Origin: Cloeon dipterum
Taxonomy: Eukaryota; Arthropoda; Insecta; Ephemeroptera; Baetidae
Direction: 5' to 3'
Assembly (NCBI RefSeq): GCF_949628265.1
Contig: NC_088787.1
Coordinates: 9,910,501 to 9,974,500, forward strand
DNA: 64,000 nucleotides
In this document: positions 1-64,000 of the stretch, one piece after another
Position numbering within the stretch: the first letter of the stretch is position 1
Layout: every line of letters starts with the position of its first letter
Translations under genes and position numbers: made by a program
The notes under the pieces: generated by a model
The model's input: the letters and a program-made list of their open reading frames with translations, nothing else
What the model was told of the DNA's origin: nothing
Databases searched by the model: none

Positions 1-844
1 ATTTCAAAATTTTGGACATAATTGAGCAGTTCAATTTATTCCTGAAGAATTTGAAGGTGAAAAACGCGAGCTAAATTTCACAATTCATTCCAAAATCAGT
101 ATTTATGTAACGAAAACTTTTTGCCAATTGAATTAAATAGTAAACTATAAAGCTGGCAAAAAATTATGCATTTCTGGGGCTAATAGGGAAAAAATAAATG
201 CACATAGATAATTGATCGAAATTAAAATTCACGTAGAGGTTTAGCTTTTGAGATAATGAGAGCTGCAGGGAGTACAAAAAGTATTTGATATTTCCTTTTA
301 AAATTAAAACTTACTATTAACCTTAGTAAATTGTCGTAATAAATAAATACTTAGATTTAAACTTCCATCTTTGGAGCTTTCTAGAATTTTTAATTTTAAA
401 TAAAAAAGTAACAAATCCAACAAAGTCTGACATATTAATGTACTCTTTTGTAACATTCAATAGTTTTATTGAATATTTAATTAAATTGACTTGATGTATT
501 CCTTGAAATATCTCTTGCTTCAAATAAATCATGCAACGACACTACAAAAATAAACACTTTATAGGAGATATATACAATAAAATGACTTGGAATTGTACTT
601 GACATAGGCATTTTAGGGGGAAAATTTCAAATTCCAATTGAATAATTTATTTTTTTAAAGACGTAGGAATTGAGTCTGAATTTGAGCTAAAAAAGAATTC
701 GTAAATTCCGATGAAAAAATGGCTGCCGGCCCTCAGGACGGTTTGACACTCGTATTTCATTACATAAAAATTGGACTGCCAGTACAAATGTCCAGCCTGC
801 TGGATTAAAATTGGTCCAGCGCAAAATTCTGGCTTGTCACTCAC
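1..844. other. Intron of the Pak3-like gene
   Basis: AT-rich DNA after the donor of the second coding exon. I found no further PAK exon on the minus strand and no independent gene on either strand. Confidence 0.6.
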
Positions 845-1727
845 CTTTTTGGCAGAGCGCGGCGACTTTCGAGGCGGAGCAACAGGTGGTTGCGAGTTTG
901 GCAGCGGCGGCGAGAGCTCGCGGCTCGTGTCGCCGGACGCCTCCGACGACGAGCTGTGATCGGACACGCTCCTCTGCTTGAACAGCTTCTCGATCTCCTC
1001 CGACTCCTCTGGGATGGCATTTTCTGTGACTAAAGGCTTGAAAAGGTTGGCCGGCTTCTTCTTAATGGAGTAGTTGTAGAACTTGAGCGCCTGTATCGCT
1101 GCATCTGGGTTTTCTTTCTGCTCAGCTTTCCTGCATTGATAATCAGTAATGCCGAATGACTCAAAATTTTAAAGTAGAAAGTGAGCGAGAAACGCTCACA
1201 ACTCGTACAAGGAAATAGATAGGAAACGTTTATCACTATATGATATTTTCCTAATTTTCTTTGGATTTTTACTGTAAATTAACGCTTATTCCTCTTACTA
1301 TTTAGAAATTGGTCCCTATTAAATTACAAAACACCTGTAGAGCATTTTTTGTGATTAATTTTAGCAGAATTTCTTCAGACTTAAGCTAGAGAAAACGTTG
1401 AAAAAACTTTGAAGCATGATTGGTTTCGCAGAATTTGTGAACGTTTGTATCTATTTAAAATTCCTTTATCTTATTTTGTTAACAAAAACAAAGCACAGCA
1501 ATGGCGACACACACACAAAAAATCCAAATTTCGAGATAAGGAATTTTTCCTCACGTAATTTGCGTGTTGAGCAGTGTCATCCACTGGTCAGGCAGGCCCT
1601 CCAGTTGTCCCGTTTGTTTGTTTCGGCTGACATGCCACTCGTGGTGGACGTTGGTCGGGAAGCCAATTTGCGAGGGTCCGCTCTCGGAAGGCGTTTTCTT
1701 CGACTTGCCAAATTTAAAGAAGGACAT
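845..1727 (-). CDS. Pak3: p21-activated kinase, Pak3-like, N-terminal part only
   Basis: PAKs are Ser/Thr kinases released from autoinhibition by GTP-bound Rac/Cdc42. Two coding exons are visible, 1727-1555 and 1130-845, and they join in phase (57 codons plus 2 nt, then 1 nt plus 95 codons). The first starts MSFFKFGKSKK and carries a CRIB motif (IGFPTNVHHEWHV, about residues 21-33) followed by GQLEGLPDQW, the GTPase-binding and autoinhibitory region. The second is a Ser/Pro-rich linker with a PxxP stretch (PPVAPPRK). The short N-terminus before the CRIB resembles Drosophila Pak3 more than Pak. An in-frame upstream Met lies at 1773-1775, but an acceptor near 1763 suggests that exon begins with 5'UTR, so I took the Met at 1727. 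The last donor (845/844) leads off the left edge. No kinase exon is visible, so this is a partial gene, not a truncated one. Confidence 0.85.
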
Positions 1728-2527
1728 CTTGCTGTGTGGATGTAGCGTGGACGGCGGCTGCTGAATACCAAACACGTATTGGAAATTACAATAATTTTGC
1801 GCAAATTGGCTGCATAGTCTTGTCTTGCGCGCTCAGCACCATTGATAACAATACGTCATGTGGAAGTGGGAAAGGAAGTGCGATAAAAATTTGAATCTTA
1901 CCTTCAAAGATTTCAACTTCTCAGCATGAAACGAAAACTGTTCTTTGGTATTTTATACTTTAAGTTCAATTCAAAAATGAGGAGCAACGCATTTTGGCCT
2001 AGTTCTTGGAAACTAAATGACTAAACTAAAAACAACAGGCGAATAGGCGAATACCACTCCCTATAAACGGGACCGGTTACCATCTGTGCTTTGACCGATG
2101 ACTGGGACTGGAGCGTGTACACAGAACTTCTTGCATTACAGTTTTGCAATACTGTGCGACAGTGACATCTGTATGATTCATTCCAAACTCCAACAGGTCG
2201 ATAATAATTATAAAGAAACACAAGGGATGCACTTCGGCACATTCATAAAATTATCTCTGTGATTGGCGAAATCAAGAGTGGTGGGGTCATTGCACACCAA
2301 TCAAAACGGCTGTTTCAATTTAAAAGAAATTCCATTGGCTGAAATTTACAGCGGCTGCCATCTATGTGTTTTGACTCAAAACTATCAAGCCGTATCTCTT
2401 GTGTTTCCGATTCCGAGTCAGCTGATCAAAGAATTGTTTGTGGATTGAATTGTATCTACCAAACCATGCGGTATCAGCGTTTATAGAAAACAAATTTTAC
2501 AAATCAGCTTTGACTCAGAATTTAAAA
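1728..2527. promoter_or_regulatory. Divergent Pak3 / mRpL20 upstream region with clustered CCAAT boxes
   Basis: Holds the Pak3 5'UTR (acceptor near 1763) and the upstream region of mRpL20. Three CCAAT boxes lie within 77 bp: ATTGG at 2262-2266, CCAAT at 2297-2301 and ATTGG at 2334-2338. No convincing coding exon lies here. That NF-Y acts here is inferred from the motifs alone. Confidence 0.5.
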
Positions 2528-3179
2528 ATGGTTTTCTTGAGTGTGATGAGGCAAGTGGGATTCCGATTCACGGGGACCCACCGAGGACCGGACAAGTTTT
2601 GGAGGAGGAGGAAATTCTTTAAAATGACCGCTGTATGTAGGATTAATTTGTCCAGCAATGCAGTGCATGGTTTATAATGTATTAAATACCCGCATTTCAG
2701 CACTTTGTTGGAAGGAAGAGAAACTGCTATAGAATCGCCATCAAATACGTACACAGAGCCATGGTTTTCGCTACGAAAGACAGGAAACTGAAGAAAGAGA
2801 CTGTCAGAGATGTAAGAGCAATCTTCAAAATTAATTGGAATTTTCATTAAATTTGGCTTTCAGCTGTGGGAAACTCGCTTGGAAGGAGCATGCATGGAGC
2901 ACAATTTCACCAGCAAGCTCTTGTTGGATTCGTTAAGCAGACAAAACGTTTTACTCAATAGGAAGTCTTTGTCTAATCTCGCCATTTGGGAGCCGAGGAC
3001 GTTTCAGGTTCATTTAATTTTTACAAATATATTTCCAGCCCTAAATTTAAATTAATATACAGTCTTTGATGAACATCGCATGGGTGACCGCAGCTCAAGA
3101 AAGAATTAGAGGAGCGGACCAACTTGGTCCAGCGCCCAAAAATGTTTTCGTGCCGAAGATTGAAGATGAAGTGGATTAA
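2528..3179 (+). CDS. mRpL20: Mitochondrial ribosomal protein bL20m
   Basis: Component of the large subunit of the mitochondrial ribosome, the bacterial L20 family. Four exons, 2528-2632, 2701-2811, 2864-3007 and 3063-3179, all in phase 0, give 158 aa. Diagnostic stretches are GPDKFWRRRKFFKMTAHF, GRKRNCYRIAIKYVHRA, DRKLKKETVRDLWETRL and SNLAIWEPRTF. Length is normal for bL20m. The N-terminus is short and basic, as expected for mitochondrial import. The stop lies 216 bp from the convergent Hsp10 stop, so the 3'UTRs are short or overlap. I chose the Met at 2528 because it opens the conserved MVFLS start and the intron phases close from it. Confidence 0.93.
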
Positions 3180-3264
3180 ATACTGATCTAATTATGTAGT
3201 GTTGCTAAGTAAACTGTAAAGAAAACATTTAGAGTTTTATTTGATGGCGAAACAATTATATCTT

Positions 3265-3270
3265 TTTATT
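3265..3270 (-). terminator. Poly(A) signal AATAAA, probably for Hsp10
   Basis: AATAAA on the minus strand, about 125 nt past the Hsp10 stop codon. It also lies beyond the mRpL20 stop on the other strand, so the two transcripts may overlap tail to tail. Confidence 0.5.
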
Positions 3271-3395
3271 TTTCACTAGAACACATAAAAAATATGGACA
3301 CTGAATCAGTGTGTTACAAGAAAAAATATGAAATGCTCTCGTATCAGTTACTACGCGCTCAATGTTCATGCACAACACTCCCAGCAGCAAATTAT

Positions 3396-3909
3396 CTAAG
3401 ATTCGATCTTGGCTAGGATGTCGGTCTCCTTGAACAGGTGATATTCCTTGTCATCCTCCAGCTGAACCTTGGTGCCGCCGTACTCCGGAAGCAGAACTTT
3501 GTCTCCGATTTTAACACAGACTGGGATAACGACTCCCTTCTGAAAATGAATTATATTTAGAAATAAAATTAACGTCAATTTGAAGGTCAATTACATTGTT
3601 CCTCTGGCCAGGACCGACAGCGATGACTTCGCCCTGCAGGACTTTGGTTTGTGCTTTTTCAGGGATCACAATGCCCCCTTTCGTCCTAGTGACGGCCTCA
3701 GCCCGTCGCACCAAAATTCTGTCGAAAAGGGGAAGCAGTTTCTTTGCTACGAGAGACTGAAATCAACGTAAGTCAGCGTTAGCGAGTGTTTAAAATGTAT
3801 GCATGGGGCCAAAGGCCATGTGATTCAATGCCGGGTCGCTTTTCTTACTATCCAAAATCATGAAAATTCGGAATTTGTGGTGTGTAGAGGGAAAAGTTCA
3901 TCTTACCAT
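3396..3909 (-). CDS. Hsp10: Hsp10, mitochondrial chaperonin 10 (co-chaperonin)
   Basis: Forms the heptameric lid on the Hsp60 ring and releases folded substrate in the mitochondrial matrix. Exons are 3909-3907 (the ATG only), 3756-3595 and 3539-3396, all phase 0. The product is 102 aa, the same length as human HSP10. Seen motifs are KKLLPLFDRILVRR, the mobile loop EAVTRTKGGIVIPEKAQ, and GDKVLLPEYGGTKVQL near the C-terminus. The only coding bases of the first exon are the start codon, directly followed by donor GTAAGA. This start was chosen because it restores the usual N-terminus and length. The gene is divergent from Hsp60. Confidence 0.95.
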
Positions 3910-4623
3910 TATTGTGGATTTGTTGGGGGCTTCGGGGAATGTTAAAATGCAAAAGTGTGCGATGAGTCGCTGCTGCCTTCAAGTTAAATTAAAGAGCTGC
4001 GGCACGAACGAGCTTCTTTACTCGAGATGATCGTAAAATGAGACGAAAGAGGGCGTAACCTACGCCGGCGTGCATGAGAAAAGTCGGCTCTTTTACTGTT
4101 TGCCGGTTTAAAACTATAAAAATATGAAAGAAATTACGTTTTATATTTAATTTTGCAGCATTTATTTGCATTTACAAGACTTTTTATTTAAAAATTTCGG
4201 TGTAAAGCAGGGTATTGCATCACATTCTAGATAAATCCAGTGCGCTTTAACATTGCCGGCCCGCCAGCGCTCACAACGTCACTTTCGACGTTTCCAGAAA
4301 GGCACAAAACGCAATTTTGCTCGCTAGGGGGCCGCCCACCATTGTTCTAACTCGATCTTTCAGGCCATGTGCGATCGCCTTTGCCGCAGCTGAAACTAGA
4401 AGTCTCTGAAGTTATAGTTTTGCGCTTGCAATTATCGAAAGAAGCCTTTATTTTCGTCGCAAACAAGGAATTTAAATCATATTAAAGGTAATTTATTTCA
4501 AAATTTGGTTAAAAAGCCATCAAAACTCGGGAAACTTGTGTCGTAACCTTTGAACTCGGTGTACCGGGTGATTTTCAGTCGGCACCACCTTCGGTCAAGT
4601 TCAATTATGATTTTATTTTTCAG
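3910..4623. promoter_or_regulatory. Bidirectional Hsp10/Hsp60 promoter region
   Basis: The 714 bp between the two start codons hold the 5'UTRs and shared promoter of the chaperonin pair. The Hsp60 5'UTR appears to be spliced: a donor (GTAATTT) after about 4486 pairs with the acceptor TTTTTCAG that ends at 4623, directly before the ATG. About 4250-4440 is GC-richer than its surroundings and is the likely core promoter. No clear TATA box was found. Confidence 0.7.
4287..4299. promoter_or_regulatory. Heat-shock-element-like site
   Basis: Reads GACgtTTCcaGAA: three alternating 5-bp HSF units, the last two perfect (TTC, GAA) and the first with one mismatch (GAC for GAA). It lies in the GC-richer core of the shared promoter, so it could serve both chaperonin genes. 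Confidence 0.55.
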
Positions 4624-7600
4624 ATGTATCGCCTGCCAGCCGTATTGCGAACCGTCGCCAGCCGCCAGCTCTTCCCCAGCAAGACGGCCCTCCGCCACTA
4701 CGCCAAAGATGTCCGTTTCGGGGCTGATGTAAGAGCAGAGATGCTCAAAGGCGTCGACATTCTCGCCGATGCGGTCGCAGTTACCATGGGCCCCAAAGTA
4801 GGCGTTTTTAAAGCAACACCAAGGTCATTTGATTTTATTTTCAAATTTCAGGGCCGAAACGTAATTCTGGAGCAGTCATGGGGCAGCCCCAAGATCACAA
4901 AGGACGGCGTGACCGTGGCCAAGGGAATCGAACTGAAGGACAAATTCCAGAACATCGGCGCCCGCCTCGTGCAGGACGTGGCCAACAACACGAACGAAGA
5001 GGCCGGCGACGGCACCACCACGGCCACCGTGCTCGCCAGGGCCATCGCTAAGGAAGGCTTCGAGAAGATCAGCAAGGGCGCCAACCCCGTTGAAATCAGG
5101 AGGGGAGTCATGACCGCTGTCGACACAGTCATTGAACATCTGAAGAAAATGTCCAAGCCAGTCACTTCTCCCGAGGAAATCGCTCAGGTGGCCACTATTT
5201 CCGCGAATGGTGACCAGACGATAGGAAATCTCATCTCGGACGCCATGAAGAAGGTCGGCAAAGAGGGCGTCATCACGGTTAAGGACGGAAAGACTTTGAA
5301 TGATGAGCTCGAGGTTATTGAGGGAATGAAATTCGACAGAGGCTATATTTCTCCTTACTTCATCAATACTGCCAAAGGTAAAAATTAATTATTTGAATTT
5401 CTTCAGGAAAATTTTGAAAATGATTCATTTTCTCGCGTTTAAATGAAATATATATACACTACTAAAAACCAGAAGTTAAAAAAAAACTTCACTTTAAAGG
5501 TGTAGAGAGGTGTTAATTTTCCTAGCTAACAATTTTTAATTCACAGGTGCCAAGGTTGAATACCAAGACGCTTTGGTGCTGTTTAGCGAGACCAAGATCT
5601 CTAGCGTCCAGTCGATCATTCCCGCCCTCGAATTGGCCAACTCTCAAAGAAAACCTCTAATCATCCTTGCTGAGGACATCGATGGCGAGGCCCTGAGCAC
5701 CCTTGTCGTTAACAGGTGCGGTTTCAATTTGAAGTAAACTAAAACTGAGAGTAACGAATGATATTTCTAGGCTGAAGATCGGTCTGCAGGTCGCTGCTGT
5801 CAAGGCTCCCGGCTTCGGAGACAACCGCAAGGCTACCCTGACTGACATGGCGATTGCCACTGGTGGCATTGTCTTCGGAGATGAGAGCAACTTGGTCAAG
5901 CTGGAGGATATTCAGTTGGCCGATCTCGGTGTTGTTGGTGAAGTTTCCATCACCAAGGATGACACTCTTTTCCTCAAGGTTAGGACTGAATTTTATAAAA
6001 ATTAGAACGAATAATGTTCGTGAAACAGTTTTTAAAATTACTCATAGGGTTGGAAGGTCAAATTCTTTTGAAATGACCATTCTACATTTTTTTAATCAGG
6101 TGTTTTCTTTCCAATTGTACCGAGATGTGTCATCAAGAAATGACATGTCTTTTTTTCTAATGGATGATATTATGTTATTACGTAATTTCAAAATGGTTGC
6201 GAAATAACAGTGTTGCAGGAGTGATACCAGGTTACATCATTGTTTATCATGCTAAAGCATGATATTTTCCAAGCTAAAACTTTGCAATTTTTTCATTTAT
6301 TTTGTTTACGATTTGCTTAGATAGGCAGGACGCTTGGGTGAAGGCGGCGACCGACAGGTTGCTGCTTAAGCTCGTGAGTGGCCGATGGAGCTGCCTGTGC
6401 AGTATATTCCTAGCCACAGCGTCCGAAATTAACTCTGTCCTCGCCTTTGGGCTGAGGACGGCGCGAGTATATTCCTTGTGCTCCGTGAGTCCATTGGGCA
6501 GTGAAACGTGGGCAATGGCCATACTCGCGACATTTCAATATTTCTGCATAAAGATGATTTCTTTCCTACTAAAAGTAATTAACTACATTGTCATACTTAA
6601 GAATTCATAAAAAATTGTGCATCCGGACCTGTTGTAAACCCTGATAAGTGGTCGTAATAATATCTTCGTTTGATTTGATTAATCCTTGTCGGCTCTGGGC
6701 TTCACAAAATATTATGAATGATTTCATATTATTTATTCCGCTGAATTCCAGGAACCTTTTATGATATGAATGGATTAATCGCTAAATATTCATATGAAAT
6801 TGAAAAAAGGGCTCGGAATCGATTGACAGTTTTCTTAAATAATTAAATCAAAATCAGATCTGATTAACTTGCGCAAGGTTTTTCCAAGAAAGTTGCTCAA
6901 TTTTGTCTGGGACTTCTTTTAAGCTGATAATCAAAACATCGTTTTAATTAATAATTGATTTAATATATTAATTCTAGGGTAAGGGCAAGGCCGATGACAT
7001 CAGCCGTCGAGTGGAGCAGATCAAGGACCAAATCGAAAACACCACTTCCGAGTACGAAAAGGAGAAGCTGCAGGAGCGTCTTGCGCGTCTGTCCTCTGGC
7101 GTGGCGCTGCTGAAGATCGGTGGCTCAAGTGAAGTCGAGGTGAACGAAAAGAAGGACCGCGTGACCGACGCCCTGAACGCCACCAGGGCCGCCGTGGAGG
7201 AGGGAATTGTTCCCGGAGGCGGCACCGCCCTGATCAGGTGCATCCCTCACCTCGCCAGCCTCAAGGCAGCTAACCCTGACCAGCAGACCGGCATCGACAT
7301 CGTCAAGAAGGCGCTTAGGATGCCTTGCATCACCATTGCTAAGAATGCAGGCGTCGACGGCTCGGTCGTGGTGGCCAAGGTTGAGGACGCTGCGCCAGAA
7401 ATCGGCTACGACGCCATGAACAACGAGTACGTCAACATGATCCAGAAGGGAATCATCGATCCCACTAAGGTGAATATTTCTCCAGGGATTGGGTTTTGGA
7501 TTTTTAGAAGCAATTGTTTGATCTGAATACGAATATCTGTGCTTTTAAATAATTGCTAAATTTAAATTAAAAAATAACGTTTTAACTATTTTTATAATAA

Positions 7601-8056
7601 TCAAGAGTTCTGAAAAACCCGGCAGGCTGGGTTAAACTGGTTAAAACCGGTTTAACCAGTTTGGCTCAAGATGACTTAATTTGTTTATTACTTTCATCAC
7701 ATTCACCTTAATGATGTCACTGTCAGATAATTTTTTCACCATTTTACTTTTTGAAATTTATAAAGTTTTCATGCCATATGAAATGAGAAACCCAAAAAAC
7801 CCTAGTTTTATTATCTGAATTAGATTAAATTCGGAACCTTGCTTTATTTATTCATGTTCACTGTTAAAAAATAAATTTAACTGTACTGCAGGTTGTGAGG
7901 ACGGCTTTGACTGACGCTGCCGGAGTTGCTTCCCTTCTCACGACTGCTGAGGCCGTGGTCTGCGAACTGCCCAAGGAGGAGAAGGAAGGCGGTATGCCAG
8001 GAATGGGCGGTATGGGAGGCATGGGTGGAATGGGCGGCATGGGTGGCATGATGTAA
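4624..8056 (+). CDS. Hsp60: Hsp60, mitochondrial chaperonin 60
   Basis: ATP-dependent folding chaperone of the mitochondrial matrix, GroEL family, partner of Hsp10. Exons are 4624-4797, 4852-5377, 5547-5715, 5771-5978, 6978-7469 and 7892-8056 (577 aa; human 573). The N-terminus is an Arg-rich mitochondrial presequence with the mature start near [12 protein letters not shown]. The ATP-binding motif [11 protein letters not shown] is at about residues 110-120. [27 protein letters not shown] and the C-terminal Gly-Gly-Met repeats that line the cavity are all present. The ATG follows directly on a 5'UTR acceptor. Intron 4 (5979-6977) and intron 5 (7470-7891) are the long ones. No break or missing block is seen. 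Confidence 0.97.
6310..6530. other. GC-rich patch inside Hsp60 intron 4
   Basis: Within an otherwise AT-rich 999-bp intron, this stretch is GC-rich and open in several frames. One is a minus-strand frame at 6522-6274 (82 codons, with stretches such as [20 protein letters not shown]). I recognise no family. It could be a gene fragment brought in by a retro- or DNA transposon, a nested exon or an enhancer. Confidence 0.35.
7634..7662. repeat. Near-perfect palindrome in Hsp60 intron 5
   Basis: AAACTGGTTAA and TTAACCAGTTT flank a centre that contains AACCGGTT, which matches the core of the Grainyhead binding site. A protein-binding site or a small cruciform is possible. Function is not shown. 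Confidence 0.4.
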
Positions 8057-8421
8057 ATCGCATCGGCCAACGTCTGCGTCCGCCTCCCAAGCTGTCCCCC
8101 GGACCTCGGCGTTAGTTGCATTTTTGTGAGAGAATATATAAAAGATAGTGACATAGGGAAGTGCATAGAGCTGTTGAGAGACGGACATTTGGCAGCAGTT
8201 TCACTCCGCGATAGATAGTTTTTTATTCATAATGTTGTTTCACTCATATATTTTTGTGTTATTCATTCCAATCATCGAGAAAGAACGCAACTGAGTCATC
8301 AATTTAGCACAACTACACCAGGCAACAGAATCAATTTGTTCACCTTTTCTGTTGGGAAATATGATTTCAATAGAAATTGCTTTTCATAAAATATAACTGC
8401 CTTTTTATTTCGTCATCAATT
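8057..8421. other. Convergent 3' region between Hsp60 and Tmlh
   Basis: Holds both 3'UTRs. The minus strand has AATAAA at 8408-8403, only about 14 nt past the Tmlh stop, so that 3'UTR would be very short. No canonical signal was seen for Hsp60. Confidence 0.5.
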
Positions 8422-9919
8422 TTAAATCAAACCCAATACTCTGGCCTTGCTGAGCCACTCGGTCCTGGACACGTAACAACCTGCCATGTGTCTCTGACCC
8501 GTGAAGGCGGTCCGTCCATGCAGAACCCTCCAGTTGTCAATCACGACGACATTTCCAGGACTTAGTTCTTTTTGGATTTCGTATCTGCCGCTGAAAATTA
8601 TTTGTGCCAACTTCTGCAAAGCTAAATAGTAATTTCGGACGTCTTCTGACTTCAGGGTGTTCATTGGAGAGCGATCATATAAATTGAACCTGTTGGAATT
8701 ATTTATAGATTGCGCAAAAAAATAATTAATTCTATCAACCGAATCTGTAGAAGGGATCGAGTTACAGGGTCCAGTACTATCACAGGCTGCCTACCGACGT
8801 GGTGCTGCCCAGGCTCTTTGTATTCGCACTCAATTGTGGTCTCGGAAAGGATTTCAAACGACTTTGGATCTTCTTTGGCAAGAAGGTCTGCAGCTGTCAT
8901 GCCATCGACAAGCCTGGTCGCGCCTCCTTGGCAATTCTTTGATCTCTCCAAACAGTGAAAAACCTGCAGTCTGAAAACAAAATAGCATTATTATTATTAG
9001 TTTGATTTATGGTAAAAAAAATTAGTACCCGGTTGACTCGGTGAAGTAGGTAGAGTCATGGTGCGGATCTAGAGCGTCGCTCGTATAAGCGGTGTCTTCG
9101 TGGTTTGCCTGTTCGTTGTGCGCTTTGGTCCCAAATTCCCACATGCCGCCAAAAAAGGTCTGTTGCGGAGGAGCAATCTTTTCAACAACCAAACGAGTCG
9201 CTTGGACAGTTCTTGGCACCTATTTGATAACATTTAAATAAAATACTTTCAAATGCTATATATTAAACTGCATTTCTTTTACTTTAATCACAGAAATGAT
9301 TCCGTGTTGTAAAAGAGACAACACAGCTTTCTCCAAGGACACGGGACAGCTTTTCTCAACGAGCTCAAAATAATTAATATCAGGCACTTCAGGCGCTTTG
9401 GAGTCTTCCCACAGTTTCCTAAGGTTGTGCATTTTGTCTAAATTTTTAGTCGCTGTCTCCGGATCCAGGTTCTCAAAGAGCCACTGAATTTTGTACTTTG
9501 ACGTGTGCCCATCCGGCCCTGAAATAAAAACCCTATTTAAAACAAATTCCTTTCTGTTTAAAAGGGCCTCTCACAAGAAATGTGTAATTCCGAGTCATTC
9601 TCTGCTATCTGCCAAGTTTTGGGGCTGATATCCTGTTGAATAGATAGAAAGGGCAAGGATCGCTGGCTTGTAGCATGATTGTAGCATTCGGAGCATCTGC
9701 AGTGGTCCCGCAGCCACATCAAATCTGCGTGAACTAGTTGACCCGAGGCCGAGGTCAGCTTTAGATAATTCTTCTTTATATCAACTTGAGCTGAAAGACA
9801 CACCCTCAGTTTGATATCGAAATTCAAACGAAAAACTCACTGCTGGCGGGCCGCAAACAGGTTTTGGCCAAAGTTTTGGCTGAGTGGAGTAAAAAAGATT
9901 TTCCAAAAGTGACTGCCAT
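8422..9919 (-). CDS. Tmlh: Trimethyllysine dioxygenase, mitochondrial
   Basis: Fe(II)/2-oxoglutarate oxygenase that hydroxylates N6-trimethyllysine, the first step of carnitine synthesis. Six exons, 9919-9841, 9790-9575, 9518-9283, 9219-9029, 8970-8740 and 8689-8422, close in phase and give 406 aa (human TMLHE 421). The N-terminus (Lys/Arg/Ser-rich, no acids) fits a mitochondrial presequence. Next comes the zinc-binding N-domain (WLRDHCRCSECYNH), then WPDGH, the catalytic HxD in DPHHDSTYF (His230, Asp232) and the distal His375 in NWRVLHGR. The C-terminal RTEWLSKARVLGL fits TMLH better than gamma-butyrobetaine dioxygenase, the close alternative. All iron ligands are present. Confidence 0.9.
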
Positions 9920-11024
9920 TGTTATCTTTACCTAAATTCTAATAAAACATTTAAATCCAGCAAGACCTGCAATTCCAAACACCTGATATAGAGTATTTTG
10001 CAATAAAAACAACACACAATCACGGCAGTAAGAAGCGGTTAACTTTAAAATAACCATTTTCTTGGGTATATAGGAATGAAAATCACTCAAGGTATAAGTA
10101 GATAATTCCTTATTTAATTCACTTTTTTCCTTCAAAATGCATGAGATGGCATGTCAACCAATCTTGAGAACCTTAAAGTGGACAAGAAATAAAATTTAAA
10201 AGTTGCAATTTAATTGAGTGACATACAAACAAGATGTGCGACATGTATACACGCATTTTGTTTGTAAAAGCCTATTGTGTATAGGCTGATGCACGACAGG
10301 AATTAAACGTGTTTCTGGCAGAAATAAATCCAGCTTCCCCGGTGAACGGCGACACTAAACTAAACTAAACTAAACAGCTCGCAGTTCACCCAGTTGGCGG
10401 CATTTAATTAAACCAAGATCACGCGCACATTTCCTCCGTATTAAATATTCAGCAGCGAGATAAACTATTCTAAAACCCTTTCTTAAGTTTGTCAGTCTCA
10501 ATTGGTGTGTTGAAAACAATAATTTCCACAGGGTTCCCAAATTTAGCAATTGAGCCGGGTTGCTTAAAAGTTTCCAGTCACACAGTATTTGTATTAAGTT
10601 TGTCATTATATAATCGTGGAATACACATTGTTTAAGAGAGTGACCGAAATTTCAATCGCCACATCAAATTAGCAAAGACTGTTACAGTACATTATTCAAA
10701 GAAACCCTGCATCACGAGTGTGTGTGTGTGTCAATGCAAAACCACAATACCAATCGTAAGTGAACCGTTGGTTTGGAATTCATTTACTTGGGTCAGCTAA
10801 CATGGAAGAAAATCACAATTCCGAGCATTTCACAAGAGAAACGTCCGTTGTTTTCACTCTGCAGCAACGAGGGACTCCTAATTTTGGAATTCAACAAATG
10901 GAAATCAAGCGTGCGTTGGCATGAGCAGCGTAGATTATTGTTCCGACACAAGCGTCCTTGCGTCTCTCGAGTTTCGGACAGAAAATTTAACAGTGGAGTG
11001 TCCCCCAGTTGTGGAATAGTCCTT
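9920..11024. other. Intergenic: Tmlh promoter side and Trc8 3' flank
   Basis: AT-rich DNA with no supported gene. It has an AACTA-type mini-repeat near 10352-10375 and a short GT run at 10719-10731. The part nearest 11025 is probably the Trc8 3'UTR. Confidence 0.5.
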
Positions 11025-14000
11025 TTATTGCTGCAAGTCTTGATCAGCGAAGCCTGCAGGAGCGTCAAACTGCTCGTTTCCGACATTGTCGTCGAAATTT
11101 GCTGGCACATAATCGTCTTCGACCAGATGCAATATTTCATGGCAGAGCGGACACCGATCCTGGAACAAATAAGATCTCGTTTTTAATGTTGCTTCTCTTA
11201 AGAACAGATTATTCGTAAAATTAATAATTGTGTAATCATCACTGCTTAGGGGCTTTTTCTATTTTAATAATTAAATTGTTATCTTATTTTGTATTCAAGA
11301 TAAGTGATTTTAGCTGCACTTTTGATTTTTTACAACGCAAATAATACTCAAAAGTTTTTAAACCAACATTTTTAACAATAATAAATTTTATTTATTAATT
11401 AATAAATATATTATCCTCCTATCTTGAGTTAGGAGGTCAATTTTAACGTAAAATACTTTTCCATAAAATAAAATTTCCAAAGAAATCAACATTTAATCCT
11501 TTGCATAAAACTCACTGCTATTTCAATTTAACAAAACGGATTTTAATTTAATTTCTCACGCTCGAAAAATCTTAAAACCATTTTTTTTTAATTAAAGCAG
11601 CCCTGACATTCTCCTCACCTGCACGTAGAGCCACTTCCTGAGGCAGACGCCATGGAAGAAGTGCCTGCACCTTGTGATCTTTGCGCTGGACATCTCCTGG
11701 TAGCAGATGGCGCACACGTCGTCCAGCTTCTCGAGCTGCTCCTCGGTTGCCTCGGGCAGCGAGTTGATCTTCTTCACGGCCGTCCTGCGCTTGATAAAGA
11801 CGCTCCAGCCAGCGCGCGCCTCGCACCAAATGTTGAAGTAGGCGTGGATGCACATCATGATGGCGCGGATGGCGCCGCCCGACTCGAACACCAGGATCCA
11901 GGCGCCGTTGAAGAAGAGGAAGATGCCGAAGCAGAACTCAACCGTGTTGCCGAAGGCGCGGATGTAGTACACGTAGTCGTCCAGCGACTCCCAGAATGTC
12001 GAGCGGTACGCGTCGATCAGGAACAGCGAGTAGATCATCAGCGAGACGATCACCTGGAATATATTTTGGGTTAAAAATTTTTATGTACCGGAAAATGTTG
12101 ATTTTAATTAAATAATAATAATAAATACAAACATTTTTCTTTATAAAACGTGTTTCTACAATTTAAAATATATAAATTTTATTTAGGAAAATTCAGAAGA
12201 TAGGAAATATGGGGAAAGGAAGTAAAATAAACAAAAATTAACGTTAGATTAGAGTTTCTGATGACACAACACACAGTTTTAGTCAGGTCTAAAAAAACCC
12301 AAAACCCTACGAACCCTAGTTACCCCCGCGGGAAGGGGGTGAGTTCCAACCCCCTCAGAAATGCTATGAATATTGGTCATGACCGAAATCCAGGCATTGC
12401 AAGGCATCCTGTATTTTACGCGGACTATGAAATCGATTTTAATTTAAATTCTGCGAACCTTCCTTTTTTTTAAATTGTTTTCAATTATTCCTCCGGGGTA
12501 GTAGACTGATTTGAGTGATACACACCTTGACGATCACCTCTACGCTGAAGGCGGACACGGCGAGCAGCCAAGTGCTCATCGTGTGCTGCGACCAGAGGTA
12601 AATAAGCAGCCCGACGGGAAAGACGACAAGGAAGGCGCACACGGACAGCGCCCGGACGTGCCGGTGCCGCGCGGGGTTGTGCGACGCGCTCAGCGACATG
12701 AGCAGCGGGTTCACTATGTTGTGGATGAAGTGCAGGATGGCTGTGAACAGCAGGCAGAAGTTGCGGCACAGCCGGATGAACCGCTTCTCAGGGTCCAGAC
12801 CCGTCAGACCAGTCTGTAGAGCCAGGATGAAAAACAGGATGGCCGACACGGTGCCTAAAATTTTGCAAAATCAATCAATTGAAATTTATTTACAAAAAAA
12901 AAAAAAAAAAATCACTGGTTGATCACTTCCGCATTTTTAGGCTGATTGTGTTAAAATTTTAATTGATATTGAAATTTCACTCACAAGGAAACTCATAAGT
13001 TTTGTTGTTTAAGGTTTTTGGCGAACCATAGAATTTGCATGGCCTTTCTTGATGTGAAATGTGAAGAGGAAATTTCTTGATTCAACGATTTAAGCAATTT
13101 TTTATATTAGAAGAAAATGGTCTAAAACTTCTAAATTGGGATTTTAAAATAGGTATTGTTCTAATTGGCTTGAATTTGGTTCGTTCAATGAGACAAAATT
13201 CGATAATTTCTGACATTCCGGCAAACATTTCAAATTTCCCACGCAAGGATTCATTATAAGTTTCTATGAATAAAAATTAACATATTCTGAAAGCCGATAA
13301 AATTTACTATTTTTTATGTGCAGATCAACACGTTCTTGCGTCATTTTTTATTTTCAAAAAATTACTACTGGTTGGAAATCTAAAAATGAATTTTTTCTGT
13401 CAAAAAAATGGATATGGCGAAAGCTTAGAAAATTTTAAAATAAATTCCATTAATTTCGCCAGAAAATAACACGTCGAATCATAAGAGTTTCCTTGTGAGA
13501 TCAAAGCACGTGGTGATGCTTATAAATAATTTATGTTTTTTTTGGTTTTGTTTCTGGGTCACGCAAAATCACGTCTTTTAGAGGACACGAACGGTGGGGT
13601 TAAAATAGATCAGATCTGGTGTTGCTGAATATTAACAATGCAAAAAGACGAGCACTCAAAATCTTAATTTCAAATTAATGACGTCAAGTCAGTCTAAAAT
13701 TTATTCCCAAAACTCCTCTCTAAACAAAATTGACCCATATTTTAACTGAAAAAATGTGCACGTTAAAACCAGATATACATAAAATTTCTTAAAGTGTAAG
13801 AATAACAAAGCGATTTATTATAGCTAAATTTTACGTGAGCCCTGATTTATTTGGAAAATTGACTGCTGTGAAATGGATGAAATTTTTTAATTTATATAAC
13901 TAAAAAATTTAAAATTTTCCCATCCCAGCAGCAATTGAATCACAATTTCGGAAGGTCTAGGAATTAAGGCAATTAATTTTTCTTTGAAGAAACAGCAGCT

Positions 14001-17000
14001 GCATTTTTTAAGTTAGGCTCCAATTTAATTAGGCCGGCTTTAATATAAAAATCTTCTACTATTAAGCGCAAATTTCGCGCTATTCAAAGACGTATTTTAA
14101 AATCAAAAATTAAATTGAAAGAAATGCTAAAATGGCTCTACTTAACGGCTTCTAACGATTGTTAAGCTGATTTTATATAACTTAAGATTTTAGAAAACTT
14201 GGATTTTAAAAATTTAAATGTCTTTGATGACAAGCATAAATATGTTACGTCTGCTGGAATTTAAACGTCTTCTTGACAGACCCAAGACCTGGTTTTTCGC
14301 ACGATTTCATGAATTCCATGGCTTTTTAAAAATTTATATTCAGCATTAAATTTTTTGAAGTTTAAATGGAAACATCTGGTCTTAATTAAAATAAAGCCCG
14401 CGAGAGCTAAACGAATTATGGCTACGAATTAATTTCTGTACATAAATTTTTCCTCTCCCCGCATGGAGGTTTTATATTCAAACGCCAGACATTTGTCGGC
14501 AAAGCCACTGGAGAGGTACAGAAGCCAGCAAGTGCTCAAATGTCTTATATTAACTTGACACTGCTAACAATGCGAGTCAACAGGATCATAAGTCAGGCCT
14601 AAGTATTTTTCTGTATTTTCTTGTCTAAAAGAGATCATTTTGAGCATAGCGTCTCTCAAGAATCGATCTTTAAGACCAAAAAAAACCATAATCAACACTA
14701 GCACCTATAAAAAAATTCGCAAAGTGATCAAGCCGACGCAATAGAATGGCGAGCGCACCTATGCTCCTGTCGTCTTCATCCTCAGTCAACAAAATCCACT
14801 GGAAAAAGCTGCCGACATAGTGGCAAAGAAAAGAAATGACGCTCGTCATTCCGAGCACAGCCGTCTGCGTTTCACACCCTGTCACGAGCAGCTCCCGTGG
14901 CAGCTCCAACAAAGTGTCCGAGGTGCACTTAGAAGCGTCCACTTCCTGCTCTTTCAGGAAGAAGCACTTGGAGAGCGCGCTGATTGTGTGCTCAGCCACT
15001 CGCAACATCCAAAACGTCCTCAGCACTGTCGGCACTCGCAGTCTGACCCACTCGTTCTCCAGCAGCGCGGTCAGACCCACGTCACTCACAAACTGACGAG
15101 CATACCTGTAGCCTTGGACTATGTTGTTGCACACCTGCAACAAACGAATGAAAAATAATTATTTTTAAAAGAGCATTTTGAAGGCAGAAGCACAGTTTTA
15201 AAAGTGATTTAGTCATTAGGTTTTTGGATGCTATTTTTATAATTTTAAATTTCGCAAAGATAGCACAAGCTATTAATAAAATGACTTAAGTTCCCCTGCT
15301 TCTTAGAAATGAGTGTATCAAATCAGAGGGTCGATTATTTTTTAAAGCTTTCAAGGAGCCTTCAAAGAATATGAAACATCAAGTCCAGAGCTATTACAAG
15401 CGCAGATAAAAGTGTCTAGGTCCATCCACTTATCATTAAAATGTCTGAGACTCTTTATATTGATAGATGAAGAGTTTAAACACTTCAAATTGGCAGGTAA
15501 ACAATCGCAATAGAGGATAATTTATTAAATATTCCACAGATTTTCAGGGATATTTTAAAAGAAAAAGTATTATTTTGAATGGAATTGAAATAGTGGAGCC
15601 AATTTAAACATCCTGTGTAATTGTCAAAGGGGAAAAAATTAAAATTGAAAAAATATTATTGTTTTCGGAATATCAAGAAGGTCAGTGCGTGAATATCACA
15701 TTTTAATAGGATTGGAATTTTAAATAACACCAAAAATTGCTAGATTATGAAGAGCAGCGATAAAAAACTAATAAAAATTCCACTTTCATGACTAAAGATA
15801 CAAAATTTTCAATTTTAAAAAGGTCAATAGGAAAATAAAAAATGTTCCTTCTGAAAATTAATTTTTCTCATCACAATCTGGTCTTTTTTAGACTTATTTA
15901 AATACGAAAATTCCACTTTTAGCACTTTAAAGGTCAGTTTTAAAATTAAGCACAACCAATATTATATTGGCTGTTTGGAGATAATTTTTTAGCTAAAAAA
16001 TTCATTGAGAACAGTCAAGAGATCAGAAATAAATCATCACCTGGACAGCGCTGGTCCAACAAGTCATTTTGATTTTTCCCAGGGGCAGCAGAGCCGCGAA
16101 GACGGGCGAGTGGTGCAGCATGTAGTCGGGCACGGGCAGCATGGCGAGCACGGACGGCGCCATGAAGGCCGGCATGGTCAGCAGCTGCATCAGCCGGTTG
16201 GCCGGGCCGAGCTCGATGTGCTGGAAGGTGAGACCGAGAGTGCACTGCACCACGTAGTTCTTGACGATGGCCAGGGCGGCCTCGTTCCAGTCGAGCACGC
16301 CCTGCAGGTCGAGGCTGAGCACGCTGTGCAGGATCGACGTGTGCGGGTTCATCTCGTTGTTCTCCCTAGCCGCGATCACCGCCTTGGTCGTGCTCACGTT
16401 GGCCCAGTACGAGATGAACATGATGCCGATGCAGCCGAGGAATTTGTACACGTTGATTAGATACGGCTTTGGCAGCAGGAACACGCCCAGGGCGAACAGA
16501 CAGCCTGGGAAAATGCCAGAAAGTTGGGATTAAAAATGGGAATTGTACAGCGAAAATATGGGCAATTGCATGAATAAATTTTTGGGACAAAGGAAACGGA
16601 ATTTTGTTGAATTATCTTTGAAGCATTTAATTGAATAAACCACTTAAATAAATTATTCCCAATTGTTGATGTTTCGGCATGCAAAATTGACATTTTAGAA
16701 AAGCCAAAAATTGTAAATCCTGGGCGTTTCTACGAGAGATTTCATACTGTCTGCAATTTTCTGACTTTATACTGATAACCATATTAATTTATAATTTTAT
16801 TAGTAAATAATGTTCTTTAGGTGCTAAAGAGGTGTCAAATTAACCAAGCTTAACGATACAATACGTGAAATCTGAAAAAAACAGCCTTTCGGACCTTAAA
16901 AAATTTAGAATATCTCGAGAAGTTAGAACAACAAACTTAGCGTGATAAAAATAACCATTTATACGGCCAACAACTGAAATAATAGCATTTTTTATTATTT

Positions 17001-18146
17001 TTGAAATTATTTGAGTAATTTCAAGTTAGTTTTTAATACCTCAAAAACGACCCGTTAGTTTTTTTTAAAGTATTTGATGAAGTGTTGCCCTAAATATTTG
17101 TCACATGCCTAGAAAATTTCAAAATGGTGTTTCTCTGATTTTTTAGATAAAAAGGGAAGGAGAAGGTAGAAAAACGGGTAAGTTGTTGATTTTTACCCTC
17201 GGAACATTCTGGGAGTCATTCCTGAAGTCAGATAAGACCATCAGAACATGTAAGAAATCAAACCCTGGCGTCAGGGTAGCCCCCGAGCGATCGATATTAT
17301 TAATTACAGCATGAAAAGTCATTTTAACAACAACTGACAGGCTTTTTATTGGTTCAATTTGCATGCTCTACACACCATTGGTACGGCAAAGATGGAGGTT
17401 TTCAGAATTTGTTAAATTTGACTACTTGGAGCCATCAGGGCGCTCAGGAAGCACCCGGACGTGTCCATATTTTCGTGATAAATAATAATAATTATATTTT
17501 TTTTCTGGAAAATATTGTCTACTCGGAGAGGTCTTGTGAAAAACACCCTTTATTTAGTTAGTCAAGACTAAATAATAAAATCAGGCTTTAGAAATTTAAT
17601 AAATAAATGTGAGGGGAACTTAACGGCAATATCAATCAATATTTCACAATAATTATTGCATTTTGACAATAAAGCCGTGACAGAAAAAAAATCGCGCCTT
17701 TTGTTTTCAATTTCTCCCTCCTCTTGCTGTCAATTGAGTCATAATATTCCTCAGCCCAAATTTGTAAAATTTAAAAGGTCACTGGTCTTTAATTCAGTAC
17801 CGCAAAGAGAATTTAACACCGCCAAAGTCCCTTGTATATGCATTCCAATCATTATTATTATTATTGCTACCTTGCAAGAGGTATGTACACAATTAATTTT
17901 TATACCTGACGTTGAGATAAACAGCTTCGCGAGATACCAGAGGATCGACTTGATGGCCAGCGGGTCGGTCGACGAGACCAAGTCATCGTAATTGTTCACC
18001 CTCTCGGAGGGCTGCATGATGGCCAGGTCGTCGACAACCTTGAGGCTGTCGGCAGGGACGTCGTACTCGAGCCGCATCAGGATGTCCATCAGGAACAAGG
18101 GGGGCACCCTGAGCAGGATGTCCGTGTAGTTTATCAGCCGATCCAT
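11025..18146 (-). CDS. Trc8: Trc8 (RNF139/RNF145-type) membrane E3 ubiquitin ligase
   Basis: Multi-pass ER-membrane ubiquitin ligase of the TRC8/RNF145 family, linked in other animals to sterol-dependent protein turnover. Six exons, 18146-17906, 16504-16041, 15134-14759, 12854-12526, 12053-11619 and 11159-11025, give 659 aa (human RNF139 664). The N-terminus (LLRVPPLFLMDILMRL) and many hydrophobic segments match the family; so does LALQTGLTGLDPEKRFIRLCRN. The C-terminal RING-H2 has Cys584, Cys587, Cys599, His601, His604, Cys607, Cys618 and Cys621, preceded by KKINSLPEATEEQLEKLDDV. The last exon adds an acidic tail. I cannot choose between RNF139 and RNF145 orthology; insects have usually one gene, called Trc8. 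Introns hold only AT-rich DNA (a 16-A run sits near 12893) and no other gene was seen in them. Confidence 0.9.
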
Positions 18147-19023
18147 TCCGCCGATGACCCTTAGTCACACGCAGTGAGTGATGATAACCGCACCGTGTCC
18201 CAGAGTCCGATCATTCGCTGCCGACTGCAAAGATTGGAAAAGTTCTCACGCTCGCCGTGTCGGTCATGATATTTTAACCTGCAGCCTCCTTTTTACCTGC
18301 TCAAGCCCGCGAGATTAACATGATGCGTCCGACTACGAATGAAGCAGCCCACCAGGTGCTTAATGTAATCATTTATCTGCCTGCGAGCCCGACGAAATTT
18401 GAATAAGCAAGTTGTTATTTAGGACACTTGCACTCGATCCGTTTTGAGTTGAGTGTTCACCGTCCGTCGAGCAAAAAAACAAGGCTGCGCTCTTATTTAG
18501 AGCAACATGCAAGAGATGGCGCAAACAAACCGGTTTTTGGTTTCCTGTCTCGAGTCTCGATAATGTTAGCAGATGTGAAAGAGAAGAAAAACAGCTGTTG
18601 GCAGGAGTAACTACTGCTGAACGTAGAGAGCAGCACTGAAATATTAACCAATCACAGAGGTTTCTTCAAATTAACTTGATTTTCATTGGCTAATTTTGTC
18701 TCTATGTTTGTTAGTTTTGTGTTTGTGAGTGAGAAATCAAATTATTATTTTACAGACAACTTTTGATCGGCTTTTGACAGCTTCAGACTATCAACCAATA
18801 GAAACTCTCTCTGTGTTTTTGTTGTTAACCAATCACTAGCTGCGGTGGGAGCTTGACGTAGGCCTGAAGTGATGAGTTTTGTTGTGATCTCGCTGTAGAT
18901 GCTTTCCGTTCACATCAAGTTTGCGAAAAACACTATAAAAACGTTTAATAATTCGATTAGCAATAAAAAATCAGCTCTTAACCGGCATGAACTGTAATTT
19001 AAAGTGAAAAATTAGGGCTCAAA
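18147..19023. promoter_or_regulatory. Divergent Trc8 / BTB-Kelch promoter region with four CCAAT boxes
   Basis: Separates two start codons that point apart. Four CCAAT boxes lie within 190 bp: CCAAT at 18648-18652, ATTGG at 18685-18689, CCAAT at 18795-18799 and CCAAT at 18829-18833. They lie nearer the BTB-Kelch start. No TATA box is obvious. Confidence 0.55.
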
Positions 19024-21516
19024 ATGACTGACAAGAGCGGTATGTATGATGCTGAATCCTTTTGCGCAGTGCACTTTACCCTCTCATTTTAATCAATCTC
19101 AATCCTTTAATTTTTGTTCATGTCATAGGCTTAAAAACTGACAGCAAGCACTCCATCAGCGTAATTATCGAGGGAAAAACATTGAATGTGGGCCGCGATG
19201 TGCTCATCAAATGCAGCACATTTTTTGAAACTGCCCTGCACCCTCGACAGACTGGATTCATTGATCATGACAGTGATACGTTCCCACTTTCGGTAATAAA
19301 TGATCTATCAAAATTTCTACTGAAACTTATGTATCTCATCTGTGTTTTAAGGATCTGAGTTTGGAGAACTTTGAAGCGATGCTGGAGTATTTTACCAATT
19401 GCGATGATGAATTGAAACTAAAACAGACCCTCTCCAAGTACAAGATGACTCCTGCGTTGTACCTTCTTTTTTCCAGATTTATGGTTAAATTTAAACTAAA
19501 CGATGTCTTTGGAAGATCTCATTCTCATGAGTGTGAATTACAGGTCAAATTTGACTACGATTCCTTGGCAGCAAAGTCGATCAATCTGGAAAACGTTTAT
19601 GAATTCAAAGAAATTGCTGAAGCAACCGGCTCGACTCAGCTTGAAAGGTACTCGCAGTTTGTGCTTCATTCGCGCTTTTTGGAATTCCGAAAGACTGTGT
19701 CCTACCGAAAATTGGATCTGAAAGAGATTGTTGACTACCTGGGCAGCCGAAAGCTTATGTACAGCTCAGAAAAAGAGGTGAGAGCAGATTAAAATTATGA
19801 TATCCTTACAGGTGAACTTTATTTGACAGGTTCTCGAAGCCGTAATTTGGTGGATCAAATACGATGTCAAAAATAGAGCCAATTTCCACCGTGAACTCTT
19901 CACCCTTGTTGACTGGAGCAAAATCACAAAGGCACAAATTAAATTTGCTCTGGACATGAAAACCGTCAAGAAATGTCCCGGGTTTGTCGCACAAGAACTG
20001 CACTCTCTGCTCAAGTACGCTCAATCTGCAGATTAGGGAAGTTAATTTTATTTATTTATTAGATCCAAAAGCGACCATTTGACGATGTTGTCCTTTAAAA
20101 AGATGCCCCACCCGTTGTATTTGATGCTAGAAGGTGTGCATTCACCTGAGAATGAAGTAAAAGAGCTTCATCCAAGAGAGTATGTGAATTTAAATTATTT
20201 TTGTTCAGATATTTATAAATTTAAAAATTAATAATTAAATTGTAATATCTATTCTTTGGCCTGATTTTTATTTATTCATTTAGTTAACAAACTAAAGCGA
20301 ATTTGTTCGATTTTGTAATTCTAACTGCTGATTTTTCAGAGAGAAATGCTTTACTTTCTACAACGTCGAGGGTGGATTGTTTATCGAAGACTATATCACT
20401 ACCAAAAACCATCCTCAGGGATGTTGCGTTGCATTTTACGGTAACTTTTCATTTAATCCAATCATTTATCATGAAAATTCACACTTTTGCCTTTTCCAGA
20501 GGGCTCCTTAATAGTGTTTGGTGGCATTTTCAATATAACGACGTCGAATTGGAACCTAGAGATCAAAGCTTTCAACTTGTATTTAAAAGTGTGGACCACT
20601 ATTGGCCGGTAATGCGATCTTTTTGCCGAAATTTAATTTGTCTCATCTAAACAATCAAAATTTAGACTGCAAACTCCTCGAAGACACTTCCAACTAGTGC
20701 AGGTCAAGGACGAATTCTATTTGCTGGGTGGCTTTACAAAATATCGCGAGCCATCACTGTTTGTGGAAAAATTCCATATCAAAACTGGTGCGTTCCACTC
20801 TTGTTTATCATGGCATAATATTGAACTAAATATTATATTCTAGGTGAGACCACGATGTGCGCCAAATTATTGAGTAGACTGCAAAGCCCGGTCAAATGTT
20901 GCCATGTTATGGATCATATCTGCGTCTTCAGCGAGAACAGAGATAGTGTACGCATTAAATTAACTTCACCGGCCGCAATTTGAGTAATCAAATCTAATTC
21001 TTCAGAGTGTAATCTACAAGTACTCCATAATGAGAGACGTTTGGACCGTGGAGCATTTGGAGCTGGCCAAAAAACACAGAGAGCTGGACTTGGTCTTCCC
21101 ATACAGAGACAGCGTCTACTTGCCTGGTAAGCAGTTGTTGCACACGGGAGACAAAAATTTCTGTTATTGAAAAAATTTATCCTTTAGGAGATGTGCATCC
21201 GTGCATTCTGAGGCGAAAGATAACAAAAATACCTGAAGGTGGAATTTTTTTCAGTAAAGCTGAACCAGTGAAGGCATTTGATAATTTGGATGAAATAGTG
21301 CTGAATTTTTTCACGCATGACTGCGCTATTTTTGCCTTCTGCAGTTCAATAGTTCCTAAGCCCGATGGGTACTCCCTGAAGTCCTACGATATTGAAACTA
21401 AGAAAGAAAAGATAATATTGCTCCCTAATCTCATGGCCTATTTACATCAAGTGGTACAGAAGGAAGTGGACTTTGTTCATACGATGCGAGCACATTCAGT
21501 GCATCCTATCTTCTAG
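19024..21516 (+). CDS. BTB-BACK-Kelch protein
   Basis: Kelch-like proteins are usually substrate adaptors for Cullin-3 ubiquitin ligases. Eleven exons, 19024-19039, 19129-19292, 19352-19777, 19830-20014, 20063-20179, 20340-20440, 20500-20608, 20666-20787, 20844-20947, 21006-21126 and 21188-21516, close in phase and give 597 aa. Residues about 12-95 look like a BTB fold (SISVIIEGKTLNVGRDVLIKCS, then FFETAL). A BACK domain follows at about 132-260 (LAAKSINLENVYEFKEIAEA, then EAVIWWIKYD). Kelch-type blades follow, with LIVFGG near 340 and FYLLGG near 390. The Kelch part is divergent: glycine pairs are sparse and later blades are hard to define. I cannot assign an ortholog. AATAAA at 21551-21556 supports the 3' end. 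Confidence 0.85.
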
Positions 21517-21550
21517 GTACTGGAGGCTTAAACTAATGTAAAATGAACAA

Positions 21551-21556
21551 AATAAA
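21551..21556 (+). terminator. Poly(A) signal of the BTB-Kelch gene
   Basis: AATAAA 35 nt past the stop codon. Confidence 0.7.
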
Positions 21557-22234
21557 TATAAATTAGACTGAATTCTGCTCATTTTATTCCGATTAAAGTT
21601 TTCTGGTATATGGTTTATATGGTATTCAAATTACCATATAAAAATGAAAGAACCAAATTATTAAAAATATTTAGGTAGGAGATTCTGCATTACAAAAGAC
21701 GGCCTCGTTCGATTCAAAAATAATAAAGGTTTAAAACTACTTAAACAGGAAGTTTCTGTATTCACCAATTTTTTATGGTTTTCCTGCACACTGTGTGTCT
21801 AAATAAACTCCTTCCATTGAGAATTTTTATTAAAAGGAGCTTTCAATTTTGCTTCAATTACTGTTGTTCTTAAATTTAAATTAAGCCTAAAAATGAAAGT
21901 GTTACAATCACTTGTAATAAAGGCAAGATATACAAGTGAGGGAAAATTTTCTTTTATGGCAGGAACATTTATAGATTTTAAATCACATAGATTCAAACTA
22001 AACCAATTCCATCGAGAAAAAATCAAGATTATTTTTCTGCACTCAAATTTCAGGTAGTACGTATATTGATAGAATGATAAAATAAAGAGCACTTTTCACT
22101 ATCTCTCAACAGTTTGTCGGTTTTAACCACATCACGTTTGATTAACAGCGGCTGTGGTCTTGCAGAAGGGATATTTTTGTGAGTGGAAGTTGCAAGTTTG
22201 AGTAAACATATTTGAATTGCCGCAACGACTTGAA
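21557..22234. other. Intergenic, GSTO upstream region
   Basis: AT-rich with no supported gene. A minus-strand open frame (22092-21799) has no recognisable family and I do not call it. Confidence 0.5.
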
Positions 22235-23410
22235 ATGTTGGCTGAAAAAGTGCACTTGGCGGAAGGTAATTTTCGAATTAAAGATGGACCAAATCAACGT
22301 CATCATCGGCTTCCTTTTCTTAAGGTTCTACAAAACCTCCTGTCGAGAATGGTTTTGTACGCATTTACGCGATGCGCTTCTGCCCGTTTGCTCAGAGAAG
22401 CTTGCTTGCTGCGACCGCTAAAGGGATAAAGTAAGTTTTTCTTTATCTGAGGGAGCTATTCATCTGTTATTTTTTTAAGACCCTGCTCTGAGCAGTAGAA
22501 AATTCTCCCGTGGAAAATTATATGCAGAGCAATTATTTCAATGAAAAATATTGCATTTAAAATTAAAATTTATTTGTTGGAAACAAATATATATGCATTG
22601 TAAAAATACGTCAAAAATCAAGACAACTTTTTAACTACATTTTTGTATGTCACTTGCTAATAATGTATTATTTAATTAGGTTCGACGTAGTAAATATTAA
22701 TTTGGAGAAAAAACCCAAGTGGTTTTTGGAGATGAACCCGGCGGTTCCCATCCTTGAGCATGATGACGGCAGATTTGTTATCGAGTCGTTGATTGTGGCC
22801 GACTACATAGACGAAATTGGAGACAGCAATATTAGCCTCCACCCAAAGGATCCTTACAAAAAGGCCAAAGACCGAGTTCTCGTTGACAAATTCAGCTCCG
22901 TAATTTGTTTTCAGCACTTGATTTTATATTGATTGATTCGGTGTACAATATTTTTTAGGTAATTGGACCATTTTTAAATTGCCTGATGAGTTTCGGTAAA
23001 CCTGAGCCAGACGTGAAACTCTTTGATGCATTTCTCAACAATCTGGACAGATACGAAACTGAGCTCAAGAGCAGGAACTGTGAATTTTTTGGTGGCGAGA
23101 AACCAGCCATGCTAGACTTCATGATTTGGCCTTTGTTCGAACGTTTCGAACAGTTCGCTATCTTTGGTGGCAAGGAATTTCTTCTGCCCGAGAAGCGTTT
23201 CCCAAAATTGGTAAAGGCATATTCTGCTACTGAGAAAATGGATAATAACTATCCCTATTTTTTCGCTAGTTGAAATGGATGACCAGCATGCTAGGCAATG
23301 AAGCTGTCAAAATGTGGCTTCTGCCCGCTGAAGCCCACGCGCAGTACACCAGGAACGTTCATTTTGCTGGCGGATCAAAGGATTTTGATTTCTTGGTTAA
23401 TGTAAAATGA
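22235..23410 (+). CDS. GstO: Omega-class glutathione S-transferase
   Basis: Omega GSTs are cytosolic thioltransferases and dehydroascorbate reductases; some insect members make pterin eye pigment precursors. Five exons, 22235-22265, 22325-22430, 22680-22899, 22959-23210 and 23270-23410, give 249 aa, the usual length. The hallmark MRFCPFAQR places the catalytic cysteine at residue 30 (Cys rather than Ser/Tyr is diagnostic for omega). The thioredoxin fold continues with [20 protein letters not shown] and the glutathione-contact ES in [14 protein letters not shown]. The C-terminal helical domain has [15 protein letters not shown]. Nothing looks broken. I cannot tell which insect GstO paralog this is. 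Confidence 0.92.
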
Positions 23411-23516
23411 GCAGTGCAATTACGTGGATTTTGTTAGACGCGATTCACAATTTTTATGTTAATATATTTGTTATCATTAGCATAGACAAATTTTCTCCTT
23501 TAATTATGGTGTTTCA

Positions 23517-23522
23517 AATAAA
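23517..23522 (+). terminator. Poly(A) signal of GstO
   Basis: AATAAA about 106 nt past the stop. Confidence 0.65.
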
Positions 23523-23889
23523 AACCACAGAAAATATTATATAAAATGCAGTCGTCACAAATTTTTTATTTGCGTATGAATATCTTCAGGGTACAGCTTT
23601 TGCATCATTTGCTCTGCCGTCTGAACTTGTCACATCTATTATGCGTTTTATACAATTAAACTAAATAGCATTCATTAAATATGCATTTTGTGAATTTAAT
23701 AACAACTCTAACTATTTTTATATTTTATAGGAACCACTACTAAAGTTAAATATGAATCAATATTTTTTTATTCAAAAACATCCATAAATTTGAATCGTTT
23801 GAGTAAATCAATGTAGAACTGCTGGAGTTAACGAGATTGCCCTATTTTCACGGTTCATAAACACCATATCTTTTAGAGTTATAAATTCT

Positions 23890-24040
23890 TCTGCCCAAGA
23901 AGTGATTCGATCCCGCACTTGGCATGCACTCCACTCTTTGTAGGGGTTTAGAAAACACAAAAATTACAGGTAATTTTTAATTTTTGATACGAAAATTAGA
24001 AAATCAGCACACGCTTGGGTATGAAGCAATTATATATTAT
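23890..24040 (+). repeat. Duplicated flanking block, copy 1
   Basis: Shares GATTCGATCCCGCACTTGG, GGGGTTTAGAAAACAC and AATCAGCACACGCTTGGGT with the block at about 29190-29800. A looser copy lies at 35700-36060. This copy lacks the MITE found in copy 2, so it serves as an empty site. Confidence 0.75.
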
Positions 24041-24657
24041 ATTGAAAAGCTGCCGTGAAAGATTCAAAGCATGATAGAAATGCGTAGGCCGCACAGACAA
24101 ATATATTTCAAAACCTTATTCAAGCATCTCTATAGAAAGGAAAAAATATTTCTCTCAATCTGCGCTGCATCGAATTAATTCTAACTTGTGAATAACTTTA
24201 TCCTTACTGTGTTGCATGCCGTAAATTTTTTCTTCCAATTAATCATCGCACTCTCGGGGAAAATCTATTCTATTATTAACCATTTAAAACAAAATGTTAG
24301 CACAGCAGCATGCTAAATTATGATCCCGCAGTTAAAATGGATTTATTGTACTATAGTGCATAATAAAAGTGGTAAAAGTGCTACATATATTATGTTACAG
24401 TTTTGCATGCCGTAAATTTTTACATACAATGATCATCCCAGGCAATCATTTGCCATCAAAATGCTATCATTTTTTTAATCATGATATTTAAGAGAAAAAT
24501 CTTTATTTTTTTTCTAAAATTTACTTAAATAAATTGGAGAGTTAAAATTAAAGGTCTCGTGCCGCGTAATGGCAGCGCGGCTTACAAGCTCAACCGGCTG
24601 CAGCCTCATTTTTTTCCCGGCTTCAACGGCGGCTGATCATTTATGCCGGCGGCTAGC

Positions 24658-24933
24658 GACCACCACAACCTGAGATTCGGGTGCACAAAGATTTTTATTC
24701 AAAACGCGATGCAATAAAATTCTGGATGATCGACGTGATTTCGAATTCTGAGGGGGTTAAAAAGGGGGTTGGTGGGTCTCATACCCCTCTAGTGCACTTT
24801 GGTCATCAAGACGGTATGCTGTTTTTCAAAATCAGATGATTAGAAGTCGAGATTTGGTCGATCATCCAGAATTTTATTGCATCGCGTTTTGAATAAAAAT
24901 CTTTGTGCACCCGAATCTCAGGTTGTGGTGGTC
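24658..24933. mobile_element. Fold-back (MITE-like) element with 77-bp arms
   Basis: Bases 24658-24734 are the exact reverse complement of 24857-24933 by eye, around a 122-bp loop. Outer ends read GACCACCACAACC and GGTTGTGGTGGTC. No open frame of note. Flanks both show CTA near the ends, but no clear target duplication. Perfect arms suggest a recent origin or gene conversion. Confidence 0.75.
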
Positions 24934-25070
24934 CTATTAACAAAAATTAAGTACCGTTTGACTCGTTTCGAAGTGAACTAGGTAACTGAATTGGTTTCAA
25001 GAGGACAATTATTCGTCAACGTCGTGCTAAGGTGCTGAAACAGACAAAAAATGCTAAATGTCAAGTTATT

Positions 25071-25203
25071 GAGGGGGTTAAAAGGGGGTTGGGGGTTGGT
25101 GGGTCTCAAACCTCTTTAGTGCATTTGGGGACGTCGAGAAGAATCTAACGGTGTGCAGTTTTTTAAAATCTGGTGATTAGAAGTCAAGATTTAGTCGATC
25201 ATC
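25071..25203 (+). repeat. Second copy of the fold-back element's loop
   Basis: Matches 24750-24865 in order: GAGGGGGTTAAAA, GTTGGTGGGTCTCA, TTTAGTGCA, then TGATTAGAAGTC and TCGATCAT. The arms are missing here, so this is a partial or older relative of the element. Confidence 0.65.
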
Positions 25204-26165
25204 GTTTTTTATCAACCTTGAAAAACAAGGGTTTTCGAAGTTTTCATTTTTTATTAAAAAAATGAGGGAAAACGCCATTCCAAATTTTAACTTTTCAAAC
25301 TTAATTTTTTGTGCTCTACAAAATGGGTATGAAAAAACAAAAAATTTTAATATGTTCATTTTCAATTTTGAGTTTAAAATAAAAAAAAATCAATTTTTAT
25401 GACCTTGACCTTTGACCTAACACTTTTAGATCACCATAAAAGTTGTTTGCCTTGTTAAGATGAGTTACACGGTTTTTTAATTTTTGTTCTAGGACCACCC
25501 TGAGAAGAGTTACAAAATACTCAAAATTCCCAAATTTTTACCTTTGAACGCCCGCAAAACCCGAAAAATTAGAAATTTGGAGTTTTCTGAACTGTTTTGT
25601 CGGTAAATTAGGGCAAAGATTGCGCAAAAAAACTTTCGTCGAAATCCATAGACCCCTGGACAAAAATTTGCTGCTTTCACAAATTTTTGCTATAAATTTT
25701 ATATATTTCTAAGATAATGAATAAATAATTAATTTATACTATAAAATCGATTCATCAATAAGGTAATGAAGTAACGAAGCCAAAATAATGGACACCGCAG
25801 TCTTATGCCATGATTTTTTTAAGGTGCTTTACTAGTCATTGCCCGCAATTTTCTCGAAAAATTCGGCTTTGAGTGAGAACACGATGAAAAACTTCTTCTA
25901 GATTGATTAGAAATGCCTTCCTGTGTCATATATCTATTTTTAATAATGTTTAATTCAGCATTTACAGATTTAATCAGTTTTTTGTTTCCCTTGTAAAATT
26001 CCTCAAAACAGAGATGGGCCAAAAAAACAAATTGCAACAGAAAGAGATGGGCCAAATTTCCGCCGCGTTAACGACGTGAGAGAAAAAAACATGTTCCAAT
26101 AAAAGGCTTTTTAAATTAATAAAACATTTTTATTACCTAAAAATTTCATTATAGATATATGTACA

Positions 26166-28932
26166 TTAATAAACGTATTTAATTTTGTCTCCAATGAAAA
26201 TTCCACTTTCGGTATAACTGTCAAGAATGTTGATGAGTTCTTCATCCACAAACCAGTTGGCTGATTCGTTATTAATATTAGCGCCGAAGAAAAAGGCAGT
26301 CACGTCCGGATATTCCTCATTTGTTGTCCTACCATTTCTCAAACTTTTTGCAAGCGTGGAGTATTCACTCCTTCGATCATTCAAGTAAAACTTTAAGCAC
26401 GTCAAATTACTAAGGCAAACTGCCGCGCATTTGAGGAACTCCACAATTCCATTGAATTGTTCGACGTTGACGATAAGAGCTAAAGAATCGACATCCAGAT
26501 CTATGACGAGAGTCTTCAGTTTCTGCAGGATTTCTTTTTTAGCGATTTTTGAAGTTAGTTTTTGCAGATCTTCGAGGTAGGGGTCGCTCAAGATGACTTT
26601 CTCCAAGTCTGGCGCACACAATATATTCACCATCTCGTCCCTGCTTCCGTTCGGGCTGCAAATGAATTGGAAAACGTGAAGTTGTAATCTGACGATCCAA
26701 AAAATATTTAAAACTATAATATAATAATCAAATACATACGAATGCCATCTTTATTAAACACCCAGGTTGCCAAATAAACAATTAAGGTAATTTATGTTTG
26801 AAAATCTTTTACTATATAGACCATTTTGCGTGCGTTCTACGTGTTTTACGGAATTCAAAAGTTGTAAAAGTGGATCAAAATGTTAAATTTTGACAGCGTC
26901 GCATAAGTTGTTGGTTTGATTCCAGTTAGAAGCGGAGCTTAAAGCCTTAAAATCGCGTGATTCATGCAAATGATATGGTGTTAAAAATAAAATATTTACA
27001 CAGAAAAACATACGAGCGTCTGAAATTCCCAACCTTATTTTAAATTATATGTACTCACAACACAAAATTCAATTCCACTTCTTTGAGACGAGCGTAAAAA
27101 GTGATCGGCTCTGGGTCGCTGATGACAAGAAACAACCGTAGTCTCTCAAGCAAAGGGCAAGCAGTGAACATCCGATTTAAATTCAGGAACGGTTCCATCT
27201 CGTTGTCATCGTGTTCGATGTTCAATGCGTTTAGATTAGCTCCGAAGGTGTAAATAAAACGGAACATAACATCGGGCGGGAAGTCGAGGAAATTCAAGCT
27301 CTCAATGTTGGTGAATTGCAAAATATAATTCAAGCACTCCCAATCCCAATTGGGGTCTTCATACCAATACATCTGAAATAATAACAAAATTGTTAAATGG
27401 AATTGAAACTATACCTACAAATAATATCTATTAATCAATTGAAATAGATTATCAATCATATTTTACTACCGAAAGGTGTCTGACGTTAGGGTATTGTATG
27501 TGCACGTCTTTTTCTGGGAACTCCAAATTGATTTTGATCATTAAGTGTTGCAGATTTGAGTATCCATCAGGGTCTACTTTGTTTGGAGTAGAAGGGTCGT
27601 AGTCTCCCTTTGGGAGGAACAGCTCAGAATACTCTTGTAAAACGTGCAGATTCGAAAGATTCCTCATGCACTCTCTTCTAAGAGTGCAATTGTTCCGTGC
27701 CGTGTAGAGAAATTCTTTCAAACTCGACATACATTTTTTTAAAACTTCCGCACATTTGACACGATCACTATTAAAATCGTCGTAGTCGTCAAAGCTTTCT
27801 GGGAAGTTGATGCTGAGAATTTGCAAGCTTGGAAGGTTTTCGCACAGTTGGAGTACGTCTTTGAGTTCGAAGCAGCACCATTCATCCAGCTGAAGGACCC
27901 GCAGATTTTTTAGCTGGCACAGCGCCTTCAACATCTCAGCATCCACGATCGAATCGAACTTTCTGTAGTATTGAGGGGTTTTGCCCAACAGCAAAAGCTC
28001 TTCGATGTTGGGAGTGAACTGCGAAATCCTAATCACTGCCTGCATAAATGAAGCAAATTTTATGAAATGTTATATAGAGATTCTAATTTATTTTTTTAAA
28101 TACAAACCGATTTAAGATATTGATATTTCAGCCGAATTGGGCAGAAAGACAAAAAGGCGGTCAAGTCGATGACCTTGAGACCAAGTGCCATGTAGAGCCT
28201 TAGAGCCGGGCACATCAAGATTCTCATGTCACTTTCCTCCCGAATAAGACTCGTGCACTCAGTAGTCATGATGTATTTCACAACCTTCACGAGCAGGGTT
28301 GAAGCTGACAATTTTTAGATAATTTAATTAAAAATGGACTGGAGAGATAATAATATAATGCAACTTTTATAGTTTCATTTTGACAGGATTATGGGCTGCT
28401 GCATAATAGGTATCAGCCAAGCTACGCATACGCAACGCCAGCCGGCAAATTTTGGGTTTCTTTTTCAGCACACCCAGAAATAAATCCTTAGTTAATAACG
28501 GCCAACAGTCAGCCGTGCCAAAAGCGGCATGCGATTTTTGCTTCAGTTGAAGGCACGATTTTTATTCAGACCGTGTGGTACTTTCCCATCTCAATTGTTC
28601 AAACTATTGCAGCGCGTAGAATTTATGACAATTTTGGATTGTTATTGGACAGTATTTTTCAAATATTTGTTTTTCCTGCTGCTCTTTTAAAATTGCTGAG
28701 GCCGAAAACATTGGCACAGAAACGTTTCTGGTCAGCTTTATTAAAAGGCCGAAAAAAATTTAAATTAAAAGATCAAATTTTTCTACTTACGAAGATCTGT
28801 GATGTATTGAATTTTGGCCGCGGCCGTTGGTGAGAGGCCGAAATTCAACGCAATTCGCCGAACGCGGTCCGCGCAGTAGCGTGTGCGTAACTGCATGCTC
28901 TGGCCCAATTTAAACTGATCCTGGTCTGCCAT
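26166..28932 (-). CDS. F-box-like / leucine-rich-repeat protein, copy A
   Basis: Five exons, 28932-28791, 28304-28108, 28039-27470, 27372-27059 and 26655-26166, close in phase and give 570 aa. Exons 1-2 join to DLPSTLLVKVVKYI, which resembles the start of an F-box (LPxxLLxxIxxYL). The rest has leucine-rich-repeat-like units, for example NIEELLLLGKTP, LKNLRVLQLDEW, LPSLQILSINF and FTNIESLNFLDF. By analogy it may be a substrate receptor of an SCF ubiquitin ligase, but the F-box is weak and this is inference. The start MADQDQFKLGQ is conserved in copy B. Copy B lies in the same orientation about 1.5 kb beyond its 5' end, so this is a local tandem duplication. Confidence 0.75.
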
Positions 28933-29170
28933 TGTGAAATAAGGCTACTGCGATGTTTAAATGTTGCTCAAGTTTCAGAAAAGCAGTAAAAATGATGGGA
29001 AATTAGTAGAAGGCTGGCTTTTGCCCGCAGTTTGTTTTTTAATCGCCCACGCGTTCTTCAGGGAGAAACGAAGTGAGCGAAACATCTGTTCCATCAGGTG
29101 GTTTACACTCCTCCCTCGAGTGGGGGTGAACTGAATTAAAATAGTTTAGGGGTAGGTGGCGGGAAACGTG
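28320..29170. repeat. Duplicated 5' region of LRR copy A (intron 1, exon 1, promoter)
   Basis: Nearly the same sequence as 34740-35640, including intron 1, exon 1 and upstream DNA (for example CACGCGTTCTTCAGGGAGAA and CACTCCTCCCTCGAGTGGGG). The duplication therefore carried the promoter. Confidence 0.8.
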
Positions 29171-29189
29171 CGTGCGCCAGACCTGAGAA

Positions 29190-29950
29190 TTGATTCGATC
29201 CCGCACTTGGCATGCGTCCGTTCCACTCGGTACGCAAAATTTGCTCTGCTAGATGGTGTTCCATGTAGGGGTTTAGAAAACACTAAAAGTACAGGTAATT
29301 GACCAGTTGCATAAACCCTTAGTTATTAAAGCCACCAACAGATGGCGCAACCAAAGATTTCTTTAAAAATTTTGTTTTAAGCTGTTTTAAGGCATATCCG
29401 CTGCGATTTCAGACTCAATCTAGCTATTTTGCATTTTGCAATTAATATGCTTTTTTTGACGTCCTGAAAACCAAAATCGGTTCAGCCATTCACCGTAGAA
29501 ACGTTGGAAAAGATTTTTTTATTTTAAAAAATAGTTTTTCATGATTCTACGGCGATTGGCTTAACCGATTTTGGGTTTCAGCTCGTCAAAAAAGCATATT
29601 AATTGAAGAATGCACAGTAGCTATGTAGATTGAGTCTGAAATCGCAGCGGAAGTGCCTTAAAATCGAAAGTCTACGGTGGCGCCATCTGTTGGCGGCTTC
29701 GAACACTTACGGTTTATGCAACTGGTGAATTGTTAATCTTTTTTAATTTTTGATACGAAAAATAGATAATCAGCACACGCTTGGGTATGAAACAATTATT
29801 ATTGAAACGGGGCTTATTAATTTCCTACCGAAGTCGGGCACAACGCACCAGAAATGTTCCAAAGATTATGTAAAATAAATTAACCTCGGTGACGTTTTGC
29901 ACGATATTGAATACAATAATATAGACAACATTCAGTGTTATATCATGTTG
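29190..29950 (+). repeat. Duplicated flanking block, copy 2, split by a MITE
   Basis: Same block as at about 23890, interrupted at 29302-29726 by an inverted-repeat element. It continues with CACACGCTTGGGTATGA and a phrase close to GTGACGTTTTGCACGATATT. No gene is supported here or in 29951-30398, which holds a poly(A) signal for copy B (30362-30357, minus). Confidence 0.7.
29302..29726. mobile_element. Long-inverted-repeat MITE, 425 bp
   Basis: Ends ACCAGTTGCATAAACC and GGTTTATGCAACTGGT are perfect inverted repeats. Weaker complementarity runs inward over most of the element (for example GATGGCGC facing GCGCCATC, and CGCTGCGATTTCAGACTCAA facing its complement). AATTG lies on both sides and may be a target duplication (one base offset on the right). 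No coding capacity. Confidence 0.8.
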
Positions 29951-32059
29951 TATTTTGATATGTTAATAATATACATATTAACATATCATAGAAAAGATTT
30001 GAAAATTTAGACACAATGATGTTTGAAGCTTCCTAAATTTTCTGACTTAATTTTATTTAAGGTGAAGGCACGCCCTCGTATTATGTACATTTGTAAGATT
30101 TCATCAGCTTAATATCTAATTTCTTTTTGCTCGAACAATTTGTCATAACATTCGTGCGCCTACAGTTCCGAGTTCCGATCCCAGCTCCCGCACTGGAATT
30201 ACTCTGATAATGAAGACGGACATCCTCGCACAAGAACCAGCCGCGACCAACGTAGTGCCCTTTGCTATCCTGCTTTCATATTATTTTCAAGTGCCAGAGG
30301 TGACTTTTAATCAGGGAAAATATGCGAAGGAAAAAAAACATTAAGTTTAAGGATTTTTATTAACAATAAATTTCATTAATTATTAATATATAGGTACGTT
30401 AAAAAACGTATTTAATTTTTTCTCCAATCGAAATTCCACTTTCAGTATAGCTGTCAAGAATGATGATGAGTTCTTCATCCACAAACCAGCTGATGGTTGA
30501 TTCGTTATCAATATTAGCGTCGAAGAAAAAGAGAACCTCGTGAAGATATTCTTCATTTATTGCCTTTCCACTTCTCAAAAGTTTTGCAAGCGTTGAGTAT
30601 TCACTCCTTCTATCATTCAGGTAGAACTTTAAGCACGTCAAACTACTAAGACAAGCTTCCGCGCATTTGATGAACTCAACAATTCCATTAAATTGCTCCA
30701 CAGTGAAGGTAAGTGTTAAATAATCCAGTTCTATGACGAGAGTCTTGACCTTCTGCAGGATTTCTTTTTTGGCGACTTTTGAAGTTAGTTTTTGCAGATC
30801 TTCGAGGCAGGGGTCGCTCAAGATGACTTTCTCCAAGTCTGGCGCACACAATATATTCACCATTTCGTCCCTGCTTCCGTTCGGGCTGCAAATGAATATA
30901 GGAAAAGGTATACGAGATGAATATTAAGCTGATGAAATAAAACTCAATCAAAATTATGATGGAAGACCACCAAATATTATTAAATGTCACTTTTGTTTAA
31001 AAAGAAATCCATAACATATCGACCTATTAAGGCCATTTTGCGTGTTTTATGCAATTCTCAGGTTTATTAAGCAGATCATATACATATTATAAGCCTTACA
31101 AATGCGTGTTTCGTGCGTACATGGTGTCAAAAAGAAATTCGGTCGCACAGGAAAATAAGACGAGCGTCTGGATTTCCCGTAACCCTATTTTAAATAATAC
31201 TTACAGCGCAAAATTCAATTCCACTTCTTTGAGACGAGCGTAAAAAGTGATCGGCTCTGGGTCGCTGACGACTAGCCACAATCGTACCCGCATAAAAAAA
31301 TATAACCCAGGAATATCCGGAATAATCTTAGATTAATCAAAATTTACCCGAAAAAATTAATCCAAAAAAATGATCCAGGATTAATCCTGTATTAATTGAG
31401 ATTAATCTATGAATGTTTAAGATCAATCTAGAGATTAATCTAAAAAAATATTCTCAGATTATTCCTTAGATTATTCTGAGATTAATCCAAAAAAATAATT
31501 TTTGGAATTTTCTTAGAATGAATCTAGATTAACCTTAAAATGTTTTAAAGTCAATCTAGAGATTAATCTACAAGAATATCCCTAGAATAATCCCAAAGGG
31601 GAAATTTGAATATAGTTAATAGAATATCCCCAGATTATTCTATGGATCATTCTGAGATTAATTCAAAATATTTTTTAAATATCCCTTGAATATTCTTTAA
31701 AAACCCTAAAAGAGAAGAACTTTGATATTATTCTTAATATTAAAAACAAAATTAATTAAGAAACATAATTTAATCAAGAAAATTAACTGCCATATTGTTA
31801 AATAATATCACAAAAAATATTTTTCAAAGAAATATTTTTTATTAAGTTGATGGATTAAATTTTGATATTAAATCCTAATCCTTTTTCATTTTCTAATACA
31901 AAATTATGATGCCTTTTATTCATAGATGCTGCCCAGATTTAAAAAGGTAAAAAAAATCATAAAATCGATTAAATGAATTAATTTCTTAACACAAAGAGTC
32001 TTAATTAATGCTACCGACAAACGAGCAAATATGAAAATAATGGTCAGAAGGACAAAAAA

Positions 32060-33075
32060 GGGTTAAAAGGGCGATTTTAGTGTGCGCGTGGTAGCGGCGG
32101 CTGCACATGCATGCACGCACTTGCATGGAATGCCTGCTGCTGCTGCTGCTGCCTGCCTCTGTTGTGGAGCGGGGGAGGGGCGACGGGCGGTGGCAGCAGG
32201 ACTAGCGAGCAGCAGCAGCAAGAGACTTACAAAATCCTGCTTCGCTCTCTTTGTCTAACGCGTCAACGGTCAACCGCCGTTCAAATCGAAGTTATTAACG
32301 GACGCAGGACGCCGGACGCCGCCAGTATGGGACAACACGGACGTCCCGCGGACTCGGACGGATGGCCTGGATCTTGCGGTTAACAGGGTAAGTCCCATTT
32401 TATAGATTAGCGTCCAAAGAAATTAGAACAGATCGCGCAACTTTGAAATCCAACGGTTTTATAGTAAAATTACACTTTTCGCCGCTTCTTGTACGGTTTT
32501 TGCCTCCAATATATTGATAATGGATTCCCGCCAGTCCTTAAGATCACAATTCGAACCCCGTAAATAAGTTTGGGTGGCGGAAACTGTCAGTCGGTGATGA
32601 AAAATGTAATTTTTCTATGAAAATCACGGTGGCATTTTTAGTACGCTTACGCGAATTTTTTATTACACATTCTGATTCAATTGGATTTGCATGGAAAATG
32701 GAAAAATATTATGCATGATTTTAATACATACTTGAACCTTCCATTTTCTAAGCAAAGCTAATTGAAATAAAAGATATTATGGGGGACTCACACTTTCCGC
32801 TCACTCACACTTCTCGCTCTGATGGGAAGATTCAATGTTAATCCCTATCCTAGCGAGAAGTGTGAGTTGGGCGAAAATGGTGAGTCTGCCATATATATTT
32901 TTTTCTTTGAGTCTCTCCCTTTTTTAGCTTCAAGCCGTTCGGTGACATTTTGCACGACGAAAAAAGATGCAATCGTTAAAGTTCTGCAGTTTGGGCTTCA
33001 AGATAAGGCGCTGCTGGCATCGTATGATAGAAAAATTGTAGCTATATTATGTAATATGATTGATAACTAATAAAT
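32060..33075 (+). other. Gene-like cargo inside the transposon
   Basis: A GC-rich stretch (about 32080-32395) stands out from the AT-rich element. It has CTG and CAG triplet runs and ends in a strong donor (CAGG then GTAAGTCC at 32388). A candidate acceptor (CCCTTTTTTAG, near 32928) and AATAAA near 33070 follow. Only short frames run across this splice, so I claim no protein. It resembles the promoter, first exon and tail of a captured host transcript, or a non-coding unit. Confidence 0.4.
32803..32867. repeat. Short inverted repeat inside the transposon
   Basis: ACTCACACTTCTCGCT (32803-32818) faces its exact complement at 32852-32867 across a 33-nt loop. It may be a hairpin in RNA or the remnant of a smaller insert nested in the element. 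Confidence 0.7.
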
Positions 33076-34739
33076 TTTGCAAATTTTTAAAATTTAAATT
33101 AAGTTTGTAATTATTTAAATGATTCCCAATTAAGTCGCAATGATAAAATATTTTGTAATGTTCTAGGAACACTCTGAGGGAAATTTTAAGAATTATTTAG
33201 GGATAATTTTTGTCACACTTTATGTTAACCTTAAAATGATATTAGAATAACCTAAGAACATTCTAAGCTAATTCTCAAAGAATAATACAAAGTTAAGATT
33301 TGATACGCTAAATATTAATCCTAGATCAGTCCAAAGATTAATCCATAAGTATATTCTGAGAATGTTCTAGGATCATTCTTTAGAGCTTTTTGAAACAAAC
33401 CCCGGCAGAATAATCCTGGAACATTCTAAGGATATTCTCTTAAATTAATCTACAGATTAATCCAGTATCACGAAAAACCGTATCATAAGTTCATATATAA
33501 TTAATTTTTTAGATTAATCCTGGGCGAAGTCGGTTTATTCTTAGAACATTCTCAGGCGATATTTTTTTATGCGGGTAGTCTCTCAAGCAAAGGGCAGGCA
33601 GTGAACAAGCGACTTAAATTCAGGAACGGTTCAATTGTGCGGTCATCGTGTTGGATGTTCAATGCGTTTAGTTTAGCTCCGAAGGTGTAAATAAAGCGGA
33701 ACAAAGCGTCAGGCGGGAAGTCAGTGACAGTCAAGCTCTCAATGTTGGGGAATTGCAAAATATAATTCATACTCTTCCAATTCCAATCTGGTTCTTTATA
33801 CCAATACATCTGAAATAATTACAAAGGCGTTATTAAAATAAATCGATTCGAAATCATCAAAATAATATGCACGAATCAATTGAAATAGATGATCAATCAT
33901 ATTTTATTACCATAAGGTGCCTGACGTGGGGATATTGTATGTGCACGTCCTTCTCTGGGAACTCCAAATTGATGTGGATCAATAAGTGTTGCAGATTTGA
34001 GTATCCAGGAACTATTTCGTTTGGAGTAGAGGGGTCGTAGTCTCCCTTTGGGAGGAACAGCTCAGAATACTCTTGTAAAACGTGCAGATTCGAAAGATTC
34101 CTCATGCACTCTGTTTTAAGAGTATCATTCCTCCTTGCCGTGTAGATAAATTCTTTCAAATTCGACATGCATCTTTTTAAGACTGCCGCACATTCGACAG
34201 GATCACTATTAAAATCATCGTAGTTGTCAAAGCTGTCTGGGAAGTTAATGCTGAGGATTTGCAGGCTTTGGAGATTTTCGCACAGTTGGAGTACGTCTTT
34301 GAGTTCGAAGCTGCACCATTCATCCAGCTGAAGGACCTGCAAATTTGTTAGCCGGTACAGCGCCTTTAACATCTCAGCATCCACGATCGAATCGAATCTT
34401 CTGTAGTACCGAGGAGTTTTGGTCGACAGCAAAAGCTCTTCGATGTTTGGAGTGGACTGCGAAATCCTTATCACTGCCTGCATAATATGAAATAATGTAG
34501 AGATTCTAATTTATTTTTTTTTAAATACAAACCGATTTAAGATATTGATATTTCAGCCGAATTGGGCAGAAAGACAAAAAGGCGGTCAAGTCGATGACCT
34601 TGAGACCAATTAGTGCCATGTAGAGCCTCAGAGCCGGGCACATCAAGATTCTCATGTCACTTTCCTCCCGAATAAGACTCGTGCACTCAGTAGTCATGAT
34701 GTATTTCACAACCTTCACGAGCAGGGTTGAAGCTGACAA

Positions 34740-35640
34740 TTTTTAGGTAATTTAACGAAAAATGGACTGGATGAAGAGATAATAATATAATGCAACTTAT
34801 TTTAGTTTCATTTTGACAGGATTATGAGCTGCTGCATAATAGGTATCAGCCAAGCTACGCACGGAACGCCAGCCGGCAAATTTTGGGTTTCTTTTTCAGC
34901 ACACCCAGAAATGAATCCTTAATTAATAACAGCCAACAGTCAGCCGTGCCAAAAGCGTAATGCGATTTTTGTTTCAGTTGCAGGCACGATTTTTATTCAG
35001 ACCGTGTGGTAATTTCCCATCTCAATTTTTCAAACTATTGCAACGCGCAGCATTTATGGCAATTTTGGATTGTAATTAGACAATATTTTTCAAATATTTG
35101 TTTTTCCTGCTGCTCTTTTAAAATTGCTGAGGCCGAAAACATTGGCACAGAAACGTTTCTGGTCAGCTTTATTAAAAGACCAAAATACATATTTCAATAA
35201 AATTAAAAGATCAAATTTTTCTACTCACGAAGATCTGTGATGTATTGAATTTTGGCCGCGGCCGTTGGTGAGAGGCCGAAATTCAACGCAATTCGACGAA
35301 CGCGGTCCGCGCAGTAGCGTGTGCGTAACTGCATGCTCTGGCCCAATTTAAACTGATCCTGGTCTGCCATTGTGAAATAAGGCTACTGCGATGGTTAGGG
35401 CGAGCTCTCAAAGGTTGCTCAAGTTTCAGAAAAGCAGTAAAAATGATGGAAAATTTGTAGAAAGCTGGCTTTTGCCCGCAGTTTGTTTTTTAATCGCCCA
35501 CGCGTTCTTCAGGGAGAAACGAAGTGAGCGAAACATCTGTTGAGGAACCATCAGGTGGCTTACACTCCTCCCTCGAGTGGGGGTGAACTGAATTAAAAAA
35601 GTTTAGGGGTAGGTAGCGGGAAACGTGCGTGCGCTAGACA
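34740..35640. repeat. Duplicated 5' region of LRR copy B
   Basis: Partner of 28320-29170, with small indels only. Confidence 0.8.
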
Positions 35641-35699
35641 GCAAATATCATGTGAATTAAATCGGGTAAGATGATAATCTTATAAATCCTTTCGAAAAT

Positions 35700-36060
35700 A
35701 TATGTTCTTTTTCACACACAACCTTTGATGGCGCATAATTTCCTCGGCCTTTGAAGTGATTTACCGCATACTTGGTAATCGTCCGTTCAACTCGGTTGCA
35801 ATATTTGCGCCGCTGGTGCTCCTGATGGTATTTGAGAACACTTGAATCAGAGTTAAATTCATTATTTTAGTTTTTGGCGAAGCAAAATTGATGGATCAAC
35901 ACGCTTTCGTATGAGGCAATAATTAAAACGTGGCTGCATAATTTCCTACTGATGTTACGCACATCGCGATAGATGTTCGTTTTACTGCGATTTTCCAGAG
36001 ATTATGTGTAAAAGAAATGAAAATCTGTGACATTTGCACAATATTTAATATATAATAATA
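35700..36060 (+). repeat. Duplicated flanking block, copy 3 (diverged)
   Basis: Shares order and phrases with copies 1 and 2 (ATCAACACGCTTTCGTATGA, TAATTTCCTACTGATGTTAC, CAGAGATTATGTGTAAA) but with many changes. It contains no MITE. The remainder up to 36521 is probably the form3 3'UTR. Confidence 0.5.
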
Positions 36061-36521
36061 GTCTTTATTGTACAACAAGGACACTTTCGGTGATGAATTG
36101 CAAGAAAATTTTACAATTTGAAAATAGTAAAAGTACAACAGTTTTTGCGCGATCAGATTCCCACAACCTCGGCTTAAAATTAATTCCTGAGTGTTGAATA
36201 TATTTCCGAACCCCAAAAATAGTTTGCTTTTCCGTCTTCAACACACTTTTATGGGAGAATACATATAATAATTTAAATCGTAAAGCATTTTTCTTCATGC
36301 AAAGGGGAAGAAAAGAAAGTGACAGGTTCGATTTTACATCATTCAGAAATATAGTGCGGCGCATTCTTCCCAAATTAAAGTATTCAAGGAGGCCGCGAAG
36401 ACTCGGCATCTTTGAACACCATTCTGTTCGGGCAAGAATGCAATAAATTCTAAAAATATACGAGATATAGAGGGATCTGTGTTTTTTTTATACAAAATCT
36501 ATTTTAATAAAAATGGAATGT

Positions 36522-39500
36522 TCAAGCGGGCATGCATCTCCTGAGCTTGAAAGTTCCGCTTCTGATCTCCTGCATGAGCTTGTCGACTACACACGAATCC
36601 TCGCCGTCCGAGGAGTCGGTCGAGGTGCCTCTGCCTCTTCTCGTCCTCTTCATGCTCATTCCTCTGGTCGGCGCCGGCGACTGCTGCCGCATCGTCAGCA
36701 CTCGCGCCTCTTGCACCCTTCTCTGCTCGTTTTCCTGCAGGAAAAATTATTCGTAATCATAAAATCATGTTAATAAGGGTTAAAATTCATGACGGTAGAC
36801 TCCTTTTTGAAACTTATTTACTTCAGATAGGAAATTCAAAGTTCTTTATTTGGACCTTGTAAAGCTATTTAAATCTATTGAGGACTTGGACTAACCCCTC
36901 TATAAAAATTAAAAATTAAAACACAAAAAATTTCTTTTTGCTGTATTTTATGTTTGAAACATGATTTCATATTGCAATTTAAGTAAATTAATAGCTTCCG
37001 TTTTGTAATCTGATAGTTCTGGTAATTTATCTTCAAGACACAATTATTTTGCAACTCAACGACCAAATTAATGAAAACTAAATAATTAATGAAATTTCCA
37101 GTGTTTTTAATTTTCTTAGTCTCAAAATTCAATTTAAAATAGACATATTTTATTGAACTCACCTTGAGAGAGGTCTGGGCCTTGACAAGGAAGTCGGAGA
37201 AAAGGGAAAAGCACTCATTCAGTTGGAATTTCTCTTCATCTTCGCAGAAATGACGTGCCAGCCTTGAGCTGGCCACTTTGATCGCGTCCAACTGCCCGCA
37301 CAAGTCTTCTGAAGTGGTCATAGCTCCGCTCAAAAAGTCTAAAATTTTAAATTAAAATTCAATTGCTCCCTTATTAAAATTTCTCCTACCGGAAAATTGA
37401 ATCTTGAGGTCATCTGGTGCGTGTTGAATCTGTTTGTCGAGCCGCTGCACTCCGGAGCTCAGCGCTCTGACCTCCTCCTCCATCAGTTCCAGGGGCACCC
37501 TGATAATATCAAAGAAATTAGAAATTTAACAAATTTATTTGTATTTTAATAATTACTTTGCAGCCTCGTGCACGACGTCCAGCTCGGACACAAAGTCAAG
37601 GCACCCTGGCTGCTTGCTCGCGATCTCGACGGCAAAGTGGAGGAAGGTCATTCTCGGCTTATTGGCCCTGGTTTCCAGCAGGCGCGGCAGGGTGCTCAGC
37701 TTAAACCCAACAGCGTTTCCTGCGTAGCTACCCTGAAATAAAAAAATGTAAATCCAGGGCTAGATTAAAAAATTTTAATCGCAACTCACGGCATTGAGCA
37801 TGTTGCCCAGGTGCAGGATCAACGCGAGGAATTCACGCAGGGAACTATTTTCTACCAGTGTGGAACACGCTTTTAGCACTGCCTTCAACTGAGGCCGCAG
37901 CTCTTTCGCCGTCGGGTTGAACTCTTCACGCTGGGAAATTAAAGAGTTTAGGTTTAATGATCTAAAATAAAAAGAAATTAACTCACTTGGAGCATGGCTC
38001 GGATTCGCAGGGCGTAGCTAGGCACTTCATTCAGCTGCAGGTAAAAGCTCTCTGCATCTCCCAGTCTCATTTTTTCGTCAAGCTGCTGAGCCTTGATCAT
38101 CGCCAACTGCAAAGAGGAAAATAAATCAGACAACTACTCGAATTTGATTTGATTTGATTACTTCATCTGGTTCTGGCAAAAGTCTCAAAAGGCCCCGCAG
38201 CTTGTCGGCGCCGATTGCTCTGCCGTTTCCCTCCTGGATGGTGGCCAGAAGGCCATCGACGCCGAGTTCTCTGAACTGCCGCAGCAAAATGTTGACGCCA
38301 AGACTCCTCTTGGAGTCGAGCACGTTGACCACCTGCACGTCCTGGCTCGGGGACTTGGGGGACAGAGGCGCCGCGGCTGTTGCCTCTGGAGACGTGGTTC
38401 GCTGGCAGAACAGCTCCTCCATTTGCCGAAAGTCGACAGTCAAACTCGGCGGCTGGGCACCAACAGTGTTCCAAACTGTGTCCTCTGTGGAACAGAAACG
38501 GTCCATTTAATGAAAATTAATCATTGCTGTATGAGTTTAAGTCGATGATCTATTTTATCAAATCCGACAAATTGATTGAAATTGATTTTTCGTATTTAAA
38601 TCGACTTTTATTAGTGAATTTAACAACTGAATCGCAAAAAATGCTCTGAAATCTAGATTTCCATTCAAATTTAATCAATATTTTTGGTCGGGAAACAATT
38701 CCAAAATGGAATTCATTAATCGGGTTTTACGTAAAAAACTTGTCTGCTGTAAACTGAAATAATTATTTAAATATTTAATTTGGTTGTATTTTTTCCGTCC
38801 TGAGGTTACATTAAATTGCAAAGTATTTAAATGTGATGCTAAAATGTACAACACAGAGTTAAAATCATTTAAATTATGTGCATCATTCTGCTTGCCACTG
38901 CAATATATTTACAAATAATTATTTACAAATTACAACCCACACAAAATTTGCTAAATAGTTAAATATTATTTATCTCTCTAAAATAATTAAATTTACATAA
39001 TTTATTTATTTATTGAAGTCGGGTTTAAAACAATTCAACGAAGCATTTGCAATTAGAATAAAAAATTATTTTAAAACAAATTTTTATGTTTGTTAAATGT
39101 GAAGAAATAATATGATTCCATGGATTTTTATTCCTCATTATTTACCATTATTTTAAAGCTTGAATTCCGGCCTAGTTTGTAGTGTAAATGAAAAGTCGAT
39201 TAACTCGATTTTATTTCTTTATTTTTAATTACTTATTATAGCCGCATAATTTCAGATCTGATTGACTCACCGTAGTTTTTGTTTGGTGGAATTTTGGTCC
39301 AGTTGAGCGTCTTGAGCCTCTTCTTTGACGGCGGCAGCGAGTTGTGCCTTTGCAGCTCCGTGTCGGGGCTCCAGCCGGACGGCAGGGTGGCCGGCAGGGA
39401 GTGTCTGGTCGGCGAGGCGAAGTACTCGCCCATGCTCATCGCCGGTGGGGGCGGCGGGCCCCCGGAGGCCAACATCAGCGGGGGTGGGGGCGGCGGAGGG

Positions 39501-42500
39501 CCTCCTGGGCCCGGTGGAGGCGGCGGGGGAGGCGGAGGAAGCATCATGGGGGGCGGAGGCGGGGGCGGCGCGCCCTCCATGGGCATCGGGGGTGGCGGGG
39601 GCGGAGGGCTGACCGGCGCCGGGGCCTCCTCGGGCACGGGGGCCGTCTGGGTGGCGCACTCGCTCGGCTCCTCGTCCATCGGGGTCTGCGTGGAGGAGGT
39701 TTTCCGCGAGGGCTTGGCAGCCGCCTCCTCCATCGTCTGCGTGCCCGACGAGCGGCTCGGCGTGCGGATGTTCCAGCGACGCGCCCCGCGGGCCCGCGGC
39801 GTCTGCGAACTCGCGTTTTTCGCTTGCGACTGCAGCCGACCCAGCCGCCGCTGCGCCCAGTGCAGGGACCCGTCCAGCGCCCTCGACGACACTTCTTCCA
39901 ACAACTCCCACATAAGATCACTGCACAAAAACATCATTTTTAATCTAAATATGCCAGTTTTTTCCAGCATTAGAGGCTAATTTTAGGGTTGGGAATTAAA
40001 AATACATTTTAACCTATTATATTTACAATTTCTTTGCTAACCTAGCACTTTCTTTCACATAGTTTAAAGAACGTATTTTCTTGTTTATTCACGATTATTT
40101 TCAAATTTGAGTAATTGAATTAGAATGAGTTATATCTGTTACTATTCTATTAAAGTAAACTATATTTTAAAACCAATACACGTGTCGAACTAAAAATTGC
40201 ATGTCCTAGTCAATCCTTTTAAATTATTTAACAGGCTCACAGTTTCCCAATTTTATAAGTCCTATAAGCTAATTTTATATTAAATCCCAAAAAGTAATAA
40301 TGATCAACATTTTTTCTACAAGCCTTTTTGGCAGGATTTAGTTTTGAAATGATAAAAAAAAGGATTTTTCTCTTTATGAAATGCGGCAGTGGAATCGAGG
40401 AAATTGCAAATTAATTTTTTTCCAGCACGCTAAAAAATATTCTTGAGACATAAAATATTCTCATAAAATCTAGAACACAAAATCAAGTGTATTGATATCA
40501 AATCTTCCTGTCTAAGTTAAAAACGTGACGTACAACTAGATTTTTTCGTCATTAATAAGAGAATGGCGTTATGAGTCACGGATAATTAGAATTACATTAT
40601 GTCACCTGCTACTTGGAGAAGTGTCATTCATACACACCTTTGGAATTTCCTGTAGTAAATAAAAAAATACTCATTTTCTGTACGATACCGATAAAGCAAT
40701 TATTGCTCTAGTTAGAATTATCTTAATTGGTGGTGCCTAAACATTTATTAGCAATTTTTCCTTTTATTGTTTGAATTGCTCCAGCAAATTTTTATTGGAT
40801 ATAATTGCCTGCTGTGTGTCGCTGTTCCCTATCCTCAAATAACACAAAAATGAGAATAAACATAATCTACACACCTTTTCCTACTGGCTGTGTCTGTTTG
40901 AGCCAAGTTTAATAGCACCGAGTGTAGTCGGTACGCTTGAGGAGTTCCCAAAACCTGCAACAATCGCATTTCAGTATAAAATTTCGATTTTATGATTTCT
41001 ACGGTTTTCACCTTCTCGTAAAGGGTGTGAAACAGCTGGTGGTGCGACAAAGTCATCATTTCCTCTGACTGGATCATTTGTTCCTCGTCCATTTCCTTGC
41101 TCTCTTCGAACGCATTCAGCTGGACACTCAACTCTGCCTCCAGATCATTTGCTCTCAATGCGGAGAGTTCAGCTCCGAATCCAACCCCTAGAAAATCATT
41201 ATTAAAATTACTTTATAATAATCAATCATATTTAATTATTTGTTGAATTCTTGTAATTAATCTAAGTCAACTCCTTGCGTCCTCAAGGAGGTGTCGACTA
41301 AATAAGTGAGGGAACAATATGTTCGCCGCTGCATTTCTGTGGTTATAAGAAATTACAAACAACTGGGAGCTTATTTTAATGGGAAAGCTAAAGTAAAATT
41401 TCTATTTTTCAAAGTGGAAAATAAGTAATTTAGTAGTTTTCAAACAATTAAATAAAAATTAGACCCTTTTTGGCTTGTTGGAAAATGATTTTATATCCAG
41501 GTAAATCTAATGTGTCTGCCATTTAAAATAAAACTAACCTATGAGCTCGTTCCTGAGCTTTACCCGGTTGATCAGCGAGTCTGCTCCCTGGATGAGACAG
41601 TTGGCAAAGGCCACGATGGTGGAGCGGTAGCGGTCGCTCTCGCACCCCCGCAGCTCGGTCACCAGGGGCTGGAACCTGTAGCGGAGGCCTTGGCTCGTCT
41701 GTTCAATTTTTTTATAATTTAATACATATGGGACAAGATTCAGGAGGGGGAGGTAATTTTACCGTGTAGAAGAAGAGCGAGTCAAGGGCGAGCGTGTGCC
41801 CCTTGGCCGAGAAGAGGCACAGGGCGCACAACAGCTCGAACACCTGCATTTTGACGGTGATGTTTTGCGAACTGAGGGCTGAAACATAAATCAAAGTCAT
41901 GAGGGCAAGCCAAGCATAAATCAATTGATTTATTCATTCGATTCTCATCGTCATCGCATTCAAATTCTCTCTCGACGGAGTGTTTTTTAATAAATTGACC
42001 AGCGAGTGAAACTGATTTCGTGCAGGGAGACGCCAAAAAAAAGGTGGAATCTGCCACAGAAGAGTGTGGTTTTCCTGATGTCAATGATTGATTTCGCGAT
42101 GCTCCTCCTTGAGGATGCTTAATTTCGGTGCGGTCGAAATTGGTGAAAAAACAAACCAACGATTGGCCGGCGGAGCCGCAGTTCAATGCCGAATGCGGCG
42201 AATTTTCTGCGTCATCTGATTAAATTGTGCAAAATGTTAATGCGTAGCAAACAAAGCATAAAAACGAAATTTCACGGGGCGTTTTCATACACAAAAAAAA
42301 CTCACCACCGACATAAATTTAAATTCGATGAGCAAGACAAAAAATTGATGATACGAAATTTTTAAAATTTAAAATTAAAATCAACAATCCCCAATTTTAA
42401 ACATTATGGAGCCATCAAACTAGAGGGAATCATGCAATTTTGAGAAATTTAAAATATAAATCAACTTAAAATTCGTAAAATTGGGCACAATTTTAGCTAA

Positions 42501-45500
42501 GGGACCCCGTGCTAAAAACGTTTTTTAAAATTTGAAAATTTAAACAACAGTTTTAATATTTTTTTTATTCAAGTTCTTATTTCAAATAACTATTTAATGT
42601 CATATTAGATTGATTATTTGTCTCCCTGTTGCACATGATTAAAAAAATGAATTTTATATATTCAATTAATTGCAGAAACAGAATAATACACATTTTTAAA
42701 AAAAGAATAGATCGTTATTTAGTTTAATTTTTATTTTATAAAATTTCTTGAGCTTGAACATTTTGATTTTTCTTCAAAAAATGCTTTAGAAACGGACATT
42801 AAATTAATTTATAAAATTTATGACTTAAGATTAAAAATTTCACTAACAGCTATCCTGAATCAATCCCCGCAAAGCGCTGAGCCATTCAATAAGAACTATT
42901 CTACCTTAAAAACTTATTTACTTTTTGGTAATATTAATTCAGTTCACTTATGTGCGTTTTAATAATTAAATTTCAAAGAATTCGCCCAGTCAGACTAAAA
43001 TAAATTGCTCCGGTTAAAAAATTGCAATCATTATCATACAAAATTGGCGCCGGCAGAATAAAGAAACTCGGGAGAAAAACAGCGTGTGTGCAGCCACGAC
43101 TGACCACTTTTTTTGAGGCCATCCACACACTCATACATATAAAGCGCGGCAGCCCCTGGTGTTTGCATCATTCCCTTGATCGCAAGCCGCAGCAGCAACA
43201 CACAGTCATGAAAAGCCTGGCCGCCTGTCTCTTCCTGGCCGCCGTCGTGGCCGGCGCGCTGGCGCGGCCGGCGGAGCAGGGCATCGAACTGCAGAGCTTG
43301 CAGGACGTGATGCCGACGACCAACCTGCTCGCCCAGGACCTCGACCTGCTCGCCCAGATGGGACAGCAGCCCGTCGTCAAATACAACCCCCAGGATAGAC
43401 CCGCGCGCGCCAGCCCCCTCGCACACATCATTGCAGACATCATTGACGTGAGTTTCCAAAAGTTTGGTCACAATTTTTTTATTTCGTGGGAAGATTTCAT
43501 TGAGAGAAAGTGGTTTATTATATACGAAGTAAAAATGATAGCAAATTTTATTTTTCTGAAGGCTTGAAAATTCATTCCAATTCATCCAAATTCATGAATC
43601 CACATTATCAAGAGCTAGAGGAATAATTTGATACATGATAGAAATAGAGGTGTGAGAGTAAAGAACATATTTATTTATTTTTAAGCTAAAAAATAATTAT
43701 GTTTTCTTTTTTAAGATTTAATAACTGAAATATTATTAATAATAACACATGTATTTGATTAAAAATAAAATTAAAAAAATAAAATACGTGCAATATTTTT
43801 AAATAAAAAAATAAGAAATCAATAGATTAAAGTGTAATTCAAATTTTACTAAAATTAATTACTTATTGTATTTTTTTTAAATTATTATTTTATTTTACAC
43901 CAATTTTCTCGGCATGGAAAGAACAAATTTAATTGTGGTTTCTAAAATATTTTACCTAGAAAGATTTCCATGAATTTTATTTTTCACAGATCAAGTACCA
44001 ACTCGGCAGGGCTTTCCTATCAAGATTCTTCACTTTGTCAGCCTACTGATAAAACGAGAAAGAATCGCGTCTCGGGTCTCGGCTTCATCGACTTTACCCC
44101 AACTGCACCTCAAAGACTCCTTTTTTTATTTTTAAACTTGAACTCAACAGTACAGTGTCAGTAACTATTTATGTAATAAATTTAATTATGTGACAAAACT
44201 GTGCTTTCATTCATTCAATCAATCACCGCGCGCGCTATTTTCTCTTTTACAAACAAACCGCAAACACTGGTCGACCGAGCGCGAAAACAACTTGCGCACA
44301 TGCACAAATCAGCCAAGGTGAAGTGCAAGGTGCAAAAACCAGACACTGCATCTCGTGCACCTTGCCTTGATGCACAACGAGAGCACGCGTGTGTGTTTGT
44401 GCACACATATATGCGCGGTGGCGTAATCGCAGAATTAGCGGCCAGAGCGAACCTGACGCGCTCTGTCACAATCCGCGCCACTTCAGACTTTTCTCCGCTC
44501 GAGCGCATGTTAACTTTTCAAAGCAGACGCATACAACTCGCCAATTTAACGCGTGAAAGCTGCTGAGTATATGTAATTGACTCAAAAGGATGGGCATTCA
44601 TCAACGTACTTGCACAGACAGTTCGCCCTGCACTCAGCAAGGATAGTGATGATTTAATGTGCATTTCTCAGCTCACGCGGTCATGCAGAAATAATTTTCT
44701 ATTTAATCGAGTTTTGTATATATACAGGATTTTTACAGGCTAACATTTAAGAAACTTTGGCTATGCAACAAGTGGCACATTTTTTGAGGATTTTGCACAA
44801 TTTATTGAAATATTAAACTAATAAAAAGAAGATTTTTTGCAATATTTCGATTCTTCTCATCGCAATAAATCCAACGGTGTGTGAATTATGTGGTAAGCTG
44901 TCCTTGTTTCAATTAGGAAATAGTGCTCGCCACTTGATCAGCCAATTTTCTCGCAAATGTTAGCTCTTCACCAATTGAATACATTATTTAAAGTAAAGAA
45001 AACAGATTTTATTGAATTTTTCAGTGCCGATCCTTCGTAAAAAGTCTAGAGGAAAAATAGCAAAATAAAGATTGCCTTTTATCTTGAAGATGTTGATTAA
45101 GTTTTGCATCCATTGCCGGCTACTTTAAACTGCTAAAAGCACACTCGAAACTATCAAAAATCGAGCTTAAAATCAAACAGTGGTCTAAATTGAAAAACAA
45201 CTTATGAGCTTAGAAGTTGCGAAATTTACGTTTCAAGGAGAATGAATCAGTTAAAAAAAATATGAAAGAAAATTGGTTTTGAAATCAGAATTTTCTGATC
45301 GGAAAAGAAATGATGTGTCAGCAGAGCTTATTTTCAGTAAAAATAATAGAATAGAATTCCCAAGTCTGTATTTTTAACAGATCAATTTCCTCGTTTGAAG
45401 AGATACACAACCATTCATCTGGAGGTCATGAGGCTACTTTTTAACTTCATTTATTGCTATGGAAACGTTTTTGTCCTCCGATAATTAAGAGAAACAGACG

Positions 45501-48500
45501 TTGAAAATGTTAGTTTTACAAAATCTTTCAACCAGAGTGCGCATTGGAAATTATATGTATTAATAGGCTGCTGCGAACGTTGACGGATTATCTCTGCTGT
45601 ACAAAGGGAACGGTCATAGTACATCGTGACGTTATCTGTGTTAAGGCAGGTATAGATTAAGACAAACACAACTTCTGTTGCCCTCAAAGTTGGTCTTTCT
45701 TAAGAGCCAGTTCCATTTCGGAATTAAAATGTTTTGGTCTTCAATTAGAAATTTTATCATCTTGATTGCCGAATATGTTTAGTTTCTTTCTGTACACGAT
45801 TTACCATTATAAACCTAAAATTCTGAGGGCAAAAATTTTATTTTAATCTAAGAACGTAAAATTGACCCCACTGGGGACTAGATTCGTGCGACGCGCAGAT
45901 ATGGTGTCCGGTGGAGGATGGCGCGAAACAACGGTCACGTGAAAATGCGCGAAAAGAACCAAGTTTTCGTCAATATTGTGATGTAATTTGCATTGCTTGT
46001 ACTAATTGTGTCCTTTAGATCGTAAAAACAAACTCTTGACACTCGTACGGGAATCAAAAGAGAGCTTTTTGCATCCCACATTCAGACGCCATCTTGGATC
46101 TGCGCAGTGCGAACCAATTTTATCGCTCATCTGGCCCCCGCTGAATACAATAAGTTATTGCACTCATTTTGACGCCATTTTGGATCTGGCCGGCGGGAAC
46201 GCATTTCAACGCGCATCTGGCCACCACTGATCAATTAACCTCATAATAAATTGTCATCTAAATTATTTTTCAGTCGATTGCGAATTTTCTAGTCATTTTC
46301 TGTAAAACCCCCCTTATAAATCGTCCGTTATCAAAACACTTCCCCTAGAATGCATCATCGAGTTTTAAAGAGAAATCTAATTTGATTCCTAGATTTCAAA
46401 TGAATTTATTTTCCTGGTTCCAATTTTTCCGATTTTTATAGATAAAAAAATTTGATTAGCCGCATTTGAGATTATTCTCGATGTTAGTGTTTTAAATTAG
46501 ACCGTGATAGGAACACTACACACTCTAGTTAAAAAACGTTTGCAAAAAACAGTGTCGTTTTATAATTATCACGCAGCATTGAGATGGACGTTGAACCGTT
46601 CAGGTGCGGTGCATCATCCTAATCATTTAAGAAGCTAGAAAGGGGCCCACGATAAAACAAAGTCTGGCGTCCGACAATAGCACGTGTTGTCACACTCAAT
46701 CTCCATTATTTCAATTCGCTCGGCATAATCTGCATGCTGATAACAACCTCCTTAATTGAGGCCTCAGATCCGAGCGCGCACTCGTCAACACAAAGCCGAA
46801 AGTGAGAGAAGCCGCTTTCATCATCGATGCCCGATCAATCAAGGAAAAGATTATATGCGCGTATACAAGAGGGAAAACACTGGTTTCCACGTAGAAACTT
46901 AATGCAAAAATCGAGATAAGACTCTAAATCGAGAAGTGACGAGAGCTCACCGTTGACCAGCTGGTGCACGTACTCGGCGTGGTCCAGCAGGAAGGACAGC
47001 CCGGCAGCAGAGTTCATCACCTCGCGGATGCACTCGACGACGCGCAGCTGCGAAATTGTCTTTTCCATGCCCAGGGTGGCCCGCGGCGGCCCGTCCGGCG
47101 GCCCCGGGCAGCTGCCCAGCCGCTCCAGGGCCTCCAGCAGCACGGCCAGTCCGCCTCGCTCCACAAACTCCACCATCCATTCCCTGAAAATTAGATTAAT
47201 AATTGGAGTTTATTAGTCATTTTTTAATTTTTCTACTAGATGAATTATGAAAAAATAAGGACGTTGCAGAGGAATGGCTGCAACTGGGGTTGGAAATTTA
47301 AGATAATAACCGACCGTTTTTTGCTGTTTATTCCGATGTAATTTAGGAATCAAAAGAGCAATTTTAAGACTTAAAACTGTATGAACCCATCTTTAGAGAC
47401 CATGCAAAACTTTCTAATTAACCCTAGAAACACATCAAAATTAAAAATTCTCTCATAATTATTCACTTTTCCGGGTCATTAATTTCATCTTTCAAAAATC
47501 AAATACTGTTTTTGACGGTTTTGTAATTAGTTTAGTTTTTTTCTCCGAAAATAGTCCTTTTTTATAGAAACGGAAGTTTACATTAATCTTTTGTATGACA
47601 AATAAATGTCGTCTTGTTAGTAATTTTGGAGCAAATACTATCATGCCAGCAAATTAAACAGGCATTTATGTGCGGTCACTGCCTTCTTTAATTGATATAA
47701 TGGGATTCAGTAAATATCCCTACAAAATTGAGTCTTAAGTTGTATTTTGAGATCATTTTTATATTTGCAACATGATTTGCCGACAAGTTCAATTAACTAA
47801 AATATGTATAATTATTACACCCACAATTAATGTGCGTTCAGAGAGAGATTGAGATAACATATTATGTATTAAAATTGGTGAAACATGCAAGTAGTGTTTT
47901 TTTTTTAAATTTATTTTGGATATATTTGCTAACTCATACCTATTTTAAAAATAATTATATTAGCATTTAAAATAAATAATGACTATATAATGAAAAATAA
48001 AAGAAATTGTAAAAATAAGAATAATTATTTTTATTTTGTTACCTATATTTATAATAAAATAAACACATACATTTTAATGTCAGTATATTTAATTATAACC
48101 TTATTAGTTTAACTACTATAGACAAATCAAAATTTTTCCTTTACGTGCTTAGTTTATATAAAATTTTAATCAAGTATTTCTATTGTTAGTTCCATTTAGA
48201 TAGTTTTCGTAGACTTTCTAGTTAGTAACATAATTTACTATTTAAAACACGACAACATCCACCGTATCTAACAATTCATTCCTATATATAAACCTATTTT
48301 TTGCCCCTAATATCAATTTATCACCAGCAATTTCCCAATTTGCAGTTTTGAAACAAGCCTTATCACCTAACCCTCTTGTAAACCAAAACACAATAAATAA
48401 ATCTGAAAATAGAGCCAGGCGTAATTTATTCTTGATATCAAAGTGTCGCCGCCGCCAAAGCAGCAATATTATATCATCAGCAGGAGTCAGGAACTGCGAC

Positions 48501-51500
48501 TTTTGGCCTGTTTGATTTTGTGCTGCACCAGAAGAGATACTCTACGTCGTGCAGGCAGGGGAGAGGAATCGCGACTTAATTTTTATGACGGGCAATAAAA
48601 TTTTATGGAGTAATCGCATTATGAACTTTGCTGTGGTAATAAATAAGTAGAAGAAGATAGATAAACAAGGCGCTGCACACGCCCAAAGGGGAGCGTCCGC
48701 ACGAGACCTGTGTGCTCCTTATTCGCAGTTTTCTCAGCATAAGATCAAAGACATATTATTTTAATTAACTATTCAACCGTAGATATAACTTAAAATAGTG
48801 AAAACGTGAAAACCTTAAAGTATTATTTCTTACTAAAGTATAACTGAACTATTTATAGACCGAGTAGAAATTTAAAATTATAATTTACGTAAATTAAAAA
48901 ATTATGTTTTCTTTATTTTCGACAGAATTTATTTTTAAACTACAATAAAGCAATAAATCATATATAGTTTTAATACATGTAAAAACAAAATTATTTTAAA
49001 TGAAACAAAAATTTAAAATTAAATTGATTTATTGCCAATAATATTAAATTTATGGTTACTTTATTAATAAAAAACAATTAACTTGTGCTAAATTATAATA
49101 AATTTTTATTGTTTCGTTTTTATATATTGCTAATATTAGTTCAACCTAGTTGGGCTATTTTTTCACTGTGAAAGATAAAGAATTATATTAAGGAAAAATT
49201 CATATTTCTATCTGAAAATTTATACTCCCATAGACAAAAATCAAATATCAATTTATTGTTTACTTCAATAATTCCATCTCAAACATAACGGGTATTACAC
49301 ATTTTTTTAAAGCAATTGAAAATTTTCGGCAAACTGCAAATATTTTACGCTACAGAAAAAGAAAGAAAACAAAAGAAATTTATTTTAAAAATATTCTAAG
49401 TACAAAACAATTTGCCTAAGCTTCCATCACTCTTTTGAATTAAATTAAGCTCAAATTGCTGCGCTCAAGCACATTTCCTCGGGGGCAGGATGCGAAAGGA
49501 AACGGAAGGAATGCGTAAAATTCCTCGGCGTGCGCTGTGATGATCGAGCGCGTTATAAATAAGAGTCTTTTCCGGTCAGTGAGCGCTCGTTTAGCCAAAA
49601 GAGCTCGTTCGCTCGCTCGCTCGGCAACCCTTCCACGCCCAGGCGTGTTTTGAATAAATTTCCTCATTGTGTCGCGCGGGACAAGCGAGATGCGAGCTGG
49701 AGACGAGATAGAACCAACGGCTGTTTGTAAATAAATACATAATTGTTTTTTCCTGCTCGTTTTTTTTTTACTCCTTTCGAGAGTGGAAGTGAGTCACACA
49801 GAGCGCGCGCGCGCGGCGAAGAATGGAGCATTAAATTTGCCTGTGCGACGAAAACGACAAGCGGCAGCGGATTATCTCTGCTGACTCAAAGCTTTTCGAG
49901 GGGCGATGCAATCAAATTAATTTTCTCCGACCGGTGGCGCTGAGCGAGCGACTTCAGATGCTCTTTTCCGCGGCGACCTTGGCGCAGACAAACGCTCATA
50001 AAATTGTCACAATGGAGAATGATCTTCACCACGCGTGTGAGAGAAATTGAGGGAATAATAATAAATCGTGCTGTAACGCGTTTCCGATAGACAAAGCCAA
50101 AGCGGCGTGTAGTTTACCTCCATTGTCCCCGCGCAGAGTGCGTTCTCCCAGCATATAGAATAGAGGCGATTAAGAGGGCACAGGCCGCTTAAAATATGCG
50201 CATCGGTAAATTAATTTTTTTCCAACAGTTCTTTCATTCGGTGATGAGAGCATTTCAAAACGTCAGAATTTTTAAACTTGAATGAAAATTAGGAATAATT
50301 GTTGAAACTACTAAAATTTTATATTTTCTTCCTGTTTAATTTGAATTTTAAATATATACATTTAAGGACAGAGATTGCTTTGAGTTTTTTACAGTCGTTA
50401 ATCAAAATTTGGTAAATATGTAAAAAAAATTTGTAGCAGAAAATTACTCTTTTAAATAGCTCCAACAAAAGTTTGGAATTTTGGGGATTTTTTTAAAAGC
50501 GAATTTATTCGCAGGGAGTGCTTGTTTGAGCATTCCAAAAGATTTAATCATTATTTACTTTTGTTTTTATTTTGCTCAGTTTTAAGTGTAGTCAATCGTT
50601 TTCAACGGCTCTGGTGATTCAATTTTTTTATCGGTTTTTAGCTAAATTGGAAACGTGTGGATATTTTTATACAACAAACAACTTAATTTACACTCTTCTT
50701 GCTGTCCATTGTTTCGTTCAGCAGAGTGATATGCAAAAAAACGATATTTGCTGTAAATATTAATTTATTTTTATCAGTGTCAATGCTTAAGCACAAAATA
50801 AGCGAAGTTTCAACAATCGTTACTTTGAATCTAAAAAAATCAGCTTTTAAACACATAAAATTTCATTTGTTTTGCCAACTACCATCAATGAAATAGCCAA
50901 ATTATTATTTTTTTATCAAAAGATGAATAAATCGATTTCCACAAGTTAAAAACTGTTGGAAGATGACTCAGATTTTTAAAAATATTGCAATTTTTATTGA
51001 AAAACACCCCTACTGGATCCTCAGTGAATAGCAAGGAAAATAAAACAAATATAAACCTGACTGAATTGATAATCTGCTCTAATTCCAAGCTCCCACTTCT
51101 CAATTGTGTCAAACCAAGGGGGGCGTTATGAAAGAGCTAAAGCATATCCGTTATCAAAACTTTTAAATCAAGATTAGATTAACTTAAAATTAATCCCGCA
51201 ATTCATGCTGTTGTTTTGTAGTTCAAGGAATTTTTTAAAAAAAAGATGCACCTTGCCATTGAAATAATTCTCTAGGCCACCTTTCCATCGCAAAACGCGA
51301 AATTAAAGGAGCTGAAATGTCACCACGGAAGCTGCAGAGAGAAGTAAAAACAACCGTGACTTGAAACACGTTGTGTGCTTGCTGCCGTCGAAACTTTAAT
51401 CTCATTCCCAAAAAAGTCACAGTTTAAATTATTAAGAAGCGAATGCTGACACGAAACAGGTTCATGCCTCTGGCCTTGACCCCGTGGGAATTCAAAGTTT

Positions 51501-54500
51501 GCCTTTAAACTTAAAAGTCTTACAAATAAATGCCAAAGCAAGAGGATGGGCGAAATAAGGCAACTTAAAATATAAAAGCTGAAATATAAAAATTTTAACT
51601 TACAAGAGTTTCCAAATAACGCGTTCAACCCATTTAAACATAATCTTGTTTACCGCCTGAGACGCAATTAAATTATCGAGCCAAAGTCAGCAGCCTGTCT
51701 AAATTTACGACAGGCTCTACAAGTGTTACATAACTGAATCAGAGATTATTAAATTAATTAATGAATTGAGGCGATTGAAATTTTTGAACCGGGTTCCAGG
51801 GCGCTACGGTGACGTGATCGCGGTGGTGGTTGGCAACTTGGCAGGCCGATCGAGACACAAGAGTTTCGTGTATCATTCTGAGCACAAAAGCACTGATAAG
51901 AACGATTATCTGATTAGTCAAAACGAGCTACAAATTCAAACGGTTGGCCATTATTATTTGGCTTCTGAAAATACAAAATACGCACGAATATGTCGTTCTT
52001 AAAGACTTTAGAAAATTGAACTTTAAACATTAAAAATAAGACTCTGCTTATTAACCTTAATAGAAAATTTGAAAACTAATTTTTAGAAATCTAAAATTTA
52101 TATTATTAATAAACAAAAATTTAAATAGTTAATTACTGCAAAATGGATGGTCGCGTTAACAATTAGGCAAGGGAAAAAACCCTGTGCACTTAATTAAAAA
52201 AGATGACGCGTCAGCAATGTTAAGGTGAGTAAAGATTAAGATGTTTCAATTCTTTTACTCTGATTGTATGTCATCTCGGCCTAATCGAAATTTACCAAAG
52301 GTTAAATTAACAAACAGCGCAACAATATATACAAAATTTATAGCAAAATATACCAGCGCATTAAAAAGGGAAACAGGGAAATTACGCCTTTAAAACATTC
52401 CAAGATGTATGAAAAAAACCTTAATTTGAAGCCAATAATTTTTTCTTATTTTCACACTTATTTCCTTATGCGTATTATCCCTTTGTCTTTTTTCTTGACG
52501 TGTTACTAGTCCATCCCAATCTCATTTTCCATTCTTTTGAGTTTGATGATGCGTCACTGAACTGGTTGCACACTCCGCCTAGCTGATTCGTCAAAGTATA
52601 TAATATGGAAGCACTTTTCACTCTTTCAAACGATTATTTTCTAAATTATTTATTTCAGCATTCATTTTTTAATCACAAAATTAAAATGAACGAGATTTTT
52701 AAGTTTTTGAGCACTCTTTTTAGAGAAAAAAAATCTGGATCAATCCCCAGAATGATTTCTTCCTTTTGAGAGTTGAAGAATTCAAGGGTGAATTTTTTAT
52801 CATTTTTATAAAAATTGGAAAAGTTGATAAAAAAATTAACATTGATGGAAATTTTTAAAATCGTACTGTGGCTGTTCAAAAATATACAACCGCCGCATGT
52901 TTAAACATTGGAATATTTTAAAAGGAATTTTAAGTTTTTGACTTTGGTTTTTTCGGTTGCAGTCAACCAATCTAAAATATATCATGATTTAATGCACCTG
53001 CCATAAATTTTAATTTACTTATAAGTATGGCTCCATCCTCTTTCAGACGAAGAAATATGAAAAAGTCAAATATCTTTTTTGTTTTTTAATCGTTTTTAAA
53101 TGTGCCGTTTTGTCCAGTAAGTACGAGGTGCTTTGAGAAACAAGAATAAAATTTTTTTTAAAACTCAAAGTTGATGCGATTTTCCTATTTGCTTCCCAAT
53201 CCAGACGAGATTTAAAAAAAATAATTCCCACCATTTAGGCTAAAAAAGTAACGGAAATGACCGCGTCAGGGGTGTAGATTATTCAAATCATTCTTAGGAC
53301 TAAATTTAAAATAAACTACATATTTCTTGTAAAAATTTGCTAATATTGTGTAAAAATTCGATGAATTCAAGTCAAAAGTTTCACAATTTATGCAAAAAGT
53401 GACGGTTGACGGTACCTTTTCTCCTTGGGCAACTTCATAACGCGTGCAAAAACTCGAACAGGAGTAGTCTCTTGACGCAATATCGCTCAACAGCCCATCC
53501 ACTGCTTTTTGTCCTGTGCAAAAACGCCAAATCCATATTCACATATCACAGACACACGCGCACGTCCCGAGCTCAAACCACACACGCACTGCTTTGCTTG
53601 CTGGGCTGGCAAAAAATGTGAGTGAGTCGGTGCCGGACGGAAAGAGTGAGCGCAGACACCGAATTGAACGTGTGTGAGTGAGACTGGCCGAATGTGGTAC
53701 TCACAGGCATTTGTCTCTCTCTCTCTCTCTCTCTCGCTCTCTTCCCAAGATAAGCGACGAGCGCTGCCTGAGTGAGTGTGCGGAGGAGGAGAAACAAAAA
53801 GACTCTGCCTTTCGGCTCCGGCACTTGGATTTGAGGCCAAACCTTTTGGCATTCTAATTGGAAACGAAAGAAATAAATTGAATCATACACGTTATGAAAT
53901 TCAGTAATTGTAAAAAGATTAATCAAAACTGGTGTATGTTAATTGTTCAGAATCTCAAAATTTTTATTTTAGCTAGAATTTTTGTCAGTAAAAAACAAAT
54001 TTAAAAGATAAAATTTTTACGTTCATCTTTCCATTTTTAATTAAAATTTTGTCTAATTAAATTAAAAAATAACAATAAATTTATTTGATTTAATAGATTT
54101 AAAGATAATTTTATCTTGTTCATATATTTTAAATATTTTCTCGACTCAGGTACACACAAACAGTACAACAGTAGGTTTCAATTATGGATATCCAACATAG
54201 ACATTCAAGTTTTTTTGTCAAGTTATAACTCAAAGTAAGAATTTTGACAGGTTACGGGCAATAACATTATCATAATGGAATAAAAGAAGTAAATATTGAG
54301 ATTTTTATTCCATCATCGAGATTTTATAAACTTAAAATAATTATTCATTTAATTTATTTCAGAAAAATTCGAGTTTAACGTAAATTTGTTACGTAAAATA
54401 TCGAGTTACAAAAAAAATTGTTCAGGAGGTATTTGTGTGTGGTATTGTCAGGGTGGAATGACTTTTTAATCTCTTATCCCCTGTGTCTCGTTGCTACATG

Positions 54501-57500
54501 CTTTCCTTGCATTCCCGCGCCTTTTCCTTGTACCACACGTTTCATGGTCAATAAATATTAACCCTCTTGTAGTTTACAAATACCACCTCTCCTGATGATA
54601 GGTAAGCTGAGCGCGTTATTGCCGGTGGTCTTCTACAAAAATCTTATTACTATATAGCAAACTAAATTTCAGCGGGAGCCAGATGTGCGATAAAATTGGT
54701 TCGCACTGCGCAGATCCAAGATGGCGTCTGAATGTGGAAAACAAAAAGCTCTCTTTGGATTCCCGTACGAGTGTCAAGAGTTTGTTTTTACGATCTAAAA
54801 GACACATTTTTTACAAGTAATGTAAATTATGCCGCAATATTGACCAAAACTTGGTTCTTTTCGCGCATTTTCACGTGACCGCTTTTTCGCGCCATACTCC
54901 ACCGGACGCCATATCGGCGCGTCGCACGAATCTGACCCCGCCACTAAATTTAAAAAGTTTAAGACAAAATTGTTTCTAGTAAACTTTCTCCGACATTAAA
55001 GTCTCTAAGAATCGTGAAATTTGGACTCAACAAAAATGGCGCAGTAAATTCAACTGAAACAAAATAATTTTTAAACTGAATTATAGAAATTTAAAAATAA
55101 AAATTTGCAACAAAAATCTACAAATCTCCTGCGAATATCTTTTAAATGTTGATTGTTCTCTCAAGATGTCTATTGTTTCGTTCTAGTAAAATTGAAATCT
55201 TCAAATTTTACCATTTGGCCTGAAAAGATTTTTTGAAAAAATTCTAAGCTTTTAACTCTTGTAAAATAGGCAATTCTGGGAATTTCATCTTAATATTTTG
55301 GGCATCTACATTTGTCCTTTGTCCTACATTTCTCCACAAAATTTGATCAAGATCTGAAGACCAGCCACACCAATAAAGGGTTTTATTTTTAGAGTGCACT
55401 GATATCACGATTTTTTAATATAATTTCATAGCTCTTTCAATGCTCTTATTTGTTTTGTAATTGGCACAAAAAAGGAGTTTTTCAAGAATGTTCGAAAAAC
55501 TCTGAAAATGCGGAACCCCCCACCCCCCCAATTTGTTTGGGTTTTCCAGCTGTTTTTTTTTACAAAAAACTGCGGTGCATTTTACGCATTGCAAAATTGA
55601 TGAATCTTGATCTTTCGCAAAATGTTGCAATATTTTATTCGGCCGGGCGTAGAATCCATCCGGCGGCGCGCGCGACAGAAATAACCACATTGTTCATCAC
55701 ACGGCATGCTGGTGAATTATTAATTGTGTCTATAATTCGCAGCATGCACGCAACGTTCGTTCATTGTGTGCGCGCGCGATGCTGCTTAATTCGAGTGGAA
55801 TATCTACACTCGAAGCAGCCTTTTCGCAAACAAACAGAGAGTAAAAAAAACTCCTCCCTGCGTGACAATGAGTACATGAGCGAGCGGAAACAAGTCTCTC
55901 TGCCACTTGTCGCGCTGACTCAAAGCAAATTGAAATTCTCTCGCCTCCCGCGCACGGCCGAACTCTCAATTGGCCGCTCTTTGCAAATTTTCACGTACGA
56001 GACGATGATTTGCAAGGCAGGATATGATGTGATGCACCGCTCTCGACACATTCCTGTATGTTTCAAGTTTGTTTTGCAAAGCCAATATTTGCCAAAGGAA
56101 TTACGCGACCGTTGAAAAGCAGACGAGAAAGTATCAACCCCTCGGGAGCCTATATAGCGCCATAAAAGAGGTTGATATACGACCGATGTAAGCCTCATTA
56201 TCGCCTCTTTATTTGCAACAACAGCTGAAATTATCAGCGGATTAAGTTTCAACGTCTTAGCTGCAGTGCGATAAGTATTGAACTTTAATTTTGGATTATT
56301 ACGGCTATAATTCTATTAGTAAAATACATAATATACTACGTGCTGAAAATTTGGACCCAAAACTTAATCTTGAGTTTTAAAATCTACGTCCTTGTTTACT
56401 CAGGCAAATTATGACAGCATTTCACAGATAAAACAAAAGGGAAACGAACGTGTCAATCAAATAACAAAAGCTTTTCTAATTTCGCAATCGCGTGCCGCGT
56501 GCCGAAATTCACTATAAAGAGAAGCCGCGTAATTTTTCTCAATTCCAAAGAAAGCCCCTCCCAAATTTTTCGGAATAATACTTATATGGTCCCAAATTTA
56601 GTGCAATTACCGAAAAACTGCTTCCATTCGGAGACAATTAAGTGAGTGACGCACGCAAAGCTGTTGGCTCAGACCGGTTGAGTTGTTTATCAAGCAAATT
56701 TAGCGCTGACATAAATCGATAAGCGTCGATGAAAACCTCAATTTTGCCCCATTTCACTTTCCTCATAATAGTACACTTCAAAACAGAACAGTGGTGACTA
56801 ACCTGGAGACGACCTTGAGCAGTTTCCTCAGGGCTGCGTAGTTGGTGGTGATGGGCACCCTGATCATGTTGATGCATAGCTCAGGTTCCCACCTGGACTG
56901 CAGGTCGCTGCCCTCGTCGCGGCGCAGTTCCTCCAGTAGCCGCTGACCTGGCTCCTCTGAAGGCAAATTTAAAAAATAAAAGTCAAAAACATAAAGTAGA
57001 AAAAAAATTTATTTTTATTTTAAAGTCATTCTATGTTTTCTTTTAACAAGTTTTAAAATTTTAAACAGTTATTTTATTTAATTTTTAAATGTCAATATTA
57101 TTAAGATTTTTTTTAAATTTGAGAATAATTTTTGTTATTAATTTGCATTAAATTAAGATATAAGGAATTTAATAAATTGTATCCTCTCAACCATCGTGTT
57201 GAGTGTAGATTAATGAGAAATTAAAATTTTCCCAAAACGTGTACTGTAGGATATCCGCTCTACAAGGAAGTTATCTTAGTTGTAATAAAGGTCCATATTG
57301 CTCTTCAGCTGCAAGCTGCAAGTATATTAACTCGATTAATTTTTACATTAATTGAGACCTTGATTTACTCGATTTGTTTACTCAAAAAATAAATAATTTC
57401 AACCATTAGCTATAATGTCAAATGGCTTTATTTTACTTTAGGGCAATCGTCAATTTTTTTTCTGAGCTTTCAATCGTAGCGGACCACCGAATGAGCATGA

Positions 57501-60500
57501 ATCGTGCGATTTAAGTCATTGGAACCACGTTTAAAACAGTCTAAAATAAAAAACATTTTAATTGACTAAAATTCCACATTTGTGCTTCACATTAGAGCTT
57601 TAGAAACCGTCTAAATCAGCTAAGAAATCGTTTCATTCCGTGAAAATAATTGCAACGAACAACAGACTTAAAAATAGTCGATATTTTACGAAAAAAAAAA
57701 TCATATATAACTCCGATTTGATCCATAATTTAAAAAAAAGCTGTGGAATAAACAAGTGATTTGATTTGTTTAATTTCTTCTGGAGGATGTCAAACAAATT
57801 TTACGTCGCGATAATAATATTAAAGAAAAAGCAAACTTCGTATTTCTCGTGATATCCGAAAGCGCGAGTGCGTCATCGCGAGAAACTGATAAAGCTGAAA
57901 GGTAGCATCAAATCTCGTGAAGTCTAATCAACACTGCACCTATTATCAGAACTCAACTATGAGTCTCGGAATGATTTTCCTGATTGGCAATTCAGTAATT
58001 TAAAGCTCCAATTCAATAAAAAAATCAAACACCCTCAATTTTTAAAATATATTCTTTCTAAATTTCAAGAATTATTTCACATCCCTTTTTTAATGATAAT
58101 AATTTTAACTAAAAAGTTAACAAACAAACGAAACATTTTAAAGCAAGGAAATGAAAGGTTTTTACCTGAGTTGCTGAGCGACCTGCGAGCCCTTTCTGCG
58201 ACACGGTTCCATAGTTGCTGTCCAAGGCTGGTTGTCATGCCTATAAGCAGACATATTGTTATTACACGCAGGAAGTGGGTGAAGTGCTTGTCGAGACGTT
58301 TGATGTTTTCAAACAAGCCGACGTGGGCCAGAATCGATGCAACGACACCATTATCAAGCCAGTCGTCCTCCAACATTTTATCTGCTCCGTTTTCAAATCT
58401 CGGACAACGTGAATTCAAATGCAGCTATTTTCAGCAGCGTTGTAATGAACGACTTGATTGCACATTTTAAGAGTGGAGAGTGAGTAATTTTGCATGTTGA
58501 TCGCTAGCGGGAAGGCATAATTCAACATACAAAATTGATAAGATATATAACGTCCCTCGTCGCTACCGTGTCGACCCTAATAAATTTTCAAGTTTAAGCT
58601 TTGGCAATGAAATTTGCCTGCGTTCTTTTCTTATCCTTAGTGGTGGCCTATATTTTAACTTTTGCTCTTGAAGTTTTTTTACTGTTCACGCCTTCGTTAT
58701 TTTAAACAATTAGCTCAGCAAAAAATGGACAAGATCAAATAGCAACCAAAGCTGATTTGATATCATTAAATTTGAAGTGTTTTGCATTCAGCACTTCTTG
58801 GGAAAAACAGTCTCTTTTACATGATTCCACTTTGAGATATAAATTATCTGCCAGAAACAAACACGCAGCGTGCAACTTGTTGTCTAGGAAGATTCAAAAT
58901 AAAGTATTTCTCCCCTTTGGAAATCTTATCGTCAGAACACATGTTGTACATAATGAGTATCGTTCAAATAATCTAATCATAACAACATGGCTTACTATCA
59001 TTATTATGGAATATCTTTGACAAAGAGGGTAATTGAACCAAAAGTCCAGTGTCGAGGTCGAGTGCATCAAAGAACCACACCGAATTCCAATAGAGTTTGC
59101 GATATCAAATTAGAAACGGATTTATTGCGTTGTATACTCAACACATAGAAATATCCAGAACAAAAATTTTTTACTGCATCGTGATATACAAAACAAAGAC
59201 AAAAAACGAATTTAAAATTTTTGTAAATGAACTCAGGTTTTCAGAACTATTGGAAGACCTCTGTATCATCGTTAACAGTAATAAGGAACATCTAATAACG
59301 TCTAATAAATGAAAATTTACCTATTTTTTCAAACTCAGTCAAAAATAATTCTTCCATTGTGTATCATGCTCTCATGCGACACGCACTGACAATAAACCCT
59401 AACGAGTATGTAGCATTTTGAAAGAAATTCCCAACAAATATTCTGGCCAAATGTAAGCAAGGACGCTGTAAGTTGCAGCTTCTAAATACCAAATGCATTC
59501 CGCAGCGTGATATTATTCAAGACAAATTCCAAAGCATGTTAATTTCCTAGAAAATTGTCAAAATTGCCAAAATCGAGAGTTCTGTCTTCTATTGTTTTTT
59601 TTTTTCTGAAAGACCATTTCCCTATATATATGCGCCATTCACAGTTTGATTTTTTTGTTTCAAGAACGCGCAGTAACTGAAAAGCTACAATTTTAGCAAA
59701 ATGAAAACGCTTTTATAAGCGCTGAAAGAGTTTCGACGAGAAAAAATTTTTAAAAATATTAGTTTGAGAGAAGATTTATCCTATTTTGATTTTTACCAAT
59801 TATTGGGGAGCTTAACTTTTGACAGGTTGCTAAAAATAGAGTATAAATATTGCAAAGATGAAACTCCTGATATTAACTCACGTTTGATAATTAGTTTAAA
59901 GCCAAAATTTACCAATTAAAACCACCATGCATAAATTTTAGCAAATTCAGCGCGATTTTTAAATGTAGTGAGAACTTATGTATCCCTAGCTTGAAATTTT
60001 CACAGTAAAGATTTCACTAAAAGAGATAAGATACGTATCATCTTGACGAGTGGAATTTTCGCATTTAAAAAAATGTAAAGAAAATTGGGAAGATTTTCTT
60101 ATGCTTAATCGGTTGCTAATCGCAGCTATTTCACTACAAAAAATAGTTCATATATTATAAAGAAGTCTTTTGTATCTACACAGAGTATCGTACAAGAAAC
60201 ACAATTGGTCCACTATGAGAGAAGTAGTTATTTCTTCGCTAATTCTCGCACAATTTCTGAGAGAGTTAATTAGTTTAACAATTTTGAGTCAACCAAAAAT
60301 TTCAATTAAATTATTGTCCTGAATCAATATACTTCAAAGGACCAACTTCTGCTTCGGGGTTCGCTAATTTTGGAGTTAAATATGCAACTATAAATAATAC
60401 GTATTATCTAACATTTTAATTTTGGCGCAGTAAACCCAGCCAAAAATTCCTACTCATCTGGGATTTTCAGCATTTTTCATAGTTTTTGTCCGGATTTTGC

Positions 60501-60876
60501 TCAATAAAAATCATAAATTTCATTTTTTTTAGACCGAAAGGAGCAAAAAACCCTACTGAATACTGATAATAAATTAAATCATTTTGAGAAACCACATTGG
60601 CACTAAAATAATTTTTAAATTGAATTTATTTCCATTTTTGGCCGTCAAAGACATTGCGTATTTTGTTCAGATAAAATGCACAAATATGCGGAAAAGCATT
60701 CAAAACATATCCGTTTTTTCATTTTTTGGAAAAATACATGGGTTTTTCTGCAACTAACATTAAAAATTTTCATCTTTCAAAAACGATTTTTTTTAAATTT
60801 AAGTAAAATCTTAAAGACAAGATTTTTCACCGCAATAAAAGGCGCGCAATCAACTGTAATGAGTCGTACCTGGCAT
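36522..60876 (-). CDS. form3: INF2-type diaphanous-related formin (form3), isoform with exon 1a
   Basis: Formins nucleate and elongate actin filaments. Sixteen coding exons: 60876-60870, 58240-58166, 56956-56803, 47183-46951, 41878-41763, 41698-41539, 41187-41012, 40954-40875, 39920-39271, 38484-38162, 38106-37987, 37930-37790, 37732-37557, 37499-37390, 37338-37163 and 36734-36522. Phases close to 969 aa. The GTPase-binding/FH3 region (about 28-300) includes ELCINMIRVPITTNYAALRK, WMVEFVERGGLAVLLEAL and KMQVFELLCALCLFSAKGHT, close to INF2. FH1 (about 430-510) is runs of 7-9 prolines. FH2 starts at LKTLNWTKIPP and includes LHLGNMLNAGSYAGNAVGFK. The C-terminus has a WH2/DAD-like helix, VVDKLMQEIRSGTFKLRR. 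Exon 1a gives only ATG CCA G, after a GC-rich 5'UTR reaching to about 61100. Large introns account for the 24-kb span. Confidence 0.9.
41879..43137. other. form3 intron upstream of the nested gene
   Basis: AT-rich with no gene seen. The nested gene's regulatory DNA probably lies in its right part. Confidence 0.4.
43138..43143 (+). promoter_or_regulatory. TATA box of the nested secreted-peptide gene
   Basis: TATAAA lies 32 bp upstream of an initiator-like TCATTC (A at 43170), giving a 5'UTR of about 38 nt. The spacing is canonical. Confidence 0.75.
43208..44049 (+). CDS. Small secreted peptide, family not recognised, nested in form3 intron
   Basis: Two exons, 43208-43447 and 43990-44049, phase 0, give 99 aa. 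The start MKSLAACLFLAAVVAGALA is a classic signal peptide with predicted cleavage before RPAEQG. The mature part of about 80 aa has no cysteines, a Leu/Gln/Asp-rich middle (NLLAQDLDLLAQMGQQP) and a C-terminus that could form an amphipathic helix (YQLGRAFLSRFFTLSAY). TATA box, initiator, short 5'UTR, GTGAGT donor, TTTTCACAG acceptor and AATAAA make a full gene. Such compact TATA genes are often highly expressed secreted, cuticular or immune products, but I recognise no family. It lies antisense in the form3 intron between exons 41878-41763 and 47183-46951. Confidence 0.75.
44175..44180 (+). terminator. Poly(A) signal of the nested secreted-peptide gene
   Basis: AATAAA 126 nt past the stop codon. 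Confidence 0.7.
45869..46229 (-). mobile_element. hAT-like MITE, copy 1 (old, with duplicated end)
   Basis: In reverse orientation relative to the other two copies. Shares GATTCGTGCGACG, GGTCACGTGAAAATGCGCG and AGACGCCATCTTGGATCTG with them. The terminal part is repeated once (46078-46143 resembles 46160-46229). No target duplication is clear. Confidence 0.8.
53690..53860 (-). promoter_or_regulatory. Candidate internal form3 promoter with GAGA tract
   Basis: A (CT)n run at 53713-53742 reads (GAGA)n on the form3 strand, the site type bound by GAGA factor. It is followed downstream by ATGCCT and a strong donor GTGAGTACC near 53698. An alternative 5' exon joining the exon at 47183 is possible; the next in-frame Met is in that exon. 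No transcript evidence. Confidence 0.3.
54670..54943 (+). mobile_element. hAT-like MITE, copy 2
   Basis: 274 bp, starting CAGCGGGAGCCAGATG and ending AATCTGACCCCGCCA. Flanked by a perfect 8-bp direct repeat, CTAAATTT (54662-54669 and 54944-54951), the size typical of hAT transposition. Non-coding. Confidence 0.9.
56957..60869. other. form3 introns around exon 58240-58166
   Basis: AT-rich. No other gene is supported on either strand, apart from the coding exon itself. Confidence 0.4.
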
Positions 60877-61120
60877 GGGTGAGGATCGGCGCGGCGGTGG
60901 TCGCGCGAGCAGGCTGGTCGTCGGAGTCGAAACACGCACTCAATCAGACTAACAAGCGCATGCAAAGAGAGGCGCGAGCTGCAACCGCAATATGCAAACT
61001 CGGTGCCGAGAACGTAATAAATAATTGAGTGTCGCCAGCGGGACGGGTGCGGGTGAAACAATAGAGGGCCGTTCAAGTTCAGTTCAGCAGCAAAACAAAG
61101 CAAAGCGCCTCTACCAGCAT
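60877..61120 (-). promoter_or_regulatory. form3 exon 1a 5'UTR and proximal promoter
   Basis: GC-rich stretch directly upstream of the exon 1a ATG, in sharp contrast with flanking AT-rich intron and intergenic DNA. A GT/GC repeat starts at about 61124. No TATA box in a convincing place. Confidence 0.5.
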
Positions 61121-61765
61121 CCCTGTGTGTGTGTGTGTGTGCGCGCGAGGCAGGCGCGTGCCTAGCGCCTCTATTGCGAGTCGCAGACTGACACTTCTCG
61201 TTGCTGCACTTTTTTCATATTATATGTACAAACAAAAGTCGGTGTTGAATTATAGAGCAACGGCTCGCGTTACACGACCGCTTGCTTTTTTCTGCTTCGC
61301 GGGACGTTTTCGTGGCGGCTCGCCCAAAAGCCGTCTCGCCTTTCGCACTCCGCATCGCAGAGAGAGGAAAATATGTATGTATGCTGCACGCTGACATCAT
61401 GCAGCGGACGAATTAATGCGGTATTTCTTTTTTTCGGATGCTAATTGAATCTGTTTGCGGTGCTAACAGAGGACTTGTTTCTTCTTTTCATTTCTCGGCG
61501 TGACAAGTGTGCAATGTGTGGCGCCGCCTTTCATTTTTCAAAACGGAGCGTTTTTTATGTTTAAAAAAACTGGAAATGTTAAAACTGAATTGATTTTACC
61601 CAAAATTAGATCGCTCTTATTAACAGACAAAATTTGAGTGCCCGTGAAAAAGTTGTAATGCTCGAAAAATTGGTTTGAAAACATTTGAAATTGATGTATG
61701 GAAAATATAATAAGAAAAATCAATGCCCAAAATTCAAATGAATGAGAAAATAGATATAATTAGAC

Positions 61766-62042
61766 TAGCGGGGTCCAGATGTGCAATAAAATTGGTTTGC
61801 ACTGCGCAGATCCAAGATGGCGTCTGAATGGGGGAAGCAAAAAGCTCTCTTTGGATTGCCGTACGATTGTCAAGAGTTTGTTTTTACGATCCAAAAGACA
61901 CAATTAGTACAAATAATGCAAATTATACGTTACAATATTGACGAAAACTTGGTTCCTTTCGCGCATTTTCACGTGACTGTTTTTTCGCGCCATACTCCAC
62001 CGGACGCCATACCTGCTCGTCGCACGAATCTGACCCCCGCTG
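61766..62042 (+). mobile_element. hAT-like MITE, copy 3
   Basis: 277 bp, starting TAGCGGGGTCCAGATG and ending AATCTGACCCCCGCTG, with a perfect 8-bp duplication AATTAGAC (61758-61765 and 62043-62050). An open frame across it is fortuitous. It sits between the two alternative first exons of form3. Confidence 0.9.
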
Positions 62043-62291
62043 AATTAGACATAATGATTTTCGATAATTTCACTTTGAAAGATAAACACAGGTGCAACTA
62101 ATCCAAAGTAAACTGCAGGATTTTATCTTAAACTTCTTAGAAAAGTTATTTTTCAGAAATTTTGCCGTACATATTCACTTTTGATTCTTGATATTGTCAA
62201 AGCTTTGCTTTAATCTTCAACAATTTACTCATGACGTGCCCTAGAGGAAATAAATGAAAATATATTGTGCAGATTAGCTCTGCGAGTGCGA

Positions 62292-62330
62292 TATAAAAAG
62301 AAGGCCGTTGCGTATTTTTTATCAATGTAA
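62292..62330 (+). promoter_or_regulatory. Candidate plus-strand TATA/initiator pair
   Basis: TATAAAA at 62292-62298 and TCAATG with A at 62324, a 32-bp spacing. No clear coding gene follows, so it may drive a non-coding RNA or be chance. Confidence 0.25.
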
Positions 62331-62524
62331 TACTGCGTGAAACTCATAACTTTTATAAAAGTAAGCAAGTCACTGCTTCACTTGGTTCAAAAGTGTTTTT
62401 TGCGGTGTGCGTGTTGTGTGCGCAAGCTGTTGCTGACAATAGCAATCAAAAGGTCGAAATTTAAGGCTGCGGTTGGGGTAAATATTGATCTGTGTGTCAT
62501 GTTTGCTGTTGACATCCATCTCAC

Positions 62525-62627
62525 CTGCTAATGTGGTGAAATCGGACGCCGCGACATTCAACGTCGAGTCGCCGCCAGTGACATCAATGCTGTCAGCACC
62601 CACCGCCTTTGACGATTCCGCACCCAT
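62525..62627 (-). CDS. form3: form3 alternative first coding exon (exon 1b)
   Basis: An ATG in good context (A at -3, G at +4) opens a 103-nt frame starting MGAESSKAVGADSIDVTGG and ends at a donor (GTGAGA). It leaves one base, G, which is the phase needed by the form3 exon at 58240-58166. Joined, it gives a 1001-aa isoform. Gly2 with Ser6 and Lys7 fits the N-myristoylation consensus. Other formins (FMNL) are known to be myristoylated; for form3 this is inference. It could instead be the first exon of another minus-strand gene, but no other fitting exon was seen. Confidence 0.55.
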
Positions 62628-64000
62628 ATTAACGAATCTGATCGTCTTGAATGACAGTTGAATTTTTTTACAACCTTTACGTTATAATTAATTTTATTAA
62701 TAAAATTCTTCAATAAATGAAGCTAAAATTCGAGAATTTCAGTGGTCAAATAAAAAAATCAATCTTAAATAGCATAACCATTTGGCATTAAAGCTCAACA
62801 CTAAAATAATTATTGATTATGAGATAAGACACTACAAAAGAGCAAATCTTTTATCTACGAATTTCAATCAATATTCAATTAGAAACAAAATAAATTTACG
62901 AACGTACCTTATTTGATGAAGAATAAATGTCAATCAAGGCATTTTTAAAGATTTGTCGTGATAGAGCGTGCAAAAAAATATATCGTTCTTGAGCACACTC
63001 AGGAAAAGAATGGAGAAACTCGTTGAAAAATGCACTGCCACCCACTCTTTTGACCTCATTTACATTACGCACACGTAATATTGCGCGCCATGTGCCTTGG
63101 TCTCAAAGTCTTGACCCTGAGAGATAGTAATACATGAAGGGGAATCACAGGGAAGTGCTTGTTGCTAATAATTCTTGCTACAATTATAATTGTTTTCAAA
63201 CCCCCATATAAAGATGCTTGTCATACAGATCTCTGAATCTGATCTGATTAACTACAGATAGCCATAATTAGGAAAAATATAATAAAATTAACATCAACAT
63301 AGCGCACATCTTAAATTTATGCAGCTTCAAAGGACTGCTAGAAAGAGCTTCTGCGCTTGTTTTTAGAGACGAATTTATGAATTTTGATTGAATCAGCAGT
63401 TTATTGATTTTCCTCTGAAATAAACCAAACAAAATATAAACGTATAACCAAAAAACAACAAGCGACATTTCAAAACAAATACTTCTCACATATTATACTA
63501 TTTTCACGTTAAAATTAGTTACAAAAATACAGAATTTCAAATAAAAGACTTCTTATGTTAATTTTATTACCAAAAATACGTATTTATTAGAACACATTTA
63601 CATTGTATAGCTTCTTGGAATTATATTATTTAAGCTTTTTGAGAAACATTGCTGCAAAGTTAGTATATATGTATTTATAATGGCGAGGACAGTCTTCCTA
63701 CTTAAAATATTACCGTACAAGAGTTTTCCTAAAATTTGTCAGACACCGTTGGATAGAAACCAAAATCTGTCTAGAAAATAAAGTTCATAATTATATTCAA
63801 AGAAATTGTTAAAACTAACAATTTGATCAAACTCTGAGCGTATAGCCAACAATTATTCTAATCATTTTCAACTGTTGTCCTAATTATCAATCCACTTTAA
63901 AGTGGAATGATACTGGGCAACAATTAAAAATGATTTAAATTGTTGGATGCCTTAAACAATTTATCGATAAACAATTTGTTCAACAAATTGCAATAATAAA
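62628..64000. other. Right-end AT-rich region upstream of form3 exon 1b
   Basis: Probable promoter side of exon 1b. No gene seen. A long imperfect palindrome lies at 63844-63953. Confidence 0.4.
63844..63953. repeat. Imperfect 110-bp palindrome
   Basis: CCACTTT and AAAGTGG meet at the centre with no loop. Outward, GTTGTCC faces GGGCAAC, AATCATTTT faces AAAATGATT, and CCAACAATT faces AATTGTTGG. The missing loop argues against a microRNA precursor. A decayed fold-back element is more likely. Confidence 0.6.

Follow-up and report, generated by a model that had tools for sequence, protein, structure and literature searches.

A putative small secreted-protein gene nested antisense in an intron of an INF2-type formin gene of Cloeon dipterum

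A compact gene and its formin host

Our analysis of a 64,000-nt stretch of the Cloeon dipterum genome (hereafter the window) revealed a candidate gene for a small secreted protein on the plus strand, lying inside an intron of a formin gene that occupies the minus strand. The sequence-only reading had spoken simply of a formin, and the host can now be narrowed to the INF2 type. The host intron (46950 to 41879, 5,072 nt, phase 1, GTGAGC...TTTCAG) leads from the GBD exon, whose last base is 46951, to the FH3 exon, whose first base is 41878, and the two exons are joined in frame. The GBD exon covers 46951-47209, where 47209, the end of the open frame, is an outer limit. The corresponding frame (46838-47209) matched Pfam Drf_GBD with an E value of 6.4e-7 and 29.5 bits, slightly below the cut-off of 30.1, and its best matches among PDB sequences were to inverted formin-2 (3.6e-9); the other matches (20 of the 24, from 5.9e-5 downward) were mostly to HisF and designed barrels. 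When the 118-aa peptide joined across the junction was compared, inverted formin-2 was matched at an E value of 1.8e-24 in an alignment that was gapless at the junction and contained one 9-residue gap elsewhere, with formin-like 2 and 1 following at about 3e-6. Because the junction aligns through to INF2, the small gene sits in a single host intron on the opposite strand; its coding span (43208-44049) falls wholly within 41879-46950, and the antisense nesting read earlier from the letters was thereby upheld.

Downstream of the intron, Pfam and a codon scan placed further host frames over an overall span of 36875-41878 on the minus strand. Three of them belong to the FH3 region (41763-41878, 41543-41704, and 40835-41212, given as open-frame limits, not exon ends). 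The frames 41543-41704 and 41763-41879 came from the codon scan, the latter being also part of the INF2 alignment, and the frame 40838-41212 matched Drf_FH3 at 6.7e-4, below the Pfam cut-off. A proline-rich FH1 region follows at 39236-39976 (open-frame limits; Pfam FH2 at 0.27 for 39239-39976, below cut-off). Two FH2 frames complete the series, one at 38126-38506, in which 38129-38506 is the sole host match over its cut-off (Pfam FH2, 1.4e-13), and one at 36875-37351 (Pfam FH2, 0.0017 for 36878-37351, below cut-off).

The small gene opens with a TATA box (TATAAAG, 43138-43144) and, 30 nt downstream of the TATA start, an initiator-like TCATTC (43168-43173), which we take to fit the initiator consensus TCAKTY and which sets the presumed transcription start at 43170. 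After a short 5′ leader, the ATG at 43208 begins a coding exon of 80 codons (43208-43447), which is followed by a predicted 542-nt intron of phase 0 (43448-43989, GTGAGT...TTTTTCACAG) and by a second coding exon of 19 codons plus the TGA stop at 44047-44049 (43990-44049). The donor GAC/GTGAGT spans 43447/43448, and the acceptor TTTTATTTTTCACAG/ATC spans 43989/43990, so joined in phase 0 the two exons give 99 codons. A poly(A) signal (AATAAA) lies at 44175-44180. Every position assigned earlier to the TATA box, initiator, ATG, junction, stop, and AATAAA agreed with the sequence, and the elements follow each other in the order and spacing of a complete compact gene (43138-44180) with a signal-like start and one intron.

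Of nine donor and acceptor pairs considered around the called junction, six gave products of 127-138 aa and three gave 99 aa, the called pair being the only one of these three with GT...AG canonically placed. Read-through of the first-exon frame in unspliced form, which would yield a product of 119 aa, was set aside in favor of the spliced 99 aa. The pairing of TATA box and initiator is found once in the window and six times, counting both strands, in the 264 kb of the window plus its two 100-kb flanks; none of the other five pairs is followed by an ATG frame of more than 36 codons among the frames listed (at most three per pair).

Elsewhere in the window, an HSP60-type gene occupies 4513-7526 on the plus strand. 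Its frame 4516-5385 matches Cpn60_TCP1 (2.8e-32), and the plus-strand frame 6978-7526 was judged by eye to be its continuation.

The predicted product and its relatives

The predicted product is a pre-protein of 99 aa (MKSLAACLFLAAVVAGALARPAEQGIELQSLQDVMPTTNLLAQDLDLLAQMGQQPVVKYNPQDRPARASPLAHIIADIIDIKYQLGRAFLSRFFTLSAY). A rule-based score, which combines a hydropathy window (2.85 here), a basic residue near the start, and small residues at -3/-1, predicted a signal peptide over residues 1-19 (43208-43264, plus strand), cleaved after ALA and before RPAEQ, in agreement with the earlier proposal. A secreted-start filter run over both strands of the 264 kb, with thresholds set post hoc when the gene was already known and with signal peptides split by introns escaping it, was passed at one place, the first exon of the nested gene. 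Because of this signal-like start, the product is probably secreted.

As had been anticipated, the mature chain would comprise about 80 aa (residues 20-99, exactly 80) and lacks cysteine; the sole cysteine is residue 7, within the signal peptide. A disulfide-rich type is therefore disfavored. The amphipathic C-terminal helix that had been suggested did not rise above chance, since the best helical hydrophobic moment (muH 0.46 over 18 residues) was reached by 743 of 5000 same-composition shuffles of the last 32 residues. Residues 64-67 read RPAR (43397-43408, plus strand) and form a candidate R-X-X-R site, presumably a convertase motif, that was likewise not above chance (2225 of 10000 shuffled versions of the mature chain contained one). 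The 99 aa contain no dibasic K/R pair, and the single amidation-like site, a G-R at residues 86-87, has one basic residue only. A split after residue 67 would separate an acidic piece of 48 residues (pI 4.53) from a basic, hydrophobic C-terminal piece of 32 residues (pI 8.55, GRAVY 0.65); such an acidic-then-basic layout occurs in some peptide precursors.

The view that the protein matches no known family held for the Pfam, NCBIfam, and PDB sequences searched, which together with the own genome are the collections that speak for animals. Pfam returned no family at E ≤ 10 for the spliced 99 aa and none at E ≤ 1 when the query was the unspliced frame. NCBIfam returned rodlin alone, below threshold (0.073, 13.1 bits versus a cut-off of 75), and the PDB sequences returned 6lod_B alone (E 0.06, hydrogenase-component-like), which we took as chance; the last 32 aa had no match in either of these two collections. 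Pattern matches in GTDB genomes (155) and IMG/VR viral contigs (13), none of them confirmed, have little bearing on an animal gene. None of six peptide words of the product occurred in the text of 5.39 million papers, where sequences are seldom printed. None of the literature titles listed dealt with this gene, but the search for formins and nested genes was blurred by the term also matching "forming". By "unrecognised" we mean only absent from the libraries searched, and the gene may already stand predicted in public annotation.

Within the own genome (190,111,064 bases in 10 contigs), a DNA search yielded one match, the gene itself, and protein searches with the whole chain and two pieces of it also found only the gene itself at E ≤ 0.001. 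The next best match, on contig C4, had an E value of 0.77 and 37% identity over query residues 28-81. When that locus alone (3,177 bases) was searched by tblastn without composition correction, the match reached 32.3 bits and an E value of 3e-6 with 34% identity over 58 columns, a value that scales by hand to about 0.2 for 190 Mb and is not significant genome-wide. The frame that holds it is 115 aa long and neighbors other acidic frames, and none of the frames listed there has a signal-like start. We took this match as chance rather than as a paralogue, with remote kinship possible. Apart from the gene itself, nothing in the window and its 100-kb flanks (264 kb, 21 sequences) scored better than E 0.98 in a tblastn search.

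With 150 of the 279 candidates scored, a neighboring 194-aa LRR-like frame used as a control retrieved at least 131 own-genome matches, the lowest at 30% identity, and the own-genome search is therefore able to see families. A profile for OBP, however, yielded four candidates and one match, so a diverged short paralogue might escape the same search. The gene is thus probably single-copy, no paralogue having been detected by a search whose sensitivity is limited for short, diverged exons.

The control frame belongs to a family of repeated LRR/F-box-like coding frames, named by eye, at 26166-34510 on the minus strand. At E ≤ 0.001, the one 194-aa frame had at least 131 genome-wide matches, some of them with internal stops, among the 150 candidates scored out of 279, which makes this family a large expansion. 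In addition, a COX1-like fragment with two stops was observed in nuclear DNA at C2:8963136-8963273 (locus L005; 33.4 bits versus a cut-off of 34.8) and is possibly a mitochondrial insertion.

These searches bear on two alternative views of the product. The chain could be a diverged member of a known animal family, or belong to a family missing from the libraries, in which case it would have orthologues and perhaps a studied function elsewhere. We give this view a substantial chance, if one somewhat short of even: animals were covered only through Pfam, NCBIfam, and PDB sequences, the HMMER filters discard most weak matches, and short secreted chains diverge fast, whereas the empty Pfam result at E ≤ 10 and, within the limits of printed sequence, the absence of the six peptide words from the literature text speak against it. 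Alternatively, the whole 80-residue chain could work uncut as a small structural or matrix component of cuticle, eggshell, or cement. The chain contains leucine, glutamine, alanine, and proline at high frequency, and small secreted genes that are TATA-driven and GC3-rich fit strong tissue-specific output, both of which favor a structural role. However, no Pfam family, cuticular or other, was matched at E ≤ 10, no tandem repeat was reported in the gene, and no relative lies within 100 kb on either side of the window, although many structural families are clustered. On balance, we regard a structural role as rather unlikely.

Coding potential of the first exon

Owing to its GC richness, this region readily yields ATG frames of 79 or more codons by chance, and 902 of 2000 dinucleotide-shuffled copies of 43145-43447 contained one. 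Such a frame combined with a signal-like start arose in only 2 of the 2000 shuffles. The codon log-likelihood of exon 1, trained on 16 long frames picked from the window (just five of which were scanned against Pfam), was 14.3, a value reached by none of 2000 shuffles (mean −26.5, SD 8.3). The GC3 of exon 1 (0.86) falls within the span of 0.47-0.93 of the 16 neighboring frames. A composition-matched codon score was 13.9 in frame, whereas the five other frames scored −34.3, −56.5, −5.8, −16.4, and −65.5. Exon 1 thus looks coding on sequence statistics; the codon support for exon 2 is weak (2.1 in frame versus −6.6 and 0.5).

An antisense frame of 185 aa (43034-43591, minus strand) also crosses the GC-rich exon. 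A codon scan that covered 40800-47300 and used 11 of these frames for training ranked the exon 1 frame as the top plus-strand segment with 69.9, and the antisense frame scored 54.5; only the host GBD exon scored higher (74.0), though it was itself in the training set. The antisense frame was rejected as the coding one, its score being below that of the plus-strand frame and no Pfam family matching it. That the locus is no gene at all, and that a chance frame lies in a GC-rich island such as a regulatory element of the formin, is very improbable: the frequency of long open frames in shuffles and the antisense codon score of 54.5 are what favor it, and they are opposed by the rarity of signal-like starts in the shuffles, the negative scores of all five other frames, the higher score of the plus-strand frame, and a core promoter and poly(A) signal that are correctly placed.

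Proposed function and comparison with known systems

With the nested position, the signal-like start, the coding exon 1, and the lack of a detected paralogue established by sequence statistics, we consider it likely that the locus is an autonomous two-exon gene with a TATA box and initiator, antisense in the intron that separates the GBD and FH3 exons of an INF2-type formin, and that it encodes an exported pre-protein of 99 residues. The gene is probably real, small, secreted, and single-copy; its transcription, splicing, and secretion are what we infer from its sequence. Its own promoter would drive a two-exon transcript from the strand opposite to the formin, and the pre-protein would be exported through the endoplasmic reticulum, where signal peptidase would remove residues 1-19 and leave the cysteine-free chain of 80 residues. 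In the most likely functional reading, this chain is a small peptide or protein that is secreted and acts extracellularly. A cut at RPAR67 might further release the acidic 48-residue piece and the basic 32-residue C-terminal peptide; such convertase cutting, together with peptide activity, is speculative and in our judgment unlikely to occur. Still more doubtful, and at best a long shot, is the proposal that the 32-residue product released at RPAR is an undescribed peptide hormone or host-defense peptide, restricted to the lineage and born in the INF2 intron.

If expressed, the autonomous secreted-protein gene would be one more small secreted gene of a type that can escape automatic annotation through its antisense position in an intron, and studies on the origin of new secreted genes within introns would gain a candidate. 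Nothing in our results suggests a new mechanism.

To our knowledge, insect neuropeptide and antimicrobial precursors resemble the predicted product in having a signal-like start, a short chain, one R-X-X-R, and acidic followed by basic segments; unlike such precursors, it has no dibasic sites and no family match, and its helix and R-X-X-R are at chance level. It also resembles insect orphan or lineage-restricted small secreted proteins in being small, single-copy as far as searched, provided with a signal-like start, and without family match. As for its position, this would be a nested gene of an ordinary kind, nesting being well known in animals. Nested genes are put at about 6% of Drosophila melanogaster genes, frequently on the opposite strand, and 2mit is described as lying in an intron of tim2 of Drosophila and encoding 1141 aa with a transmembrane domain (PMC3786989). 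The gene predicted here is like 2mit in tim2 in being a two-exon gene inside a single intron of an unrelated host on the opposite strand, and it differs from 2mit in its product, which comprises 99 aa and looks secreted.
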